Below are positions 1 to 64,000 of a stretch of 64,000 nt of DNA, in pieces. Below the pieces are notes generated by a model. It saw only the letters and a program-made list of their open reading frames with translations, was not told the DNA's origin and ran no database searches. The position numbers and the translations under genes were made by a program. Source of the stretch: Roseicyclus marinus (lineage in GTDB: Bacteria > Pseudomonadota > Alphaproteobacteria > Rhodobacterales > Rhodobacteraceae); NCBI RefSeq assembly GCF_030163795.1, contig NZ_JASJOF010000001.1:372001-436000 (forward strand), in the 5' to 3' direction. Within the stretch, counting starts at the first letter, position 1; each line of letters begins with the position of its first letter.

Positions 1-14
1 TCCCCGCCGGGACA

Positions 15-1190
15 CTAGGCGCGTGGGCGGTGGTGTCCAGTGCCGGCCGGCTCCTCCAATGTCCGAACGGTGGCCAGCCGCAGGCCGCCATAGCCGTTGA
101 ACCGTGTGACCGTCGCCGTGGAATAGGCCCCCATCCCGTCGATCAGCAGGTAATCGCCCTCCTCCATGTCGCAGGGTAGGGGCACCTTGCCCGGCAACCG
201 GTCAAGGCTGTCACAGGTCGGCCCCCAGACCAGCCTGTCGCGCGGCGCGCCGGCCCTTGCCCGTCCGTCCGGGGCCATCACCCGGATGCGGTCGGTCATG
301 CCCATCAAGGGCTGTTCCGCGAGGGCGCCGTAGATCCCGTCGTTCAGATAGACCTCGCCCATACCGCGCAGCGATTTCACCCGCAGCGCAAGGCTGACCG
401 CCTCGGCCACCATCGCCCGCCCCGGCTCGCAGACCAGCGCGGGCGCGTCCGTGCCGAAAGCCTCTCGCGCCGCCGCCCCGATCCGCGCGAAGATCGCGTC
501 AAGCGGGGCACCCTCGCCCCGCATCCGCCGCGACGGGAACCCACCACCCACGTTCAGCCGCGCCAGCCGCACCCCGGCCGCCCGCGCGATCTCGCCCGCC
601 GCGTGGATATAACTCGCCCAAGCCTCGGGGTCGGTGCATTGCGTGCCGGGATGAAACGTCAGGGCAGGGCGGAACCCCGCCCGCGCCACCTCGGCCAATA
701 GCGCCACGGCCTCCTCGGGCGTCGCGCCGAATTTCTCGCCGAAATCATAGGCCGCGCCCGTGACCGCCAGCTTGAACCTGACCGCGATCTCCGCACCGCG
801 GGGCAGGGCCTCGGCCAGCTTGCGCCACTCGCCCGGATGATCGACGCTCCACGACGCGACACCCGCGGCCACCCCCGCGGCGATCTCGTCCCGCGACCGT
901 ACCGGGTTGTGGTAGTGCAGCGCCGCCTCGGGGCTCAAGGACCGCACCAGCGCGATCTCGGCAGGCGAGGCCACGTCGAACCCCGCCACCCCCGCCGCCA
1001 TCAGGTTGAGCAACACCGCCTCCGCCGGATTGGCCTTGACCGCATAGGTCACCATCCCCGGGAACCCGCGCAGGAACCGCCGCGCGCTGTCTTGCAACAC
1101 CTCGGGCGACAGGAACAGCACCGGCTCGTCGGGCGCCTCCGCCACAAGGTAATCCCGCGGGCTCCGGTGCAGCGGCCGTGTCTCGCTCAT
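15..1190 (-). CDS. Type III PLP-dependent decarboxylase, ornithine decarboxylase type
   Basis: A 391-residue alanine-racemase-fold decarboxylase, most likely converting ornithine to putrescine, the entry step of polyamine synthesis. Residues about 48-53 read YAVKANP with the PLP-binding lysine. A glycine-rich GGGFPS phosphate-binding stretch lies mid-protein, and WGPTCDSLD near residue 327 carries the active-site cysteine and aspartate contributed across the dimer. The length fits short bacterial ornithine decarboxylases. ATG at 1190 is the first plausible start. The gene is divergent from the Lrp-type regulator at 1320, an obvious candidate controller. Lysine or another diamino acid as substrate cannot be excluded from sequence alone. 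Confidence 0.9.
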   Translation of the reverse strand: MSETRPLHRSPRDYLVAEAPDEPVLFLSPEVLQDSARRFLRGFPGMVTYAVKANPAEAVLLNLMAAGVAGFDVASPAEIALVRSLSPEAALHYHNPVRSRDEIAAGVAAGVASWSVDHPGEWRKLAEALPRGAEIAVRFKLAVTGAAYDFGEKFGATPEEAVALLAEVARAGFRPALTFHPGTQCTDPEAWASYIHAAGEIARAAGVRLARLNVGGGFPSRRMRGEGAPLDAIFARIGAAAREAFGTDAPALVCEPGRAMVAEAVSLALRVKSLRGMGEVYLNDGIYGALAEQPLMGMTDRIRVMAPDGRARAGAPRDRLVWGPTCDSLDRLPGKVPLPCDMEEGDYLLIDGMGAYSTATVTRFNGYGGLRLATVRTLEEPAGTGHHRPRA

Positions 1191-1319
1191 GCGCCTGTCC
1201 TTTGTCTTGTCGCTCCTCCCCCTCAGCCTGCCGCCAATTCCGGGCGATTTCTCTGGTCACTCTGCACGAAATGCCCGATCATCTTGTCATATCGACGAAA
1301 CCAATGGCGGAATGCCCCT

Positions 1320-1751
1320 ATGGACGATCTCGACCGCGATATCTTGCGCCTTCTGGCCGGTGACGCCCGCATGTCCGTCGCCGTCATCGCCCGGCGGCTC
1401 AAGGTCGCCCGCTCCACCGCGCAGGCCCGCCTCGAACGGCTCGAAAGCTCCGGCGTGATCGCGGGCTACACCCTCCGGCTGGGCGAGGCGCTCCGCCAGG
1501 GCCGCATCCGCGCCAGCGTGCTCCTCTCCGTCGATCCCCGCAGCCAGCCCGCCATCCTCGCCCGCCTCAAGGCCGTGGCCGAGGTCGAACGCATCCACAC
1601 CATTTCCGGCCGCGTCGACCTGCTGCTCGAGGTGGGCGCGCCCACCACCACCGCGCTCGACGCCATCCTCGACCGCATCGGCGAGATCGAGGGCGTCCGC
1701 TCGTCGGAAAGCCTCATCCACCTCTCGACGAAACTCGACCGCACCCTTTGA
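1320..1751 (+). CDS. Lrp/AsnC family transcriptional regulator
   Basis: A 143-residue one-component regulator. Residues 1-60 form the AsnC-type winged helix-turn-helix (DDLDRDILRLL at the start, then RSTAQARLERLESSG as recognition helix). Residues about 65-140 form the RAM ligand-binding/oligomerisation domain (RIHTISGRVDLLLEV). The ATG at 1320 was chosen because Lrp proteins begin with this LD-x-D-x-x-IL motif; the open frame extends upstream but only as antisense of the decarboxylase. The neighbour across a 129-bp divergent intergenic region is the decarboxylase at 15-1190, so local regulation of that gene is likely but inferred. Confidence 0.9.
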   Translation: MDDLDRDILRLLAGDARMSVAVIARRLKVARSTAQARLERLESSGVIAGYTLRLGEALRQGRIRASVLLSVDPRSQPAILARLKAVAEVERIHTISGRVDLLLEVGAPTTTALDAILDRIGEIEGVRSSESLIHLSTKLDRTL

Positions 1752-1767
1752 CGGGCGCGGCCCAGCC

Positions 1768-3900
1768 TCAGGAAAACACGATCCCCGGCGCTGCCGTCAC
1801 CACCCCGATCTGCGCCGCGTCGAACCCCGCCGCCATCAACTCTGCAACCAACGCCTCGGCCCGCTCCTCCGGCACGGCGGCCAACAACCCCCCCGCCGTC
1901 TGCGGATCATAGACCAGATCGCCCAGCGCCCCCTCGGGCACGGTAACCCGCCCCTCCAGCGCCGCCCGGTTCTGCGCCCAAAGGGTCGAGTGTACCCCCA
2001 GCCCCGACAGCCGCAGCGCGCCTGCCAGAACCGGCACCTCCTCCAGATCCACCTCCGCGCCCACGCCGGATGCCGCGCAGATATTGCCCAAATGCCCGGC
2101 AAGCCCGAACCCCGTCACATCCGTCATGGCGCGGGCATGGGGCGACAGGATCGCTGCCGCCGAACCCTGTCCCCGGCCCATCTGCGCCCAGACCGCGGCC
2201 ACCTCCGCCCCTGTCGCCAGCATCCGCATCTCGCCCGCCAGAACCACGCCGGTTCCGATCCCCCGCGTCAGGATCAGCGCATCGCCCGCCTGTGCCCCCG
2301 CCAGCGTCACCGGCTCGCGCTCCAACAGCCCCGTCACCGTGAACCCGATGGTCAACTCGCGACCCATCGAGGAATGACCGCCCACGACTGCAACGCCCGC
2401 CTCCCCGAAAACCACGCCCGCCGCTGCCATCACCTCGTCCAGCCACGCGCCCTGCATCCTCGCCACCATGCGGGGCAGGATCACGTTGGCCACGGCCGCC
2501 TGCGGCCGCGCCCCCATGGCCCAGATATCGCCCATGGCATGAACCGCCGCCGCCCGCGCCACGAGGGCCGGATCTTCGGCAAAACCGCGCAAGTGATCGG
2601 TCGAGATCACCTGCCGCGCGCCCCCCACCTCCAGAACCGCCGCGTCATCGCCGGGCCGCCCGCCAAGGATCCCGGTCAGGGCCCCCGCACCCAGCTTCGC
2701 CCCGCAGCCGCCGCAGGGCGCAGGGCCCGCCATCTCGCGCGCGACACCCTTGGCCGCCCCATCGGGCGCGCGCGGCCCCGCCATCGCGGGCAGATCGCGC
2801 AGGCCCTCCATGAAGCGCGCGTCGATCCGGTCCTTCCAGCGCCACATCGCAGGCCCCGCCACCACGAACCCCGCCTTTTCCGCCAGCGCCACCTTGCCGC
2901 CCAGCGACACGAGCTTCAGGAAATCGCGCTGCGGCCGAAACCGCCGCCGTTGCGCCCCCACCAGATCCGCCCGCAGGTTCCAGGCCAGAACCGGGGCTGC
3001 CCGCACGGCGAAAACGCCAGCCTTGGGCCGCGGCGCATGGCTCAGATACACGCAATCGCCCGCGCCGTAGATCTCGGGATGACTGATCGAGCGCAACTGA
3101 TCATCGACGACCATGTAGCCGTCGCGCATCTCCATTCCGCAATCCGCCAGCCAGCCATGCGGCACGGCGCCGGCCGCCCCCACCACCAGATCGGCCTCGA
3201 CCACGCGCCCCCCGTCCAGATGCACCGCGCCAACCTCCACCCGCACCGGGGCCGCCCCCTCGGCCCGCGCGATCCCGTACCCCTCCATCGCCGCGATCAA
3301 CCGCCCCCGCGCCGGATGCCCCTCCAGCACCGCGCCCCGGTCGATCACGCAAACCTCCGCCGCCCGGCCAAGCCCCCGCATCCGCTCGGCCATGGCCATG
3401 GACAATTCCACCCCCGCGATGCCGCCCCCGATCACCGCGATCCTTGCAGGGCCTTCCCCCTTGCAAAACGCCGTCCAGCGATCCGCGAAAGCGCCAAGCG
3501 GCTTGGCCGCCACCCCATGTTCGGCAAATCCCGGCAGATCGGCCATGTCCGAGGTGATGCCGATATCGACCGACAACAGGTCATAGGCGAGGGGCGCACG
3601 CCCCGGCACCGACACGCGCCGCGTCACCGGGTCGATCAGGTCGACCGCCCCGAGAATGATCCGCGCGCCGGCAAACCGCGCCAGCCGCACAAGGTCGATT
3701 TCCAGATCCGCGCGGCTGTAATGCCCCGCCACATGCCCAGGCAACATGCCGGTATAGGGGGCAGAGGGTCCGGGGTTCACCAGCGTCACCCGCACTCCCG
3801 GCACGGGCCGCATCCCCCAGCGCTTCAACACCAGCGCATGCGCATGCCCGCCCCCGACAAGAACCAGCTCCCTGACCAGCGGCACCGACCCGTCGCGCAT
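1768..3900 (-). CDS. selD: Bifunctional FAD-dependent oxidoreductase / selenide, water dikinase
   Basis: A 710-residue fusion. Residues 1 to about 370 are a pyridine nucleotide-disulfide oxidoreductase like NADH dehydrogenase (LVLVGGGHAHALVLKRWG Rossmann start, AVIGGGIAGVELSMAMAE second nucleotide site, GAGDCVYL FAD motif). Residues about 385-710 are SelD, which makes selenophosphate from selenide and ATP. The SelD part starts PCGGCGAKLG: aligned with E. coli SelD, the essential Cys17 is the cysteine of GCGAK and Lys20 is kept, while Cys19 is alanine. No in-frame TGA is needed, so this SelD is not a selenoprotein. The fusion is a known architecture. No selA, selB or mnmH is in the window, so the selenium end product is unknown. 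Confidence 0.9.
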   Translation of the reverse strand: MRDGSVPLVRELVLVGGGHAHALVLKRWGMRPVPGVRVTLVNPGPSAPYTGMLPGHVAGHYSRADLEIDLVRLARFAGARIILGAVDLIDPVTRRVSVPGRAPLAYDLLSVDIGITSDMADLPGFAEHGVAAKPLGAFADRWTAFCKGEGPARIAVIGGGIAGVELSMAMAERMRGLGRAAEVCVIDRGAVLEGHPARGRLIAAMEGYGIARAEGAAPVRVEVGAVHLDGGRVVEADLVVGAAGAVPHGWLADCGMEMRDGYMVVDDQLRSISHPEIYGAGDCVYLSHAPRPKAGVFAVRAAPVLAWNLRADLVGAQRRRFRPQRDFLKLVSLGGKVALAEKAGFVVAGPAMWRWKDRIDARFMEGLRDLPAMAGPRAPDGAAKGVAREMAGPAPCGGCGAKLGAGALTGILGGRPGDDAAVLEVGGARQVISTDHLRGFAEDPALVARAAAVHAMGDIWAMGARPQAAVANVILPRMVARMQGAWLDEVMAAAGVVFGEAGVAVVGGHSSMGRELTIGFTVTGLLEREPVTLAGAQAGDALILTRGIGTGVVLAGEMRMLATGAEVAAVWAQMGRGQGSAAAILSPHARAMTDVTGFGLAGHLGNICAASGVGAEVDLEEVPVLAGALRLSGLGVHSTLWAQNRAALEGRVTVPEGALGDLVYDPQTAGGLLAAVPEERAEALVAELMAAGFDAAQIGVVTAAPGIVFS

Positions 3901-3975
3901 GTCCGTCCTTCTCTGTTTCCCAAATATCCCGGGGGAGTCGCCAAAGGCGACGGGGGCAGCGCCCCCAACACCGGC

Positions 3976-6384
3976 CTACCCCCCGCGCGGCTTCGCCCGC
4001 AAGGTCGCTTCCGCCGCACGTGGGTCCTCGGGCCAGGGGTGGCGCGGGTAGCGTGCGCGCATCTCCTTGCGCACCTCGGCATAGGACCCGTCCCAAAATC
4101 CCGGCAGATCATTCGTCACCTGCACCGGGCGCGATGCGGGCGACAGCAGTACCATTTTCAACGGTACCCTGTCCGGTCCCACCACCGGATGGATCGTTGT
4201 GCCAAAGACCTCCTGCAACCGCAGCGCCACCTCCGGTACCTCGCCCGAATAATCGATGGGAATGGCGCGGCCCAGGGGGCTGGTCCATGTCGCGGGCGCC
4301 AGCCTGTCGACCTCCGCCATCGCCTGATGCCCGAGCCAAAGCCTCAGCGCTTCGGTCGGATCGAGCCGGCCCAGATCGGCCGCGCTCCGCTCCCGCGTCA
4401 GCCATGGCGCAAGCCAATCCTCCAAACCCGCCAAAAGCGCCGCATCCGAGACATCGGCCACGCCCGCCACCGCGACCCGCGCACGCAGCAGTCGCGCCTT
4501 TTCGCTCCAGTCCAGCGCCGACAGGCCCAGGTCGCGCACCCCTTCGATCAGCGCCGCGATGACGGCCTCGGGCGGCGCATCGCGCCAGACCCGATCCTCC
4601 AGCACCAGCCCGCCGAACCGTTCCTGCTGGCGTGCCTCGACCCGGCGATGGCGCTTGGACCAATGGCAATGATCGACCCAAGCCATCCGATCCGAATAAA
4701 GCGCGCGCAGCTCCGCCTCGGACAGGGCCACGGCCTGCCGCACCCGCGCCTCCCGCCTGTCGCCGTCCAGATCGGTGGCCACGATCAGGCGTTGCCCGGC
4801 CAGCCCGTCCCCCTCGGGCAGGATCGCGCCCGCACCGCCCGACAGGACATAGCGCGGGGCCTCCCCCGACCGCCGCAAGCCGATCCGGTCGGGATAGGCC
4901 AGCGCCGCCTGCGCCCCCGGGGACAGCCGCTCCCCGGCCTCGTAGCGTTTCAGCCGCTTCGCCTCATCCCGGATCTGCGCCACCGCGCCCCGGTCGGCCC
5001 CCATCCCGCCTGGATCCTCCAGCGCGCGCAGCCGCAGCATCAGGTCCGTCCCCTGTCCCCTGAGCGGATCACGCGCCGCCAGCAGCGCCGCCATCCGCGC
5101 CGCGCCCGGCCCCCCCGTCAGCACCATATGCCCAAGCCGGGGATGCAGCGGCAGCCGCGCCAGCGCCCGCCCATGCGACGTGATCCGCCCCTCCGCATCC
5201 AGCGCGCCCAGCTCCCCGAGCAGCGCGCGTGCCTCCGCCAGCGCCCCCTCGGGCGGCGGCGTCAGAAAGGCCAGCCCCTCGGCCCCGCCCCAGATCGCCA
5301 GTTCCAGCGCCAGCCCCGCCAGATCCGTCGCGGCGATTTCAGGGGGCGGAAAGGCGGGCAGCGCGCCTTCCGCGCCCTTGGTCCACATCCGGTAGCAGAT
5401 GCCGGGTGCCACCCGCCCCGCCCGCCCGCGCCGCTGATCGGCCTCCGCCCGGCTGACCGGCTCCGTCACCAGCCGTGACATGCCCGTGCCCGGATCGAAC
5501 CTTGCCCGTCGCGCGCGCCCCGCATCGACGACCACCCGCACATCCTCGATGGTGAGCGAGGTTTCCGCTATGGCTGTGGCCAGCACCAGCTTGCGCCCCT
5601 TGGTTGCGGGCAGGATCGCCGCGCGCTGATCCTCGATCCGCATCGCGCCATAAAGCATGTGGAGCGCCACATCCCCCGGCACGGCAGCCTGCAACCGTGC
5701 CGCCACCCGCCGGATTTCCCCCTCTCCCGGCAGGAACACAAGGCAGCCCCCCTCCGTCGCCGCCATGGCCTCCAGCACCAGATCGGCCACCGCATCCTCC
5801 AGCCGCCGCTCCTTCGGCACAGGCCGCTCCAGATGCCGCGTCTCGACCGGATAGGCCCGCCCTTCCGACGTCAACAGCGGCGCCTCCCCCAGCATCGCCG
5901 CCACCGGCCCCGCATCCAGCGTCGCCGACATGACCAGCAGCGCCAGATCCGGCCTGAGCGCCTGCCGCACCTCCCACGTCAGCGCCAGCCCCAGATCGGC
6001 ATTGAGCGAGCGTTCATGGAATTCGTCGAAGATCACGCAGCCCACGCCCGGCAGATCCGGCCGATCCTGCACCATCCGCGTCAGGATCCCCTCCGTCACC
6101 ACCTCGATCCGCGTTGCCTCCGACACCGCGCTCTCGCCCCGGATGCGGTAACCCACCGTCCCCCCGACAGGCTCCCCCAGCATCTCCGCCATCCGCTCCG
6201 CCGCCGCCCGCGCCGCCAGCCGTCGCGGCTCCAGCATCACGATCCGCCCCGCCACAAGGTCCATGAGCGCCAGCGGCACGCCCGTGGTCTTGCCCGCCCC
6301 GGGCGGGGCCTGCAGCACCAATCGCCCCTCACGGGCAAGCGCCACCTTCAACGCGGTCAGGATATCGTCGATGGGCAGGGCCAC
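3976..6384 (-). CDS. hrpB: ATP-dependent helicase HrpB
   Basis: An 802-residue DEAH/RHA-type helicase of the HrpB family, RNA or nucleic-acid helicases of poorly defined physiological role. Walker A is [16 protein letters not shown] near residue 25, the DEFH box is in [10 protein letters not shown] near residue 120, motif III is SATLD, and motif VI lies in [12 protein letters not shown] near residue 318. Helicase-associated HA2 and the HrpB-specific C-terminal domain follow. Length matches the family. It is divergent from meaB (196 bp apart) and precedes the selD fusion on the same strand by 75 bp. Confidence 0.92.
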
Positions 6385-6579
6385 GGGCGCTCTCGTCCAG
6401 TCTTACGCGCCTCCACCTGCGCCACGCCCGCCCGCCCCGTCAACACGCAAATCCCGCCGCAGCGGGGCAGGGGCGCGGCATCCGACCTCGGCAAGCGGGC
6501 TGGACAGGCACGCGCGCAACCGGGCAGAACACGACAGGCCACGCGCCCCACGGCCCCGGACCCGAAAGACGACCCCCCG

Positions 6580-7575
6580 ATGACCCAAGCGCCCCCTACC
6601 GACGATCTCGCCTCCCGCATCCTCGCGGGCGACCGGCGCGCGCTGGCCCGGGCCGTCACACTGGTCGAAAGCACCCGCCCCGATCACCGGCAGGACGCCA
6701 CCGCCCTGATCGAGGCTTTGCGCAAACCCACCAAGGATCTCGGGCGGCAGGCGCTGCGCATCGGGCTCTCGGGTACGCCGGGGGTGGGCAAATCCACCTT
6801 CATCGAAACCTTCGGCATGGCGCTGGTCGAGGGGGGCTTGCGCGTCGCGGTCCTTGCCGTCGATCCCTCCTCCTCCCGCTCGGGCGGCTCGATCCTCGGC
6901 GACAAGACCCGGATGGACCGCCTGAGCCGCGAACCGGCCGCCTTCATCCGCCCCTCGCCCTCGGCCACGCATCTGGGCGGCGTCGCCCGCCGCACGCGCG
7001 AGGCCGTGGCGCTCTGCGAGGCGGCGGGCTTCGACGTGGTGCTGATCGAAACCGTGGGCGTCGGCCAGTCGGAGACCATGGTGGCGCAGATGTGCGATGT
7101 CTTCGTCCTCCTGCTCGCGCCGGCGGGCGGCGACGAATTGCAGGGCGTCAAACGCGGCATCATGGAAATGGCCGACCTCATCTTGGTCAACAAGGCCGAT
7201 GGCGATCTCAAGCCTGCGGCCACCCGCACCGTCGCCGATTACGCGGGCGCGCTGCGGCTCTTGCGCAAACGCCCGCAGGACCCCGAGGGTTTCCCCAAGG
7301 CGCTGCCCGTCTCCGCCGTCACCGGTGACGGTATCGCCGGCGCATGGGCCGAGGTGCAGGCGCTGGCCCGCTGGCGCAAGGATCAGGGCTGGTGGGATCA
7401 CGCCCGCGCCGCCCAGGCCGTCCATTGGTTCGAGGAAGAGGTGCGCGAGGGTCTCCTGTCGCGCCTGCGCCGCGACCCCGACCTGCGCCGCGCCATGGCC
7501 GACCATGCCGAGGCCGTGACCGAGGGTCGCCTCACCCCCGACGCCGCCGCCGCCGCAATCCTCGCCAAACTGTAG
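6580..7575 (+). CDS. meaB: Methylmalonyl-CoA mutase-associated GTPase MeaB
   Basis: A 331-residue G3E-family GTPase (MeaB/ArgK) that gates adenosylcobalamin loading and protects methylmalonyl-CoA mutase. G1/P-loop is [12 protein letters not shown] near residue 67, the [18 protein letters not shown] segment follows, G3 is ETVGVGQSE near residue 152 and G4 is NKAD near residue 204. ATG at 6580 gives the usual MeaB N-terminus; upstream in-frame sequence is antisense of hrpB. No mutase gene lies in the window. Its stop codon TAG (7573-7575) is part of the GTAG foot of a REP palindrome, so a repeat now defines the end of the gene. Confidence 0.92.
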
Positions 7576-7594
7576 GGTGGGCAATCTGCCCACC
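7572..7594 (+). repeat. REP-like palindrome, solo copy overlapping the meaB stop
   Basis: A GTAG foot (7572-7575) is followed by arm GGTGGGC, 5-nt loop AATCT and arm GCCCACC. GTAG-footed palindromes are what REP-associated tyrosine transposases recognise in enterobacteria (established). The TAG of the foot is the meaB stop codon. A 32-bp direct repeat (7564-7595 and 7612-7643) covers this palindrome plus nine upstream bases of meaB coding sequence, so copies 1 and 2 are probably a tandem duplication. Confidence 0.85.
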
Positions 7595-7619
7595 ACCCCA
7601 CAACCACCGATGCCAAACT

Positions 7620-7727
7620 GTAGGGTGGGCAATCTGCCCACCAAAACCACCCCACCGCCTCACCGACGCCGCCCGTATGGTGGGTTCGCATCGTGGGCCC
7701 GCGTGGTGGGCAAATTGCCCACCCTAC
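7620..7727. repeat. REPIN-like element: inverted pair of GTAG-footed palindromes, 108 bp
   Basis: The left REP at 7620-7642 is in plus orientation (GTAG, GGTGGGC, AATCT, GCCCACC). The right REP at 7705-7727 is in minus orientation (GTAG, GGTGGGC, AATTT, GCCCACC when read on the minus strand). The inverted pair spans 108 bp, exactly the length of the second inverted pair at 26452-26559 inside the RAYT gene. The spacer between the REPs has no obvious gene. The rest of the meaB-hlyU gap (7728-7934) shows no feature I can support. Confidence 0.85.
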
Positions 7728-7934
7728 GTCTCCCACCTCAACCAAATCTCAATCCGACCATGCATTGCCCGCGCGCCACACGCGCCCCGGACCCGTTGCA
7801 CGACCCCCGTCAACACCGTTCCCGCGCAGGGTTAACGAGACCTTGCCCGGTCCCATCCCCGGCAAGATCCCCTTCACATGCCCCGAAAAATCTTAACCTT
7901 TCCGAAACTTTCGGCAAAAAATCGTAACCCGATC

Positions 7935-8204
7935 TTAACCGAAAATCCGCTCGCCCTGTTCGTCGATCACCTGCTTGGCCTTGCGGATCGAAAACGCCTC
8001 GGCTTCCTCCAGCGTCTGCAACGTATCAGCGCGCAAGAGTTGGTGAACCTTGGTTTCCCCGCCCAGATCCTTCTCGATCCGTGCCGACACCCTGTATCCA
8101 CCCGAACCCTGCTGCGGATCGGGAAAGATACGGAAGTCCTTGTAGAGTTCCGGCTCCTTGGCGGGTTTGCCGCTGCCGCCGAAAAGTCTGGAGAAAAGGG
8201 ACAT
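7935..8204 (-). CDS. HlyU family protein
   Basis: An 89-residue protein matching the HlyU family in length and pattern. It has a short N-terminal MSLFSRLFGG segment, then YKDFRIFPDPQ and YRVSARIEKDLGG, then a C-terminal helix rich in E and K (EEAEAFSIRKAKQVIDEQG). Vibrio HlyU is a transcriptional activator of haemolysin, but alphaproteobacterial relatives are mostly uncharacterised, so a regulatory role is only inferred. It sits 21 bp downstream of the unknown gene at 8226-8879 on the same strand. Confidence 0.75.
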   Translation of the reverse strand: MSLFSRLFGGSGKPAKEPELYKDFRIFPDPQQGSGGYRVSARIEKDLGGETKVHQLLRADTLQTLEEAEAFSIRKAKQVIDEQGERIFG

Positions 8205-8225
8205 GGCTATTAGCCTCGCTGTCGA

Positions 8226-8875
8226 TCAACCGATATTCGAAACGTCAGTATGAACGTAGTGGATAAAGTCCGATAGACCATGCTGCTTCGGAAGCCCCAG
8301 AGCATAGTTTGCGGCCATTTCCACGGCAATCCACGTTTCCGCCGATTTTGGTCCCTTCATTTCGGCGTCGCCAACGAAATGCACGAACAGCAGATGTGCC
8401 CGAATTCCCTGTCGATGCAGCCACCACAGGTGCGCAATACGATTGGCGGTCTGATAGTGGCAGCGCGCCCAATCCGAACGCATATCCGCGCCCAGATCGC
8501 GGGAGCAGTCTGAAAGGCTCTTCCGGATCAATTCTAACGAAGCTGGTGCCGTCGCGCCGCAAGGGCTGCTGAAACTTTCGCTGACATGTGCCTTGGCTTC
8601 GACAAGTACCGGCCCGCTTTTGCTTTGGGCCAATCCGTCCCATACCGCGCCGCCGCGCGGCCAGAATTCCCGTAAAGCCGTATCCAGATGCCCCAACCCG
8701 AGAATATCAAGAAAGGCGTAATCCTGATATTCTCGATATTGTGTCGCAGGAATGGGTGATACCCAATCCAGTCGCCCAAGCTTTGGCGGCTCCAGCCTTT
8801 CAGGTGCGTGCTCTACCAAGTGCTGCAACCATTTCTGGCTGCCGCGAAACGCGCGACCTGTGGCCGGATCGGTCC

Positions 8876-8879
<4 letters not shown>
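8226..8879 (-). CDS. Unrecognised 217-residue protein with possible PD-(D/E)XK nuclease motif, coupled to rpoD
   Basis: I do not recognise a named family. The central stretch [20 protein letters not shown] fits the PD-(D/E)XK pattern (aspartate, then E-x-K at the end of a beta strand), suggesting a restriction-endonuclease-like fold; this is a motif-level inference. Cysteines and tryptophans are unusually common. The start is GTG at 8877-8879, overlapping the TGA of rpoD (8876-8878) as GTGA, so translation is probably coupled to rpoD. Base composition is visibly less GC-rich than rpoD or dnaG, suggesting acquisition. An internal ATG start is possible if the GTG is not used. Confidence 0.65.
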
Positions 8880-10879
<2,000 letters not shown>

Positions 10880-10963
10880 GGGCAGGTGTCCTTTGGCGGT
10901 TCGTGGCGTGAAGCCGGCGGGGCGGTCGGGCCGCCGAATCTTTGCTACTGCAACTTATGTAAG

Positions 10964-10980
10964 GCGAATCAGTGATTCGC
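10964..10980. promoter_or_regulatory. 17-bp perfect palindrome between dnaG and rpoD
   Basis: GCGAATCA-g-TGATTCGC, arms of 8 bp around one central base, lies 84 bp upstream of the rpoD start and 9 bp past the dnaG stop. It has no T-run, so it looks more like a dyad operator or mRNA hairpin than an intrinsic terminator. The function is unknown. Confidence 0.4.
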
Positions 10981-10989
10981 ATAGAGCAC

Positions 10990-12933
10990 TTAGCGGGTTT
11001 TCTTCTCCCAGACGCGGGCCTCTATCAAGGCACGCAGTCGATCGGACAGGGCGTCTGTGTCTTCGCTGACAGCTCCTTGCATGTCCGAGGCGGTGGCCCG
11101 TCCCGCCGTCTGGCGGCGGTGAACGGCGTGGTTGAGGCGGCGACCCAGCCGCGTGTCCCCTTCGGGGATATTGTCCAGGTCTTCCAGCGCCTCGGTCATC
11201 TCGGCCTTCAGCGCGCGGTCGGCGTGGTACTTCGCGAACTCCTCGGTCAGGCAGGCTTCTGCCCGGGTGGCATCGGGCGGCCCCGCTAGGATGGGGTTGA
11301 TGCGCAAATGGGCCATCGACTGCAAGCTTTCAAGGGCGGCCCCGAGTCCCGCGGCGGCGCAGGCCGCCCCCATCGCCTCGGAATCCGCGGCCTCGGCGGT
11401 CAGGATCACGTCAACCAGCGCCGCATGATCGGCGTGGCGCGGGGCGAGGCGGTCGAGATCGGTTTCGAACCGGGACACAAGTTCCGGATACCGGCAAAGC
11501 GTGGCGAGGATCAGCATGATCCGAAGGTCATCCGCCGAAAGCGCCCCGGACCCCAAGGCGGATGACCGGGTTTCGGCCAAGGGCATCTGCGCCTCGGCAA
11601 AGCCACGCGCCCGCCAGCCTGCGCGATCCCCGCGACCTTGTGGCACCGCGGGGCGGAAAAGCGCCCGACGCAACTCTGCCAGCGCCTCGCCATAATGACG
11701 GCGCAGGCCTTGGTCGGTGATCTGGCCGATCGCCTGCCGCAGCCGCCGGTCGAGGGCCGCGCGCCGTTCGGGCGTATCGAAGATTTGCCCCTCGGTCTCG
11801 CGCCGCCAGAGCATCCGCACCAGCGGTTCGGCGGCATCAAGCTGCGCCTGCATCGCGTCGCGCCCGCGGGCCTTGATCAGCTCGTCAGGGTCGAGCCCTT
11901 CGGGCATGAGGCAAAAGCGCAGCGTCTTGCCCGGCTCAAGCATCGGCAGCGCCAGATCGACCAGACGCAGTGCCGCGCGCAAACCCGCCTTGTCGCCATC
12001 AAGCGCGATGATCGGCTCGTCCGCGATGCGCCACATCAGCCGCAGCTGGTCTTGCGTGATCGCGGTGCCCAAGGGTGCGACCGCAGCGCCAAAACCTGCC
12101 CGCACCAGCGCGATCACATCCATGTAGCCCTCGGCCACGATCAGCGGCTGGCCCTTGCCCGCCGCCTCGCGCGCGGGACCATGGTTGTAAAGCGCGCGAC
12201 CTTTGTCGAAGAGGGGGGTTTCGCGGGAATTCAGGTATTTGGCGCGCGCGTTCGGGTCCATCGCGCGACCGCCGAAGCCGATGCACCGCCCCCGCGCATC
12301 CCGGATCGGGAACATGATCCTATCGCGGAACGCGTCATAGGGTGCGCCGCCATCATCGGGGCGCGTGGCGATCCCGGCCTCGATCACATCCGCCTCGTCG
12401 AGGCCCTTGCCGGTCAACGCGCTGAAGGCACCCTGACGGGCGGCGGGCGCAAAGCCGATCTCGAACAGGTCGAGCGCTGCGGCATCGAGGCCCCGCCGAT
12501 CAAGATAGGCACGCGCCTCGGCCGCAGCGCCGGTTTTCAGCTGTAGCCGGTAATGTGCGACGGCCGCTTCCATCGCTGCGGCCAGTTTCGTGGCGCGGTC
12601 GGCCTGCCGCGCGGCCTGCGGGTCGCGGGCCGGCATCTGCATCCCGGCTTCGCGGGCAAGGATTTCCACCGCCTCCATGAAGCCGACATTTTCGGTTTCC
12701 TGAACGAACCCCAGCGCATCACCTTTGGCGTGGCAGCCGAAGCAGTAGTAGAAGCCCTTGCGGTCATCGACGTGAAAGCTCGCGGTCTTTTCCTGGTGGA
12801 ACGGGCAGGGGGCCCAGAAATCGCCCTTGGCCTGGTTCGACTTGCGGTTGTCCCAGATGACTTTGCGGCCCACGACCTGGCTGATCGGGACGCGATTGCG
12901 CAACTCGTCAAGGAAGCCGGGTGGGAGACTCAT
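10990..12933 (-). CDS. dnaG: DNA primase DnaG
   Basis: A 647-residue replicative primase that makes RNA primers at the fork. The N-terminal zinc-binding CHC2 domain has CPFHQEKTASFHVDD followed by FYYCFGCHAKGD (residues about 40-70). The TOPRIM domain lies around residues 260-345 with VAEGYMD and ALDGDKAG. A DnaB-interacting C-terminal region follows. I chose ATG at 12933 (MSLPPGFLDELR, the usual alphaproteobacterial N-terminus) over an in-frame TTG at 12942. A G7/C7 hairpin sits 13 bp upstream of this start. Transcription proceeds into rpoD. Confidence 0.96.
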   Translation of the reverse strand: MSLPPGFLDELRNRVPISQVVGRKVIWDNRKSNQAKGDFWAPCPFHQEKTASFHVDDRKGFYYCFGCHAKGDALGFVQETENVGFMEAVEILAREAGMQMPARDPQAARQADRATKLAAAMEAAVAHYRLQLKTGAAAEARAYLDRRGLDAAALDLFEIGFAPAARQGAFSALTGKGLDEADVIEAGIATRPDDGGAPYDAFRDRIMFPIRDARGRCIGFGGRAMDPNARAKYLNSRETPLFDKGRALYNHGPAREAAGKGQPLIVAEGYMDVIALVRAGFGAAVAPLGTAITQDQLRLMWRIADEPIIALDGDKAGLRAALRLVDLALPMLEPGKTLRFCLMPEGLDPDELIKARGRDAMQAQLDAAEPLVRMLWRRETEGQIFDTPERRAALDRRLRQAIGQITDQGLRRHYGEALAELRRALFRPAVPQGRGDRAGWRARGFAEAQMPLAETRSSALGSGALSADDLRIMLILATLCRYPELVSRFETDLDRLAPRHADHAALVDVILTAEAADSEAMGAACAAAGLGAALESLQSMAHLRINPILAGPPDATRAEACLTEEFAKYHADRALKAEMTEALEDLDNIPEGDTRLGRRLNHAVHRRQTAGRATASDMQGAVSEDTDALSDRLRALIEARVWEKKTR

Positions 12934-12946
12934 GTCTTGCAATATC

Positions 12947-12963
12947 GGGGGGGCAGCCCCCCC
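12947..12963 (-). promoter_or_regulatory. G7/C7 hairpin just upstream of dnaG
   Basis: Seven G residues, a 3-nt loop (CAG) and seven C residues form a very strong stem whose edge is 13 bases from the dnaG ATG. No clear Shine-Dalgarno lies between stem and start. It could limit ribosome access, or be the remnant of a repeat. Seen directly; function inferred. Confidence 0.4.
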
Positions 12964-13085
12964 TGTCCAGATGCGGTGCCGTTAAAGGCTGGGGATGAAA
13001 CGCCCCGGGCGCTGCGCGCTTTGGCCCAAATCCCGCCAAACTTGTCCCGCATCCTGCACGCTCAGCAGCGGAGCGATGCAGGAAC

Positions 13086-13481
13086 ATGGCGCTTGTCAGG
13101 ACGAAAAGCGGGGGTGCGCGGGTCGAAGTGGTCTTTGCCGCGATGGCTTTTTGCGCGGTGATCGGCATGGGCCTATTCCTCTTTGTCACGCCAGCCGCAA
13201 CGCCACGTGCCGCGCCGGCCACCGATCCGGTAGAGGTCGTGTTCACGGACCTGATGGCGGGCGAGATCCAGCAATTCAGCCCGTCGCAGGTGCGTGTGCG
13301 TCTTGAAACCTACATGGACCGAAGCGAGCGGACCGACGCGCAACTGCGCAATGCCCACCGGTCCTGGGCGGAACGGCTTGGCGACCCGCGCTATGCCGAT
13401 CAGGCCTTGGCCAACGACATGTTCGTCATCATCGACCACGCGATGCGCCTGCGCGGCGTACGACCTCATCCGGGGGTTTGA
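13086..13481 (+). CDS. Hypothetical single-pass membrane protein
   Basis: A 131-residue protein with one hydrophobic segment at residues about 14-36 (VVFAAMAFCAVIGMGLFLFV) followed by a probable periplasmic domain containing SQVRVRLETYMDRSERTDAQLRNAHRSWAER-like charged helices. No enzyme motif was recognised. ATG at 13086 follows a GC-rich leader downstream of the divergent dnaG. Its 3' end overlaps the 3' end of soxG on the opposite strand by 16 bp (13466-13481), a convergent arrangement. Coding character is supported by the membrane-protein layout, but there is no family assignment. Confidence 0.65.
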   Translation: MALVRTKSGGARVEVVFAAMAFCAVIGMGLFLFVTPAATPRAAPATDPVEVVFTDLMAGEIQQFSPSQVRVRLETYMDRSERTDAQLRNAHRSWAERLGDPRYADQALANDMFVIIDHAMRLRGVRPHPGV

Positions 13482-14035
13482 GCGCCCCGAAGATCGCGCG
13501 CGGCCACGGCCGTCATTGCGCGCGTCAAGTCATGAACCGCGCTGCTGGCCATGGAGCGGAACACGAGGATCTCGAACGTATCCCCGCCCGGATGCAGGAT
13601 CAGGCAAGACATGTGCCCCAGAAGTGTGCGCCGCGCCGATCCCTTAGGGCAGGCGGCGGGAGCAAGGTCCACGGGCACGAGGCGGGCCAGAACTTCGCGT
13701 GTGGCAGGGCCTGAAAGGACCAGATGCGCCCAGGCGTCGGATTGGTCGATCAGGGCGGCATGGGCGGCCAAGGCGGTATCCGGCGTCGTCCCGAGGAGAA
13801 AGGCCTGATCCAGCCCCGCCCATGCGATGCGCGTCGACCCTGCCTTGTGCAGATTCCCCGGCGCGGGAAAGGGTAGGCCGTGGGCCGATTGCAGGGCCGT
13901 GCTTGCGGCCTCTGTCGCCCCGCGCCAAGGAAGGACGGCCCAGACCTGTCCCGGGATACCTTCGGTCAGTGTCACGTTGCCGATGGTGATCGGTGTCAGG
14001 TCACGCAGGGGCGATGTCGCGATCAACTCAGCCAC
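13466..14035 (-). CDS. soxG: Sarcosine oxidase gamma subunit SoxG
   Basis: A 189-residue small subunit of heterotetrameric sarcosine oxidase, a cytoplasmic complex oxidising sarcosine to glycine and passing the methyl group to tetrahydrofolate. The sequence shows the GcvT-like SoxG pattern (VWAVLPWRGATEAA, RIAWAGLDQAFLLG, AWAHLVLSGPATREVLARLVPVDL). Its start overlaps the end of soxA by 8 bp. It is the last gene of soxB-soxD-soxA-soxG. Confidence 0.9.
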   Translation of the reverse strand: MAELIATSPLRDLTPITIGNVTLTEGIPGQVWAVLPWRGATEAASTALQSAHGLPFPAPGNLHKAGSTRIAWAGLDQAFLLGTTPDTALAAHAALIDQSDAWAHLVLSGPATREVLARLVPVDLAPAACPKGSARRTLLGHMSCLILHPGGDTFEILVFRSMASSAVHDLTRAMTAVAARDLRGAQTPG

Positions 14036-16961
14036 GGGCGCGCCCTCCCTCGCGGTCGAAGAAGACCGGCGGCACGACCTCTACCTTCGTCCGGATACCG
14101 CGCAGAGCATCGATCATCATGATTTCATGCCCCTCGCGCTCGGGGCCATGGCGCAGGAAGGCCAGCGCGATCATGTGGCCGAGGTTGGGCGACTGGCCGA
14201 CCGATGTCACATAGCCCTGATCGTTGCGCGCCTCGGGCGGGTCCTCGGGTTTGAAAAGCCGCGCCCCGGCCGTCAGCACCCCGTCCGGATCGACGGGTTT
14301 GAGGCCCACCAAACGCTCCCGCGCGGGGTCTAGGAGGCCGGGGCGGCCTGCTGCGGCCTTGCCGATGAAATCCTTCTTGCCCGACAGCATCCCCTGCATC
14401 CCGATGTCAAAGGCGGTGACCCGTCCGTGAATCTCGGCATGTGTGATGAACCCTTTTTCCAGGCGCAGGACGTTCAACGCCTCCATCCCGTAGGCACCGC
14501 CGCCCAGAACCTCGGCCCGCGCGACCAGATCGCGGTATAGCGCATCGCCGTAACGGGCGGGCACGGCAATCTCGTAGGCGCGTTCGCCGGAAAACGAGAT
14601 CCGGAAAAGCCGGGCGGGGATGCCGTGCACTTTGACCGCGCCGCAGCCCATGAAGGGAAAGGCCGTATCGTCGATCGGGTCATCCAGAACGCTGTTCATG
14701 AGCTCGCGCGACAGTGGCCCTGCGACCGAAAACTGCGCCCATTGTTCCGTCACCGACAGGAACCGCACGTCCAGATCGGGGCGCAGCGCCTGCGCGGTAA
14801 ACTCCATGTGGGCCATGACCTGCCCGGCGGCGGCCGTGGTCGTGGTCATCACGAAATGTTCCGGCGCCAGCCGCGCGCTGGTGCCGTCATCCATGACGTG
14901 ACCGTCTTCCCTCAGCATCAGGCCATAGCGCGCGCGGCCCACGGGCAGGGTCGAAAAGGTATTCGTATACAAGAAGTCAAGGAAGGCTCCCGCATCCTGT
15001 CCCATGATCTCGATCTTGCCCAAGGTCGAGACATCGACGACGCCCACGGTGGCGCGGACCATCCGGACCTCGCGGTCGCACGATTGCTGCCATGTCGTCT
15101 CGCCCTTGGCGGGGAAATAGCTGGGACGATACCAAAGCCCGGCCTCGATCATCGGCGCGCCACGCGCCAGCGTCGCGGCATGGCTGGTGGTCAGCCGTTC
15201 GGGGGCAAAGCCCTTGCCCTCGGCCCCGGCCCCCATCGCCTTGAGCGTCACGGGAACGAAAGGCGGGCGGAAGGTCGTGGTGCCGGTCGTCGAGATGGTG
15301 CGCCCGGTCGCGTCGGCCAGAATGGCCAAAGCCCCGATATTGGACGATTTGCCCTGATCGGGCGCCATCCCTTGGGTCGTGTAGCGTTTCATATGCTCGA
15401 CGGAGGTAAAGCCCTCCTGAGCGGCCTGTTTCACGTCCTTGGTCGTCACGTCATTGGCGAAATCGAGCCATGCCCGCCCCTTGGCCGCGACGGCCCATAG
15501 CGTACGGCCCCGCCCCGGGTCGTCGCTGGCATCGGGCAGGGCAGGGGCGCGGGGTTTGCGGCCCATGGCCCGAAGCGCTGTCAGCGCCGCCGCCTGCCCC
15601 TCGCGCAGGCAGCCTGCGACCGACAGGGTGCCGTTGCAGGCCCCCGCCGGATGCAGACCCGGAACCGCGCCGGGCGCGGGCAGGAACATCGCGCGCGCCT
15701 CGTCCCACACCGGTCGTGCGCCCAGATGGCAGGTCAGATGCACGGACGGGTTCCACCCGCCCGACAGGCCAAGGCAATCCGCCTCCAGCCGTTGTTCGGT
15801 CCCGCCCTTGCGGATCGTGATTTCGCGCAACCCCAACCGCCCGCGCGTGCCAATGACCTCGGCCCCGGCGATCAGGCGATAGTCGCCCAAGGCCACGGCA
15901 TCGGGGCGCGGGTCGATGACCGTCAGCTTGGAAAACCCTTGCTGCCGGGCCAAGGCCGCGATGGTCCGATGCGCGTGATCGCAGGTGGCAAAGACCGCGA
16001 TCCGTCGCCCGGGCACCACGCCGAACCGTTCGGCATAGGTCGCGATCGCAGAGGTCATCATGATCCCGGGCCGGTCATTGCCGGGGAATGCGATGGGCCG
16101 CTCAAGAGCCCCCGTCGCCAGAACCGCCTGTTTCGCACGGATCCGCCAAAAGGTTTCGCGCGGGAGGTCTGGACCGGGCGGCAGATGCAGGCCGGTGCGT
16201 TCCAGCGCGGCGAAACTGCCGTCGTCATAGACGCCCGTCACCGCGGTGCGCAGCATGACCCGCACATTGGGGATGGCCCGCAGCTGGTCGAGCCGTGTCT
16301 GCGACCAATCCCCGGCAGCCAGATCACCGATCTGGCCATCTTGTGGCCCGGTCTGGCCGCCCGCGACCATCGCATCCTCTGCAAGGATCACGTCGGCCCC
16401 GGCCTCGGCCGCCGTCAGTGCGGCCATGATCCCCGTGATCCCTGCCCCGATCACCAGAACGTCGCAAAACGCATAAGCCTTTTCCGAGGTCGCGCCGCCT
16501 GCCTCGCCCGACAGCGCGCCAAGACCTGCCGCACGTCGGATCAGCGGCTCGTAGACCCGTTCCCAGAAGGAGCGCGGCCACATGAAGGTCTTGTAATAGA
16601 ACCCCGCGCCGAGAAAGGGATGCAGCACATCATTGACCGCCATCAGGTCGCGGTGCAGCGGGCCGATGTGGTTCTGGCTGACGACCTCGAGCCCTTGGTA
16701 GATCTCCTGCACCGTGGCGCGGACATTGGGCATCCGGTCGGGGCCTGTGCCCACGGTCACCAGCGCGTTCGGTTCCTCGGACCCGGCGGTCAGGATGCCG
16801 CGCGGGCGGTGGTATTTGAAGGATCGCCCGACAAGCCGGATATCATTGGCCAGAAGCGCCGAGGCCACGGTATCGCCCGCGCGCCCTGTCACCCTTTGAC
16901 CGTTGAAAGTGAAGGTAACGCTCGCGGCGCTTTCGCCCTGCCATGTGCTGCTGACCCTCAC
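14028..16961 (-). CDS. soxA: Sarcosine oxidase alpha subunit SoxA
   Basis: The 977-residue large subunit. The N-terminal ferredoxin-like Fer2_4 domain (FNGQRVTGRAGDTVASALL, GRSFKYHRPRG) covers residues about 10-95. A Rossmann dinucleotide-binding domain begins at VLVIGAGITGIMAALTAAEAG near residue 170. The C-terminal third is an aminomethyltransferase (GcvT) fold that transfers the one-carbon unit to folate. The start is taken as GTG at 16959-16961, which overlaps the soxD TGA (GTGA) and gives the expected N-terminus; the longer open frame would begin inside soxD. It is encoded between soxD and soxG. Confidence 0.93.
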   Translation of the reverse strand: MRVSSTWQGESAASVTFTFNGQRVTGRAGDTVASALLANDIRLVGRSFKYHRPRGILTAGSEEPNALVTVGTGPDRMPNVRATVQEIYQGLEVVSQNHIGPLHRDLMAVNDVLHPFLGAGFYYKTFMWPRSFWERVYEPLIRRAAGLGALSGEAGGATSEKAYAFCDVLVIGAGITGIMAALTAAEAGADVILAEDAMVAGGQTGPQDGQIGDLAAGDWSQTRLDQLRAIPNVRVMLRTAVTGVYDDGSFAALERTGLHLPPGPDLPRETFWRIRAKQAVLATGALERPIAFPGNDRPGIMMTSAIATYAERFGVVPGRRIAVFATCDHAHRTIAALARQQGFSKLTVIDPRPDAVALGDYRLIAGAEVIGTRGRLGLREITIRKGGTEQRLEADCLGLSGGWNPSVHLTCHLGARPVWDEARAMFLPAPGAVPGLHPAGACNGTLSVAGCLREGQAAALTALRAMGRKPRAPALPDASDDPGRGRTLWAVAAKGRAWLDFANDVTTKDVKQAAQEGFTSVEHMKRYTTQGMAPDQGKSSNIGALAILADATGRTISTTGTTTFRPPFVPVTLKAMGAGAEGKGFAPERLTTSHAATLARGAPMIEAGLWYRPSYFPAKGETTWQQSCDREVRMVRATVGVVDVSTLGKIEIMGQDAGAFLDFLYTNTFSTLPVGRARYGLMLREDGHVMDDGTSARLAPEHFVMTTTTAAAGQVMAHMEFTAQALRPDLDVRFLSVTEQWAQFSVAGPLSRELMNSVLDDPIDDTAFPFMGCGAVKVHGIPARLFRISFSGERAYEIAVPARYGDALYRDLVARAEVLGGGAYGMEALNVLRLEKGFITHAEIHGRVTAFDIGMQGMLSGKKDFIGKAAAGRPGLLDPARERLVGLKPVDPDGVLTAGARLFKPEDPPEARNDQGYVTSVGQSPNLGHMIALAFLRHGPEREGHEIMMIDALRGIRTKVEVVPPVFFDREGGRARG

Positions 16962-17221
16962 CTCGCCACCTCGCGCGCCAGCATCGCGCCGGTGACGGCA
17001 TGGGTCACGGTGTTGCGCTCCACCACCAGCCACGCGCCGCAGCCCGCAACGTGGTGCCACATCTCGCGCGTCGGGCCTGCCGGGTTGTCGCGGTTGTGGA
17101 GGTGATCGTCCCATGCCTCTGGGGGCGCAGCGGGGCTGGGGCGGTGCATGTAGGTTTCATGTCCCTTGCAGGTGAATTCGCGGATGTCGCGCGGGCCGCA
17201 TTGGGGACAGGGGATCAGCAT
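16958..17221 (-). CDS. soxD: Sarcosine oxidase delta subunit SoxD
   Basis: An 87-residue zinc-binding subunit. The N-terminal LIPCPQCGPRDIREFTCKG supplies clustered cysteines for the zinc ribbon typical of SoxD, and the rest (REMWHHVAGCGAWLVVERNTVTH) matches the family. It starts 12 bp after soxB and its stop overlaps the soxA GTG start, so the four subunits are tightly coupled. Confidence 0.92.
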   Translation of the reverse strand: MLIPCPQCGPRDIREFTCKGHETYMHRPSPAAPPEAWDDHLHNRDNPAGPTREMWHHVAGCGAWLVVERNTVTHAVTGAMLAREVAR

Positions 17222-17233
17222 GGATGGGTCCCC

Positions 17234-18487
17234 TCAATGCAGGTTGTGCTGGCTACCCGTGCCCTCTTCGTCCATCAGGCCGTGGCCCGTGGCAAAGCGG
17301 TCGAGACGGTAGCGCGTGGCGGCAGGGTGCGGCTGGCCCGTGGCGATCAGATGGGCAAAGCAATCGCCCGATCCCGGCACCGCCTTGAACCCGCCGTAAC
17401 ACCAGCCGCAATTCAGGTAGAGCCCCTCGACATGGGTTTTGTCGATGATGGGCGAGCCGTCGGGCGACATGTCCATGATGCCGCCCCAACTGCGCAGCAT
17501 CCGCGCCTGTCCGATCACAGGCATCAGGGTCATCGCGGCCTCGACCACATGTTCGGCCATGGGCAGGTTGCCGCGCGCGGCATAGGAGGCGTAGAAATCC
17601 AGATCGCCGCCAAAGACCAGCCCACCCTTGTCGGATTGGCTGATGTAGAAATGGCCCATCCCGTAGGTCACCACATGGTCGATCACGGGTTTCAGCCCCT
17701 CGGTGACGAAGGCTTGCAGGATATGGCTTTCGATGGGCAGGCGCATGCCGGCCATCGCCGCGACCTGGCTCGAGCGTCCCGCCACCACGATCCCGACCTT
17801 TCTCGCCCGGATGGAACCGCGTGTCGTCTGCACGCCGGTCACGCGCCCGTTTTCGATGTCGATCCCCGTCACCTCGCAATTCTGGATCAGGTCGACGCCG
17901 CGCCGGTCGGCGGCGCGGGCAAAGCCCCAGGCCACCGCGTCATGCCGCGCCGTGCCGCCGCGCGGATGGTAGAGACCACCATAGATGGGGAACCGGGTCT
18001 GGTCGTAATCGAGATAGGGTAGGATCTCGCGGCAGCCGTCGCGGTCGAGCAAGATGGCGTCATCGCCCTGGGCGATCATCATGTTGCCCCGCCGGGCGGC
18101 CGCGTCGCGCTGTCCGTCGGAATGGAACAGGTTGATGACGCCGCGCTGGCTGTGCATCACGTTGTAGTTCAGGTCCTGCTCCAGCCCTTCCCAGAGCTTG
18201 AGCGAATGGGAATAGAATTCCGAATTGCCGGGAAGCCCGTAATTGGCCCGCACGATGGTGGTGTTGCGCCCCACGTTGCCGCCGCCCAGATACCCTTTCT
18301 CCAGCACCGCCACATTGGTCAGCCCATGCCGTTTGGCCAGATAATGCGCGGTGGCCAGCCCGTGGCCGCCGCCGCCGATGATCACGATGTCATAGGCCGG
18401 TTTCGGCGCGGTGTCGCGCCATGCCGGGCGCCAGCCGCGATTGCCCGTGATCCCCTGTGCCAGCACCTGCCAGCCTGAATAGCGCAT
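17234..18487 (-). CDS. soxB: Sarcosine oxidase beta subunit SoxB
   Basis: A 417-residue FAD/FMN-binding catalytic subunit of the DAO family. The N-terminal dinucleotide motif is IVIIGGGGHGLATAHYLAKR near residue 32, with the characteristic RRGVI-type and GIMDMSPDGSPIIDKT segment near residue 340 and a C-terminal NCGWCYGGFKAVPGSG. It is first in the operon soxBDAG; glycine and one-carbon genes that often accompany it are not in the window. Confidence 0.93.
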   Translation of the reverse strand: MRYSGWQVLAQGITGNRGWRPAWRDTAPKPAYDIVIIGGGGHGLATAHYLAKRHGLTNVAVLEKGYLGGGNVGRNTTIVRANYGLPGNSEFYSHSLKLWEGLEQDLNYNVMHSQRGVINLFHSDGQRDAAARRGNMMIAQGDDAILLDRDGCREILPYLDYDQTRFPIYGGLYHPRGGTARHDAVAWGFARAADRRGVDLIQNCEVTGIDIENGRVTGVQTTRGSIRARKVGIVVAGRSSQVAAMAGMRLPIESHILQAFVTEGLKPVIDHVVTYGMGHFYISQSDKGGLVFGGDLDFYASYAARGNLPMAEHVVEAAMTLMPVIGQARMLRSWGGIMDMSPDGSPIIDKTHVEGLYLNCGWCYGGFKAVPGSGDCFAHLIATGQPHPAATRYRLDRFATGHGLMDEEGTGSQHNLH

Positions 18488-18593
18488 GTCCCGCCCCGTG
18501 GCCGCCTTGCGCGAACACTATCGGGCGCGGCCCCCGCAAAGGAAAGCCCGGCCGCGACATTGGCGGGCATGGCGGCGACGCGTTGCGCGCCGG

Positions 18594-19160
18594 TCAGCAG
18601 GTGTTTTGCGTCTCGAACCGGATCTGACCGGCATAGCGCGGTCGCGTGAAGGTGAAGTTCGTGAAGGTGATCGGGGCGAGGCCGGTGTTGAAGGCTGGGC
18701 GATAGGGGATGAAGGATTGCACGAGGATCAGCCGCTCGGCATGGACCATGGTGGGCAAAAGCTCGCCCATGTCGACGAGGTTGGCGGTGAACAACACCGC
18801 CTCGCCGTTGGTGGCGTCGGACCATTCCACGCAATGGCTATCGGTGGTCGCGTCGTAATAGATCTGCGACACCCGCAGGCGCACGCCGCCGTCGTTGCGC
18901 ACCATGTTCTCGAGCAGGCTGGAATAGCCGTCGACATCGCGGGTGCGCAGGGTGTTGGTCTGCCGCGAGATCACGTCGGCGATTGCATAGGTCGCCTTGA
19001 CCGAAGAGGCGTAGGTGCGGAACGCGTCGAAAAAGACGAAACTCGAGATATAGCACCATGCAAGGACCGGTGTGATGATCGCCGTTTCCATCGCGATGGC
19101 GGCGCGTTCGTCTTGCCAGAAGCGGTGGATCATGCGGCTGAGCATCGCGGAGGGTCTCAT
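18594..19160 (-). CDS. TadE/TadG-like pilus-assembly protein
   Basis: A 188-residue protein with the TadE-like N-terminus: short basic leader, acidic residue, then a hydrophobic segment at residues about 18-40 (AAIAMETAIITPVLAWCYISSFVFF), followed by an exported domain with a C-terminal cysteine. The WQDERAAIAMETA motif resembles the prepilin-like processing region of TadE proteins. It is third in an operon of three overlapping genes, its ATG overlapping the previous TGA. A role in Flp/Tad pilus assembly or in surface attachment is inferred; no tad ATPase, secretin or flp pilin is nearby. Confidence 0.75.
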   Translation of the reverse strand: MRPSAMLSRMIHRFWQDERAAIAMETAIITPVLAWCYISSFVFFDAFRTYASSVKATYAIADVISRQTNTLRTRDVDGYSSLLENMVRNDGGVRLRVSQIYYDATTDSHCVEWSDATNGEAVLFTANLVDMGELLPTMVHAERLILVQSFIPYRPAFNTGLAPITFTNFTFTRPRYAGQIRFETQNTC

Positions 19161-19738
19161 TGCGGTTCATTCACGAAGATGGATGAGGCGACGATGTGCA
19201 AACCGCCCGTGTCGTCCCGCGCAAGGTTCAGGCCAAAGCCTGAGAAGGGCAGGATCCGGTCGATGATGGCACAGACCCGGATCACGACCAGTTCGTTGTC
19301 CTGACCCTGTCGGAACTCGTTGGCCGGCCGGATCGACAGGTCGCGGCGGTCGACGCAGGCGACATCGGCGGTGGGCAGATCGTAGGTCGTCGTGTCGATC
19401 ACCCGCAGGTCCACCACCAGAACCTCCAGGCAATTCGGGATCGCCCGCGTGTTGTCGCAGATCGCCTGCGCGATATCGACCGAGGTCAGGGCCCGGGATT
19501 GCCCGGTTGTCTCGTCCGTGATGTTGCGCACCAGCCGCAACAGGCGCACGCCTTCGTCCAACGAGCGTTCCATCAGGACCTGCCGCGTCAGGATCACGCC
19601 ATTCTCGAACACGGCGATGAACATGGTGATCACGATGGGGAACATGATCAGGAATTCCATCGTCGCCGTCGCGTGTTCATCGCGCGCGAAGGTCCGCATG
19701 CGGTGCAACAAGCCGGTCACGATACGCCCCCCCGTCAT
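19157..19738 (-). CDS. TadE-like pilus-assembly protein
   Basis: A 193-residue protein with the same layout as its downstream neighbour: a basic leader (RMRTFARDEHATATMEFLIMFP) and a hydrophobic segment at residues about 26-48, then a soluble exported domain with three cysteines that may form disulfides. The ATATMEFLIMFPI segment is the classic TadE motif. Both ends overlap neighbouring genes by 4 bp (ATGA), so all three are probably made together. Confidence 0.8.
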   Translation of the reverse strand: MTGGRIVTGLLHRMRTFARDEHATATMEFLIMFPIVITMFIAVFENGVILTRQVLMERSLDEGVRLLRLVRNITDETTGQSRALTSVDIAQAICDNTRAIPNCLEVLVVDLRVIDTTTYDLPTADVACVDRRDLSIRPANEFRQGQDNELVVIRVCAIIDRILPFSGFGLNLARDDTGGLHIVASSIFVNEPQ

Positions 19739-21399
19739 TGCACCAACCGCAGGCGGTTGATGGTCTGCGCGATCGAATTGAAGGCTATGCTGATATCCAG
19801 CCCATCCACGTCATAGTAATGCGCGTCCGACGAGGCGCAGGCCCGCATCGCCGACTGCCCACGCGGCGGGGCGTCGAAGGCGATGGTGAAGATCACGATG
19901 CCTTGGTTCTTGGCGGCCTGGCAGATCGCGTTCAGCCGGGCATCGCCGACGATGCCGTTGTCACTGGCGAATTCATCCACGATGTCGTGGAACTCGAACT
20001 GGTTTCTTATTTGGATGACGTGGTTGGCCCGCCAGTGGTTGTCCGACGACCACTGGCCCGCGCGTTTGTTCCATGAATCGGAGTGGAACATCCGGCTCGC
20101 CAGCATGCGGACCGAGATATGCTCCCAGAGGTCGCGGTAATCCAGCTGGACCGCATTGCTGCCGCCGTCTGGATGGTGGCTCCAGTAATCGGCGCTCTCC
20201 TGCCAAAACTGGTTCCAATACGGATAATAAACCGAGAAGCGGCCGGTGTTCGGGTCGCGCCAGAACGGGCTCGGGCCGCTGCGGAACTGGGGACGCAGGT
20301 CATATTGCTGCGTGTTTTCCCCGTCGGTCATCAGCACGATGATCTTGAGTGTTTCGGGGTTGTTGTAGGCAGCCGGGCGTCCATTGAAATCCGCGTGCAC
20401 CATTCCGTTCGTGACCAGCCCGGCAAGCGCCGGACGCGCGGCGGGATCCAGAAGCGCCACCGCCCATCTCATGCCCACGTCGCTTGCCGTCGCGCCTTGG
20501 GGCGACAGCGCGTTGATGGCGCCGTGCAACTGCGCGATGTTGTTGGACCAGGGCAGGATCTGCCCCGACGTGCCTTCCCGGCACACGGGCCAGTCGATCG
20601 GGGCTGAGGCCGTTACGGCATCAAAATGCCCCAGCCGTTGGAGCGGCACGGTTGGATCGATCCCGATGAACGGGTTGGAACCGGAGAAATTGAAATCGGC
20701 ATCGTAGAAGCGCGCGCAGGTCGAATAGGTGTGTTCGTTCGTCAGCGAAAAGACCGAGGCGAGCGTCGGGCCCATGTTGACCGTGAAATCATAGGGGATC
20801 AGTGACACCGAAACGAACTGTTCGCCGGTGGCGTTGTTGTTGGCTTCCATCACGGTCGTGACGAAATCCCGCGCAGCGGGCCGCAAGTCGTTGATGCGGA
20901 AGGTGGGGCTCAGGTTCATCGACCCCGAATTGTCGATCACAAGCGAAACTTCGACGTTACGGACCCGTTCCTCGGCGGCACCCGCTGCGGGCGAGGTCAG
21001 CATCGGCTGGCCGAACAGGTTCATGAACAGCGTCTGCGTTTCCATCTCGGCCCGCGCCTCGACGCGGCGGAAATTGACCCCCTGCTCGACATTCACCCGC
21101 AAGCGATACCCTTCGAACCCTGCGGTCTCGAAATAGTTCTCGACGACTGCCCGGGGGTTCTGGGTTTGGCCAAGGGATGCCGCGGCCAGAACCGCGCGGT
21201 CCAGCGTGTATTGCAATTGAACCCGCTGAGATTCGTAACGCATCACGTCGATGGCGATCCCGCCGATCCCCACCATGAGGACGAAAACCACGGTGGCGAA
21301 CACGGTGGTCGACCCGTCATCACGCGTCCAGAATCGTCGGGCAAGGCCGCTCAGGCCGCGCGGCGACGTCGGGTGGGCTTGGTCTGTGACGCTGTGCAT
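19735..21399 (-). CDS. TadG-like protein with von Willebrand factor A domain
   Basis: A 554-residue protein. One membrane segment at residues about 30-52 (STTVFATVVFVLMVGIGGIAI, the Flp-like TadE/G motif) precedes a large extracytoplasmic region with a VWA domain. The MIDAS signature D-x-S-x-S is visible as VIDNSGSMN near residue 153, and a later VLMTDGEN supplies a further metal-site region. ATG at 21399 (MHSVTDQAHP) was chosen over an upstream in-frame start because it leaves a normal short cytoplasmic N-terminus. It is first gene of the three-gene Tad-like operon. Predicted role: surface adhesion or pilus-associated metal-dependent binding. Confidence 0.82.
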   Translation of the reverse strand: MHSVTDQAHPTSPRGLSGLARRFWTRDDGSTTVFATVVFVLMVGIGGIAIDVMRYESQRVQLQYTLDRAVLAAASLGQTQNPRAVVENYFETAGFEGYRLRVNVEQGVNFRRVEARAEMETQTLFMNLFGQPMLTSPAAGAAEERVRNVEVSLVIDNSGSMNLSPTFRINDLRPAARDFVTTVMEANNNATGEQFVSVSLIPYDFTVNMGPTLASVFSLTNEHTYSTCARFYDADFNFSGSNPFIGIDPTVPLQRLGHFDAVTASAPIDWPVCREGTSGQILPWSNNIAQLHGAINALSPQGATASDVGMRWAVALLDPAARPALAGLVTNGMVHADFNGRPAAYNNPETLKIIVLMTDGENTQQYDLRPQFRSGPSPFWRDPNTGRFSVYYPYWNQFWQESADYWSHHPDGGSNAVQLDYRDLWEHISVRMLASRMFHSDSWNKRAGQWSSDNHWRANHVIQIRNQFEFHDIVDEFASDNGIVGDARLNAICQAAKNQGIVIFTIAFDAPPRGQSAMRACASSDAHYYDVDGLDISIAFNSIAQTINRLRLVQ

Positions 21400-21640
21400 C
21401 CTGCACGCTCCGACAAAACTGCTGATCCTTGCCGCGGGTGGCCCACGGCTCCGACCCTCTGTGTTACCCCCAAGCACGGCGAAAATTGGGCATCTTCTTG
21501 CTGTAAACAGGAAGGTCACCTTCCGGTGTCAGGGGCCGGACCACGCAATGGGTTGAGACGCGTGCCCTCCTGTGCCCTTGTTATGGGCGAGTCGGCGCGG
21601 GCCTGACCGGTCGACCCACCGACAATGGGAGGAGATGCCA

Positions 21641-23074
21641 ATGAACCCGCGCAACGGCGAACCGAGTTTCCGACAATCCGTCGACCTGATGTTCACCCGT
21701 GCCGCGGCGCTGATGGATCTGCCCCCGGGGCTGGAGGAAAAGATCCGGGTCTGCAACTCGACCTATACCGTGCGCTTCGGCGTGCGCCTGCGCGGCGAGA
21801 TCCACACGTTCACCGGCTACCGGTCGGTCCATTCCGAACATACCGAACCGGTCAAGGGCGGCATCCGCTATGCCCTGTCCGTCAACCAAGACGAGGTGGA
21901 GGCGCTGGCCGCGCTGATGACCTACAAATGCGCGCTGGTCGAAGCGCCCTTCGGCGGGTCCAAGGGCGGGCTTTGCATCGATCCCCGCCAATGGGATCAG
22001 GACGAGATCGAAAAGATCACCCGCCGCTTCGCCTATGAACTTATCAAGCGCGACCTCATCCACCCGGCGCAGAACGTGCCCGCCCCCGACATGGGCACGG
22101 GCGAACGCGAGATGGCCATCATTGCCGATCAATATGCACGGATGAACACCACCGATATCAACGCCCGGGCCTGTGTCACCGGCAAGCCGATCCACGCGGG
22201 CGGCATCCAGGGCCGGGTCGAGGCGACAGGCCGCGGCGTGCAATACGCGCTACAGGAATTCTTCCGCCATCCCGAGGATGTGGCCAAGGCGGGCCTCTCC
22301 GGCACGCTCGACGGCAAGCGCGTGATCGTGCAGGGCCTGGGCAACGTCGGCTATCACGCGGCGCTCTTTCTGAGCACCGAAGATGGCTGCCAGGTCACCC
22401 ATGTGATCGAGCACGACGGTGGGCTGTCGAACCCGGACGGGCTCGACATCGTGGCGCTGCGCGACTGGATCGTGACGCACGGCGGCGTCAGGGATTGCCC
22501 CTTGGGCACCTATCATGAAAACGGCGCCAAGCTGCTGGAGGAAGACTGCGACATCCTGATCCCCGCCGCGATGGAAGGCGTGATCAACATGCACAATGCC
22601 GCCGCCATCAAGGCCTCGCTGATCATCGAGGCGGCCAACGGACCTGTGACGGCGGGTGCCGATGAAATCCTGCGCCACAAGGGCACGGTCATCATCCCCG
22701 ATCTTTACGCCAATGCGGGCGGCGTGACGGTCAGCTATTTCGAATGGGTCAAGAACCTGTCCCACATCCGCTTCGGCCGGATGCAGCGCCGTCAGGAAGA
22801 GGCGCGGCACCAGCTTATCGTGGACGAATTGGAACGCATCAGCCGCGACAGTTCTATCAACTGGACGCTGTCGCCCGGCTTCAAGGAGAAATACCTGCGC
22901 GGGGCCGGTGAACTGGAATTGGTCCGCTCGGGCCTCGACGATACGATGCGCGCCGCCTACCAGTCGATGCGCGAGGTCTGGTGGACCCATGACAAGGTGA
23001 CCGACCTGCGCACGGCGGCGTTCCTCGTCAGCATCGACCGGGTGGCGAAAAGCTACACCGCCAAGGGGATCTGA
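21641..23074 (+). CDS. Glutamate dehydrogenase (Glu/Leu/Phe/Val dehydrogenase family)
   Basis: A 477-residue enzyme interconverting glutamate and 2-oxoglutarate plus ammonium. The substrate domain shows KGGIRY and the catalytic-lysine region APFGGSKGGLCIDP near residue 108. The NAD(P) domain has VIVQGLGNVGYHAA near residue 228, and IIEAANGPVT and DLYANAGGVTVSYFEWVKN follow. Length and motifs fit the hexameric animal-like GDH type. ATG at 21641 is preceded by GGGAGGAG with 6-nt spacing; an ATG six bases earlier is too close to that Shine-Dalgarno. Cofactor preference is not decided by what I can see. Confidence 0.92.
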   Translation: MNPRNGEPSFRQSVDLMFTRAAALMDLPPGLEEKIRVCNSTYTVRFGVRLRGEIHTFTGYRSVHSEHTEPVKGGIRYALSVNQDEVEALAALMTYKCALVEAPFGGSKGGLCIDPRQWDQDEIEKITRRFAYELIKRDLIHPAQNVPAPDMGTGEREMAIIADQYARMNTTDINARACVTGKPIHAGGIQGRVEATGRGVQYALQEFFRHPEDVAKAGLSGTLDGKRVIVQGLGNVGYHAALFLSTEDGCQVTHVIEHDGGLSNPDGLDIVALRDWIVTHGGVRDCPLGTYHENGAKLLEEDCDILIPAAMEGVINMHNAAAIKASLIIEAANGPVTAGADEILRHKGTVIIPDLYANAGGVTVSYFEWVKNLSHIRFGRMQRRQEEARHQLIVDELERISRDSSINWTLSPGFKEKYLRGAGELELVRSGLDDTMRAAYQSMREVWWTHDKVTDLRTAAFLVSIDRVAKSYTAKGI

Positions 23075-23080
23075 GGCGGC

Positions 23081-23605
23081 TCAACCGCGGCGGGGCAATT
23101 CGCCCCGCTGTTCGGCGAGGATGATCCGGATCAGGTCGGCCACGGGCTTGGCCTGGCTTCCTGCCGTCGCCCCGCCCACGGCCACGCGCCGCCCCGACCG
23201 GTACCAGAGCGCGGGCGCATAGACCCGTCCCCGTGTCGTCGGTGCCTTCAACCGCACAAGGAACCCGCCCGCAGGCTTGAAGGCAAAGACTGAACGGTCG
23301 ACGCTGTCGACCTCGTCATGGGTGAACAAGATGCGCCCCCCCGCCTCGCGGAGCGAGCTGCGGGTCAATTCCAGCGTCACGCCCGTCGCCATCCAGACCC
23401 GCCATGACAGGTACAGCGCCCCCACGCCCATCACGATGAGAAACAATAACCAACCCGGATCGGCCGGGGGCGTCGCGGCCGCCACATAGACCAGCAACAG
23501 CCCTAAAAGGCCGACGACACCCGTTGTGAACACGCGCCGGATCGGATGCGGGTCGATGGTGGCCAGCACCTCGTTCGGGTCGGGGGTCTTGTCGCGTTTC
23601 GCCAT
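23081..23605 (-). CDS. Hypothetical membrane protein, two TM segments and a PH-like cytosolic domain
   Basis: A 174-residue protein. Two hydrophobic segments at residues about 25-45 and 52-72 (TTGVVGLLGLLLVYVAAA; WLLFLIVMGVGALYLSW) precede a beta-rich domain with VTLELTRSSLREAGGR and FLVRLKAPTTRGRVYAPALWYRSGRR, resembling bacterial PH-like membrane proteins. No catalytic motif is seen. It is convergent with glutamate dehydrogenase, ending 6 bp from it. Confidence 0.7.
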   Translation of the reverse strand: MAKRDKTPDPNEVLATIDPHPIRRVFTTGVVGLLGLLLVYVAAATPPADPGWLLFLIVMGVGALYLSWRVWMATGVTLELTRSSLREAGGRILFTHDEVDSVDRSVFAFKPAGGFLVRLKAPTTRGRVYAPALWYRSGRRVAVGGATAGSQAKPVADLIRIILAEQRGELPRRG

Positions 23606-23785
23606 GTCGCTCCGCCTTGCGCTTTCCCGCCCCTTAGCGTGTCAGCCGGCCCTTGGCGAGGGGTTGGCCGTCCCCCCACCCGCCGCATCCCTGCACCGTT
23701 GCACAGGATCGGTGTGGCCGCCCGCATTGCGCGCCTTCCTGCGCCTGCTACATCTGCACCATCACGCCATTGAAGGGATGATGCC

Positions 23786-24697
23786 ATGTCGATCCGCCCC
23801 GTTCTCGAAACCCGCAAGGCCCGTCCGACGATGGAGGGCGCAGGCGTCCACCTGCACCGCGCCTTCGGTTTTCAGGATCCCTCCGAACTGGATCCGTTCC
23901 TGCTTTTCGACGATTTCCGCAACGACCACCCCGATTTCTACCGCGATGGCTTTCCATGGCACCCGCATCGGGGGATCGAGACCATCACCTATGTGCTGGC
24001 GGGAACGGTCGAACATGCCGACAGCCTTGGCAACCGCGGGCGTCTGGGCGCGGGATCGGTGCAATGGATGACCGCCGGATCGGGCATCTTGCATCAGGAA
24101 ATGCCGCTCGGAAACAAGCACGGGCAGATGCACGGCTTCCAGCTTTGGGGCAACCTGCCCGGCAGCCAGAAGATGACCGCGCCGCGCTACCAAGACATCC
24201 AGGGTGCCGAAATCCCCGAGGTGACGGATGACGACGGCACCCATGTGCGCGTGATCACCGGCGAATTCTGGGGCAAGCGTGGCCCGGTCGACGGCATTGC
24301 CGCCGATCCGCAATACCTCGACGTGACCGTGCCCGCCGGCCTCCGCAAGACGTTCCGCATCGACACCTATCGCCGCGCCTTCGCGTATGTCTTCGAAGGA
24401 GCAGGGTCCTTTTCCGATGCCTCCCGCCCCCAGGGCGTCCTGCTCGAAAAGGAGGTCCGGGGCCGCGAGGTGAACATCCGCGATATGTCGGGCGACCGCA
24501 CGCTCGTCCGCTTCGGCTCAGGGGACGAGGTGACGGTTCAGGCCGGGCCGCAAGGGGTGCGGTTCCTTTTGATCTCGGGCGCGCCCATCGAGGAGCCGGT
24601 TGCATGGCACGGCCCGATCGTGATGAACACACAGGCCGAAATCCAGCAAGCGATGCGCGATCTCAGGAACGGGACCTTCATCAAGCCCGCGCATTGA
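23786..24697 (+). CDS. Pirin family protein
   Basis: A 303-residue bicupin. The N-terminal cupin carries the metal ligands in WHPHRGIETITYVLAG, VEHADSLGN and SGILHQEMP (residues about 55-110), matching the His/His/His/Glu set of pirins. The second cupin covers residues about 180-290. Bacterial pirins range from quercetinase-like dioxygenases to metabolic regulators, so the substrate is unknown. The gene stands alone; its neighbours on both sides are on the opposite strand. Confidence 0.9.
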   Translation: MSIRPVLETRKARPTMEGAGVHLHRAFGFQDPSELDPFLLFDDFRNDHPDFYRDGFPWHPHRGIETITYVLAGTVEHADSLGNRGRLGAGSVQWMTAGSGILHQEMPLGNKHGQMHGFQLWGNLPGSQKMTAPRYQDIQGAEIPEVTDDDGTHVRVITGEFWGKRGPVDGIAADPQYLDVTVPAGLRKTFRIDTYRRAFAYVFEGAGSFSDASRPQGVLLEKEVRGREVNIRDMSGDRTLVRFGSGDEVTVQAGPQGVRFLLISGAPIEEPVAWHGPIVMNTQAEIQQAMRDLRNGTFIKPAH

Positions 24698-24706
24698 GCG
24701 GGTGGG

Positions 24707-25078
24707 TCACACGCCCCCCTGCCAATGCAGGAGCGCGAGGCCCGCACCGATCAGCAGCGCCAGTTTGAACCCGATTTCCGCCATCAGGAACGCCCGGTCG
24801 CGCGCAGCGCGGGCGCCGGGTTCGTAGCGGGAAAGGCCTGCCCGCAGACGCCCCGCCGCTTGCCGGATCAAGGCGGGATCTGTGCGCGCCGCAAGCGTGG
24901 GATGGACCAGCCGTGCCTCCAAAGCGGCCAGATCGCGCGCCGCCGCGCGCGCCTCGGCCGGCATCAGGCGACCGGCGCGGCGCACCGCATGGCCAAGGCT
25001 CTTGCCCCGCACGTTCAGACGCTGGGAGATTTCATCCCGCAATTCCGCGTGCAGCGTCGCAAGTGCACGTTCGTCCAT
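24707..25078 (-). CDS. Hypothetical protein with C-terminal membrane segment
   Basis: A 123-residue alpha-helical protein rich in Ala, Arg and Glu, ending in one hydrophobic segment (FLMAEIGFKLALLIGAGLALLHW, residues about 95-118), so it is probably tail-anchored in the inner membrane. ATG at 25078 (MDERALATLHAEL) was chosen; the open frame extends further upstream through sequence without coding character. It is convergent with the pirin gene (9 bp apart). No family recognised. Confidence 0.6.
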   Translation of the reverse strand: MDERALATLHAELRDEISQRLNVRGKSLGHAVRRAGRLMPAEARAAARDLAALEARLVHPTLAARTDPALIRQAAGRLRAGLSRYEPGARAARDRAFLMAEIGFKLALLIGAGLALLHWQGGV

Positions 25079-25191
25079 GGAATCGGCCCCCCGGCTGTCA
25101 TGACCCTCAGACCCTAGTCGACAGCGGCCGGATCGCTCAACCCTCCGGATTTCTCTGGCCACGGACCCGCGCCTTGCCCTATCCCTGCGCC

Positions 25192-25956
25192 ATGCTGCGC
25201 ACACTGACCGAGGGCCTTGATACCGCCCACCCGCCCATTCTGATCGCCCATGGTCTCTTCGGCTCTGCCCGGAACTGGGGCGTGATCGCCAAGCGCCTCT
25301 CCGACACGCGGCGGGTGATCATGGTCGACATGCGCAACCATGGCGAAAGCCCGTGGACCGACAGCCACGCCTACCCCGATCTGGCCGAAGATCTGGCCGA
25401 AGTGATCGCGGCCAATGGCGGGCAGGCGGATGTGCTGGGCCATTCCATGGGCGGCAAGGCGGCCATGGCCTTGAGTTTGTTGCAGTCTTCGGCGGTGCGC
25501 CGGTTGATCGTGGCCGATATCGCGCCGGTCGCTTATGGCCACACGCAGCAGCATCTGATCGATGCGATGCGGGCGATCGACCTGTCCCGGGTCGAGACGC
25601 GGGGGGATGCGGACCGGCAATTGGCCGTGCATGTGCAGACGGCGGGGGTGCGCGCGTTCTTGCTGCAATCTCTTGATGTCAAAGCGAAAAAATGGCGCTT
25701 GAACCTGGATGTCTTGGAACGGTTCATGCCCGAGATTCTCGGCTGGCCCGACCTGCCCGGGGCCTATGACGGGCCTGCGCTGTTCTTGTCGGGCGCAGAG
25801 TCCGACTACGTGAAGCCCGAGCATCGTCCGACGATCAAGACGCTTTTTCCAAGCGCGAAATTCGCCAAGATCCCCGGCGCGGGCCACTGGCTTCATGCCG
25901 ACCGCCCGCGCGAATTCGAAGCCACGATCCGCGCGTTTTTCGGGGCCGGGGACTAA
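25192..25956 (+). CDS. Alpha/beta hydrolase, YbfF-like esterase
   Basis: A 254-residue alpha/beta hydrolase. The oxyanion-hole motif is IAHGLFGSARNWG near residue 18, MRNHGES follows, the nucleophile elbow is LGHSMGGKAA near residue 81 and the catalytic histidine is in GAGHWLHAD near residue 230. These match E. coli YbfF, an esterase active on short acyl esters and acyl-CoA thioesters. ATG at 25192 gives the typical N-terminus; sequence upstream in the same frame is antisense of the preceding gene. Confidence 0.85.
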   Translation: MLRTLTEGLDTAHPPILIAHGLFGSARNWGVIAKRLSDTRRVIMVDMRNHGESPWTDSHAYPDLAEDLAEVIAANGGQADVLGHSMGGKAAMALSLLQSSAVRRLIVADIAPVAYGHTQQHLIDAMRAIDLSRVETRGDADRQLAVHVQTAGVRAFLLQSLDVKAKKWRLNLDVLERFMPEILGWPDLPGAYDGPALFLSGAESDYVKPEHRPTIKTLFPSAKFAKIPGAGHWLHADRPREFEATIRAFFGAGD

Positions 25957-26096
25957 CAGCGGGCCGGTAGGGACGCAGTAGGTTTCACGTAGGGTTCCTG
26001 TCGTGAAGTCGTAGGTACAAGTGCGGGGCTGGGCCGCACGGGTCGGGCCGCACCCGTTTACTTCGGTTTAATCCTGTTTCGGACAGGCTGGTCCCG
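25957..26096 (+). promoter_or_regulatory. RAYT leader with hairpins and several GTAG words
   Basis: This 140-bp gap contains GTAG at several positions between 25967 and 26014, an inverted repeat TTCACG/CGTGAA around 25984-26006, and a GTGCGG/CCGCAC hairpin at 26021-26039. REP-associated transposase genes are commonly flanked by REP or degenerate REP copies, so these may be decayed foot-plus-stem units. None is a clean REP like those at 7572 or 26452. Confidence 0.35.
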
Positions 26097-26810
26097 ATGT
26101 CGGAGTATCGCCGCCCGCCCGTGACCGGGGCACTCGTGTTCTTCACCGTCACGCTCGCCGCGCGGGGCGGGGATGTGTTGGTGCGCGAGGTGGATCTGTT
26201 GCGGGAGGCGGTGCGGGTGACGCGAGCCGAGCGGCCTTTTGGCATCGAGGCATTTGTGGTTCTGCCCGATCATATCCACGCGGTGTGGCAGATGCCGCCG
26301 GGGGACCGGGCGTACGGCGTGCGATGGGGCGCGATCAAGGCGCGGTTCACCCGCGCGGTGCGGGAAAAATACGGGTCGGATGAATCGGGATGTAGGGTGG
26401 GGTTTTACCCCACCGATGGCGCGCGGGACGGGCCGGGGTATGGGCCGGTATGTAGGCCGGGCTTCAGCCCGGCACCACCCGCACCACCGCCATACACATA
26501 CCCCACCGATCTCCCCGTCGTTCGGTCGGGCAGATATGCCGGGCTGAAGCCCGGCCTACGGCGTGAGAAACGCGAACAGGCCGTGTGGCAACGCCGGTTC
26601 TGGGAACACCACATCCGCGACGAGGCCGATTACTGGGCGCATGTGCGGTATTGTTGGATGAACCCAGTGAAACACGGCTTCGTCGCGCGGCCGGAGGATT
26701 GGCCGTTTTCCTCGATCCATCGGGATGGGCGGTATGTGCCGGGGATGGATTTGTGGTTGTGGGGTGGAACTCCAACCTGCGGGTTGTCACTAAATTTATG
26801 CTTGCATTAA
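26097..26810 (+). CDS. REP-associated tyrosine transposase (RAYT, Y1 transposase) with REP sequences inside the gene
   Basis: A 237-residue HUH single-strand transposase of the TnpA-REP type. The HUH motif is VVLPDHIHAVWQMP near residue 57, and the conserved C-terminal part is WQRRFWEHHIRDEADYWAHVRYCWMNPVKHGFV, which holds the candidate catalytic tyrosine. Between residues about 99 and 154 lies an insert absent from ordinary RAYTs: it is encoded by three GTAG-footed palindromes (26392-26559), read in frame as CRVGFYPT, CRPGFSPA and YAGLKPGLR. The last residues (TPTCGLSLNLCLH) run into the repeat cluster before the P63C gene and look non-native. Whether the protein is still active is open. Confidence 0.9.
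   Translation: MSEYRRPPVTGALVFFTVTLAARGGDVLVREVDLLREAVRVTRAERPFGIEAFVVLPDHIHAVWQMPPGDRAYGVRWGAIKARFTRAVREKYGSDESGCRVGFYPTDGARDGPGYGPVCRPGFSPAPPAPPPYTYPTDLPVVRSGRYAGLKPGLRREKREQAVWQRRFWEHHIRDEADYWAHVRYCWMNPVKHGFVARPEDWPFSSIHRDGRYVPGMDLWLWGGTPTCGLSLNLCLH
26392..26414 (+). repeat. REP-like palindrome, solo copy inside the RAYT gene
   Basis: GTAG foot 26392-26395, arm GGTGGGG, loop TTTTA, arm CCCCACC. Same architecture as the copies at 7572 and 7620, with one arm base changed and a different loop. In the RAYT frame it is read CRVGFYPT, so the TAG of the foot is not used as a stop. Confidence 0.85.
26452..26559. repeat. REPIN-like inverted pair, 108 bp, inside the RAYT gene
   Basis: Left REP 26452-26473 (GTAG, GCCGGGC, TTCA, GCCCGGC) in plus orientation; right REP 26538-26559 is its exact inverse in minus orientation. 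The pair spans 108 bp, a multiple of three with no stop in the RAYT frame. The total length equals that of the pair at 7620-7727, although the arms and spacer differ in sequence. Confidence 0.88.
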
Positions 26811-26834
26811 TTTGGATGCAAGCACATGCTTGCA
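26799..26834 (+). promoter_or_regulatory. Operator-like cluster of three TGCTTGCA words before the P63C gene
   Basis: TGCTTGCAT (26799-26807) and its inverse ATGCAAGCA (26816-26824) form a perfect 9-bp inverted repeat with an 8-nt AT-rich spacer, and a third TGCTTGCA follows at 26827-26834. The cluster starts inside the last RAYT codons and ends 31 bp before the P63C start. This spacing is what a repressor operator would show; the binding protein is unknown. Confidence 0.5.
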
Positions 26835-26865
26835 CCAAGAAAGTGCAAGAAGGATGCTGTGTATC

Positions 26866-27855
26866 ATGATGGACGGTCATCATTCAAAAGGCGGGCGATC
26901 TCGAGCAGAGAACCTTTCCCCGGAACGCCGGGCAGAGATCGCTCGAAAAGCTGCAGCAGCGCGATGGGGAAATCTTCGAGAGGCGATTGGGCACGAAGGG
27001 TCACTTACAATCGGGGGTGCTGAACTTGCCTGCTATGTGTTGGACGATGAAACAAGGGTGCTCTCTCGGGCAAGTTTTGTTCGGGCTATAGGGCGCACTG
27101 GAAAGGTAAAGGGTGGCAGGAAGTTCGATGATGAATTCCAAACACCTGTATTCCTCTCAGCGGAGAATTTGCGAACTTTCTTTCCTTCAGACTTAGTAGA
27201 GAATGCAAAGCCAATTCTCTTTACCCACAACGGCATGGAGATGATCGGGTACCGGGCTGAGTTGCTTCCGGATGTCTGTGATATCTTTGCGGATGCTGAA
27301 CGTGCTGGCGTACTGCGAGCCAACCAAATGCACATCGCAGAAGCCTGCAGGATCCTCAGCCGTGGCCTCACGCGTGTCGGGATTATTGGGCTTGTAGATG
27401 AAGCAACCGGCTACCAGAAGTTTCGAGCTGCCAATGCTCTTGCGCAGGTCCTTGAGAAATTCATCGCGAAAGAACTTCAACCGTGGATGAAGACATTTCC
27501 CGAAGAATTCTATGAGGAGCTTTTTCGCCTTCGTGGGATCAACAACTACGGCGAAACGGTGAAGCGTCCGCAATACTTTGGACATCTGACAAACGATATT
27601 GTCTACAGTCGATTAGCACCGGGAGTTAAGGAGGAACTAGGGAGAACGACCCCAAAGCTTCCATCTGGCCGACGCAAGCATCAGATGCACAGGAAGCTGA
27701 CACCTGACCTTGGGCACCCGAAGCTCCGTGAGCATTTGGCATCTGTAACCACGATTATGAAACTAAGCGATGACTACAGTGATTTCGTCAGAAAGCTGGA
27801 TCGGGTTCATCCACGGTTTGGAGATACTATTCCGATGGATTTTGGCGGACAATAA
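26866..27855 (+). CDS. P63C domain-containing protein
   Basis: A 329-residue protein ending in a P63C domain: residues about 200-325 contain KFIAKELQPWMKTFPEEFYEELFRLRG and GHLTNDIVYSRLAPGVKEEL, the hallmark of that family, followed by a KHQMHRKLTPDLGHPKLREHL stretch. The N-terminal half has a basic SPERRAEIARKAAAARW helix and a central region resembling phage-type regulatory proteins. P63C proteins have no settled function and are often phage- or island-borne. Start ATG 26866 has AAGAAGGA 11 bp upstream. Lower GC and different codon use from both neighbours mark it as acquired. Confidence 0.85.
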   Translation: MMDGHHSKGGRSRAENLSPERRAEIARKAAAARWGNLREAIGHEGSLTIGGAELACYVLDDETRVLSRASFVRAIGRTGKVKGGRKFDDEFQTPVFLSAENLRTFFPSDLVENAKPILFTHNGMEMIGYRAELLPDVCDIFADAERAGVLRANQMHIAEACRILSRGLTRVGIIGLVDEATGYQKFRAANALAQVLEKFIAKELQPWMKTFPEEFYEELFRLRGINNYGETVKRPQYFGHLTNDIVYSRLAPGVKEELGRTTPKLPSGRRKHQMHRKLTPDLGHPKLREHLASVTTIMKLSDDYSDFVRKLDRVHPRFGDTIPMDFGGQ

Positions 27856-27995
27856 AGCCCCCTAGCTTACCAATAGCCAGTGCTACTTTGCTGGCACAGT
27901 GGGCGTACGCGTAGCACAAATCCCTCGCCTCTTTAGCGCATTGGTGAACGCTGATTTCGCCGCCAGCGCCCAGCTTTCCACCGAGTGGGCCCGCA

Positions 27996-28015
27996 GACTT
28001 TTGCAGGCAAAAGTC
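27996..28015. repeat. Inverted repeat GACTTTTGC/GCAAAAGTC
   Basis: Perfect 9-bp arms with a 2-nt centre between the P63C gene and lepA. It could be a terminator stem for either gene; there is no clean T-run outside the stem. The rest of the 210-bp gap has further imperfect hairpins (for example GTGCTAC 27880-27886 with GTAGCAC 27911-27917) and no supportable gene. Confidence 0.45.
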
Positions 28016-28030
28016 GCTTTCGCCCACCGT

Positions 28031-28068
28031 TAACACCCATGGTCAGCACATGCTGACCATGGGTGTTA
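28031..28068 (-). terminator. 38-bp inverted repeat starting at the lepA stop codon
   Basis: Two perfect 18-bp arms with a 2-nt centre. On the lepA strand the hairpin begins with the TAA stop itself, so the stem forms immediately at the end of translation. There is no U-tract after it, so it may act as a Rho-assisted terminator or 3' stabiliser rather than a classic intrinsic terminator. Confidence 0.55.
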
Positions 28069-29865
28069 CCCATCCATCTTCAACGCATTGATAAACGCGC
28101 TCTGCGGGATCTCGACCTTGCCGAACTGGCGCATCTTCTTCTTCCCGGCCTTTTGCTTGTCCAACAACTTCCGCTTGCGGGTCGCGTCGCCGCCGTAGCA
28201 TTTGGCCGTCACGTCCTTCCTCAGCGCGGCAATCGTCTCGCGCGCGATGACGCGGCCGCCGATGGCTGCCTGGATCGGGATCTTGAACATGTGGCGCGGG
28301 ATCAGGTCCTTGAGTTTCTCGCACATGGCGCGGCCCCGCATCTCGGCCCGGTCGCGGTGGACCATGATCGAGAGCGCATCGACCGGTTCGTCATTCACGA
28401 GGATCTGCATCTTGACGAGGTAATCCTCGCGGTAGCCGATCATCTGGTAATCGAAGGAGGCATAGCCCTTGGTCACGGATTTCAGCCGGTCGTAGAAATC
28501 GAAGACCACCTCGTTCAGCGGCAGGTCATAGACGACCATGGCGCGCGAGCCCGCATAGGTGAGGTCGAGCTGTTCGCCGCGCCGGTCCTGGCAGAGCTTC
28601 AGCACGTCGCCGAGGTATTCGTCGGGGACAAGGATGGTCGCCTTGATCCGCGGCTCCTCGATATGGTCGACATGGGTGAGGTCGGGCATGTCGGCGGGGT
28701 TGTGCAGCTCGACCATGGAGCCGTCGCGCATGTGGACATGGTAGATGACCGAGGGCGCGGTGGTGATCAGGTCGATGTCATATTCGCGCTCGAGCCGGTC
28801 GCGGATGACCTCGAGGTGCAAAAGCCCGAGGAAGCCGCAGCGGAAGCCGAAGCCAAGCGCGGCGGAGGTTTCCATCTCGAAGGTGAAGGAGGCGTCGTTG
28901 AGCGCGAGTTTTTCCATCGCGTCGCGGAGGTCTTCGAAATCATTCGCATCGACGGGGAAGAGGCCGCAGAAGACCACGGGGATCGACGGTTTGAAGCCCG
29001 GCAGCGCGGTGGCGCATTGCTTTTTCTCATGCGTGACCGTGTCGCCCACGCGGGTGTCGCGGACCTGCTTGATCTGGGCTGTGAAAAACCCGATCTCGCC
29101 CGGCCCAAGCTCCGCGATATCCTGCATGGCGGGTTTGAAGACGCCCAGGCGGTCGATCTGGTAGGTGCCGCCGGTTTTCATCATGCGGATGCGGTCGCCC
29201 TTTTTCACCACGCCGTCGATGACGCGGATCAGGACGACGACGCCGAGATAGGGGTCGTAATAGCTGTCGACCAGCATCGCCTTGAGGGGCGCGTCGCGTT
29301 CGCCCTTGGGGGCGGGCAGGCGGGTGACGATGGCCTCCAGCACCTCGGGGATGCCGAGGCCCGTCTTGGCCGAGATCGGCACGGCGTCCGAGGCGTCGAT
29401 GCCGATCACATCCTCGATCTGTTCCTTGACGCGGTCGGGTTCGGCGGCGGGCAGGTCGATCTTGTTCAGAACCGGCACGATCTCGTGGTTGGCGTCGATG
29501 GCCTGGTAGACATTGGCAAGCGTCTGCGCCTCGACCCCCTGGGAGGCGTCGACGACCAGAAGCGAGCCTTCGACGGCCTGCATGGAGCGGCTGACCTCGT
29601 AGGCGAAATCGACATGGCCGGGGGTGTCGATCAGGTTCAGGACATAGGTGTGGCCGTCCTTGGCCGGGTATTCGATGCGGACGGTGTTGGCCTTGATCGT
29701 GATGCCGCGCTCGCGCTCGATATCCATGCTGTCGAGCATCTGTTCCTGCATGTCGCGTTCGGCCACCGTGCCGGTCAGCTGGATCAGCCGGTCGGCGAGG
29801 GTGGATTTGCCGTGGTCGATATGGGCGACGATGGAGAAGTTGCGGATACGGTTGAGGTCGGTCAT
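28066..29865 (-). CDS. lepA: Elongation factor 4 (LepA)
   Basis: A 599-residue translational GTPase, the normal length for LepA. G1 is [15 protein letters not shown] near residue 12, G2 region ERGITIKA, G3 DTPGHVDF near residue 78, and G4 NKIDLP near residue 132. Domain II and EF-G-like domains III and V follow, and the LepA-specific C-terminal domain ends with [27 protein letters not shown] at 29865 ([15 protein letters not shown]) was chosen; upstream in-frame sequence is not conserved. It is a core gene lying between two accessory genes of atypical composition. Confidence 0.97.
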
Positions 29866-30067
29866 GGCGGCCTGCATCGGGTATGGGTTGCAGGGGGAGA
29901 TAGCGGAAGGGTGGGGGCAGGGGAAGGGGATGCGGCGATTGAGGCGGTCGGCGGGGTGATGGCCCCGGTGATGCTTCCGGGCGGGGAACGGGCGGAGGCT
30001 GGGGTTTGCGATTGCGGGAGGGGTATGGCGGGGTAAGGTGAAGGCGTAGAAGAGTGAGTGTAAGTGC

Positions 30068-31174
30068 GTGCCGGTAAAGAATGACGAGGAGTTTCGGGCG
30101 TGGCTGGAGGAGCAGCCTAGGGCGGTTTGCACCGCCATTGCCTATCGCGCGGCGATGCGGGTTTTTCCACGTGTTGGCCAGAGTCCTTCTGCGGTTCTTT
30201 ATCTGAGGATGGCAAGATCTTTGATCGTCACTGCCTGCTTTGTGGTTCGACCAGGTTCCTTTGATAAGTCTTTCCTTTCTGACTCCTTTTATGCGGCGGC
30301 GGCGGACACTTTTTCTTCATTCGCGGATGCAGCATTCTCTGCCCATTTCGCTACATTCGATGACAAGCCTGATACCGCGGCCGCGAGCGCTGTTCATGCG
30401 TCTACACGCGAGCGTGCTGAAGGATACTCTGCGGATGACGATCAGAATAATACGTTGAGTTGGTTGCATCATTTGTGGCGGGAAGTCGAAGCAGACGTGC
30501 TTGTTGTCGAGCAAACTGGCCCAGAACACCTGTCTCGTGCGCCTCTCTGGTCGCAATTCGAGCACCCGCCGGAATTCTCTCAAGCGTATGAAGAGTTCAT
30601 CAGGTTCTCGCGTTCTTCGGATCTGCTGTGGACCTTCTGGACCAAGTGGTATGACCGGGCCATGGCGGGCGATCCTTTGCCATGGGACTTGCAAGAACAA
30701 ATCGCGCTGATCCCGAACGAGATTTGGGAGGCCGGGCCGGAAGCGGTAGCGGAGGAGATCGCGCGGATCGAGGCGGCCTTTGAGCTGCGCGAACGGATTG
30801 CGGAGGTCGAGGCCGATCAAGCCAACAAGGCCGAGAAACGTCTGGGTATCGGAGGCAACAATCCGCCCGAGGAAATCCACGATCCGGAGACAGCGCAGCA
30901 GGTCCTCATGCTTTGGGAGAGCATCGCGGGCCTTAAGGAAGAGGTTGAGGCGGACAAGCCTGATACGCGGCGGGTTGCTGCATTGATCGAACGGCTAGGT
31001 GCCGCTTTAAAGGCGGTCATCGCATGGTGTGGCCGCAAGGGCGATTTGATTGTCGATACATCCATCAAATGGGGCGTGCCTGCTGCCGGTGGTGGCTATT
31101 TCCTAGTAAACCCTGCCAAGGCAGAAGCAGTGCTCAAGGCCGCGCAGGCTTGGCTGCCGTTTCTTGCACCCTGA
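30068..31174 (+). CDS. Unrecognised 368-residue protein with GIGGNNPPE motif
   Basis: I do not recognise a named domain. The N-terminal third (residues 1-130) is alanine-rich with many short aromatic repeats ([21 protein letters not shown]). The middle contains [40 protein letters not shown], a block I have seen in hypothetical proteins of related alphaproteobacteria. The C-terminal part has [12 protein letters not shown] followed by helices and a final hydrophobic stretch. The start is GTG at 30068 with no strong ribosome site. The 5' half is less GC-rich than the 3' half, suggesting a mosaic. It is divergent from lepA. Confidence 0.65.
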
Positions 31175-31477
31175 TCTTGTGCCCCGGCGCGTTAACAGCG
31201 GGCCAAGGGCCCGCCGCGCTATCGACGGGCCTGCCCCGGGCCCGGCGATTTGGTGATGCTGGGTGCTTCGCTCGAGCTGCGTCCGGACTTGGTTGGCATA
31301 AAGCGCTTAGAATGTCCGTTGGATCGCCGATCCCAGGCCCGTCGATTGCGCGGGCTCATGCCTCGGGGCGCTTTTGCGCATCCACGTGGACAGACGCGGC
31401 GATTCGGCGCAAAATGGCGGGATAGGCGGGCGATAGATCCGTCACCCCAAGGCAGTTTCCCATATTGAGGCCCCCAG
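31175..31477. other. 303-bp non-coding gap with GC-rich hairpins
   Basis: Downstream of the 368-residue gene there is a 7-bp stem GCGGGCC/GGCCCGC (31198-31214) followed by another GC-rich inverted segment (31226-31246), which may terminate the upstream gene. Small open frames exist but none has a ribosome site or family resemblance. No promoter could be assigned with confidence. Confidence 0.4.
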
Positions 31478-31798
31478 ATGACGAGATCCGTATCCTTTCT
31501 GTCCATGCTGGCGCTGGTCGCCGCGGGCATGGCCATCGCTCCGCAACCCGCCGGGGCGAACCCGATCGAACGCGCCTGCCTGCAATCGGGGCGGCCCGCC
31601 GCCAACCGGGCGCTGTGCGATTGCATCGGGCGCGCCGCGCAGCAGACGCTGACGGGCGGCCAGATGCGCGCGGGCGCGCGGTTCTTTCAGGATCCGCAGC
31701 GCGCGCAGGATGTGCGGCAGTCCAACCGCCGCAACGACGAGGAATTGTGGCGCGCGTGGCGCAATTTCGGCGAAACCGCCGAGGCCATGTGCCGGTGA
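31478..31798 (+). CDS. Small secreted protein, cysteine-containing
   Basis: A 106-residue protein with a clear signal peptide (MTRSVSFLSMLALVAAGMA, cleavage probably after AGA near residue 28). The mature part has cysteines in ACLQSGRP, CDCIGRAA and a C-terminal CR, so disulfides in the periplasm are likely. No family recognised; similar short secreted proteins are common in this bacterial family. It is convergent with the phosphatase at 31831. Confidence 0.7.
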   Translation: MTRSVSFLSMLALVAAGMAIAPQPAGANPIERACLQSGRPAANRALCDCIGRAAQQTLTGGQMRAGARFFQDPQRAQDVRQSNRRNDEELWRAWRNFGETAEAMCR

Positions 31799-31830
31799 TC
31801 GCGCAGCTCTGATCTGATCGCGTGCGGCGC

Positions 31831-32265
31831 CTAGAGCTGCTCGGACCAAGCCTGCGCAGCCTGAACGATCAGGGCGGCCACCCCGTCGAAATCGCGGGTG
31901 TAATAGGGATCGGGCACATCGCCGCCCCCCAAGGGGTCAAGGTAGAGGGCAAGGCGCGCGCCGCCGCCGGGGTCGAGCGCCTGAAGGTCGCGCAGGTTCT
32001 GCCTGTCCATCGCGAGGATCAGGTCGAAACGGCCGAAATCGGCGGGCCGGACCTGCCGCGCGCGCAACTCCGCCATCGCGAGTCCCAGCTGCCGCCCCGC
32101 CGCCTGCATCGGCGGATAGGGGGCATCGCCCACATGCCAACCGCCGGTGCCCGCGCTGTCCACCTCTGCCCGCGCGCCCAGTTCGGCGCGCAACGCGGCC
32201 TCTGCCGTGGGCGAGCGGCAGATATTGCCTAGACAGACGCAGAGGATCCGGATGGGATGGCTCAT
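31831..32265 (-). CDS. Low-molecular-weight protein-tyrosine phosphatase
   Basis: A 144-residue cytoplasmic phosphatase. The P-loop CLGNICRSP (C-x5-R-S) is at residues about 11-19, and the general-acid aspartate lies in DVPDPYYT near residue 117. Length and both motifs are complete, so activity is expected. It is divergent from the sirtuin gene (110 bp). Substrates are unknown; relatives act on tyrosine kinases of polysaccharide export or on small phospho-compounds. Confidence 0.93.
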   Translation of the reverse strand: MSHPIRILCVCLGNICRSPTAEAALRAELGARAEVDSAGTGGWHVGDAPYPPMQAAGRQLGLAMAELRARQVRPADFGRFDLILAMDRQNLRDLQALDPGGGARLALYLDPLGGGDVPDPYYTRDFDGVAALIVQAAQAWSEQL

Positions 32266-32375
32266 GTGATACCGACCTGGGGGTGTTCGGAATGCGGCGA
32301 TCCTGTCTGTCTAACCGTCCCGTCCCGTTCGGGCCAGCGGGGTCTTGCCCCGTTGCGCGGCGGGGATAGGGCGGG

Positions 32376-33059
32376 ATGCGGATCGTCATCCTGACCGGCG
32401 CGGGCATTTCGGCGGAAAGCGGCCTTGGCACCTTTCGTGACAAGGATGGTCTGTGGACCCGCTACGACCTTCGGCAGGTGGCCACGCCCGAGGGCTTTGC
32501 CCGCGACCCCGATCTTGTCCATGCCTTCTATAATGCACGCCGCGGCAATGCGCTTGATGCCGCCCCGAACGAGGCGCATCGCGCCCTGGCCCGGTTGCAG
32601 GGCGCGCGCGCGGGCGTGACGCTGGTGACGCAGAACATCGACGATCTGCATGAACGGGCCGGCGCGCGCGAGGTGATCCACATGCACGGGCAGATCACGC
32701 GGGCGCTCTGCGCGGCCTGTGACCACCGCTGGGACGCCCCGCGCGAGATGGCCCCGCGCGATGCCTGCCCCAACTGCGCGGCGCGGGCCACGCGGCCCGA
32801 TATCGTCTGGTTCGGGGAATTTCCCTATCACATGGACCGCATCGCCGAGGCGCTGGCCGCCTGCGATCTGTTCGTGGCCATCGGCACCTCGGGCGAGGTC
32901 TACCCCGCGGCCGGTTTCGTCGAGGAGGCGGCGGGTTTCGGCGCCGAGACGCTGGAGATCAATCTCGAACCCTCCGCCCCGGGACGGTTCGACCGCGTGA
33001 TCGGCGGACCCGCCACGCGGTCGGTGCCGGCCTGGGTCGCCGAGGTTCTGGGCGGCTGA
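32376..33059 (+). CDS. cobB: NAD-dependent protein deacylase, sirtuin CobB type
   Basis: A 227-residue class III sirtuin removing acyl groups from lysines with NAD. GAGISAESGLGTFRDKDGLW binds NAD near residue 8, TQNIDDLHERAG near residue 86 is followed by catalytic histidine in MHGQI, and two cysteine pairs (CAACDHRW and CPNCAARA) form the zinc site. IGTSGEVYPAA completes the nucleotide site. Tyrosine/arginine residues that define desuccinylase specificity (Y-x-x-R after the NAD loop) appear present as YDLRQ, suggesting class III/CobB-like acyl range; that is inference. Confidence 0.93.
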   Translation: MRIVILTGAGISAESGLGTFRDKDGLWTRYDLRQVATPEGFARDPDLVHAFYNARRGNALDAAPNEAHRALARLQGARAGVTLVTQNIDDLHERAGAREVIHMHGQITRALCAACDHRWDAPREMAPRDACPNCAARATRPDIVWFGEFPYHMDRIAEALAACDLFVAIGTSGEVYPAAGFVEEAAGFGAETLEINLEPSAPGRFDRVIGGPATRSVPAWVAEVLGG

Positions 33060-33084
33060 GAGCGAGCCGCCCAGACGAAGCCCG

Positions 33085-33576
33085 TCAGCCGCCGTGGTGC
33101 TGGCCGTGGCCTTGCCCATGGTCCATGCCGCCGCCATGCCCCGGCATCCGTTCCAGATCGACGGGCATGGTGACGGTCAGGGGCGGCGCGGTCTCGAATT
33201 CCAGCGTCACGGTGATCTCGTCGCCGTGGTTCAGCGGCTGGCGCAGCCCAAGGAACATCACATGCAGCCCGCCGCGGTCGAACAGCACGGTTTCCCCGGC
33301 CGGAAGCACGACCCCGTCTTCCAGCTGCACCATCTGCATCACGCCATCCGCGTTCTGGACATGCGTATGCAGTTCGACGCGTTCGGCGATCTCCGACACG
33401 GCGCCAAGGATACGGTCATCGGCATCGCCGGTATTGGTCACGGCCATGAAGGCCGCGCCCGAGATCGCCATCGGGCTGGCAGCGCGGGCATAGGGGTCGC
33501 TCACCTGCACCTCGGCAAGCGCCAGAATGGGCGCTGCGGCAAGCGCGCCTGCGAAAAGAATGGTTTTGAGGGACAT
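33085..33576 (-). CDS. Periplasmic copper chaperone PCu(A)C
   Basis: A 163-residue periplasmic protein with a signal peptide (MSLKTILFAGALAAAPILALA, residues 1-21). The Cu(I) motif H(M)x10-Mx21-HxM is seen: VELHTHVQNADGVMQMVQL supplies histidines and methionines and GGLHVMFLGL the HxM. The C-terminus is a histidine/methionine-rich tail (HGGGMDHGQGHGQHHGG), likely an extra copper site. It delivers copper to cytochrome oxidase CuA. ATG at 33576 is preceded by a standard ribosome site region; the longer frame is not plausible. The next upstream gene on this strand is the DUF2946-like protein. Confidence 0.9.
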   Translation of the reverse strand: MSLKTILFAGALAAAPILALAEVQVSDPYARAASPMAISGAAFMAVTNTGDADDRILGAVSEIAERVELHTHVQNADGVMQMVQLEDGVVLPAGETVLFDRGGLHVMFLGLRQPLNHGDEITVTLEFETAPPLTVTMPVDLERMPGHGGGMDHGQGHGQHHGG

Positions 33577-33620
33577 GGAATGTCTCCGGTCTGGATGTTG
33601 GAAAAAGGTCCGGTGTCGCG

Positions 33621-34037
33621 TCACGCCACGGCGGGCGGTGCGCGGGCCGGACCACCGGGGCAGGCCCCGGTCGCCATCCAGTCGGATCGGGGGGAAAGGT
33701 ACGCCTCGGCCCGATGCATTCCGGGCGCGAGGGCCACGGGCGGGGCGGGCGGCAGCGCCGCCGCCGCGATCACGCAATCGAGGCAGATGTCGCGCTCCAG
33801 CGTGACCGGCGCGCCATCGGCATCGAACAGCGGCAGGCCGTCATGGGCAAGGACGATGGGCGTGGGTCCCGTGACCGAACACAGCTGCCGATCCGCCGCC
33901 ATTGCGCCGCGCGCCATGCCCAGCCCGATGCCGGTGAGGACCAGCACAAGGATGAGTGCCGGGATCAACGCCGGGATCACGGCCGGGACCGGCACGCGAA
34001 CCACGGGCTTCAGGGACAGGGGACGCACGGGCTTCAT
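33621..34037 (-). CDS. DUF2946-like membrane-anchored protein
   Basis: A 138-residue protein with an N-terminal hydrophobic anchor (residues about 18-45, AVIPALIPALILVLVLTGIGLGMA) and a periplasmic part containing LCSVTGPTPIVLAHDG and the paired cysteines DICLDC. That layout and its position 44 bp upstream of the PCu(A)C gene on the same strand match DUF2946 proteins linked to copper handling. A copper-related role is inferred from the cysteines and context. Confidence 0.65.
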   Translation of the reverse strand: MKPVRPLSLKPVVRVPVPAVIPALIPALILVLVLTGIGLGMARGAMAADRQLCSVTGPTPIVLAHDGLPLFDADGAPVTLERDICLDCVIAAAALPPAPPVALAPGMHRAEAYLSPRSDWMATGACPGGPARAPPAVA

Positions 34038-34115
34038 GCCGCGATATCTGGGCCAAGCCCTGCAGACGGGGAACGCGACAAAACGACAGGTGCCGTCCCG
34101 CCCTCCCGCGTCAGG

Positions 34116-37100
34116 TCACAGCGAGGCCAGCGCCGCGCCCCGCTCGGCCGTTGCCCGCGCCGGACGGGTGATGCGGCGGGCGGCGGTGCGCGCGGCCGTG
34201 GACGGGCAGGGGGGCTGGAACAGCAGCGTCCCCTCGCGCAGCGCCTTTTGCGCCGCCCGCACACACAGGATCGGACGCGCCGCGGGATAGCCCGACAGCC
34301 CCTTCCCGTCGGTCACCCGCGACAACAACGCGCGCGCGGCCGCGGATTGGTCAGGTGCCATCATCCGCAGCGCCATCGTGCCGGGATAGAAGCTTTCGGT
34401 CAGGACGCCGTTCGAGATCAGCACATGGTGCCGGTCGAGCATGATATGGTGATAGACAACCGACCGGCAGCCGCCCATCTGGCGCACGCCCGGTTGGCCC
34501 AGCAGGCTTTTCGCCGGAACGAGGATACCCCCGGCTTCGCCCGGTGCCGCCAGCAGCACCCGGTGTTGCGGTGACACGATCAGGTCGCGCTCCGGCCGCC
34601 CCGGCCCCAGACATCCCGCCTTGAGCAGGATCGGTTTCTCGGGATGCGGGGCGCGGGACCAATCGCGCGCCGTGGCCCCCGTCCAGACAAGCGGGCGCGC
34701 GCCCTGGTCGAGCGTGGTGACAAGATCGCCCACCGCCAGATCCTCGACCGCGATCTCGCCGCGCGGGGTTGCGATCCGCGTGCCGCTGGCGAAACAGATC
34801 ACGCCCGTATTCTCGAAATAGAGCTGGTTTGCGTTGACCGGTTGGCCGTCCGCACCGCGGATCTGAAGCCCGCCCACCTCGGCCAGCGCGCCGTCATCGG
34901 CATGATCGGCGCGCAGCCAATCGATGGGGCGCAGGTAGGTGTTGCCGGGATTGGCGGCATTCCACGCGGCCAGCGTGGTTTCGTTGTAATAGGCGGAAAG
35001 ATCGACGAAATCATTGTCCGTCTGGTCGGGGGTTCCGCCGCCCTCGATGCCCGTCGAGGTGTCGAAATCGGTGATGATGTCGCCGCCGTCGTCGACCACG
35101 AAGACATCCGGCCCGGCCCCGCCCGTCAGCGTGTCGGCCCCGCTGCCGCCGATCAGCGTGTCGTTGCCCAGCCCGCCCGCGATGCTGTCGTCATCCGCGC
35201 CGCCGTCGATGCTGTCGTCGCCCGAGCCGCCGGTCAGGATGTCGTCGCCGCCCAGGCCGTCGAGCGTGACGCCCGCGCCGTCGGCGGTCGCGTCCACCGT
35301 GTCGGCCTGGTTGGTCAGGCGCAGGCGCTCGATCTCGCTGAACTCGCCGGTGTCGCCGTCGCTGTCGGTGTAGCTGCCGCTTTCGGAGCCGTCGAACAGG
35401 ACGTTGACGGCATCATCCGCGACCGAGAAGTCGAGCAGGTCGACATCCGTGCCGTCCACATCCTCGCCGCCGATGATCGTGGCATTGCCATAGCCGACCT
35501 CGAACGTGTCCGACCCGGTGCCGCCGTCCAGCGTGGCGTTGCCGGTGGTGTCGATCAGGTAGTCGTTGCCCGCGCCCCCCGACAGGCTGTCGCCCGCGCC
35601 GGTGTTGTTGCCCGCGACCAGCGTGTCGTTGCCCTCACCGCCGAGCAGGGTGTCGTCGCCATCGCCGCCCGAGAGTGAATCGTTGCCGTCATCGCCCGAC
35701 AGCAGGTCGTTGCCCCCTTCGCCCAGGATCACGTCGTCGCCTGCGCCACCCGACAGGGTGTCGTTGCTGCTCAACCCGGCCTGCGTCCTCAGCGACACGT
35801 TGTCGATGAAGGGGCCGTTGGCATCCGCGGTCGAGGTCACTTCGCGGAATTCGAGCCGGTCGGTGCCGCCGCTGCCCGTGACGGTGTAGGTGAAGGTCTG
35901 CCAGCTGTTGGTGGTGGGCGTGACCGTGTCGATCAGCCGCCCGCCGAACCAGACCTGGAAGCTGTCCGTCGCGCCCGCAAAACGCTGCTGCGCCTGGAAG
36001 CTCAGCGTCAGGGGCTCGCCTGCGGGGGTGGCCACGTCCTGGTAGATGTTGTCGACGGCGCTATCGGCGTCGATCTCGGCATAGTTGGACCCATCGGCGG
36101 CATTGACCCCTGCGGCGCCATTGCCCTGCACCTCGATGATGCCGCTGTCCGACCTCCAGCCCGCGAGCGTGCCGTTGTTGAAATACTGCCAGTTGCCGTT
36201 GGGCACGCCCGCTTCGAACGAGCCGTTCGTCAACAGGTTCGGCCCGGCGGCCGTGGTGGGCGACCCGCCCGCGATCGTGTCGTTGCCGTCGCCGCCAAGG
36301 ATCGAATCGTTGCCCGTGCCCCCCGTCAGGCTGTCGGCCCCGGCACCGCCCTCGATCGTGTCGTTGCCGCCGCCGCCGGTGACCGTGTCGTTGCCGCCCC
36401 CGGCGCGGATCAGGTTGGCATCCGCCGCGCCGGTCAGACTGTCATTGCCGTCGGCGGTGAACAGGTTCTCGAAATTGGTGAAATTCTGTGCGCCCGGCTG
36501 GCCGTCCGCAACGACCCCGCTCACCATGTTGACCGTCAGGTTGCGGTCATCGGCCGGGTCCAGCACCAGCGTGTCGTTGCCCGCCCCGCCGTTCAGCGTA
36601 TCGTCGCCGGCAAAGGTGCCATCGACGATGACGACGTCGTTGCCGCCGCCAGCATCGACGGTATCCGACCCTTCGCCCGCGTTGATCGTGTCGTTGCCGT
36701 CGCCGCCCAGAACGCTGTCGTTTCCGTCACCCCCCGTGATCGTGTCAGCGCCAAGGCCGCCATAGACCGTGTCGTTGCCGCTGCCGCCGATCAGGCTGTC
36801 ATTGCCTGCGCCGCCATTGATCAGGTCGTCGCCCGCACCGCCATCGACCGTGTCGTCGCCCGTCGCTGCAACAAACCGCACGTTGTCGAGAAGCGTGCCC
36901 GAGGAGTTGTTGTTGCCGATCTCGGTGAAGCGGACCGTGTAGGTGCCGGTGGTGGGCAGGGCCACGTCCAGCGAAAAGGTTTCCCAGACCGTGTTCGAGG
37001 TCGGGATGATAGTCCGCGAATCGATCACCGTGCCGGATCCGTTCAGGATCTGGATCGTGAACCCATCGACGCCCACGGTGCCCGCGGGACGCGTGACCGC

Positions 37101-38465
37101 ATCGACGGACAACCGCGCCACGCCGGGTTCGGTGACGGTAAAGCTTTGTTGCAGCACCGTGATGGGACCGGCATTTCCGTCCATCTCGAAGACGTTGTTC
37201 GTCGTGCTGCCACCGGGGAGGTAGTTGCTTTCGACGTTGATCTCGGGATCGGTACCGGTCCATCCGGTCATGCCGGACGAAAACGTGCCGTTCACGATCG
37301 TCGGAGTGACGAAATCCCCGCTGAGCAAATCGTTGCCGTCGCCGCCCGAGATCGAGTCGTTCCCGGCCCCGCCCGCCGCGGTGTCCGTACCTGTGCCTGC
37401 GTTGATCGTGTCGTTGGCTGTGCCGCCGCTGATGCGGTCATTGCCCTCTTCGCCATTCAGCGACAGGGCGGTGTTGCTGTCGCCCCCGTCGAGGATGTCG
37501 TTGTTCGCCGTCCCCGAGAACACCTCGAACCCGGTAAAACTGCCGGTCGTGGCGCCCGAGTAATGGCTGAACGTGCCCGAACCGCCCGCGTTGATGTCGA
37601 CGTTGGCCCCGGTGCTGCTTTGAAAATTGGTGAAGTCCAGCAGGTCGTTGCCGGTGCCGCCGTTCAGGCTGTTGTTGCCGGCATTGTCCCAGACCCTGAT
37701 GGTGTCGTCGCCATCTTCCAGGAAGATGGTGTCGTTGCCGATGCTCAGTTCGACCCGGTCATTGCCCGATCCGGCATAGACAAGGTCGTTGCCGCCCCAA
37801 TCGTCGATGATGTCATTGCCGGCCCCGCCCAGAACGGTGTCGTTGCCGGCATCGGCGTTGATCGTATCGTTGCCGTCCCCGCCGAGGATGTAGTCGTTGC
37901 CCGTGGTGATCTGATCACCCTGTGCATCGGTGAACCCCGAGCCGAGGTTCATGTTGTCGTTGCCCGCCGTCCCGTCGACGGCGGTCTTGAAATCCCCCGG
38001 AAACCGGTCGGCGGTCATGTCGCCGGTGTTCGTCTCGACGCTCACAAGGTTGAGCGACAGGATCGGCGCGAGCGTCAGCGCGGCTTGGTCGGCGTTGTTC
38101 GTGATCTCGGGCGCAAGGTAGGTGTTGCCGTTGACATCCTGAAAGACGACAGCCGTGATATTCGCCGTTGTGCCGTCCACATAGGTGATGATCGCGTTGT
38201 AGGTGGCGACCGCGTCGAAATTCTGTGGCGCACCGCCGTTGATCCGGAAACTGTCGAACCCGCCACCGTTGTCGGTGTCATAGGTGTCGTTGGCATCCTC
38301 GGTCAGGCGTTCGGGTGTCAGGAAGCGGATGTTGCTGTTCAGCGGGTTGGCGGTGCTGCCATAGGTTCCGAGGATGCCCGCGGCGTTTTCGGCCACCTCG
38401 TTGCCCTGCGTCGTATCGATCAGCGGCAGGGTGCCGAGGAAGATGACTTCGAAACTCGTGGCCAT
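34116..38465 (-). CDS. RTX calcium-binding repeat protein with C-terminal Hint domain
   Basis: A 1449-residue secreted-type protein. A non-repeat N-terminal domain (about 1-165) precedes three blocks of RTX nonapeptides (GGxGxDxUx, for example [11 protein letters not shown]) at about 167-388, 531-742 and 893-1140. Two beta-rich NGSFE/W-type domains resembling carbohydrate-binding or DUF642-like modules lie between them (about 389-530 and 743-893). A Hint_2 domain begins at [15 protein letters not shown] near residue 1223, with SPQHRVLL downstream. RTX proteins leave by type I secretion; no ABC/HlyD pair is in the window. The Hint part may cleave or modify the C-terminus. Surface or matrix role inferred. 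Confidence 0.92.
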
Positions 38466-38658
38466 GATAAAACCTGTACGTCCCTATATCCGCAGCCTGC
38501 GGAACGGGCCCTGTCCGTGAAACCTTGAGACACACCGCGCCTCAGGGGATGTACGATTGGAATTGGGACATCTTTAGGGCAAAATCGGCGCTAAGACGGG
38601 GTATGGTGACTTTTCGGACACGCAAACGGGCCGGCGCGACACGCCGATCCATCCCGCC

Positions 38659-39423
38659 TCAGCCAAAGACAAGCCCGCCATCGACGATCATGTTCTGCCC
38701 CGTCACTGCCCGCGCCCATGGCGAGGCGAAGAACAGCACCGCATCGGCCATGTCCTCGGGCGTCGTCACTCGGCCAAGCGGCGTCTGGCCTGCCACGATG
38801 TCGAACACCGCCTCGGGTGTCGCGCGGCTGGCATCGGTGCTGCGCAATAGCCCGCCCGAGACCATGTTGACCGTCACGCCCGATGGCCCCAGTTCCTTGG
38901 CCGCCGTCCGGGTCAGGGCCAGAAGCGCGCCCTTCGCGGCGGTGTAATCGTGGTAGGGCACGACCGGGTTCTGGAACAGGTTCGTGCCGATGGTGACGAC
39001 CCGTCCAAACCCCTGCTCCACGAAATGCGGCCGCAGCGCGTTCAGGCAGGTCAGGGCCCCTCCCACCGCTGTCTCGGCCTGTGCCGCGATCTCGGCCCAT
39101 GTCAGCCGGTCAAGATGGCTGCGCGCCTCCCCGTTGAACGAGAAATCGGCCAATGCGTTGTGCACCAGCACATCGGGCGCGCCCAGACGCCCGGTGATCT
39201 CGTCCACCATCCTCGCAACAGCCCCCGCATCGGTCACATCGGCTTGAAAAGCTGCGGCGCGCGGCCCGAGCGTTTGCGCAAGGGCTTCGGCCTCGGCGCG
39301 GCTTCGGCGGTAATTGATGGCCACCCGCGCCCCCTCACGGGCAAAAGCCGTGGCGATGGCCGCGCCAAGGCCACGGCCCGCGCCGGTGACGAGAACGGTG
39401 AGATCGGAAATCGGTCGGGTCAT
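38659..39423 (-). CDS. SDR family oxidoreductase coupled to the thiamine operon
   Basis: A 254-residue short-chain dehydrogenase. The NADP motif is VTGAGRGLGAAIA near residue 10 with NYRRSRAE following (basic residues favour NADPH). The catalytic pair is YTAAK near residue 155. The residue 13 positions before that tyrosine, where classic SDRs place serine, reads threonine (VTIGTNLFQNP), so the active site is slightly unusual. ATG 39423 overlaps the thiD TGA (ATGA), so it is the fourth gene of thiM-thiE-thiD-SDR. Annotators often label it 3-oxoacyl-ACP reductase; the context suggests another substrate. Confidence 0.85.
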   Translation of the reverse strand: MTRPISDLTVLVTGAGRGLGAAIATAFAREGARVAINYRRSRAEAEALAQTLGPRAAAFQADVTDAGAVARMVDEITGRLGAPDVLVHNALADFSFNGEARSHLDRLTWAEIAAQAETAVGGALTCLNALRPHFVEQGFGRVVTIGTNLFQNPVVPYHDYTAAKGALLALTRTAAKELGPSGVTVNMVSGGLLRSTDASRATPEAVFDIVAGQTPLGRVTTPEDMADAVLFFASPWARAVTGQNMIVDGGLVFG

Positions 39424-40226
39424 GGGTGGGGTTCCTCGAAGAAGGTGTGGAAATGATGGGTGGGGCCGTGCCCCTTGCCGACAATCAGCGCATCGGCGCG
39501 GGCGATGGCGCGCGCGACATAGGTCTTGGCCCCTTGTGTTGCCTCGGCCAGGGGCAGGCCGCGCCCCAGAAGCGTCGCCAGCGCCGAGGACAGCGTGCAG
39601 CCGGTGCCATGGGTCTTGCGCGTCACATGGCGCGCGCCGGGCAACCAGATCAGCCCCTCTGCCGTCGCCAGCAGATCGGGGCAATCGCCCCCCGCCAGAT
39701 GCCCGCCTTTCAAGAACACCGCACTTGGCCCCATGGCCAAAAGCGCCGCCGCCTGCGCCTCCATCTCGGGGCGGCTCTTGGCTTCGGAGGTTTCAAGCAG
39801 ATCGGCCGCCTCGGGCAGGTTCGGCGTCAGGACAGCGGCCCGCGCCAACCCCAGCCTGAGCGCCGCCACGGCATCGGCCTGCAACAGCCGGTCGCCGCTT
39901 TTGGCGACCATCACCGGGTCCAGCACGATGGGGGCTGAAAGCCCGTCAAGCGCGCCCAGAACCGTCTCGACCATCTGGGCGGTGCCCAGCATCCCGATCT
40001 TGACCGCGTGGATCGTGATATCGGCGCGCAAGGATGCGATCTGGGCCGCGACGAAATCGGGGGCGATCATCTCGACCGCGCTGACGCCTTGGGTGTTTTG
40101 CGCGGTAAGCGCCGTGATCGCGGCCATCGCATAACCGCCATTGGCCGAGATCGCCTTGATGTCGGCCTGTATCCCGGCCCCGCCCGACGGGTCCGAGCCT
40201 GCGATGGACAAGATATTGGGGATCAT
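39420..40226 (-). CDS. thiD: Hydroxymethylpyrimidine/phosphomethylpyrimidine kinase ThiD
   Basis: A 268-residue ribokinase-fold enzyme phosphorylating HMP and HMP-P in thiamine synthesis and salvage. SIAGSDPSGGAGIQADIK at the N-terminus binds substrate, LDPVMVAKSGD lies mid-protein, and GTGCTLSSALA near residue 208 is the anion-hole/catalytic motif. ATG 40226 (MIPNILSIAG) was chosen over 40238 because it overlaps the thiE TGA exactly (ATGA) and gives the canonical ThiD start. Confidence 0.95.
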   Translation of the reverse strand: MIPNILSIAGSDPSGGAGIQADIKAISANGGYAMAAITALTAQNTQGVSAVEMIAPDFVAAQIASLRADITIHAVKIGMLGTAQMVETVLGALDGLSAPIVLDPVMVAKSGDRLLQADAVAALRLGLARAAVLTPNLPEAADLLETSEAKSRPEMEAQAAALLAMGPSAVFLKGGHLAGGDCPDLLATAEGLIWLPGARHVTRKTHGTGCTLSSALATLLGRGLPLAEATQGAKTYVARAIARADALIVGKGHGPTHHFHTFFEEPHP

Positions 40227-40834
40227 GCCGCCCTCCATTCCGCAACCAGCGCCGCCGTTGCCGCCTCCGGATCGGGTGCGCGGGTCACCGCGCTGACCAC
40301 GGCAAGGCCGATGGCCCCGGCAGATTTCACCGCCGCCGCGTCCCCCGGGCCGATCCCGCCGATGGCGTATGTCGGCAGGCCCGTTGCCGCGACGATCGCC
40401 GCCAGCCCGGCGAAGCCCACCGGGGGCGCGTGATCCGGCTTGGTCGCCGTGGCCCGGACCGGGCCCGCGCCGATGTAATCGACGCCCCCCGGAACACGGG
40501 CCGCCTGCGCGGCATTCTCCACCGACAGGCCAAGGATCATCCCCTCGGGCAGGCGGCGCCGGATCGTGGCCACATCCCCGTCGCCTTGCCCGAGATGAAG
40601 ACCATGCGCGCCCACGGCGATCGCGACCTCCACCCGGTCATTCACGATCAGCTTGGCGCCAAGGGCCGCGACCTCGGGCAAAAGCCGCGCCACCAGCGCC
40701 GCCACATCGGCGTCGGCTGCCGACTTGTCCCGGATCTGGATCAGGCTTGCGCCGCCCCGTGCCGCCGCCAGAACCTGCGTTGCGACGGGCAGGGGGGACA
40801 GCGCGTCGCTCACCACGTAAACCGGCCCCATCAT
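40223..40834 (-). CDS. thiE: Thiamine-phosphate synthase ThiE
   Basis: A 203-residue TIM-barrel enzyme joining HMP-PP and thiazole phosphate. LIQIRDKSA near residue 32 and KLIVNDRVEVAIAVGAHGLHLGQGD near residue 60 form the pyrophosphate/Mg site, and YIGAGPV and YAIGGIGPGDA give the C-terminal phosphate loops. It overlaps both thiM and thiD by 4 bp, consistent with one translationally coupled operon. Confidence 0.95.
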   Translation of the reverse strand: MMGPVYVVSDALSPLPVATQVLAAARGGASLIQIRDKSAADADVAALVARLLPEVAALGAKLIVNDRVEVAIAVGAHGLHLGQGDGDVATIRRRLPEGMILGLSVENAAQAARVPGGVDYIGAGPVRATATKPDHAPPVGFAGLAAIVAATGLPTYAIGGIGPGDAAAVKSAGAIGLAVVSAVTRAPDPEAATAALVAEWRAA

Positions 40835-41619
40835 GCCCGCGTCACCCGTGCATCCGCGCTCAAATCCTCGGGTGTCAGCGCGGCCAGCGCATCGAGAAAG
40901 GCGGTCTGGAAACTCCCCGGTCCCGCGGCCTGCCGCGCCGCCTGCTCGCCCGCGATCCCGTAGCAGGCCATGGCCGCGACCGTCGCGGGCAGGGGCGCTT
41001 GCCCCGGCAGGAAGGCCGCGATCACCCCGTTGAGCGAACAACCCAAGGCGGTCACACGCGGCATCAGCGCATCGCCATTGGCCACGCGATAGGCCGCCGT
41101 TCCATCCGTCACGAAATCGACCGGCCCCGAGACGGCCACCACCGCCCCGCTGCGTTCCGCAAGATCGCGCGCCGCCGCCTCCGCCGCCTCCACCGGATCG
41201 GCGGCATCCGCGCCGCGCCCCTTTGCCCCCGTGCCAGCAAGCGCAAGAATTTCCGACGAATTCCCCCGGATCACCGTCGGGCCTTCGGCCAGAAGCCTTG
41301 CACAGACATCTTGCCGGAACCGCGTCGCGCCCACGCCCACCGGGTCCAGCACCCAAGGGCGGCCATGGCCCCGCATGACGCCCGCAGCCTCCGCCATCGC
41401 CTCGGCCCATGCGGGGTCGAGCGTGCCGATATTGACTGATAGCGCCTGCGCCAGACCGGCAAATTCGCCCACCTCCTCGCGCGCATGGACCATGGCGGGC
41501 GAGGCGCCCACCGCCAAAAGCACATTGGCCATGATGTTCATGGCGACGTAATTTGTGATGCAGTGGACCAAGGGGGGCGATTGCCGCATCCCCGCAAGGT
41601 AATGTCCCGTATCTTCCAT
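40831..41619 (-). CDS. thiM: Hydroxyethylthiazole kinase ThiM
   Basis: A 262-residue thiazole salvage kinase. PLVHCITNYVAMNIMANVLLAVGASPAM at residues about 15-43 and VLDPVGVGATRFR near residue 110 are ThiM hallmarks, and TALGCSLNGVIAAFL near residue 192 carries the catalytic cysteine region. First gene of the operon, 88 bp downstream of a TPP riboswitch; its Shine-Dalgarno is partly inside a hairpin. Presence of ThiM-ThiE-ThiD without ThiC or ThiG here suggests a salvage operon. Confidence 0.95.
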   Translation of the reverse strand: MEDTGHYLAGMRQSPPLVHCITNYVAMNIMANVLLAVGASPAMVHAREEVGEFAGLAQALSVNIGTLDPAWAEAMAEAAGVMRGHGRPWVLDPVGVGATRFRQDVCARLLAEGPTVIRGNSSEILALAGTGAKGRGADAADPVEAAEAAARDLAERSGAVVAVSGPVDFVTDGTAAYRVANGDALMPRVTALGCSLNGVIAAFLPGQAPLPATVAAMACYGIAGEQAARQAAGPGSFQTAFLDALAALTPEDLSADARVTRA

Positions 41620-41629
41620 CCTCGGTCTC

Positions 41630-41647
41630 CTCCCGCCAACGCGGGAG
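41630..41647 (-). promoter_or_regulatory. Hairpin covering part of the thiM ribosome-binding site
   Basis: CTCCCGC and GCGGGAG arms with a 4-nt loop lie just before thiM. On the coding strand the 3' arm runs into GGGAGGAG (complement of 41627-41634), the thiM Shine-Dalgarno. This is the expected expression platform of a translation-controlling riboswitch. A second stem (GGTCC/GGACC around 41667-41686) lies between it and the aptamer. Confidence 0.6.
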
Positions 41648-41707
41648 GGCCGGGGCGGGCGCGCGCGGTCCCTGAAAGACAGGACCGAAAAGGGGGCGCA
41701 CCCGTCG

Positions 41708-41784
41708 CGGACTCCCTACGCCAGCATGATCTGGTTCAGGTTCAAAGGGTGCTTCTCAGCCCGGTTGCCCGGACGCCCCTGTCG
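41708..41784 (-). ncRNA. TPP riboswitch (THI element) upstream of thiM
   Basis: On the minus strand the order is ACAGGGGCG, GGGCTGAGA, ACCCTTTGAACCTGA, a CCAG/CTGG stem, and CGTAGGGAGT, which are the conserved THI-box elements in the right order and spacing. TPP binding should shut off thiM-thiE-thiD and the coupled SDR gene. Sequence match is direct; regulation follows from the known riboswitch family. Confidence 0.95.
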
Positions 41785-41880
41785 CGCGGCGAACCTTGCA
41801 ACCCCGCCCGCCCCTGTCAAGGGACGCTCCGGCCTTCGAGGGGGATGGACGGCGCAGGGGCGAGGCTCTACCGATCCCGC

Positions 41881-42825
41881 ATGACCCAAGCGCCCGACAC
41901 GCCAAGCCAAGATCGCATCCTCGCCGGTGTGGCCCTGATGCTGGGCTTTTGCGTCACCGCGCCGCTCTTGGACGTGGCTGCGAAACTGGCCTCGGGCAGC
42001 GTTCCGGTCGGGCAGGTCACGGCGGCGCGATTTTTGGTCCAATGCGCGCTGATGGCCCCTTTGGTCGGGCTCATGGGCCTGTCCTACCGGGTGCCCCGGG
42101 CGCAATGGTCGGCGCTGGTGCTGCGGGCGGTCTTCCTGATGGTGGCGACCTTCTGCTTCATCGCTGCGATTGCCGTGATGCCCTTGGCCGACGCGCTCGC
42201 CATCGCCTTCGTCTCACCCTTCATCGTGCTTCTGGTGGGCAAGTTCTACCTTGGCGAAGACGTGGGTCCGCGCCGGGTGGCGGCGGCGCTCGTGGGCTTT
42301 GTGGGTGTGCTGTTCGTGATCCAGCCAAGTTTCGCGGCCTTCGGCCCGGTGGCTCTGTTGCCGCTGGGAACAGCGGTTTTCTTCGCCTTCTACATGCTGG
42401 TCACGCGCGGCCTGTCGCGCCGGGTCCATCCCGTGGCGCTGCAATTCCACACCGGCCTGATCGCAAGCCTCCTCTGCCTGCCCATCCTTGTGCTGGCAAA
42501 CGGCACCGGATTGCCCCTGCTCGACCCGGTCTGGCCGCAAGGCGTGGCTTGGGCCTGGCTCTTCGGGGTGGGGTTCTTCGCCGCGCTCAGCCACATGATG
42601 ATGACCTATGCGCTGTCGCTCGCGCCGTCGGCGACGCTTGCCCCGATGCAGTATTTCGAACTGCCGGTGGCGACCTTGCTCGGCTATCTCGTCTTCAGCG
42701 ATTTCCCCAATGCTTTGGCGCTTCTGGGGATCGCCATCATCATCGCGGCAGGGCTCTACATGATCCACCGCGAACGCGTCACCGCCCGCAGGCTGGTCAC
42801 CGAACGCGCCGCCCCCCCGATCTGA
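41881..42825 (+). CDS. DMT superfamily permease (EamA type)
   Basis: A 314-residue membrane protein with about ten hydrophobic segments in two EamA repeats (for example ALMLGFCVTAPLLDVAAKLA near residue 20 and VGFVGVLFVIQPSFAAFGPVALLPL mid-protein; second repeat starting near WAWLFGVGFFAALSHMMMTY). Such proteins export or import small metabolites such as amino acids, purines or S-adenosylmethionine; specificity cannot be read here. It is divergent from the thiamine operon, with the riboswitch in between, but nothing shows it shares that control. Confidence 0.88.
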   Translation: MTQAPDTPSQDRILAGVALMLGFCVTAPLLDVAAKLASGSVPVGQVTAARFLVQCALMAPLVGLMGLSYRVPRAQWSALVLRAVFLMVATFCFIAAIAVMPLADALAIAFVSPFIVLLVGKFYLGEDVGPRRVAAALVGFVGVLFVIQPSFAAFGPVALLPLGTAVFFAFYMLVTRGLSRRVHPVALQFHTGLIASLLCLPILVLANGTGLPLLDPVWPQGVAWAWLFGVGFFAALSHMMMTYALSLAPSATLAPMQYFELPVATLLGYLVFSDFPNALALLGIAIIIAAGLYMIHRERVTARRLVTERAAPPI

Positions 42826-42860
42826 GGCGGCGGACCGAAAGGCCCGCCACCCCATGGGCC

Positions 42861-44177
42861 TCAGAGCCCGTATTGCTCCCGCGCGAAATCGCCAAGGCCC
42901 ACGGCATCGAGCCGTGCCAGAGGCGCAAGGAAGGTCACCTGGATCACGCCGGGCGCACGCCCGATCTCGATCGCACCATTGACCGTGGCGCGGTTGCGGA
43001 CCTCGGCCACGCTCATCCCCAAAAGGGTCGCGGCCCGCGCAAGGCCGTTGTCGATGGCCGCGTTGAGATTGGCGGCCGTGCCGATCACGGAAACCGGGGC
43101 CAGCGCCTCGATCTCGGTCACGCCCCATTTCGCGGCAAGGCGGCGGCCCTTGGCCATTTCCGCCTCGGTGAAGGGGCGGGCAAGGGGCGGCAGATCCTCG
43201 ACCAGCGGGAACAGGACGGGGCCGTCGATGGGGTAATCCTTCACCACCTCGACCTGCAGCGTCACGCTGCCGGCCACATCCATCGTGTGCCCGGCGATTT
43301 CCCCGTCACCCTGGCCTGCATGCATGTCGCCCATATAGACGCCCGCGCCCGGCACCTTGACCGGGCAGACGATGATCGCGCCCGCGCGCACCGCGTCGAT
43401 ATCCATGTGGCCGTCGGTTTTGTGCTCGGCCAATTGCTCGGCGGTGATCGCGTAATCATGCGGCGCCCCCACAAGGAAGGCCCCGAAATCCCCCGCATTG
43501 TGGCTGTCGGGCATGGCCATGGAGGGGCAAGTGCCCAACTGCCCCATGAAGGGCCGCATCCGCACCAGCGTGCCCGGCATGTCGGAGGGCGCGAAGGTCA
43601 GGATGGAATGCTGGCGGCTCTGGTCGGGCAGGGCGGCGTAGTGGTCGGCGTCCTTGGCGATGGTTTCGGCCGCGGCTTTGGGCAGGGTCAAGCCCACCGC
43701 CCGCGTCTCGTCGAAGGTGACGGTATAACCATGCACGATCTCGAAGGGTTTGACCGCATTCCCGCAGGCGTTGCATTTCACTGCATCCTGACCGATTCCC
43801 TCGACATGGGTTTCGGGCCAGACGGTATCGCAGACCGGGCAGCGCGCGGCGACATAGGGATCGCCAAGGCAAAATCCTTCGGGCGAGCTGTCATGCCCCG
43901 ACGCGGTGGCGACCGAGGTCACGGTGATCTCGCGGATGCGGATCGCGACGGCATCGCCTACGTCGGCCCCTTGCACGAAAACGGGCCGCGTCACCTCGTG
44001 ACCGCCGCGCAGGCGGGGCGTGATCATGGGGCCCCAGCAGCCCGGCGCGGTATTGGCGATGATCGTTCCTCCGTTTTCCACCGGCCCCAGCATGGGCTCG
44101 TTGGGGTCCAGAACGCTGTTGGTAAACTCGGAAACCACGACGCTGCGACGCGACGGGGATTTGCTTCCATCCGGCAT
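42861..44177 (-). CDS. Acetamidase/formamidase family protein
   Basis: A 438-residue amidase of the FmdA/AmdA family, hydrolysing formamide or acetamide to ammonia and acid. Characteristic pieces are GGTIIANTAPGCWGPM near residue 50, MGDMHAGQGDGEIAGH in the second half and VQVTFLAPL-like C-terminal strands. Two CxxC pairs (CPVCDTVW and CNACGN, residues about 135-165) suggest a zinc ribbon insert. ATG 44177 follows GGGAGGG at good spacing; two in-frame ATGs further upstream lack this. Confidence 0.87.
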   Translation of the reverse strand: MPDGSKSPSRRSVVVSEFTNSVLDPNEPMLGPVENGGTIIANTAPGCWGPMITPRLRGGHEVTRPVFVQGADVGDAVAIRIREITVTSVATASGHDSSPEGFCLGDPYVAARCPVCDTVWPETHVEGIGQDAVKCNACGNAVKPFEIVHGYTVTFDETRAVGLTLPKAAAETIAKDADHYAALPDQSRQHSILTFAPSDMPGTLVRMRPFMGQLGTCPSMAMPDSHNAGDFGAFLVGAPHDYAITAEQLAEHKTDGHMDIDAVRAGAIIVCPVKVPGAGVYMGDMHAGQGDGEIAGHTMDVAGSVTLQVEVVKDYPIDGPVLFPLVEDLPPLARPFTEAEMAKGRRLAAKWGVTEIEALAPVSVIGTAANLNAAIDNGLARAATLLGMSVAEVRNRATVNGAIEIGRAPGVIQVTFLAPLARLDAVGLGDFAREQYGL

Positions 44178-44277
44178 GTTGCCCTCCCTCGGAATAGACA
44201 TCTCGATCCGAGCATAGACCGCCCGCAGGGCGCGGCAATCCTCGAGACGGGCAGTGGGCGGCAGTGCAAAACGCAAA

Positions 44278-44305
44278 GCGCCCCGGCTGGCATGCCGCAG
44301 GGCGC
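44278..44305 (-). terminator. Probable intrinsic terminator of rpmB
   Basis: GCGCCC and GGGCGC arms flank a smaller GGCATGCC stem; on the rpmB strand the hairpin is followed by TTTGCGTTTTGC. It begins about 30 bp after the rpmB stop. Confidence 0.6.
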
Positions 44306-44335
44306 GTTAAGCGTCTTTCGGACAGTCGAAGGGAC

Positions 44336-44626
44336 TCAGGCCTGCGCGGCCTGCGCCTTTTCGATCTCTTTCTTGATCTTCAGCGCCTTGTCCGACAGCT
44401 CGACATCCTTGGCCTTGGCCATGAACGCGTCCAGACCGCCGCGGTGGTCGACCGTGCGCAGCGCCGCGTTCGAGATGCGCAGCTTGAAGCTGCGGTTCAG
44501 GATGTCCGAACCCAGCGTGACATCGGTCAGGTTGGGCAGGAAACGGCGGCGGGTCTTGTTGTTGGCATGGCTGACATTGTTGCCAGTCATCGGGCCTTTG
44601 CCGGTCAATTCGCAGACGCGCGACAT
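44336..44626 (-). CDS. rpmB: 50S ribosomal protein L28
   Basis: A 96-residue ribosomal protein with the standard opening [32 protein letters not shown] and the [20 protein letters not shown] segment. Only one cysteine is present, so this is the zinc-free form. It is monocistronic between the acetamidase gene and the divergent DUF2161-like gene, with a terminator-like hairpin downstream. Confidence 0.97.
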
Positions 44627-44827
44627 GGGGTGATCCTCGACAGCTCAGAAACGGAAAGGGCGTGTGGCATGGCCCACGCCCGCAAATCTGGGCGGGGGAT
44701 ACGGGGGCGACTTGCCGGAGTCAAGCCGGGAATCGGCATGTCGCGATCAGGCGCGGCTTGCCGTGGCCCGCGCCGGGGGGCAGGATGGTCCGGACCCGGC
44801 ACCAGACCGGACAAACGGGGGCATACC

Positions 44828-45493
44828 GTGCAGGAAACCGCGCTTTACCCGCCCGTCAAGGCGTTTCTCGAAGCCGCGGGCTACGAGGTCAAGGCCGAGA
44901 TCGGTCCCGCCGATGTCGTGGCGACGCGTGCGGGCGAGGATCCGGTGATCGTCGAGTTGAAGACCGCCTTTTCGCTGACGCTGTTTCATCAGGGCATCGC
45001 GCGGCTCGCCGTCAGCGACCGGGTCTACCTCGCGGTGCCGCGCGGCAAGGGTCGGCGCTGGCTCAAATCGCTGGGCGACAACACAAGGCTCGCACGGCGT
45101 CTGGGCCTTGGCCTGATGGTGGTGCGCCTGCCCGATGGTCTGGTCGAGATCGCGTGCGATCCCGGCCCCTACGCGCCGCGCAAATCCGCCCCGCGACAGC
45201 GCGCCTTGATGGCCGAATTCGCGCGGCGGCAGGGCGATCCGAACATGGGCGGCACCAATGGCCAGCGGATGACGGCTTATCGTCAGGATGCGCTGGCCTG
45301 CGCGCGCCATCTCTTGGGCGCGGGTCCGACACGCGGGGCGGCGGTCAAGACCGCAACGGGCGTCGACCGCGCCACGACGCTCATGCGCGACAATCACTAC
45401 GGCTGGTTCGAGAAACTTGGCACGGGCATTTATGCCCTGAGCGACACGGGCCGCGCGGCTCTGGAAGGCGAGGGATGCAAACCGAATTCGTGA
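44828..45493 (+). CDS. DUF2161-like putative PD-(D/E)XK phosphodiesterase
   Basis: A 221-residue protein. The nuclease-like core PADVVATRAGEDPVIVELKTAFS near residues 25-47 shows aspartate followed by E-x-K, the PD-(D/E)XK pattern of DUF2161 proteins, and the C-terminal half looks like a winged helix (RGAAVKTATGVDRATTLMRDNHYGWFEKLGTGIYALS). GTG at 44828 was chosen because family N-termini begin near ETALYPPVKAFLE; the frame extends upstream without coding character. Its end overlaps the YjbQ gene by 19 bp. DNA or RNA target unknown. Confidence 0.8.
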   Translation: MQETALYPPVKAFLEAAGYEVKAEIGPADVVATRAGEDPVIVELKTAFSLTLFHQGIARLAVSDRVYLAVPRGKGRRWLKSLGDNTRLARRLGLGLMVVRLPDGLVEIACDPGPYAPRKSAPRQRALMAEFARRQGDPNMGGTNGQRMTAYRQDALACARHLLGAGPTRGAAVKTATGVDRATTLMRDNHYGWFEKLGTGIYALSDTGRAALEGEGCKPNS

Positions 45494-45894
45494 TCGACAC
45501 CCACGGCCCCGGCATGGTCGAGTTCACCGCCGATGTGGCGCGCTGGCTGGCGCGGTCGGGCGACGGGCTTCTGACGCTGATGGTGCGCCATACCTCGGCC
45601 AGCCTGCTCATTCAGGAAAACGCCGATCCCGAGGTGCAGGAGGATCTGATCGACTGGCTGGGCCGCCATGTGCCGCCCGCCGGTCATCCGTCGATGTCAT
45701 GGCTGCGCCACACCGCCGAGGGGCCCGACGACATGCCCGCCCATATCAAGGCGGCGCTTTTGCCCGTCAGCCTGCAGATCCCGGTTGCGGACGGGCGGAT
45801 GCGGCTGGGCACATGGCAGGGGATTTACCTTGTGGAACATCGGCTTGCCCCCCACCGCCGCCGCGTCGCCGCGCTGTTCCAGCCGATGGGGTGA
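45475..45894 (+). CDS. YjbQ family (UPF0047) protein, possible secondary thiamine-phosphate synthase
   Basis: A 139-residue YjbQ-fold protein. RHTSASLLIQENADPEVQEDL near residue 38 and the C-terminal GTWQGIYLVEHR are family signatures; the histidines and acidic residues form the proposed active site. E. coli YjbQ has weak thiamine-phosphate synthase activity, an activity whose physiological relevance is unsettled. ATG at 45475 lies inside the end of the DUF2161-like gene with GAGGG just before it, so the two are cotranslated. Confidence 0.87.
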   Translation: MQTEFVIDTHGPGMVEFTADVARWLARSGDGLLTLMVRHTSASLLIQENADPEVQEDLIDWLGRHVPPAGHPSMSWLRHTAEGPDDMPAHIKAALLPVSLQIPVADGRMRLGTWQGIYLVEHRLAPHRRRVAALFQPMG

Positions 45895-46052
45895 GGCGCA
45901 CATGCCCCACATCGTGTGGGCGTGAATTGGCATCTACCCAACACCTGCCGGCTCGCCTATAGTGCCTGTGGATAACAGGGGCACCAGACCCCATGGATGA
46001 GGCAGGGGCAGGCCATGCCGGGCCGCCCGAGGGACGAGAGAGGGGGAGGCCG

Positions 46053-46523
46053 ATGCGCTGCCCGTTTTGTGGAAATGTCGATACCCAGGTCAAGGACAGC
46101 CGTCCGGCCGAGGATCATGTCGCGATCCGGCGCCGCCGGTTCTGCCCGGCCTGCGGCGGGCGCTTCACCACCTACGAGCGCGTCCAGTTGCGCGATCTGG
46201 TCGTGGTGAAATCCAATGGCCGCCGCGAGGATTTCGATCGCGACAAGCTGGAACGCTCGGTGCGCATCGCGCTCCAGAAACGCCCGATCGAACCCGAACG
46301 GATCGACCAGATGGTCTCGGGCATCGTGCGCCGCCTCGAAAGCATGGGCGAAACCGATATCCCCTCGAAACAGATCGGTGAAATCGTGATGGAACGGCTC
46401 GCCGCCATCGACACGGTCGCCTACGTCCGCTTCGCCAGCGTCTACAAGAACTTCCAGGCGACGGACGATTTCGAGGATTTCCTGGCCGAACTGGCTCCGC
46501 CTCAACCCAAGACCGAAAGCTGA
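46053..46523 (+). CDS. nrdR: Transcriptional repressor NrdR
   Basis: A 156-residue zinc-ribbon/ATP-cone repressor of ribonucleotide reductase genes. The ribbon is MRCPFCGN plus [13 protein letters not shown], and the ATP-cone starts at [17 protein letters not shown] near residue 50. ATG 46053 follows AGGGGGAGG and gives the invariant MRCPFCG start. It precedes ribD by 3 bp, the conserved nrdR-ribD arrangement of alphaproteobacteria. Confidence 0.97.
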
Positions 46524-46526
46524 TCC

Positions 46527-47624
46527 ATGGCGTCCTCGGCGGACGCCCGCTTCATGCGGCTGGCGCTGAATATCGGCGCGCGCGGGTTGGGCCGGGTCTG
46601 GCCCAATCCGGCGGTCGGCTGCGTGATCGTGGCGGGCGGCCGTGTTCTGGGCCGGGGCTGGACGCAACCGGGCGGGCGGCCCCATGCCGAAACCGTGGCG
46701 CTGGCGCAGGCGGGGGCGGCCGCGCGCGGGGCCACCGCTTATGTCAGCCTTGAACCCTGCAACCACCACGGCCTGACGCCGCCCTGTTCCCATGCGTTGG
46801 TCGACGCCGGCATCGCGCGGATCGTCGTCGCCATGGGCGATCCCGACCCCCGTGTCGCGGGCCGGGGGCTGGAAACGCTCCGCAATGCCGGGCTCGAGGT
46901 CGTCACCGGCATCTGCGCCGACGAGGCCGCCGCCGCCCATCGCGGCTTTCTCACCCGGATCCTTCACGCCCGCCCGATGCTGACCCTGAAACTCGCCAGT
47001 TCCGCCGATGGCCGCATCGCCACCGCGACCGGCGAAAGCCAGTGGATCACCGGGCCCGAGGCGCGCCGGCAGGTCCATGCCATGCGCGCGCGCCACGATG
47101 CCGTGCTGGTGGGCGCGGGCACCGCGCGCGCCGATGATCCCAGCCTGACGGTGCGCGGCCTTGGCACCACCCATCAACCTGTCCGCGTGGTCCTGTCGCG
47201 CAGGCTCGATCTGCCCATGGACAGCGCGCTGATGCGCAGCGCGGCGCAGGTGCCGGTCTGGCTCTGCCACGGCCCCGACGCGCCCGAAGCCGCCCGCGCG
47301 GCGTGGGATCGTGCCGGCGCGCGCCGGATCGAGGTTCCGGCAGGTCCGGGCGGGCAGCTCGACCTTGCGCAGGTCATGGCGGCGCTGGGGGCCGCAGGCC
47401 TCACGCGGGTGTTCTGCGAGGGGGGCGGGACGCTGGCAGCAGGGCTTTTGTCCGCCGATCTGGTGGATGAACTCGTGGTGATGCAGGCGGGGATCGTTCT
47501 GGGGGCCGAGGGTACACCCGCCGTGGGCGCGATGGGCATTGCGGCATTGGCCGAAGCCCCGAGGTTCCGCTTGCGCGAAACCCGCAATCTTGGCGGCGAT
47601 GTTGTGGCGGTCTGGTCGCGCTGA
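46527..47624 (+). CDS. ribD: Bifunctional riboflavin deaminase/reductase RibD
   Basis: A 365-residue enzyme for steps 2 and 3 of riboflavin synthesis. The N-terminal deaminase has HAETVAL and PCNHHGLTPPC, the zinc and catalytic set, at residues about 52-90. The C-terminal reductase begins near LTLKLASSADGRIA (residue 152) and ends with GGGTLAAGLL and a FRLRETRNLGGD segment. It is cotranscribed with nrdR. The next riboflavin gene, ribE, is 4.8 kb further on, beyond a capsule module on the opposite strand. Confidence 0.96.
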   Translation: MASSADARFMRLALNIGARGLGRVWPNPAVGCVIVAGGRVLGRGWTQPGGRPHAETVALAQAGAAARGATAYVSLEPCNHHGLTPPCSHALVDAGIARIVVAMGDPDPRVAGRGLETLRNAGLEVVTGICADEAAAAHRGFLTRILHARPMLTLKLASSADGRIATATGESQWITGPEARRQVHAMRARHDAVLVGAGTARADDPSLTVRGLGTTHQPVRVVLSRRLDLPMDSALMRSAAQVPVWLCHGPDAPEAARAAWDRAGARRIEVPAGPGGQLDLAQVMAALGAAGLTRVFCEGGGTLAAGLLSADLVDELVVMQAGIVLGAEGTPAVGAMGIAALAEAPRFRLRETRNLGGDVVAVWSR

Positions 47625-47635
47625 CGCGCGAGGAT

Positions 47636-47653
47636 GGAAAACTGCAGTTTTCC
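47636..47653. repeat. 18-bp palindrome with AAACTGCAGTTT core
   Basis: GGAAAACTGCAGTTTTCC is perfectly palindromic, 12 bp after the ribD stop. It lies in the convergent space between ribD and kpsC and could serve as a bidirectional stem. Confidence 0.7.
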
Positions 47654-47657
47654 GTCC

Positions 47658-47677
47658 CGCGAAACTGCAGTTTCGCG
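47658..47677. repeat. 20-bp palindrome sharing the same core
   Basis: The 20-bp perfect palindrome has arms CGCGAAACTG and CAGTTTCGCG. It repeats the AAACTGCAGTTT core of the palindrome 4 bp earlier but with different outer arms. The pair looks like a duplicated repeat rather than a normal terminator; no T-run follows. Confidence 0.7.
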
Positions 47678-47685
47678 CGCCCTAC

Positions 47686-49707
47686 CTACCGCCGCCAGAG
47701 CCAGCTTTGCCCCGCGAACCATCCCTGCAGCTTTGCCAGCGCCCGCAAGCCCGGCCGTCCGCGCAGCCCCTCGCCGCTGGCAAGCCGTTCCACCGCCACC
47801 TCGACAGGGCAGGGCAGGCCCGTCACCGGATCGTGGTAGCGCGGATAGGCGATCAGACTGGCATGGGCCAAGGCGGCAAGGCTTGGCCGCGCCCGCCGAT
47901 GCGCGGGCACCGGCCCCATGTCCCGCGTCAATCCCCACCCGGCATAGAACGGCGCGCCAAGGGTCGTCACCGGCACCCCCCTGAGCAGCGCCTCGAACCC
48001 GAGGCCCGAGGTCATGGTGACGACCCGGTCCACCTGTGGCAGCAAGGCGGCGCTGTCCACCTTGGACACCACGGCATCGGCAAGCCCCTCCGCCCCCACC
48101 GCGCCCGCGCGCAGCCCCGCCACCACATCGGGGTGCGGTTTGTAAAGGATCCAACCCTCCGGATGCAGGTCGCGCGCCGCAGCCAGCAGCGCCGCATTCG
48201 TCCGCACAGCACCCGCGCCCAGAAGGATGGAGGCATCATCCTCCACCTGCCCCGGCACAAGGATCACCTCCCGCCCCTCGGGCGCGGCAAGCTCAGGGGT
48301 ATCTCCGCCCAGATTGTATTTCGTCAGCCCCAGCGCCACCAACCGCGCCACCAGCCTTTCGGCCCGGACCAATCGCTTGGGCTCCCATCCCGCCGCCTCC
48401 GCGATCAGCCGGTCCAGACGGCTTTCTCGGCTCGGGTCGTAGTAGATCCCCAGATCGTCCAGAACCAGCGACAGGGGCGGCACCAAGTCTGCCCCCAGAC
48501 CGCGCGAGCGCAAGAACCCATCCTCCACCCGATGTAGCGGTCGCTTCGCGGCATGGCAGGCCGCGCGCAGCGCCTTTGTTTCCCGTCCCGCCCAAACCAT
48601 CACGGGGCGGCCGTCGGCGGCAGCCTTCTCCGGATCGTCTTCAAACCGCAAACGCCCGAAACTTTGCACCATGTGCCGCCGTTTCCAGGCCCGCATCCCC
48701 ACGGCGACATGGCCCCCGCGATCTTGCCGCCACGCATGGGCGCGCGCCTCCAGCGTGCCGACCACATCCTCCACCTCGCACAGCCGGTCACGATAGGGAT
48801 CGTACCAGACCGGATGCAGGATCAGCGCCGCCGCCGCCATCTGCGCGCGCGTCAACCGCCGCTGGCGGCGCGCGGGCACCAGCCGGCGATCCTCGGTCAG
48901 ACCCCAACCGGCATAGAACGGCACGCCGAAGGTCACCGGCCTGTGGCCCGCGAAAATCGCCTCGAACCCCAAAAGCGACGTGACGCAGTAAACCGCCCTT
49001 GCCCCTTCGAAAAGCCGCCGGGGCGCGATGGGCCGATCCTCCAGCGTGACGCCCGGGGGCAGGGTGGCGGCGTCGAAATGGCCGGGCCTGTGGCCGGCCT
49101 GCGTCTCGGGATGGGTCTTGATCACGATGGGCGCGCCGGGGTGATCCTCCTGCGCATGGGCCAGCATTTCCGCGAAACTGTGGGCATTGGCCTCCCCCAG
49201 CCGGATCGAGGCATCGCCGCGCGTCTGGTCGATCAACAGCACATAACCCGGCGGCGGCGGCTCCAGCGTCGGGTCGACCGCGGCGTATTTCGTCAGATCG
49301 GCTTCCGCGATCCGGGCCAGCACGTCCCGCGCCCGGTCGAGAAGCGCGGTATCGTCCAACGGATGGGTCGCAAGCAGCCCCTCCAGATCCGAGGGTCGCG
49401 TCGCATCGAAATAAAGGCCGCTCCGGTCGATCACCAACCCCAGCGGCGGATCGCCCGACCGCCCGGGATGGAGCGAGCGCAAGAACGCATCCTCCACCCG
49501 CACCAGCTGCGCGCCGGTCGCCTGCGCCACCGCCTCGCCCCGCGCGGCATAGGGCGAATGGCCCCAGACCAGCACGTCATCGTGCGGCCCGGGTTTGCCC
49601 AGCTTCAGGTCATGGCCCGCCAGTGTCAGGATACGGCGCACGCGGGCGTTGGTCAGAAAGCCCGCGTTATAATGAAAGCCGCGCCGCCGTGGGCCCGCCC
49701 CGGCCAT
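47686..49707 (-). CDS. kpsC: Capsule polysaccharide Kdo-linker glycosyltransferase KpsC
   Basis: A 673-residue protein with an internal duplication: VEDAFLRSLHPG then GLYFDA in the first half and VEDGFLRSRGLG then GIYYDPSRES in the second, and FGVPFYAGWGLT versus LGAPFYAGWGLT later in each half. This tandem layout is KpsC, whose two modules add alternating beta-Kdo residues of the poly-Kdo linker on phosphatidylglycerol in ABC-dependent capsules. It is third and last gene after kpsS and the export lipoprotein, 6 bp from the latter. Confidence 0.93.
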   Translation of the reverse strand: MAGAGPRRRGFHYNAGFLTNARVRRILTLAGHDLKLGKPGPHDDVLVWGHSPYAARGEAVAQATGAQLVRVEDAFLRSLHPGRSGDPPLGLVIDRSGLYFDATRPSDLEGLLATHPLDDTALLDRARDVLARIAEADLTKYAAVDPTLEPPPPGYVLLIDQTRGDASIRLGEANAHSFAEMLAHAQEDHPGAPIVIKTHPETQAGHRPGHFDAATLPPGVTLEDRPIAPRRLFEGARAVYCVTSLLGFEAIFAGHRPVTFGVPFYAGWGLTEDRRLVPARRQRRLTRAQMAAAALILHPVWYDPYRDRLCEVEDVVGTLEARAHAWRQDRGGHVAVGMRAWKRRHMVQSFGRLRFEDDPEKAAADGRPVMVWAGRETKALRAACHAAKRPLHRVEDGFLRSRGLGADLVPPLSLVLDDLGIYYDPSRESRLDRLIAEAAGWEPKRLVRAERLVARLVALGLTKYNLGGDTPELAAPEGREVILVPGQVEDDASILLGAGAVRTNAALLAAARDLHPEGWILYKPHPDVVAGLRAGAVGAEGLADAVVSKVDSAALLPQVDRVVTMTSGLGFEALLRGVPVTTLGAPFYAGWGLTRDMGPVPAHRRARPSLAALAHASLIAYPRYHDPVTGLPCPVEVAVERLASGEGLRGRPGLRALAKLQGWFAGQSWLWRR

Positions 49708-49713
49708 GGCCGG

Positions 49714-50847
49714 TCAAAGCCCGCCGCCGCTCACGGTCTGTGCCGCGCCGAGCGTGCCGGTCAGCGCGCTGATCGCGTTGTTCCACTGGGTGATCGGGGC
49801 TGCGGTGACATAGACCGTGTCGCTGTCGCGGATCACGAAATCGCGCGCCTCGAACATGCCCGTCGGTGCCGTCAGGTCCAGAACATAGACCATGCGCTGC
49901 GCCCCGATCAGATCGTCGCGGCCAAGGACGGCGCGCGCGATATCCTGCGGCTCGTTTCGCAGGACGAAAACGCCCGTGGGATCGGCCAGAACCGGGTTCA
50001 GACCGCCGACCGATGCGATGGCCTCGATCGCCGAGATCACCTGGCTTTCGAAGGGCACGATGGTCTGCGCCCCCGTCGCCCCCAGCGCGGTAAAGGACCG
50101 TCCGTCCTCCTCGACAAGGATACGGTCGCCGCCGCGCAGCGCGATGTCGACGGTCGGGTCGCGGAACAGGTCCTGGAACCAGATCGTGCCGCGATGATGG
50201 CCGCGCACCACGGTCACTTGCGCGATTTCGGGCGGCACGGTGACGCCCCCTGCGGCGGCCAGCATGGCCGACAGCGTCCGGGTGGGCCGTTCGATCGGAT
50301 AGACACCCTGTCCACCGACGACGCCTGTGACCGTCACGGTCGATCCGTCGCCCGCCACGCGGCGCACGATGATCTGTGGATCGGGCGTCTGTTCGTCGAG
50401 ATTGCGGGTGATGATGCCGCGCAGCGCCTCGGGCGTGTTGCCCGCGGCGCGGATGCGTCCGGCATAGGGGATGAAGATGAAGCCCGCGCTGTCGACCTGC
50501 ACCTCTTCGATCACGGCGGCTGATGCGCCCTGACCGGCCAGAAGGCCGTCGGTCACGTTTTCATAGATGGTAAAGGAAATCCGGTCGCCCGGCCGGATGA
50601 CATCGCTGTCCGCAATCCCCGCGTTCACCAGTTCGGGCGGAAAGCCGAGCGCGGGCACCACGGCGGTTGCCGCCGTCACGCGCTGGTTCACCTCGACGAC
50701 GAAGGCATCGCCCTCGCGCTGCACCGATCCTGCAAAGATCTCGTTACGCGTCGGGCCGGAACGCGGCAGCAAGGCGCAGGCCCCGACCGCCGTCACAAGC
50801 ATGCACAGCGCGCCAATGCGCGCGCCGCGAAAAGCCATCGATGTCAC
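49714..50847 (-). CDS. Outer-membrane polysaccharide export (OPX) lipoprotein, Wza/KpsD-like
   Basis: A 377-residue OPX protein. The N-terminus has a lipoprotein signal (GALCMLVTAVGAC, lipobox cysteine near residue 24), then a polysaccharide-export domain (VIRPGDRISFTIYE near residue 85) and SLBB-like beta-grasp repeats (VTGVVGGQGVYPIERPTRTLSAMLAAAGGV and later PFESQVISAIEAIASVGGLNP). GTG at 50847 is preceded by AAGGAG at good spacing; ATG at 50838 is an alternative. It forms the exit channel for capsule. Confidence 0.88.
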   Translation of the reverse strand: MTSMAFRGARIGALCMLVTAVGACALLPRSGPTRNEIFAGSVQREGDAFVVEVNQRVTAATAVVPALGFPPELVNAGIADSDVIRPGDRISFTIYENVTDGLLAGQGASAAVIEEVQVDSAGFIFIPYAGRIRAAGNTPEALRGIITRNLDEQTPDPQIIVRRVAGDGSTVTVTGVVGGQGVYPIERPTRTLSAMLAAAGGVTVPPEIAQVTVVRGHHRGTIWFQDLFRDPTVDIALRGGDRILVEEDGRSFTALGATGAQTIVPFESQVISAIEAIASVGGLNPVLADPTGVFVLRNEPQDIARAVLGRDDLIGAQRMVYVLDLTAPTGMFEARDFVIRDSDTVYVTAAPITQWNNAISALTGTLGAAQTVSGGGL

Positions 50848-50931
50848 GGGGTGGCTCCTTATTGCCTGAACTGCCTCGGTATTCTTTTTTTGCCAATCTA
50901 ACGATTTTCGACTTACGACGCCAGCTTTTGT

Positions 50932-52221
50932 TCAGGTGACCAGTCTAAGGTGTTGCCGTGGTGCCGGTCGTCCCGCCGCCAGCGCCTCGTAGGGGTCCTC
51001 GGCCGACAGCATCATGTCCACCACTTGCCGCAGCAATTGCCGCCGCCCCCGTGCCGAATAGAAGCTGCCGGTGATCTGCGAGGTCTCCAGCAGAAAGTGC
51101 CGGTAATCGCGGTAGGCGCGGCTGTCGGGGCGCGTCGGATTCTGGAAAAACGCCTCGATCGACTGGTCCGACACGAATTCGGGCTTCAGATACACCGCCT
51201 GCCCAAAGGCTTTCAGCGGCAGCCCGCGCCAGAGCGCCTGCTGCGCCGCGGTCGAATTGACCGTCACGGCGGATCGCGCGTCGTTCAAGAGCCGCGCCAG
51301 CTTGCCGCCGCGCAGGTAATGCACGCGCCGCGCGACGCCATGGGCTGCCGCAATCCGGTGGATATCGGCGCGCAAGGGCGTGCGCCCGTCCTCCAGCGGA
51401 TGGGCCTTGAACACGAGGTGATGATGCGCGGGCGCCCCGCGCGCGAACCCCTCGATCAGAACGGACAGAAATTGCTCCATCCGATCAAACGGCCCATGGT
51501 CGCGGAAACTGGCGTCATGTTCGAGCTGCAACAGCGCAAGATGATAGGGAAAGCCGCCGGTCTTGACCCGCCATGTCGCCACGCTCCGCTCCAGCCAATG
51601 GATCGGCATCAGCGCCAGCCGCCGCAGGTAGAGCCGGAATTCCTGTCCGACGCTCAGCGCGCGATGGGTGCGGAACCCGGCATAGGCCCGGTTCAGGACG
51701 AAGACGAAGAAATGGTAGAGCGCCCCGTAAAACACGTGCTGGCGCATGTCGCCCCAGCGCGCGGGCGCATCGGGCAGGTCTAGGTCCAACCCCTCCAGCG
51801 CGCGGCGCATCTGGTCGACCGACATATCCATGATCCGCGAATGGCCGTTCGCACCGCCGCGTTCATAGGTGATCCAGTAGGGCCGCAGATAGCCTTCCTC
51901 GAAGACATGCACGGTGATCCCGCGGCTGCGCGCGGCGGCGATGGCCGCGGCATGGATCGGCCGCGTATCGCCGTAGAGCACCAGATCGGTGACACCCTTT
52001 TCATCCATCAACGGCCCGGCGCGCTCGGCCCAATCCTCGGGCGGATCGACATGGGCGATATAGCTTGCCCGCTCCGACCAGAACGCCGCGTCGCCCCGGT
52101 TGAACCCCACCCGCCACGTGCCTGCGCCTGCCGCGCGCAGCATGCGCCCCAACTGGTCGAAGAACGGCCCATGCGGGCCTTGCAAGAACAAAAAGACGCG
52201 GTGTGCGTGGCTGGGGGCCAT
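50932..52221 (-). CDS. kpsS: Capsule polysaccharide biosynthesis protein KpsS
   Basis: A 429-residue protein with KpsS features: VFLFLQGPHGPFFDQLGRML at the N-terminus, VHVFEEGYLRPYWITYERGG mid-protein, and VFKAHPLEDGRTP and VNSTAAQQALWRGLPLKAFG in the second half. KpsS adds the first beta-Kdo to the lipid, before KpsC. ATG 52221 (MAPSHAHRVF) was chosen over an unlikely upstream start. It is divergent from ribE and first in kpsS-OPX-kpsC. The ABC transporter genes kpsM/kpsT are not in the window. Confidence 0.92.
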   Translation of the reverse strand: MAPSHAHRVFLFLQGPHGPFFDQLGRMLRAAGAGTWRVGFNRGDAAFWSERASYIAHVDPPEDWAERAGPLMDEKGVTDLVLYGDTRPIHAAAIAAARSRGITVHVFEEGYLRPYWITYERGGANGHSRIMDMSVDQMRRALEGLDLDLPDAPARWGDMRQHVFYGALYHFFVFVLNRAYAGFRTHRALSVGQEFRLYLRRLALMPIHWLERSVATWRVKTGGFPYHLALLQLEHDASFRDHGPFDRMEQFLSVLIEGFARGAPAHHHLVFKAHPLEDGRTPLRADIHRIAAAHGVARRVHYLRGGKLARLLNDARSAVTVNSTAAQQALWRGLPLKAFGQAVYLKPEFVSDQSIEAFFQNPTRPDSRAYRDYRHFLLETSQITGSFYSARGRRQLLRQVVDMMLSAEDPYEALAAGRPAPRQHLRLVT

Positions 52222-52391
52222 AGGTACGGTCACTCGTAAAGCCCCCGGAAAATGCGGGGTTCCCATCAGCAAATCAAGCCAAGGCGGCGGCCTCGGGGCG
52301 GAATGATGGCGCAAAGGTGACGTATCACACCCTTGAAGCGCCGCTCCGCGCGTGGTTTTTGTGCCGCGACACGAACAGGGGATAGGCCGCG

Positions 52392-52979
52392 ATGTTCACC
52401 GGAATTGTGACCGATCTGGGCGAAATCCGCGCCCTGCACCAGGCGGGCGACCTCAAGGCGCGGATCGCCACGGGCTATGACACGAGCGGCATCGCCATCG
52501 GCGCCTCCATCGCCTGCGACGGCGTCTGCCTGACCGCCACCGCGCTGGGCGAGGATTGGTTCGAGGTCGACATCTCGGCCGAAACTGTCTCGAAAACCAA
52601 CCTCTCGGACTGGGCGCCGGGTCGCCGCATCAACCTCGAACGCTCGCTGCGCGTGGGCGACGAACTGGGCGGCCACATCGTTTCGGGCCATGTCGACGGG
52701 CTGGCCGAGGTCATCGCCATGGCCGACGAAGGGGATTCGACCCGCATCACCTTCCGCGCGCCCGAGGCGCTGGCCCGCTACATCGCGCCCAAGGGTTCGG
52801 TGGCGCTCAACGGCACATCGCTGACCGTGAACGAGGTCGACGGCACGACATTCGGCGTCAACCTGATCCCGCATACCAAGACGGCCACGACCTGGGGCAC
52901 GACGCAGGTGGGCGATCGCGTGAACCTCGAGATCGACACGCTGGCCCGCTACGTGGCAAGATTGCAGGACTGGCGCTGA
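52392..52979 (+). CDS. ribE: Riboflavin synthase alpha chain RibE
   Basis: A 195-residue two-barrel enzyme making riboflavin from lumazine. The start MFTGIVTDLGE is invariant, and the internal repeat is clear (MFTGIV/GHIVSGHVDG in opposite barrels; LERSLRVGDELGGHIVSGHVDG near residue 80). KGSVALNGTSLTVNEV near residue 135 is the second lumazine site. It starts the block ribE-hyp-ribB-ribH-nusB. Confidence 0.95.
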   Translation: MFTGIVTDLGEIRALHQAGDLKARIATGYDTSGIAIGASIACDGVCLTATALGEDWFEVDISAETVSKTNLSDWAPGRRINLERSLRVGDELGGHIVSGHVDGLAEVIAMADEGDSTRITFRAPEALARYIAPKGSVALNGTSLTVNEVDGTTFGVNLIPHTKTATTWGTTQVGDRVNLEIDTLARYVARLQDWR

Positions 52980-53058
52980 TCCCTCGGGCGTCGCGCCCGT
53001 GGTGGCGGATGCCTCCGGCGGGAGTATTTTCGAAGCAAAGACGGGCGGTATGCGCATC

Positions 53059-53637
53059 ATGAGCGGGCTGGGGCATAACGGCGGACCGACGATGGAGGCG
53101 GGCTTCGGCTTTCGCAAGCTGGCCTGGGGCAAGGCGCGCGCGGCGCTTCTGCCCAGCCTGCCGCTCGAGGTGGTGCGCCTGAGGGTCAAGCGCGCCGAAC
53201 GTCTGGGCCTGCCCTACAAGACCTATGCCACGATCCGCGCGACATCGGGGCAGGATATCGTGGCCTTCCTGTTTTCGGGCAACGCGCTCGACCTGCGGCG
53301 TGGCGAGACGCGGCTGTCCGCACCCGTTGCCGCAAGGCTCGGCGCGCTTGAGGGGGCCGCCACGCGGCTGGCCGCCATCTATGCCCCGACCGCGCCCGAG
53401 GCCGTTCTGGCCGCCCAGCCCGAGTTGATCGAGGCCGCCAGCCGCGCCCCCGCGTTCACGGCGCCTTGGCGCGACACGCGCGACAGCCTGCGCGCGCTCA
53501 TGGCCGCGCGCCGCCTTCCCGCCGATGCCGTGGTGCTGGTCGCCGCGACAGGCATCGAACGCGGCTGGGGCGCGGTCGCGGGCTTTGGCGGCGTTCTGGA
53601 CCGCGACGTCCTGTTCGGGGCCGAGGGCGCGGCCTAG
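53059..53637 (+). CDS. Hypothetical protein of the GHNGGP type, in the riboflavin cluster
   Basis: A 192-residue protein beginning SGLGHNGGPTMEAGFGFRKLAWGKAR, then LPLEVVRLRVKRAERLGL and TYATIRATSGQDIVAFLFSGNAL. I have seen this pattern in unnamed alphaproteobacterial proteins; no function is known to me. ATG 53059 (the SGLGHN start) is preferred, with 53050 possible. It lies between ribE and ribB on the same strand, so it is probably cotranscribed with riboflavin genes. Confidence 0.75.
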   Translation: MSGLGHNGGPTMEAGFGFRKLAWGKARAALLPSLPLEVVRLRVKRAERLGLPYKTYATIRATSGQDIVAFLFSGNALDLRRGETRLSAPVAARLGALEGAATRLAAIYAPTAPEAVLAAQPELIEAASRAPAFTAPWRDTRDSLRALMAARRLPADAVVLVAATGIERGWGAVAGFGGVLDRDVLFGAEGAA

Positions 53638-53748
53638 TCATCATGCAGGCCATGGTCTATGTGCGGCAATGCGGGGGTGGCGCGGATTGCGCCTGTGCCG
53701 GGCAAGGGCTATCTGCCGCCACAATCGCCACGCGGCAAGAGGATGACG

Positions 53749-54879
53749 ATGACGCAACCCTACGAAGAGCCCGGCCCGGTCGAGCGTGACTGGTCCGACG
53801 CGATTTCCCCCATCGAAGAAATCCTCGAGGAGGCCCGCAACGGCCACATGTTCATCCTCGTCGATCACGAGGACCGCGAAAACGAGGGGGATCTGGTGAT
53901 CCCCGCGCAATGGGCCACGCCCGATGTGATCAATTTCATGGCCACCCATGGGCGCGGCCTGATCTGCCTGTCGATGACGAGCGCCCGGATCGACGAACTG
54001 GGCCTGCCGCTCATGTCGACGAACAATTCTTCGCGCCATGAAACCGCCTTCACCCTCTCCATCGAAGCGCGCGAGGGGGTGACCACCGGCATTTCCGCCG
54101 CCGACCGCGCGCGCACCGTGCAGGTGGCCATCGATGCCAGCCGGGGGGCTGCCGATATCGCCACGCCCGGCCATGTCTTTCCGCTGCGCGCCCGCGACGG
54201 CGGCGTGCTGGTCCGTGCGGGCCATACCGAGGCCGCCGTCGACATCAGCCGCCTTGCGGGCCTCAACCCCTCGGGCGTGATCTGCGAGATCATGAACGAG
54301 GACGGCACCATGGCCCGTCTGCCCGATCTCGTGGCCTTCGCGCAGCGCCACAACCTCAAGATCGGCACGATCAGCGACCTGATCTCCTATCGCCGCCGCC
54401 ACGACAACCTCGTCAAGCTGCGCGAGGAACGGACCATCACCAGCGAATTCGGCGGCGACTGGACCCTGCGCATCTACACCGACGAGACGCAGGGCGCCGA
54501 ACATATCGTGCTGGTCAAGGGCGACATTTCCGGCCCCGACCCGGTTCTGGTGCGGATGCATGCGATGGACCCGCTGCTCGATGTGGTGGGCACGGGGCCG
54601 CGTGGCCGGGCGGGCGAATTTGGCGATGCGATGCGCCTCATCGCCGAGGAAGGGCGCGGCGTTCTGGTCCTCTTGCGCGACCTGACCATGAAACTTGCCT
54701 TGGGCGACGAGGTCAGCCCCCAGATCCTGCGCCAATATGGCTTGGGCGCGCAGATCCTGTCCTCCCTCGGTATCAGCGAGATGATCTTGCTCACCAATTC
54801 GCCCAAACCGCGCGTCGTGGGGCTCGAAGCCTATGGCCTCTCGATCACCGGAACCCGCAAGATATCGGAGCTTGGATGA
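53749..54879 (+). CDS. ribB: 3,4-dihydroxy-2-butanone 4-phosphate synthase with degenerate GTP cyclohydrolase II domain
   Basis: A 376-residue protein. Residues about 15-215 are the DHBP synthase, with ILVDHEDRENEGDLVIPA, DRARTVQVAIDAS-type and GHTEAAVDISRLAGL motifs complete. Residues about 220-376 align with GTP cyclohydrolase II but the zinc cysteines and the catalytic segment are gone: where RibA has RVHSECLTGD there is RMHAMDPLLD, and the G-R-N-I-G region is replaced. So only RibB activity is expected. ATG 53749 has AAGAGG six bases upstream; the ATG at 53743 is too close. Stop overlaps ribH (ATGA). Confidence 0.92.
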   Translation: MTQPYEEPGPVERDWSDAISPIEEILEEARNGHMFILVDHEDRENEGDLVIPAQWATPDVINFMATHGRGLICLSMTSARIDELGLPLMSTNNSSRHETAFTLSIEAREGVTTGISAADRARTVQVAIDASRGAADIATPGHVFPLRARDGGVLVRAGHTEAAVDISRLAGLNPSGVICEIMNEDGTMARLPDLVAFAQRHNLKIGTISDLISYRRRHDNLVKLREERTITSEFGGDWTLRIYTDETQGAEHIVLVKGDISGPDPVLVRMHAMDPLLDVVGTGPRGRAGEFGDAMRLIAEEGRGVLVLLRDLTMKLALGDEVSPQILRQYGLGAQILSSLGISEMILLTNSPKPRVVGLEAYGLSITGTRKISELG

Positions 54880-55427
54880 TGGCCGGACATTCCGACAACG
54901 ACATGGGCCTGCCGACCTTCGACAAACCGGTCAAGGTCGCCATCGTCATCGCCCCCTATTACACCGCCATCGCAAAGGCGCAGCTTGATGCCGCGCGTGC
55001 CGTGCTGGATCAGGCGGGCGCCACCCATGAAACCATCGAGGTGCCGGGGTCGCTCGAAATCCCGACCGCCATCGGCATCGCGCAGCGCCTGTCGAATTTC
55101 GACGGCTTCGTGGCGCTGGGCTGCGTGATCCGGGGCGCGACCAGCCATTACGACGTGGTCGTGAACGAAAGCAGCCGCGCGCTGACGCTTCTGGGGATGC
55201 AGGGGGTCTGCATCGGCAATGGCATCATCACCGTCGAAAACCGCGAACAGGCCGAGGAACGCGCCGATGCCGCGCGGCTGAACACCGCTGGCGGGGCAGC
55301 GGCGGCCGCCCTTCACCTCATCGCGTTGACGCGCCGGTTCGGCCAGCCTAAAGGCGGCGTCGGTTTCAAGCCCCGCCCCGATGTGATCGAGGTCGCGGGC
55401 GACACGAAAGGCCCGACCACGGCATGA
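54876..55427 (+). CDS. ribH: 6,7-dimethyl-8-ribityllumazine synthase RibH
   Basis: A 183-residue lumazine synthase. VPGSLEIPTAIGIAQ near residue 52 and LGCVIRGATSHYDVVVNESSRAL near residue 85, with the catalytic histidine in SHYD, are family marks, and NGIITVENREQAEER follows. Start and stop both overlap neighbours by 4 bp (ribB and nusB), so ribB-ribH-nusB are tightly coupled. Confidence 0.95.
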   Translation: MMAGHSDNDMGLPTFDKPVKVAIVIAPYYTAIAKAQLDAARAVLDQAGATHETIEVPGSLEIPTAIGIAQRLSNFDGFVALGCVIRGATSHYDVVVNESSRALTLLGMQGVCIGNGIITVENREQAEERADAARLNTAGGAAAAALHLIALTRRFGQPKGGVGFKPRPDVIEVAGDTKGPTTA

Positions 55428-55927
55428 CCGACGACCCCGATACGACCCCGCGCCAGCCCAAACCGCCCACGCGCGAGGAACGCCGCCAGATGAAATCGGC
55501 CGCGCGTCTTTATGCCGTGCAGGCGCTGTTCCAGATGGAGGCGTCGGGCCAGACCCGGCAGGTCGTGCGCCGTGAATTCGAGACGCACCGCTTCGGCGCG
55601 ATCTACGAGGGCGAGGAGATGGCCGAGGGCGATCCCGATCTCTTCGCCAAGACGCTCGAGGATGCGGTGAACTGGCAGGCGAAGATCGACCAGATGACCG
55701 ACCGCGCGTTGGTGGCGAAATGGCCGATCAACCGGATCGATCCGACGCTGCGCGCGCTCTTCCGCGCCGCCGGGGCCGAGCTTGTGGCGGGCGACGCGCC
55801 CCCCAAGGTCGTGATCAGCGAATATGTCGATGTCGCCCGCGCCTTTTTCCCCGAGGGGAAAGAGCCGAAATTCGTCAATGCCGTGCTCGACCACATGGCG
55901 CGCGAAGCCAAGCCCGAGGCGTTCTGA
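55424..55927 (+). CDS. nusB: Transcription antitermination factor NusB
   Basis: A 167-residue NusB. RRQMKSAARLYAVQALFQMEASG near residue 18 is the usual opening helix, and VVISEYVDVARAFFPEGKEPKFVNAVLDHMAREA the closing helices. It works with NusE on boxA RNA in rRNA antitermination. It is coupled to ribH, the conserved ribH-nusB order. Confidence 0.95.
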   Translation: MTDDPDTTPRQPKPPTREERRQMKSAARLYAVQALFQMEASGQTRQVVRREFETHRFGAIYEGEEMAEGDPDLFAKTLEDAVNWQAKIDQMTDRALVAKWPINRIDPTLRALFRAAGAELVAGDAPPKVVISEYVDVARAFFPEGKEPKFVNAVLDHMAREAKPEAF

Positions 55928-55943
55928 GGTGGAGGCCGCGCCG

Positions 55944-56483
55944 GTGATCGACACCGCAGGGCTGCGCCTGCGTCCTCACCGCGACAGCGATCTGCCCGCC
56001 ATGATTGCCATGTGGTCAGACCCCGCCGTGGTCCGCCATATCGGCGGCCGCCTCTTTACAGCCGCGGAAACCGCGGCCCGTCTGGCGCGCTACCGCGCGC
56101 TTTGGCCAACCCATGGCCACGGCTATTGGGCCATCGAGGACAGGGCCACCGGGCGTTTCATCGGCGAGGCGGGGTTTGCCCGCTTCGGCCGTGGGCTTGG
56201 CCCCGCCTTCGACGACGCGCCCGAGGCGGGGTGGGTTCTGGCCGCCCCGGCGCAGGGCCGGGGGCTGGGCACCGAGGCCGTGGCGGCCCTGCACGACTGG
56301 GCCGATACCGCCCTTGCCCTCCCCCGCACGGTCTGCATGATAACACCCGACAACGGGCCGTCGCTGCGGCTTGCGGCCATGTTTGGCTATGCGCGTTTCG
56401 ACGATGTGATGCGCGACGGGGCGGCGGTGTGGCTGATGGCGCGCCCGCGCGGCGCGGCGCGTTCCGGCCAGCCGCAAATATAA
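55944..56483 (+). CDS. GNAT family N-acetyltransferase
   Basis: A 179-residue acetyltransferase of the RimJ/RimL-like type. LRLRPHRDSDLPAMIAMWSDP opens the fold and the acetyl-CoA loop is in APAQGRGLGTEAVAAL near residue 108, followed by MITPDNGPSLRLAAMFGYARF. GTG at 55944 is preceded by GGAGG at good spacing; a GTG at 55929 is another option. Substrate unknown. It lies 16 bp after nusB. Confidence 0.85.
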   Translation: MIDTAGLRLRPHRDSDLPAMIAMWSDPAVVRHIGGRLFTAAETAARLARYRALWPTHGHGYWAIEDRATGRFIGEAGFARFGRGLGPAFDDAPEAGWVLAAPAQGRGLGTEAVAALHDWADTALALPRTVCMITPDNGPSLRLAAMFGYARFDDVMRDGAAVWLMARPRGAARSGQPQI

Positions 56484-56578
56484 ATCGGCGCGGCCATTGC
56501 GACCCGCCCGGCTGCGCCCCACCTGCGTTGCGACAGCGCCCGAGCCATCGCCACGCGGCGCGAAACCATGGGGACGTG

Positions 56579-57496
56579 ATGGATATCCTGTTTGTGGCGC
56601 TTGGCCTTGCCCTGCTTCTGGGCGGGGGTGAGGGATTGGTGCGCGGCGGCGTGGCGCTGGCCACGCGGATGCGGCTGCCCATGGCGGTCGTTGGTGCGGT
56701 CGTTCTGGGCTTCGGCACCTCCATGCCCGAGATGCTGACCTCGCTGTCTGCCGCCCTTGCGGGTGCGCCGGGCATTGCCATCGGCAATGTGCTGGGCTCC
56801 AACATCGCCAACATCCTCCTGATCCTCGGGCTGGCCGCCCTGATCGCGCCCGTGACCGCCGAGGCGGCCGGGACGGAAGATCGCCTCTGGCTGATCTTCG
56901 CCACCTTGATGGGGATCGGCGTGATCCTTGTCGGCGCCACCGTGGGCCGGATCGAAGGGGCGATCCTGCTCGCCGCCCTCGCGCTCTACATCTGGCGGCA
57001 ATTGGGGCGCGATGGCAGCGCGGAACCCGTCCCCGAGATCGTGATGGGTGTGGCCCCGATGCTGGTCTACATCCTTGGCGGGCTGGCCACGCTGATCGCG
57101 GGCGCATGGCTTCTGGTCGAGGGCGCGACAGGCATCGCACGCGCCATCGGCATCAGCGAGACCGTGATCGGCCTGACCGTGGTGGCCGTCGGCACCTCCC
57201 TGCCGGAACTGGCCACCTCCGTCATCGCCGCCCGCCGGGGCGAGGCGGGTCTCGCGCTTGGCAATATCCTTGGCTCGAACGTGTTCAACATCCTCGCCAT
57301 TCTCGGCCTGACCGCCGTGATCGTGCCGATCCCGGTGCCCGATGCGCTGTCGCTCGTCGATCTGGCGCTTGTCGCAGGATCGGTCGCGCTCCTGCTGCTC
57401 TGTCTCGCAACGGGGCGGATCGGGCGCGGCGCGGGCGCAGGCTTCATCGCGGTCTACGCGGGCTACATCGGCTGGTTGGCGCTGGGCGCTGCCTGA
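56579..57496 (+). CDS. Calcium/sodium antiporter family protein (CaCA, YrbG-like)
   Basis: A 305-residue membrane protein with two inverted alpha repeats: GFGTSMPEMLTSLSAALAG with IAIGNVLGSNIANILLI, and AVGTSLPELATSVIAARRG with LALGNILGSNVFNILAI. These hold the ion-binding glutamates and asparagines. About ten hydrophobic segments. Ion specificity in prokaryotic members varies. The start ATG spans 56579-56581; upstream frame extension overlaps the previous gene and is not credible. Confidence 0.92.
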   Translation: MDILFVALGLALLLGGGEGLVRGGVALATRMRLPMAVVGAVVLGFGTSMPEMLTSLSAALAGAPGIAIGNVLGSNIANILLILGLAALIAPVTAEAAGTEDRLWLIFATLMGIGVILVGATVGRIEGAILLAALALYIWRQLGRDGSAEPVPEIVMGVAPMLVYILGGLATLIAGAWLLVEGATGIARAIGISETVIGLTVVAVGTSLPELATSVIAARRGEAGLALGNILGSNVFNILAILGLTAVIVPIPVPDALSLVDLALVAGSVALLLLCLATGRIGRGAGAGFIAVYAGYIGWLALGAA

Positions 57497-57607
57497 TTTT
57501 CAGGCAATACCGCGCCGGTCGCGGGCGGGCAGGGGGGCCGGATGTCGCGCCCCCTTGCAAGGTTGCGGGCGCGGCATACACTCAATGGTAACCAACAGGA
57601 GTCGTCC

Positions 57608-57916
57608 ATGCCCGACCATATCCGTTTCATCCTGCGTCACGCCGCCTTTGGCTTCGTCATCGCGCTCACCTTCGTGGGGATGCTTCTGGCCTTCGACGTG
57701 GGCGGGCTCTGGCATCTCGTGACCCACACCGTCGAGGGTCCGATCGCTCTCCTGATCCTTGTGGTCTTGTGCACCATCACCTTCGGCTCGGCCCAGATCG
57801 GTTACAAGATCATGACCATGGGCGAGGATGACGATGATCGCGGCGGCAAGCGTGACATGGCCCGCACCCGCGACGCGATCCCGATCCCGGTGCGCATCGA
57901 CGACCGCCGCCGCTGA
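57608..57916 (+). CDS. Small inner-membrane protein, two TM segments
   Basis: A 102-residue protein with two hydrophobic stretches (FGFVIALTFVGMLLAFDVGGL and PIALLILVVLCTITFGSAQIGY) and a charged, acidic cytoplasmic tail (MGEDDDDRGGKRD). ATG 57608 is preceded by AGGAG at good spacing. No family name recognised. A strong terminator follows 18 bp after its stop. Confidence 0.75.
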   Translation: MPDHIRFILRHAAFGFVIALTFVGMLLAFDVGGLWHLVTHTVEGPIALLILVVLCTITFGSAQIGYKIMTMGEDDDDRGGKRDMARTRDAIPIPVRIDDRRR

Positions 57917-57934
57917 ACCACCCCGCAATGACGA

Positions 57935-57964
57935 AAAACGCCGCCCCTCTCAGGGCGGCGTTTT
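57935..57964 (+). terminator. Intrinsic terminator, 12-bp stem
   Basis: AAAACGCCGCCC and GGGCGGCGTTTT arms enclose a 6-nt loop, with the T-run forming the end of the 3' arm. It follows the small membrane-protein gene and, being symmetric with an A-run on the left, could also work on the other strand. Confidence 0.9.
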
Positions 57965-58394
57965 CATGTGACGGGGACCGCAGCATCCGTGGAGGCGTTA
58001 ATTCCCGAGGACCTGTTTATACAGGTGGGCGCCAGGTAATCGAACCAGGATCCGATCAGAGCCAGCTCCCTCGGAAATGCTTAAGGCCACCGGAATTTTG
58101 CCACAGGCACGGGACGAGCAGATCCGTCACCACCGCAGATAGGGTCGGTCGGGGATTCTGGCAAGACCAAGGCCTCGCCTTGCCTTTGTTCCGCAAATGT
58201 TCCATGCTTGCGAGCAAGATTGACAACAGCCTTGAATGAATTTGCGCCTTTTACATCGCGGGAACTGTGGCGGCTCGTGCGCTACAGGCTCCAAGAGCCA
58301 AATCGTCAGCGCCTGCTCGCCCTGCACAAGCTGGCGGCTGTCCACGGCAATGGCTAGGGTTGCAATATCGAGCATGCTCAACCTCGGAGGATCG
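57965..58394. other. 430-bp gap with a hairpin and a possible decayed phage-type reading frame
   Basis: Near the left end ACCTGT/ACAGGT (58011-58026) forms a 6-bp stem with loop TTAT. On the minus strand 58381-58127 there is an 84-codon frame whose beginning (MLDIATLAIAVDSRQLVQGE) resembles the opening of phage tail tape-measure proteins, but the rest does not, so a decayed prophage scrap is only a possibility. GC is lower than around it. Confidence 0.3.
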
Positions 58395-58685
58395 ATGCGA
58401 TTTGTGATCTTGGCCGCGATCTTGGCGGCTTCACCGGCGGCGGCTCAGAACGAGCCGTGCGAAGCGGTGCGCGACTTGGCTATGCTGCTTGCCACAAGTG
58501 GCACGACAGTCCTTGAAGCTGCCCGTGAGGCCGGAAACGCTGCCAGTGTCGACCGCTTACTTGATGGCGAGACCGAACGGATGGCCGTTGTTGTTGAAAG
58601 GGCGACAACGGTAGCCACCACCATGGCAGACGCCATGGAACAGGCTATGGCCATCGTCCAGCGTTCCGGCTGCGTCAGGAACTGA
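58395..58685 (+). CDS. Small secreted protein
   Basis: A 96-residue protein with a signal peptide (MRFVILAAILAASPAAAQ, residues 1-18). The mature part has one cysteine near its start (NEPCEAVRD) and one near its end (RSGCVRN), probably a disulfide, and is otherwise helical. ATG 58395 follows GGAGG. No family recognised. It is convergent with the weak frame at 58675-58980, overlapping it by 11 bp. Confidence 0.65.
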   Translation: MRFVILAAILAASPAAAQNEPCEAVRDLAMLLATSGTTVLEAAREAGNAASVDRLLDGETERMAVVVERATTVATTMADAMEQAMAIVQRSGCVRN

Positions 58686-58980
58686 CCACATCCCACGGCG
58701 CGATCCCCAAAACGTCCCGGCCAATCCGAAGCCCCGTCAGATACGCTTCCGACATGTCTCGAACCAACCGGCGCTCTGCCTCTGTCGTCCATGGACAGCC
58801 CGCCCCGATCTCCGCAAACCGCAATGGGCCAATGCCCAAGCCAGGAATGATCTCTATCCGCCCCAGATCGGTCCAGCCGTCACGAGGTAGAAACCGGCAT
58901 CCACAGGCGCCAGAGGTGGCTCCTGCCCCATGCTCCGCTTGTGTTGCTCCCATCTGCTCCTCGGCCCGTTCTCGGGCCAC
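58675..58980 (-). CDS. Possible hypothetical protein (weak)
   Basis: A 101-codon frame. The C-terminal 65 residues (LGRIEIIPGLGIGPLRFAEIG, then RRLVRDMSEAYLTGLRIGRDVLG) look protein-like with a normal residue mix, whereas the first 30 residues do not. It may start later than 58980 or be a fragment. No ribosome site decides. Included because nothing else explains 58690-58980. Confidence 0.35.
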   Translation of the reverse strand: MARERAEEQMGATQAEHGAGATSGACGCRFLPRDGWTDLGRIEIIPGLGIGPLRFAEIGAGCPWTTEAERRLVRDMSEAYLTGLRIGRDVLGIAPWDVVSS

Positions 58981-58994
58981 TCGTAAGGTGCCCT

Positions 58995-59453
58995 ATGTTC
59001 GACCCGCCCCCCCATGCCCCCGACGCGCTCGCCCCCGGCCAGCTTTTGGCGCGGGGCGTCTGCCGTCACTTGCGCGGTCATGATTTCGTGACACTCCCCG
59101 AATTCACCCCCGAACGCGGCAAGCGGCTCGACGTGATGGCGCTCGGCCCCAAGGGGGAGCTTTGGGTGATCGAATGCAAATCCTCCCGCGCCGATTTCAC
59201 CTCGGACGCCAAGTGGGAAGGGTATCTGGAATGGGGCGACCGGTATTTCTGGGCGGTGGACGAGGGCTTTCCGACCGATCTATTGCCCGAGGGCACGGGG
59301 CTCATCATCGCCGATGCCTATGACGCGGAAATCCTGCGCATGGGCCCCGAGGTGAAGCTGCCGCCCGCCCGGCGCAAGGCCGTGACCCAGCGCTTCGCCC
59401 GCCACGCGGCGCTACGCCTGCAATCCCTGCGCGATCCGGGTCTGGTGCTGTAA
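58995..59453 (+). CDS. mmcB: MmcB family DNA repair protein
   Basis: A 152-residue protein of the MmcB family. RGKRLDVMALGPKGELWVIECKSSRADFTSD near residue 45 is the nuclease-like core (aspartate then E-x-K), followed by KWEGYLEWGDRYFWAVDEGFP. In Caulobacter mmcB is a damage-induced gene linked to the mitomycin C response, so a repair role is expected. ATG 58995 gives the known short N-terminus. It ends 3 bp from the convergent small gene at 59457. Confidence 0.88.
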   Translation: MFDPPPHAPDALAPGQLLARGVCRHLRGHDFVTLPEFTPERGKRLDVMALGPKGELWVIECKSSRADFTSDAKWEGYLEWGDRYFWAVDEGFPTDLLPEGTGLIIADAYDAEILRMGPEVKLPPARRKAVTQRFARHAALRLQSLRDPGLVL

Positions 59454-59456
59454 CGA

Positions 59457-59654
59457 TCAGCGCGACTTCTTGCCCATCGCGCGGGCCGCCGCCGCCGCCG
59501 CGCGCAATTCCTCGGCGATCTCCTCGGCCTCTTCCGGGTCGAAATCGAGCGGCAGGTCGATCCCGTCCCCCTCGACATAGATCCTGACCATGCCAAGCGT
59601 CGTCGGCCCGATCTGCAAATTCGCCGCCATATCGCTTTCGCTGTTGATGCCCAT
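59457..59654 (-). CDS. Small conserved protein, probably DUF6324 type
   Basis: A 65-residue protein: GINSESDMAANLQIGPTTLG, then MVRIYVEGDGIDLPLDFDPEEAEEIAEELRAAA. The short beta/alpha layout, acidic helix and basic end (MGKKSR) match a small family of alphaproteobacterial proteins I believe is DUF6324. ATG 59654 was chosen; upstream frame overlaps the divergent acetyltransferase. Function unknown. Confidence 0.75.
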   Translation of the reverse strand: MGINSESDMAANLQIGPTTLGMVRIYVEGDGIDLPLDFDPEEAEEIAEELRAAAAAARAMGKKSR

Positions 59655-59694
59655 CGGTCCCATCTCCAAGACTGAGGACCGGAGGTAGCGGCAG

Positions 59695-60192
59695 ATGGCG
59701 CTTTCTGCAAGCGAGGTGGTGCTCGACACCCTGCGCATCGGCGATGCGGGCTGGCTGATCCAGCGCCACGCCGAACTTTACGCCACCGAGGCGGGCTTTG
59801 ACGCCAGCTTCGAACCGCTCGTCGCCCGCATCCTGGCCGATTTCCTCGATCATCACGACCCGCCCCGCGAACGCGGCTGGATCGCGCGGATTGGTGCCCG
59901 CCGCCTCGGCTCCATTTTCTGCGTGCAGGGGCCCGCGCCCGATACCGCCAAACTGCGCCTCTTCCTGCTGGAACCCGAGGTGCGGGGGATCTGCCTTGGC
60001 CAACGCCTGCTCGACACCTGCATGGAATTCGCGCGTGGGGCGGGCTATGGCCAGATGACGCTCTGGACCCATGAAAGCCACCGTGCCGCTTGCGCGCTTT
60101 ATGCCCGCAACGGCTTTGCCTGCATCGCCTCGAAACCCGTTCACAGCTTCGGGCAGGACCTCGTGGAACAGGAATGGACCCGCCCGCTTTGA
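59695..60192 (+). CDS. GNAT family N-acetyltransferase
   Basis: A 165-residue acetyltransferase. LRLFLLEPEVRGICLGQRLLDTCMEFARGAGY near residues 88-120 contains the acetyl-CoA pyrophosphate loop (R-G-x-x-L-G), and THESHRAACALYARNGFACIASKPVHSFGQDLVEQEW is the C-terminal arm. This layout is common in proteins fused to or paired with MarR regulators, though no regulator is adjacent. Substrate unknown. Confidence 0.88.
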   Translation: MALSASEVVLDTLRIGDAGWLIQRHAELYATEAGFDASFEPLVARILADFLDHHDPPRERGWIARIGARRLGSIFCVQGPAPDTAKLRLFLLEPEVRGICLGQRLLDTCMEFARGAGYGQMTLWTHESHRAACALYARNGFACIASKPVHSFGQDLVEQEWTRPL

Positions 60193-60257
60193 GGGCGCGC
60201 CTGACCCCTTGCAATCCTCGGCCCCCGGCGCTATCCCCCGCGCCAGACGCAAGTTGT

Positions 60258-60334
60258 GCCGGCGTAGCTCAGTTGGTTAGAGCGCCTGATTGTGGATCAG
60301 GAGGTCCCCCGTTCGAGCCGGGGCGCTGGTACCA
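60258..60334 (+). tRNA. tRNA-His (anticodon GTG)
   Basis: A 77-nt tRNA with encoded CCA. Acceptor GCCGGCG pairs with CGCTGGT (two G-U pairs), the D arm is GCTC...GAGC, the anticodon arm CCTGA/TCAGG encloses TTGTGGA (GTG anticodon), and the T arm is CCCCG-TTCGAGC-CGGGG. Base -1 is T, so no G-1 is encoded, and the discriminator is A73, the unusual identity set known for many alphaproteobacteria. Confidence 0.95.
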
Positions 60335-60341
60335 TCCCCCC

Positions 60342-60662
60342 TCACTCGACAGGTATCTCGCGCAACAGCGCCCGGCTTTCGCCGTCGAAAACCCGGATCA
60401 CCGCATCATCCCCCACGACGACGACGCGTCCGTCGATCACGCTGATCCCGACCAATCCGACCCCCTCGGGCAGCACGAAATCGCCCGGCGCGATCACCAC
60501 GGGTGCGCTTTCCGCGTTCAACCGGATGACAAGCACCGCGCTGATCGCTAGAACCCCGCCGATCATCGTCACGGTCAGAACCGTCACAAGCCGCTTCAGC
60601 CAGCGCAGCTGAGGGGGCAGATCGCCCCCGGCGCCCGAGGTTTCAGGAGGCTCCACGCCCAT
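60342..60662 (-). CDS. DUF6476-like small membrane protein
   Basis: A 106-residue protein with one hydrophobic segment (LVTVLTVTMIGGVLAISAVLVI, residues about 26-48) preceded by LPPQLRWLKR and followed by a periplasmic beta-rich part (APGDFVLPEGVGLVGISVIDGRVVVVGDDAVIRVFD). This matches small membrane proteins I believe are DUF6476. Its ATG (60660-60662) overlaps the divergent rluD ATG (60661-60663) in the four bases CATG. It ends 7 bp from tRNA-His on the other strand. Confidence 0.75.
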   Translation of the reverse strand: MGVEPPETSGAGGDLPPQLRWLKRLVTVLTVTMIGGVLAISAVLVIRLNAESAPVVIAPGDFVLPEGVGLVGISVIDGRVVVVGDDAVIRVFDGESRALLREIPVE

Positions 60663-61680
60663 GCCCACCCATATCGTGACGGTCGAAATCGGGCCGGACC
60701 CGGCCCCGCGCCTTGATAAGGCACTGGCCCGCGATGTGCCAGAGGAGGCGCATCTGAGCCGCTCGCGCCTCATGCGCCTGATCGCGGACGGGGCCGTGCG
60801 CCTGAACGGCACCCCCGTCACCGACCCCCGCGCCAAGGTGGCCGAGGGCGATGTGATCGCCATCACGGTCGAGGAATCCGTCGATGTCGAAACCGCGCCC
60901 GAAAACATCGCGCTCGACATCCGCCACGAAGACGCCGACCTGATCGTCATCAACAAGCCCGCGGGCATGGTCGTCCATCCCGCCCCCGGCTCGCCCGGCG
61001 GCACGCTCGTGAACGCGCTCCTCCATCATTTCGGCGGCAACCTCTCGGGCGTCGGCGGTGAAAAACGCCCCGGCATCGTCCATCGCATCGACAAGGATAC
61101 ATCGGGTCTGCTCGTCGTGGCGAAATCGGATGCCGCCCACCACGGGCTTGCCGATCAATTCGCCGCCCATACCGTCGACCGCGAATATACCGCGCTCTGC
61201 CACGGTCTGCCCGATGCCGCCGATCCGCGCCTGAACGGGGTCAAGGGCGTGAATTTCGAACCCGGCGCCATCCTCAAGATCACGACACAACTCGCCCGCC
61301 ACAAGACCGACCGCCAGCGTCAGGCGGTTCTGTTCCAAGGCGGCCGCCACGCCGTCACCCGCGTCCGGGTCGAAGAACCGCTCGGCCCCGTCACCCGCGT
61401 GACCTGTCGGCTGGAAACCGGGCGCACCCACCAGATCCGCGTCCACATGGCCCATGTCGGCCATGCCCTCGTCGGCGATCCGGTCTACGGCGGGCGGCGC
61501 AAGGTGTCGGACAAGACGCTGGGGACGGATCTGGCCGAGCGCATCAACAGCTTTCCCCGGCAGGCGCTCCATGCCGCACGTCTGGGATTCGTCCATCCCG
61601 TGACGGGCGATGAGATGTCGTTCGAGGCCGATCTGCCCACCGACATGGCCGAGCTGATCGAGGCGCTGCGCGCGCTCTAA
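60661..61680 (+). CDS. rluD: RluA family pseudouridine synthase, RluD type
   Basis: A 339-residue rRNA pseudouridine synthase. An S4 RNA-binding domain (LSRSRLMRLIADGAVRLNGTPV) covers residues about 30-80. The catalytic motif is VHRIDKDTSGLLVVAKSD near residue 139 with the active aspartate. TGRTHQIRVHMAHVGHALVGDPVYG near residue 255 is the RluA-family signature. GGAGG lies 10 bp upstream of ATG 60661. By family it modifies 23S rRNA helix 69. Confidence 0.92.
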   Translation: MPTHIVTVEIGPDPAPRLDKALARDVPEEAHLSRSRLMRLIADGAVRLNGTPVTDPRAKVAEGDVIAITVEESVDVETAPENIALDIRHEDADLIVINKPAGMVVHPAPGSPGGTLVNALLHHFGGNLSGVGGEKRPGIVHRIDKDTSGLLVVAKSDAAHHGLADQFAAHTVDREYTALCHGLPDAADPRLNGVKGVNFEPGAILKITTQLARHKTDRQRQAVLFQGGRHAVTRVRVEEPLGPVTRVTCRLETGRTHQIRVHMAHVGHALVGDPVYGGRRKVSDKTLGTDLAERINSFPRQALHAARLGFVHPVTGDEMSFEADLPTDMAELIEALRAL

Positions 61681-62333
61681 TCCCGCGCGATGCGCGCCCC
61701 GAACAGCAGCACCAGCGCGAACCAGCTTTCCGCGATCAGCGCCACGCCATAGGCGGGCTGCACCATCGCGTTCCACTCAGGTGCCGCGATGCGCGTGACG
61801 CTGCCTGCGACATAGACCAGCGCCGCCGCCGCCAGCAAATAGGGCAGGGCGCGTGGCACCCATCCCGATCGCGCCAAAAGCCACGCGGTCAGCCCGGTGT
61901 TCACCGCGAACAGGATCAGCCCAAGGTCATAGCCGATGCCATGCACCTCCATCAGGGCCCGGATCAACCCGGCCTCCACCATACCGCCGCGCAGGGCCAG
62001 CGCATCGACCGCCACCAGCGCCAGCAGGCTTGCCGCGATCACCGCCGCCTGCATCAGCCGGAACACCATCGCCCCCAGCGCCACGGGCTCCGAAACAAAA
62101 CGCAACAGCCGGTACAGCAAGATCGCCAGCGCCACATCGGCCACGATCATCCCGACATCGAGCAAGATCGCCCCCCGCAACAGCCCCGGCGCAGCAAGGA
62201 TCGCGTCCAACACACCCTCCGCCGTGCCGGGCGCAAGCAGAGGACCACGAAACACCAGTTCCGCGCTCATCCCGCACAAGATGATGACGACATAGAGGCA
62301 TCCGGCGATGCGCGCTTGGGTTTTGGCAGGCAT
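61677..62333 (-). CDS. DUF4386-like membrane protein
   Basis: A 218-residue protein with about six hydrophobic segments; it opens KTQARIAGCLYVVIILCGM then SAELVFRGPLLAPGTA, the DUF4386 pattern, and has MEVHGIGYDLGLILFAVNTGL in the second half. ATG 62333 follows AAAGGAGG. Its stop overlaps the convergent rluD stop by 3 bp. Function unknown. Confidence 0.85.
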   Translation of the reverse strand: MPAKTQARIAGCLYVVIILCGMSAELVFRGPLLAPGTAEGVLDAILAAPGLLRGAILLDVGMIVADVALAILLYRLLRFVSEPVALGAMVFRLMQAAVIAASLLALVAVDALALRGGMVEAGLIRALMEVHGIGYDLGLILFAVNTGLTAWLLARSGWVPRALPYLLAAAALVYVAGSVTRIAAPEWNAMVQPAYGVALIAESWFALVLLFGARIARD

Positions 62334-62474
62334 CCTGCCTCCTTTCCCATTCGGGCCGCGCCGTTCGCATCGGCCTTGAAACATGTGCACACATGCACGT
62401 GAAATCACGGTAACGCGACTTGCTGTTCGCAGCCGCAAGATGCACATTCTGAACCGAAACGTTCACTTCGGCTC

Positions 62475-62504
62475 TTGACGAAAAGTTAATGCGGTTTACA
62501 TAAT
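62475..62504 (+). promoter_or_regulatory. rpoH: Probable sigma-70 promoter of rpoH
   Basis: TTGACG at 62475-62480 and CATAAT at 62499-62504 are separated by 18 bp, 28 bp before the rpoH start. The CTTGA overlapping the -35 could also serve a heat-shock sigma, so a mixed promoter is possible. Confidence 0.6.
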
Positions 62505-62531
62505 CCGCAAGAGGAGCCTAACAGGGGGTCC

Positions 62532-63434
62532 ATGCCCATGTCGACCTATGCAAATCTCCCGGCCCCGTCGCCGGAACAGGGACTGAACCGCTATCTTCAG
62601 GAGATCCGCAAGTTCCCGATGCTGGAACCCGAGCAGGAATACATGCTCGCCAAGCGTTGGGTCGAGGATCAAGACACCGCTGCCGCCCACCAGCTCGTCA
62701 CGAGCCACCTGCGCTTGGCCGCCAAGCTTGCCATGGGCTACCGCGGCTACGGCCTACCGCAGGCCGAGGTGATTTCCGAGGCGAACGTGGGCCTGATGCA
62801 GGCCGTCAAGCGTTTCGATCCCGAAAAGGGCTTTCGCCTTGCGACCTACGCCATGTGGTGGATCCGCGCCTCGATCCAGGAATACATCCTGCGGTCCTGG
62901 TCCTTGGTGAAACTCGGCACGACCTCCGCGCAGAAAAAACTCTTCTTCAACCTGCGCAAGGCCAAGGCCCGCATCGGCGCGCTGGAAGAGGGCGATCTGC
63001 GCCCCGAAAACGTCGCGCGCATCGCCCATGATCTCGGCGTGACCGAGGACGAGGTGATCTCGATGAACCGGCGTCTGTCGGGCGGCGACGCCTCGCTCAA
63101 CGCCACCATCGGGTCGGATGACGACGGGTCGGCCCAATGGCAGGACTGGCTCGAGGACGAAGGCGCCAATCAGGCGTCCGATTACGCCGAACGCGACGAA
63201 TACGACCAGCGCATGGCGCTCATGTCCAAGGCGCTCGATGTGTTGAACGAACGCGAGCGCGATATCCTGACCCAGCGCCGCTTGCAGGATGAACCCGTCA
63301 CGCTTGAGGATCTGTCCACGGTCTACAACGTCAGCCGCGAACGCATCCGCCAGATCGAAGTGCGCGCCTTCGAAAAGCTGCAAAAGCGGATGCGCGACCT
63401 CGCCCGCGAACAGGGCATGTTGGCCACCGCCTGA
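62532..63434 (+). CDS. rpoH: Heat-shock sigma factor RpoH (sigma-32)
   Basis: A 300-residue sigma-32. Region 2 has LRLAAKLAMGYRGYGLPQAEVISEANVGLMQAV and YAMWWIRASIQEYILRSWSLVK, and the RpoH box is QKKLFFNLRKAKARI near residue 135. Region 4 ends with [21 protein letters not shown]. Start ATG 62532 or 62538 (MSTYANLPAPSPEQG) are both plausible. Many relatives carry two rpoH genes; only this one is in the window. Followed by a strong terminator. Confidence 0.95.
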   Translation: MPMSTYANLPAPSPEQGLNRYLQEIRKFPMLEPEQEYMLAKRWVEDQDTAAAHQLVTSHLRLAAKLAMGYRGYGLPQAEVISEANVGLMQAVKRFDPEKGFRLATYAMWWIRASIQEYILRSWSLVKLGTTSAQKKLFFNLRKAKARIGALEEGDLRPENVARIAHDLGVTEDEVISMNRRLSGGDASLNATIGSDDDGSAQWQDWLEDEGANQASDYAERDEYDQRMALMSKALDVLNERERDILTQRRLQDEPVTLEDLSTVYNVSRERIRQIEVRAFEKLQKRMRDLAREQGMLATA

Positions 63435-63457
63435 CGGTCGCCTTCTGCCCGACATGC

Positions 63458-63498
63458 CGCCGCCCCGGGTCCTCCCCCCGCGGGCGGCGGTTTTGTTT
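63458..63498 (+). terminator. Intrinsic terminator of rpoH
   Basis: CCGCCGCCC and GGGCGGCGG arms around a 16-nt loop, followed by TTTTGTTT, 24 bp after the rpoH stop. Confidence 0.85.
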
Positions 63499-63621
63499 CC
63501 AAGACGTGAACGATTAACCAGCGTCTTGAGGGACTGTTCATGTTTGCCCGGAAAATTTAACCTTTCGGCAAGACATTCGGGGCCTTTTCAACACCTGCCG
63601 CCCCGCGCTAGCCCTGTTGCC

Positions 63622-64000
63622 ATGACACGCGATCACATCCGATGGGGCATCCTTGGCGCCTCGGGCTTTGCCCGCAAGACCATGGCCCCCGCGATCAACG
63701 AGGCGCGCCGGTCGCGCCTTGCCGCCATCGCCACCCGCGACCCGGCCCGCGCCGCGCCCTTTGCCGCCATCGCGCCCGGTCTCAAAATTCATCAATCTTA
63801 TGAGGCCCTTCTGGCCGATCCTGAGATTGACGCCGTCTATATCCCGCTGCCCAACGCGCTCCATGTGGACTGGTCGATCCGCGCCGCCGAGGCGGGAAAA
63901 GCCGTGCTCTGCGAAAAGCCCATCGCACTGAAATCAAGCGATTTCAAAGACTTGATCGCTGCCCGCGACAAAAGCGGCCAGATCATCGCCGAAGCCTGGA
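63622..64000 (+). CDS. Gfo/Idh/MocA family oxidoreductase, partial (runs off the window)
   Basis: The first 126 codons of an NAD(P)-dependent oxidoreductase. IRWGILGASGFARKTMAPAI is the Rossmann motif, and DAVYIPLPNALHVDWSIRAAEAGKAVLCEKPIALKSSD holds the family EKP motif. The frame is open to the window end, so the substrate domain and length are unknown. The 123-bp upstream gap after the rpoH terminator should hold its promoter. Confidence 0.88.
   Translation, partial: MTRDHIRWGILGASGFARKTMAPAINEARRSRLAAIATRDPARAAPFAAIAPGLKIHQSYEALLADPEIDAVYIPLPNALHVDWSIRAAEAGKAVLCEKPIALKSSDFKDLIAARDKSGQIIAEAW

Follow-up and report, generated by a model that had tools for sequence, protein, structure and literature searches.

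We found that the RAYT (TnpAREP) gene at positions 26097-26810 (+ strand) of a 64,000-nucleotide stretch of Roseicyclus marinus DNA (NCBI RefSeq assembly GCF_030163795.1, contig NZ_JASJOF010000001.1, positions 372,001 to 436,000; henceforth referred to as 'the window') carries REP palindromes in frame within its own coding sequence. In-gene REPs of this kind are not a one-off but common in the RAYTs of Rhodobacteraceae, and the palindromic DNA is conserved, beyond what the peptide alone accounts for. RAYTs persist as transposases that are mostly present once per genome, and what the host gains from them is unclear. The reading frame is free of stops throughout (ORF translation) and encodes 237 amino acids, which match the NCBIfam model NF047646 (REP_Tyr_transpos) with 157.9 bits (cut-off 80); a Pfam search of the same protein gave no RAYT match above cut-off. 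The E. coli TnpAREP structure 4ER8 was the sole PDB sequence match at E up to 0.1 (E = 7.9e-37) and, as 4er8_A, also the best Foldseek match for the model of the window protein (E = 2.4e-15). The HUH motif (H59-I-H61) and the catalytic tyrosine, assigned by alignment to Y185, are both present on the TnpAREP fold, and the characteristic motifs of the protein read DHIH, YCWMNP and WQRRFWE. Y185 is aligned with the tyrosine of the E. coli enzyme that, by counting along the alignment, is Y115, and a Y115F mutant of that enzyme is named in the available part of PMC8266576. On sequence grounds, the ORF is an E. coli-type RAYT with putative REP single-stranded DNA cleavage activity, in agreement with the gene assignment of the original prediction.

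The palindromes lie in a variable slot (26349-26585, + strand; 79 codons) between helix 73-92 and strand 169-172, which we defined in all genes as the stretch between the HUH helix and the WQRRFWE motif and called empty at a length of 72 nt or less. Alignment with homologues set the edges of the insert: the window slot measures 237 nt versus mostly 63-66 nt (21-22 codons) in insert-free RAYTs, which corresponds to about 57 extra residues (about 56 had been predicted). The alignment with 4ER8 breaks at window residue 88 and restarts at residue 162 with three E. coli residues in between, and a slot of only three residues is too short to hold a REP. REP a (type I; 26392-26414, + strand) consists of a GTAG foot (26392-26395) and the 8-bp stem GGTGGGGT (26396-26414, loop TTT). 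REP b (type II; 26452-26473, + strand), with a GTAG foot at 26452-26455 and the 8-bp stem GCCGGGCT at 26456-26473, forms the left half of an inverted pair with REP c, a type II unit of the REP b family in the opposite orientation (26538-26559, - strand; stem 26538-26555, foot CTAC 26556-26559). REP b and REP c are perfect inverted complements over 23 nt and lie 62 nt apart. The slot thus holds the GTAG feet, palindromes and inverted pair that mark REPs and REPINs, as the original prediction had described them (one solo palindrome and one inverted pair, without a stop in the RAYT frame); the palindromes are not extragenic and lie inside the RAYT frame. Folded as DNA, the segment 26386-26566 did better than each of 200 dinucleotide shuffles (z -4.5); folded as RNA, it did better than 199 of 200 (z -3.4). 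At the protein level, an AlphaFold model based on a 77-row alignment has pLDDT values above 90 across most of the core, block means of only 39-65 over residues 91-160 and, within the insert, a single folded piece, the short helix 152-157. The low pLDDT and paucity of fold predict a flexible, disordered surface loop for the insert, which agrees, at the level of a model, with the loop that the original prediction had considered.

Both REP families recur elsewhere in the genome, so that the identification of the palindromes as REPs stands. The type II pattern has four perfect genome matches, REP b and REP c included, and when up to one mismatch was allowed the genome contained six type II matches (two in the slot) and two type I matches (one in the slot); both families are thus of low copy. 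Among the 13 genomes of the genus, type II copy number did not track the slot type, and type I copies were few in all of them. The commonest REP of the window genome (G000) is a different one, GTAGGGTGGGCAAT(C/T)TGCCCACC, which makes up 16 of 26 pattern matches; the only RAYT detected in this genome is that of the window, which goes with another REP family, and the GTAGGGTGGGCAAT(C/T)TGCCCACC REPs are possibly an orphan population. When 33 REP loci of the window genome (four of which are the window RAYT) were scored with a rough codon model, one further in-frame case was confirmed by Pfam: at L284 (G000:C23:64449-64471) a carboxyl transferase gene (PF01039) contains an in-frame REP of the GGTGGGCA family, which reads VGRLPAGVGRLPTLR. 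L289 and several lower-scoring ORFs that overlap REPs are possible further cases. Elsewhere in the window, positions 7572-7727 hold a cluster of GTAGGGTGGGCAATCTGCCCACC-type REPs, two direct and one inverted, the first foot of which appears to form the stop codon of the upstream ORF (L270).

The original prediction regarded the palindromes as an unusual single landing, and this did not survive comparison with related genes. In the genus, a RAYT match was obtained in 11 of 13 genomes, and GTAG/CTAC palindromes are present in the slot of all eight Roseicyclus orthologues of the window clade (window, L002, L003, L004/L017, L005, L006, L007/L012 and L008). Three of these eight slots contain type I pairs and four type II, with both types in the window; the REP a family is also found in the slots of L005, L006 and L008. 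L012 is out of frame, and L017, L012 and L051 are broken RAYT genes. The L017/L004 locus (G001:C54, Roseicyclus sp. Amp-Y-6) is also interrupted immediately upstream of the HUH motif by an insert that contains inverted repeats, shifts the frame and is unrelated to the REPs in its slot. Slots of genus paralogues from other clades (L010, L016, L021 and L029) are empty. In the family, a RAYT match at 1e-10 was found in 125 of 394 genomes. From 30 genus loci, 30 family loci and 118 fetched regions we assembled 113 genes, or 108 distinct Rhodobacteraceae RAYT genes after subtraction of those counted in L061-L140; the set covers genes in which both anchors were found, among the family-search matches listed, and leaves out near-identical genes and genes whose anchors the patterns missed. 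At least one footed unit was detected in the slot of 60 of these 108 genes, 42 slots were empty and six (of 66 non-empty family slots) were extended without a detected palindrome, some of them with recognisable decayed REP peptides. The frame is kept in 107 of the 108 slots, which is partly an effect of the gene-finding anchors, with too-damaged genes uncounted.

Named genome loci L061-L085 gave units in 10 of 21 genes after removal of duplicates (four of the 25 loci gave no separate gene). Among the 52 genes obtained from the 55 loci L086-L140 (three gave no separate gene), 50 had empty slots and two had slots extended without a unit; five of the 52 (L088, L089, L101, L111 and L130) are from Rhodobacteraceae by title. 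Of the other 47, from taxa outside Rhodobacteraceae, 46 had an empty slot, and in the sole non-empty outsider, L119, the stretch is interrupted by stops and lacks a footed REP. A class-wide search returned RAYT matches in 10 of 385 genomes, seven of which belong to other families; none of the spans listed, some of them partial, was unusually long. Within the coding sequence of the 108 genes, footed units were concentrated in the slot: 98 fell within its 12,376 bp, compared with 6 in the 24,472 bp that precede the slot and 11 in the 18,283 bp that follow it, or 17 in the 42.8 kb of remaining coding sequence.

The palindromes are conserved as DNA. When 69 REP-bearing slots were synonymously recoded with RAYT codon usage, a mean of 4.1 footed units remained versus 111 observed, and the observed unit number was reached in 62 of 2760 recodings. 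Since recoding loses the palindromes, they are not dictated by the peptide alone. Among 21 slots selected for an amino-acid pattern (GR-Y/F/H-A/G ...), the codons of the spacer are variable (five codons for Leu, four for Gly, five for Arg) and those of the stem nearly fixed: the Leu codon that derives from the CTAC foot is CTA in 18 of 19 cases, and in 14 of 15 in a second class (15 slots; L037 is counted in both classes). CTA is otherwise rare: in the conserved domains it makes up 46 of 1723 Leu codons. In an alignment of 20 of the 21 slots, 97% of stem cells are paired, and in two pairs both partners have changed (7 cells). The covariation score of 0.15 was reached by 0 of 500 shuffles and slid partners scored 0.03 or less, while the number of double-changed pairs (two) is ordinary under shuffling, being reached in 133 of 500. 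Stem conservation of this kind fits selection for hairpins and recombinational renewal alike. A first comparison of wobble sites (0.92 in stems versus 0.44 elsewhere) was discarded because its pairs had been picked by arm similarity, which made it circular; it was replaced by the synonymous recoding and the classes chosen by amino-acid pattern.

In 42 of the 60 REP-bearing genes a footed unit downstream of the gene was also readable, which allowed the two to be compared. In strict register, the slot arm was identical to the downstream arm in 29 of the 42 (permuted mean 12.1, maximum 20 in 2000, with up to one mismatch counted); relaxing the register by up to two bases raised the number to 35 of the 42 (permuted mean 5.4, maximum 15 in 2000), where the permutation treats genes as independent and ignores their relatedness. 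The match between slot and downstream family is a tendency and no rule, because the arms differ in seven of the 42 genes, among them L033, L048 and L152 with type II-like slots, and because L002 and L003, both outside the 42, have type II slots beside a degenerate type I-like downstream REP. Separately, a TAG stop within a GTAG foot plus stem was seen in 60 of 128 genes outside L086-L140 versus 2 of 52 inside it.

The inserts also bear on their own history. Among units with exact feet, 39 of 40 plus-strand feet fall in phase 1 and 52 of 60 minus-strand feet in phase 0 (a further two units carry feet of both kinds), a bias that either common descent of old inserts or a fixed point of entry would produce. 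The remaining minus-strand feet are in phase 1 or 2 (L007, one of those in phase 1, is the frameshifted gene) and five genes have a feet-inward arrangement; these extra phase and orientation classes point to separate insertions. On a tree built from 177 of 181 genes, insert presence or absence would need at least 20 changes and detected REPs at least 23, but the tree is poorly supported, with 91 of 174 inner branches open. The window slot combines two REP families, type I and type II. In the domains that flank the slot, the window gene is nearest to L005 (0.928 and 0.946), and the last 30 nt of its slot are closer to L003 (0.90) and L007 (0.80) than to L005 (0.40). From these sequence identities, it appears that a block of the slot has passed from one RAYT allele to another, in either direction. 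Five regions were checked as sources of the mosaic, four with type I and type II matches close together and one (in G000) with type I alone: mixed REP clusters were present at L307, L309 and L310 and a single type I REP at L311, while L308 gave no match to the patterns. The clusters at L307, L309 and L310, made up of type I, type II and other GTAG REPs, are apparently intergenic and resemble the window mosaic in their make-up. The right flank RREKREQA, common to the slot and other RAYT alleles, was absent from the mosaic-source regions read, which makes a RAYT allele the likelier donor.

We consider it probable that the gene is an E. coli-type RAYT with in-frame REPs in a disordered loop, that such REPs entered the loop repeatedly and that the palindromes are kept as substrates. 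REPs, usually of the RAYT's own family, would have entered the loop several times in Rhodobacteraceae, probably, as we infer, by RAYT action; the loop would tolerate in-frame inserts, leaving frame-keeping copies to survive; and the hairpins would stay palindromic as still recognised RAYT substrates, either because selection keeps them as a cis element of the gene or because short-tract recombination between RAYT alleles renews them. The window slot would have arisen when a type I REP was joined to a type II block with its right flank, most simply by exchange inside the slot. The 42 insert-free genes among the 108, which include same-genus paralogues, and the independence of type II copy number from slot type count against it, as do the type II slots of L002 and L003 next to type I-like downstream REPs, and the broken genes. 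A passive origin, in which REPs land by chance, in-frame loop insertions survive and recent arrival or gene conversion alone keeps the palindromes intact, has in our estimate a little under an even chance. REPs are known in many ORFs (PMC3733652, sections available), the carboxyltransferase gene of the same genome provides a second in-frame REP and alleles can exchange slot content, but the units are concentrated in one slot of one gene family, and the spacers common to several genera mark old inserts whose stems are nevertheless still nearly perfect. Only tentatively do we entertain that the in-gene REPs of Rhodobacteraceae RAYTs are a conserved cis element selected as DNA (or RNA) hairpins, with stem and enzyme changing together. 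It is likewise possible, if doubtful, that the internal hairpins are a selected cis site at which the RAYT binds or nicks its own gene, or an mRNA hairpin blocks expression, so that the enzyme limits its own dose. The near-frozen synonymous sites, the rare CTA foot codon and the paired stem changes in inserts common to genera speak for such a site, as does the agreement of slot and flank family in 35 of 42 genes; the insert-free RAYTs and the variation in REP number and orientation speak against it. In the accessible text of PMC8266576, E. coli TnpAREP needs GTAG for binding and cleavage, whereas two other RAYTs still bind or cleave when GTAG is mutated. If there were a selected cis element, the enzyme would keep its own recognition site in its own frame, which would amount to built-in self-limitation or self-linkage of enzyme and substrate. 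That the insert is a native protein segment with incidental palindromes is very improbable: part of the spacer peptide (P..PVV.SGRYAGLKPGLR) is indeed conserved across genera, but recoding destroys the palindromes, paralogues and outgroups have no insert and one site holds different REP families. In the searches made, no distant genome was found with the same residues minus the palindromic DNA, the observation that the original prediction had named as decisive against it.

The state of the window copy itself is a separate matter. A footed REP is absent from 25930-26110, and downstream, where most orthologues have a REP, the window retains only a damaged remnant (26753-26790, + strand, edges approximate), recognised by eye against L002, L003, L005, L006, L008 and L012. 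The remnant lacks the GTAG from which most orthologues take their TAG stop, and the reading frame extends to 26810. The window copy may have been impaired recently. We think it unlikely, however, that this RAYT is dying through damage to the ends that bear its REPs. The loss of the REP-borne stop and of most of the downstream REP, and the fact that one of only two type I matches in the genome is the window copy itself, would fit such decay, but the frame is open, the HUH motif and the tyrosine are kept, dN/dS to relatives is 0.09-0.30 and the defect would be the lost stop, not the insert. Over 28 pairs dN/dS ranged from 0.08 to 0.66 and was 0.30 or less in 25, pairs with L004 resting on 50 codons only; these low values place the lineage under purifying selection. 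The suggestion that the insert disables the enzyme finds no support for the group in these pairs, nor in the 107 of 108 slots in frame. Genes that bear the enzyme's own kind of substrate, beside insert-free relatives, form a large natural series in which autoregulation and the co-evolution of enzyme and palindrome are directly testable.

A literature search found REPs inside Rhodobacteraceae RAYTs unreported in openly accessible main texts, supplements aside. The E. coli TnpAREP/REPtron (PDB 4ER8) shares its fold, HUH motif and tyrosine with the window protein, and GTAG-footed REPs adjoin its gene (PMC8266576 and PMC6006769, as far as their available text goes), but it differs in its three-residue slot. 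REPINs (Bertels and Rainey 2011, PMC3116915, in the part available) have the inverted REP pair seen here, extragenic there and in the RAYT frame here. The sections available of PMC3733652 describe REPs within ORFs and REP feet that serve as TAG stops, with no RAYT host mentioned in those sections; its intragenic GTAG REPs and Rickettsia palindromic elements are in-frame coding palindromes as here, but are scattered over unrelated genes, whereas ours are concentrated in one RAYT slot. Closest is TnpAREP subclass 2.4 (Quentin et al. 2018, PMC6006769), whose genes, according to the available text, hold in-frame REPs generally between HuH and Tyr, as the window gene does; there, in-gene REPs are called unique to subclass 2.4 and modelled as a peripheral extension. 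Subclass 2.4 has NH[IFV]H and YIxNNP motifs and occurs in Cyanobacteria, Bacteroidetes and various phyla, whereas the genes described here have DHxH, FWE and YCWxNP and belong to Rhodobacteraceae. By the motifs in Table 1 of that paper, DHIH and YCWMNP set the window protein apart, the W motif being ambiguous for the subclass since WQRRFWE contains both WQ and WE. With two subclass 2.4 motifs missing and the E. coli enzyme as best PDB relative, the window RAYT is of the same kind on a different branch, and in-gene REPs are thus not confined to subclass 2.4. Overall, the kind itself is already published; what is new is that in-gene REPs are widespread in E. coli-type RAYTs of Rhodobacteraceae and are conserved at the level of DNA.
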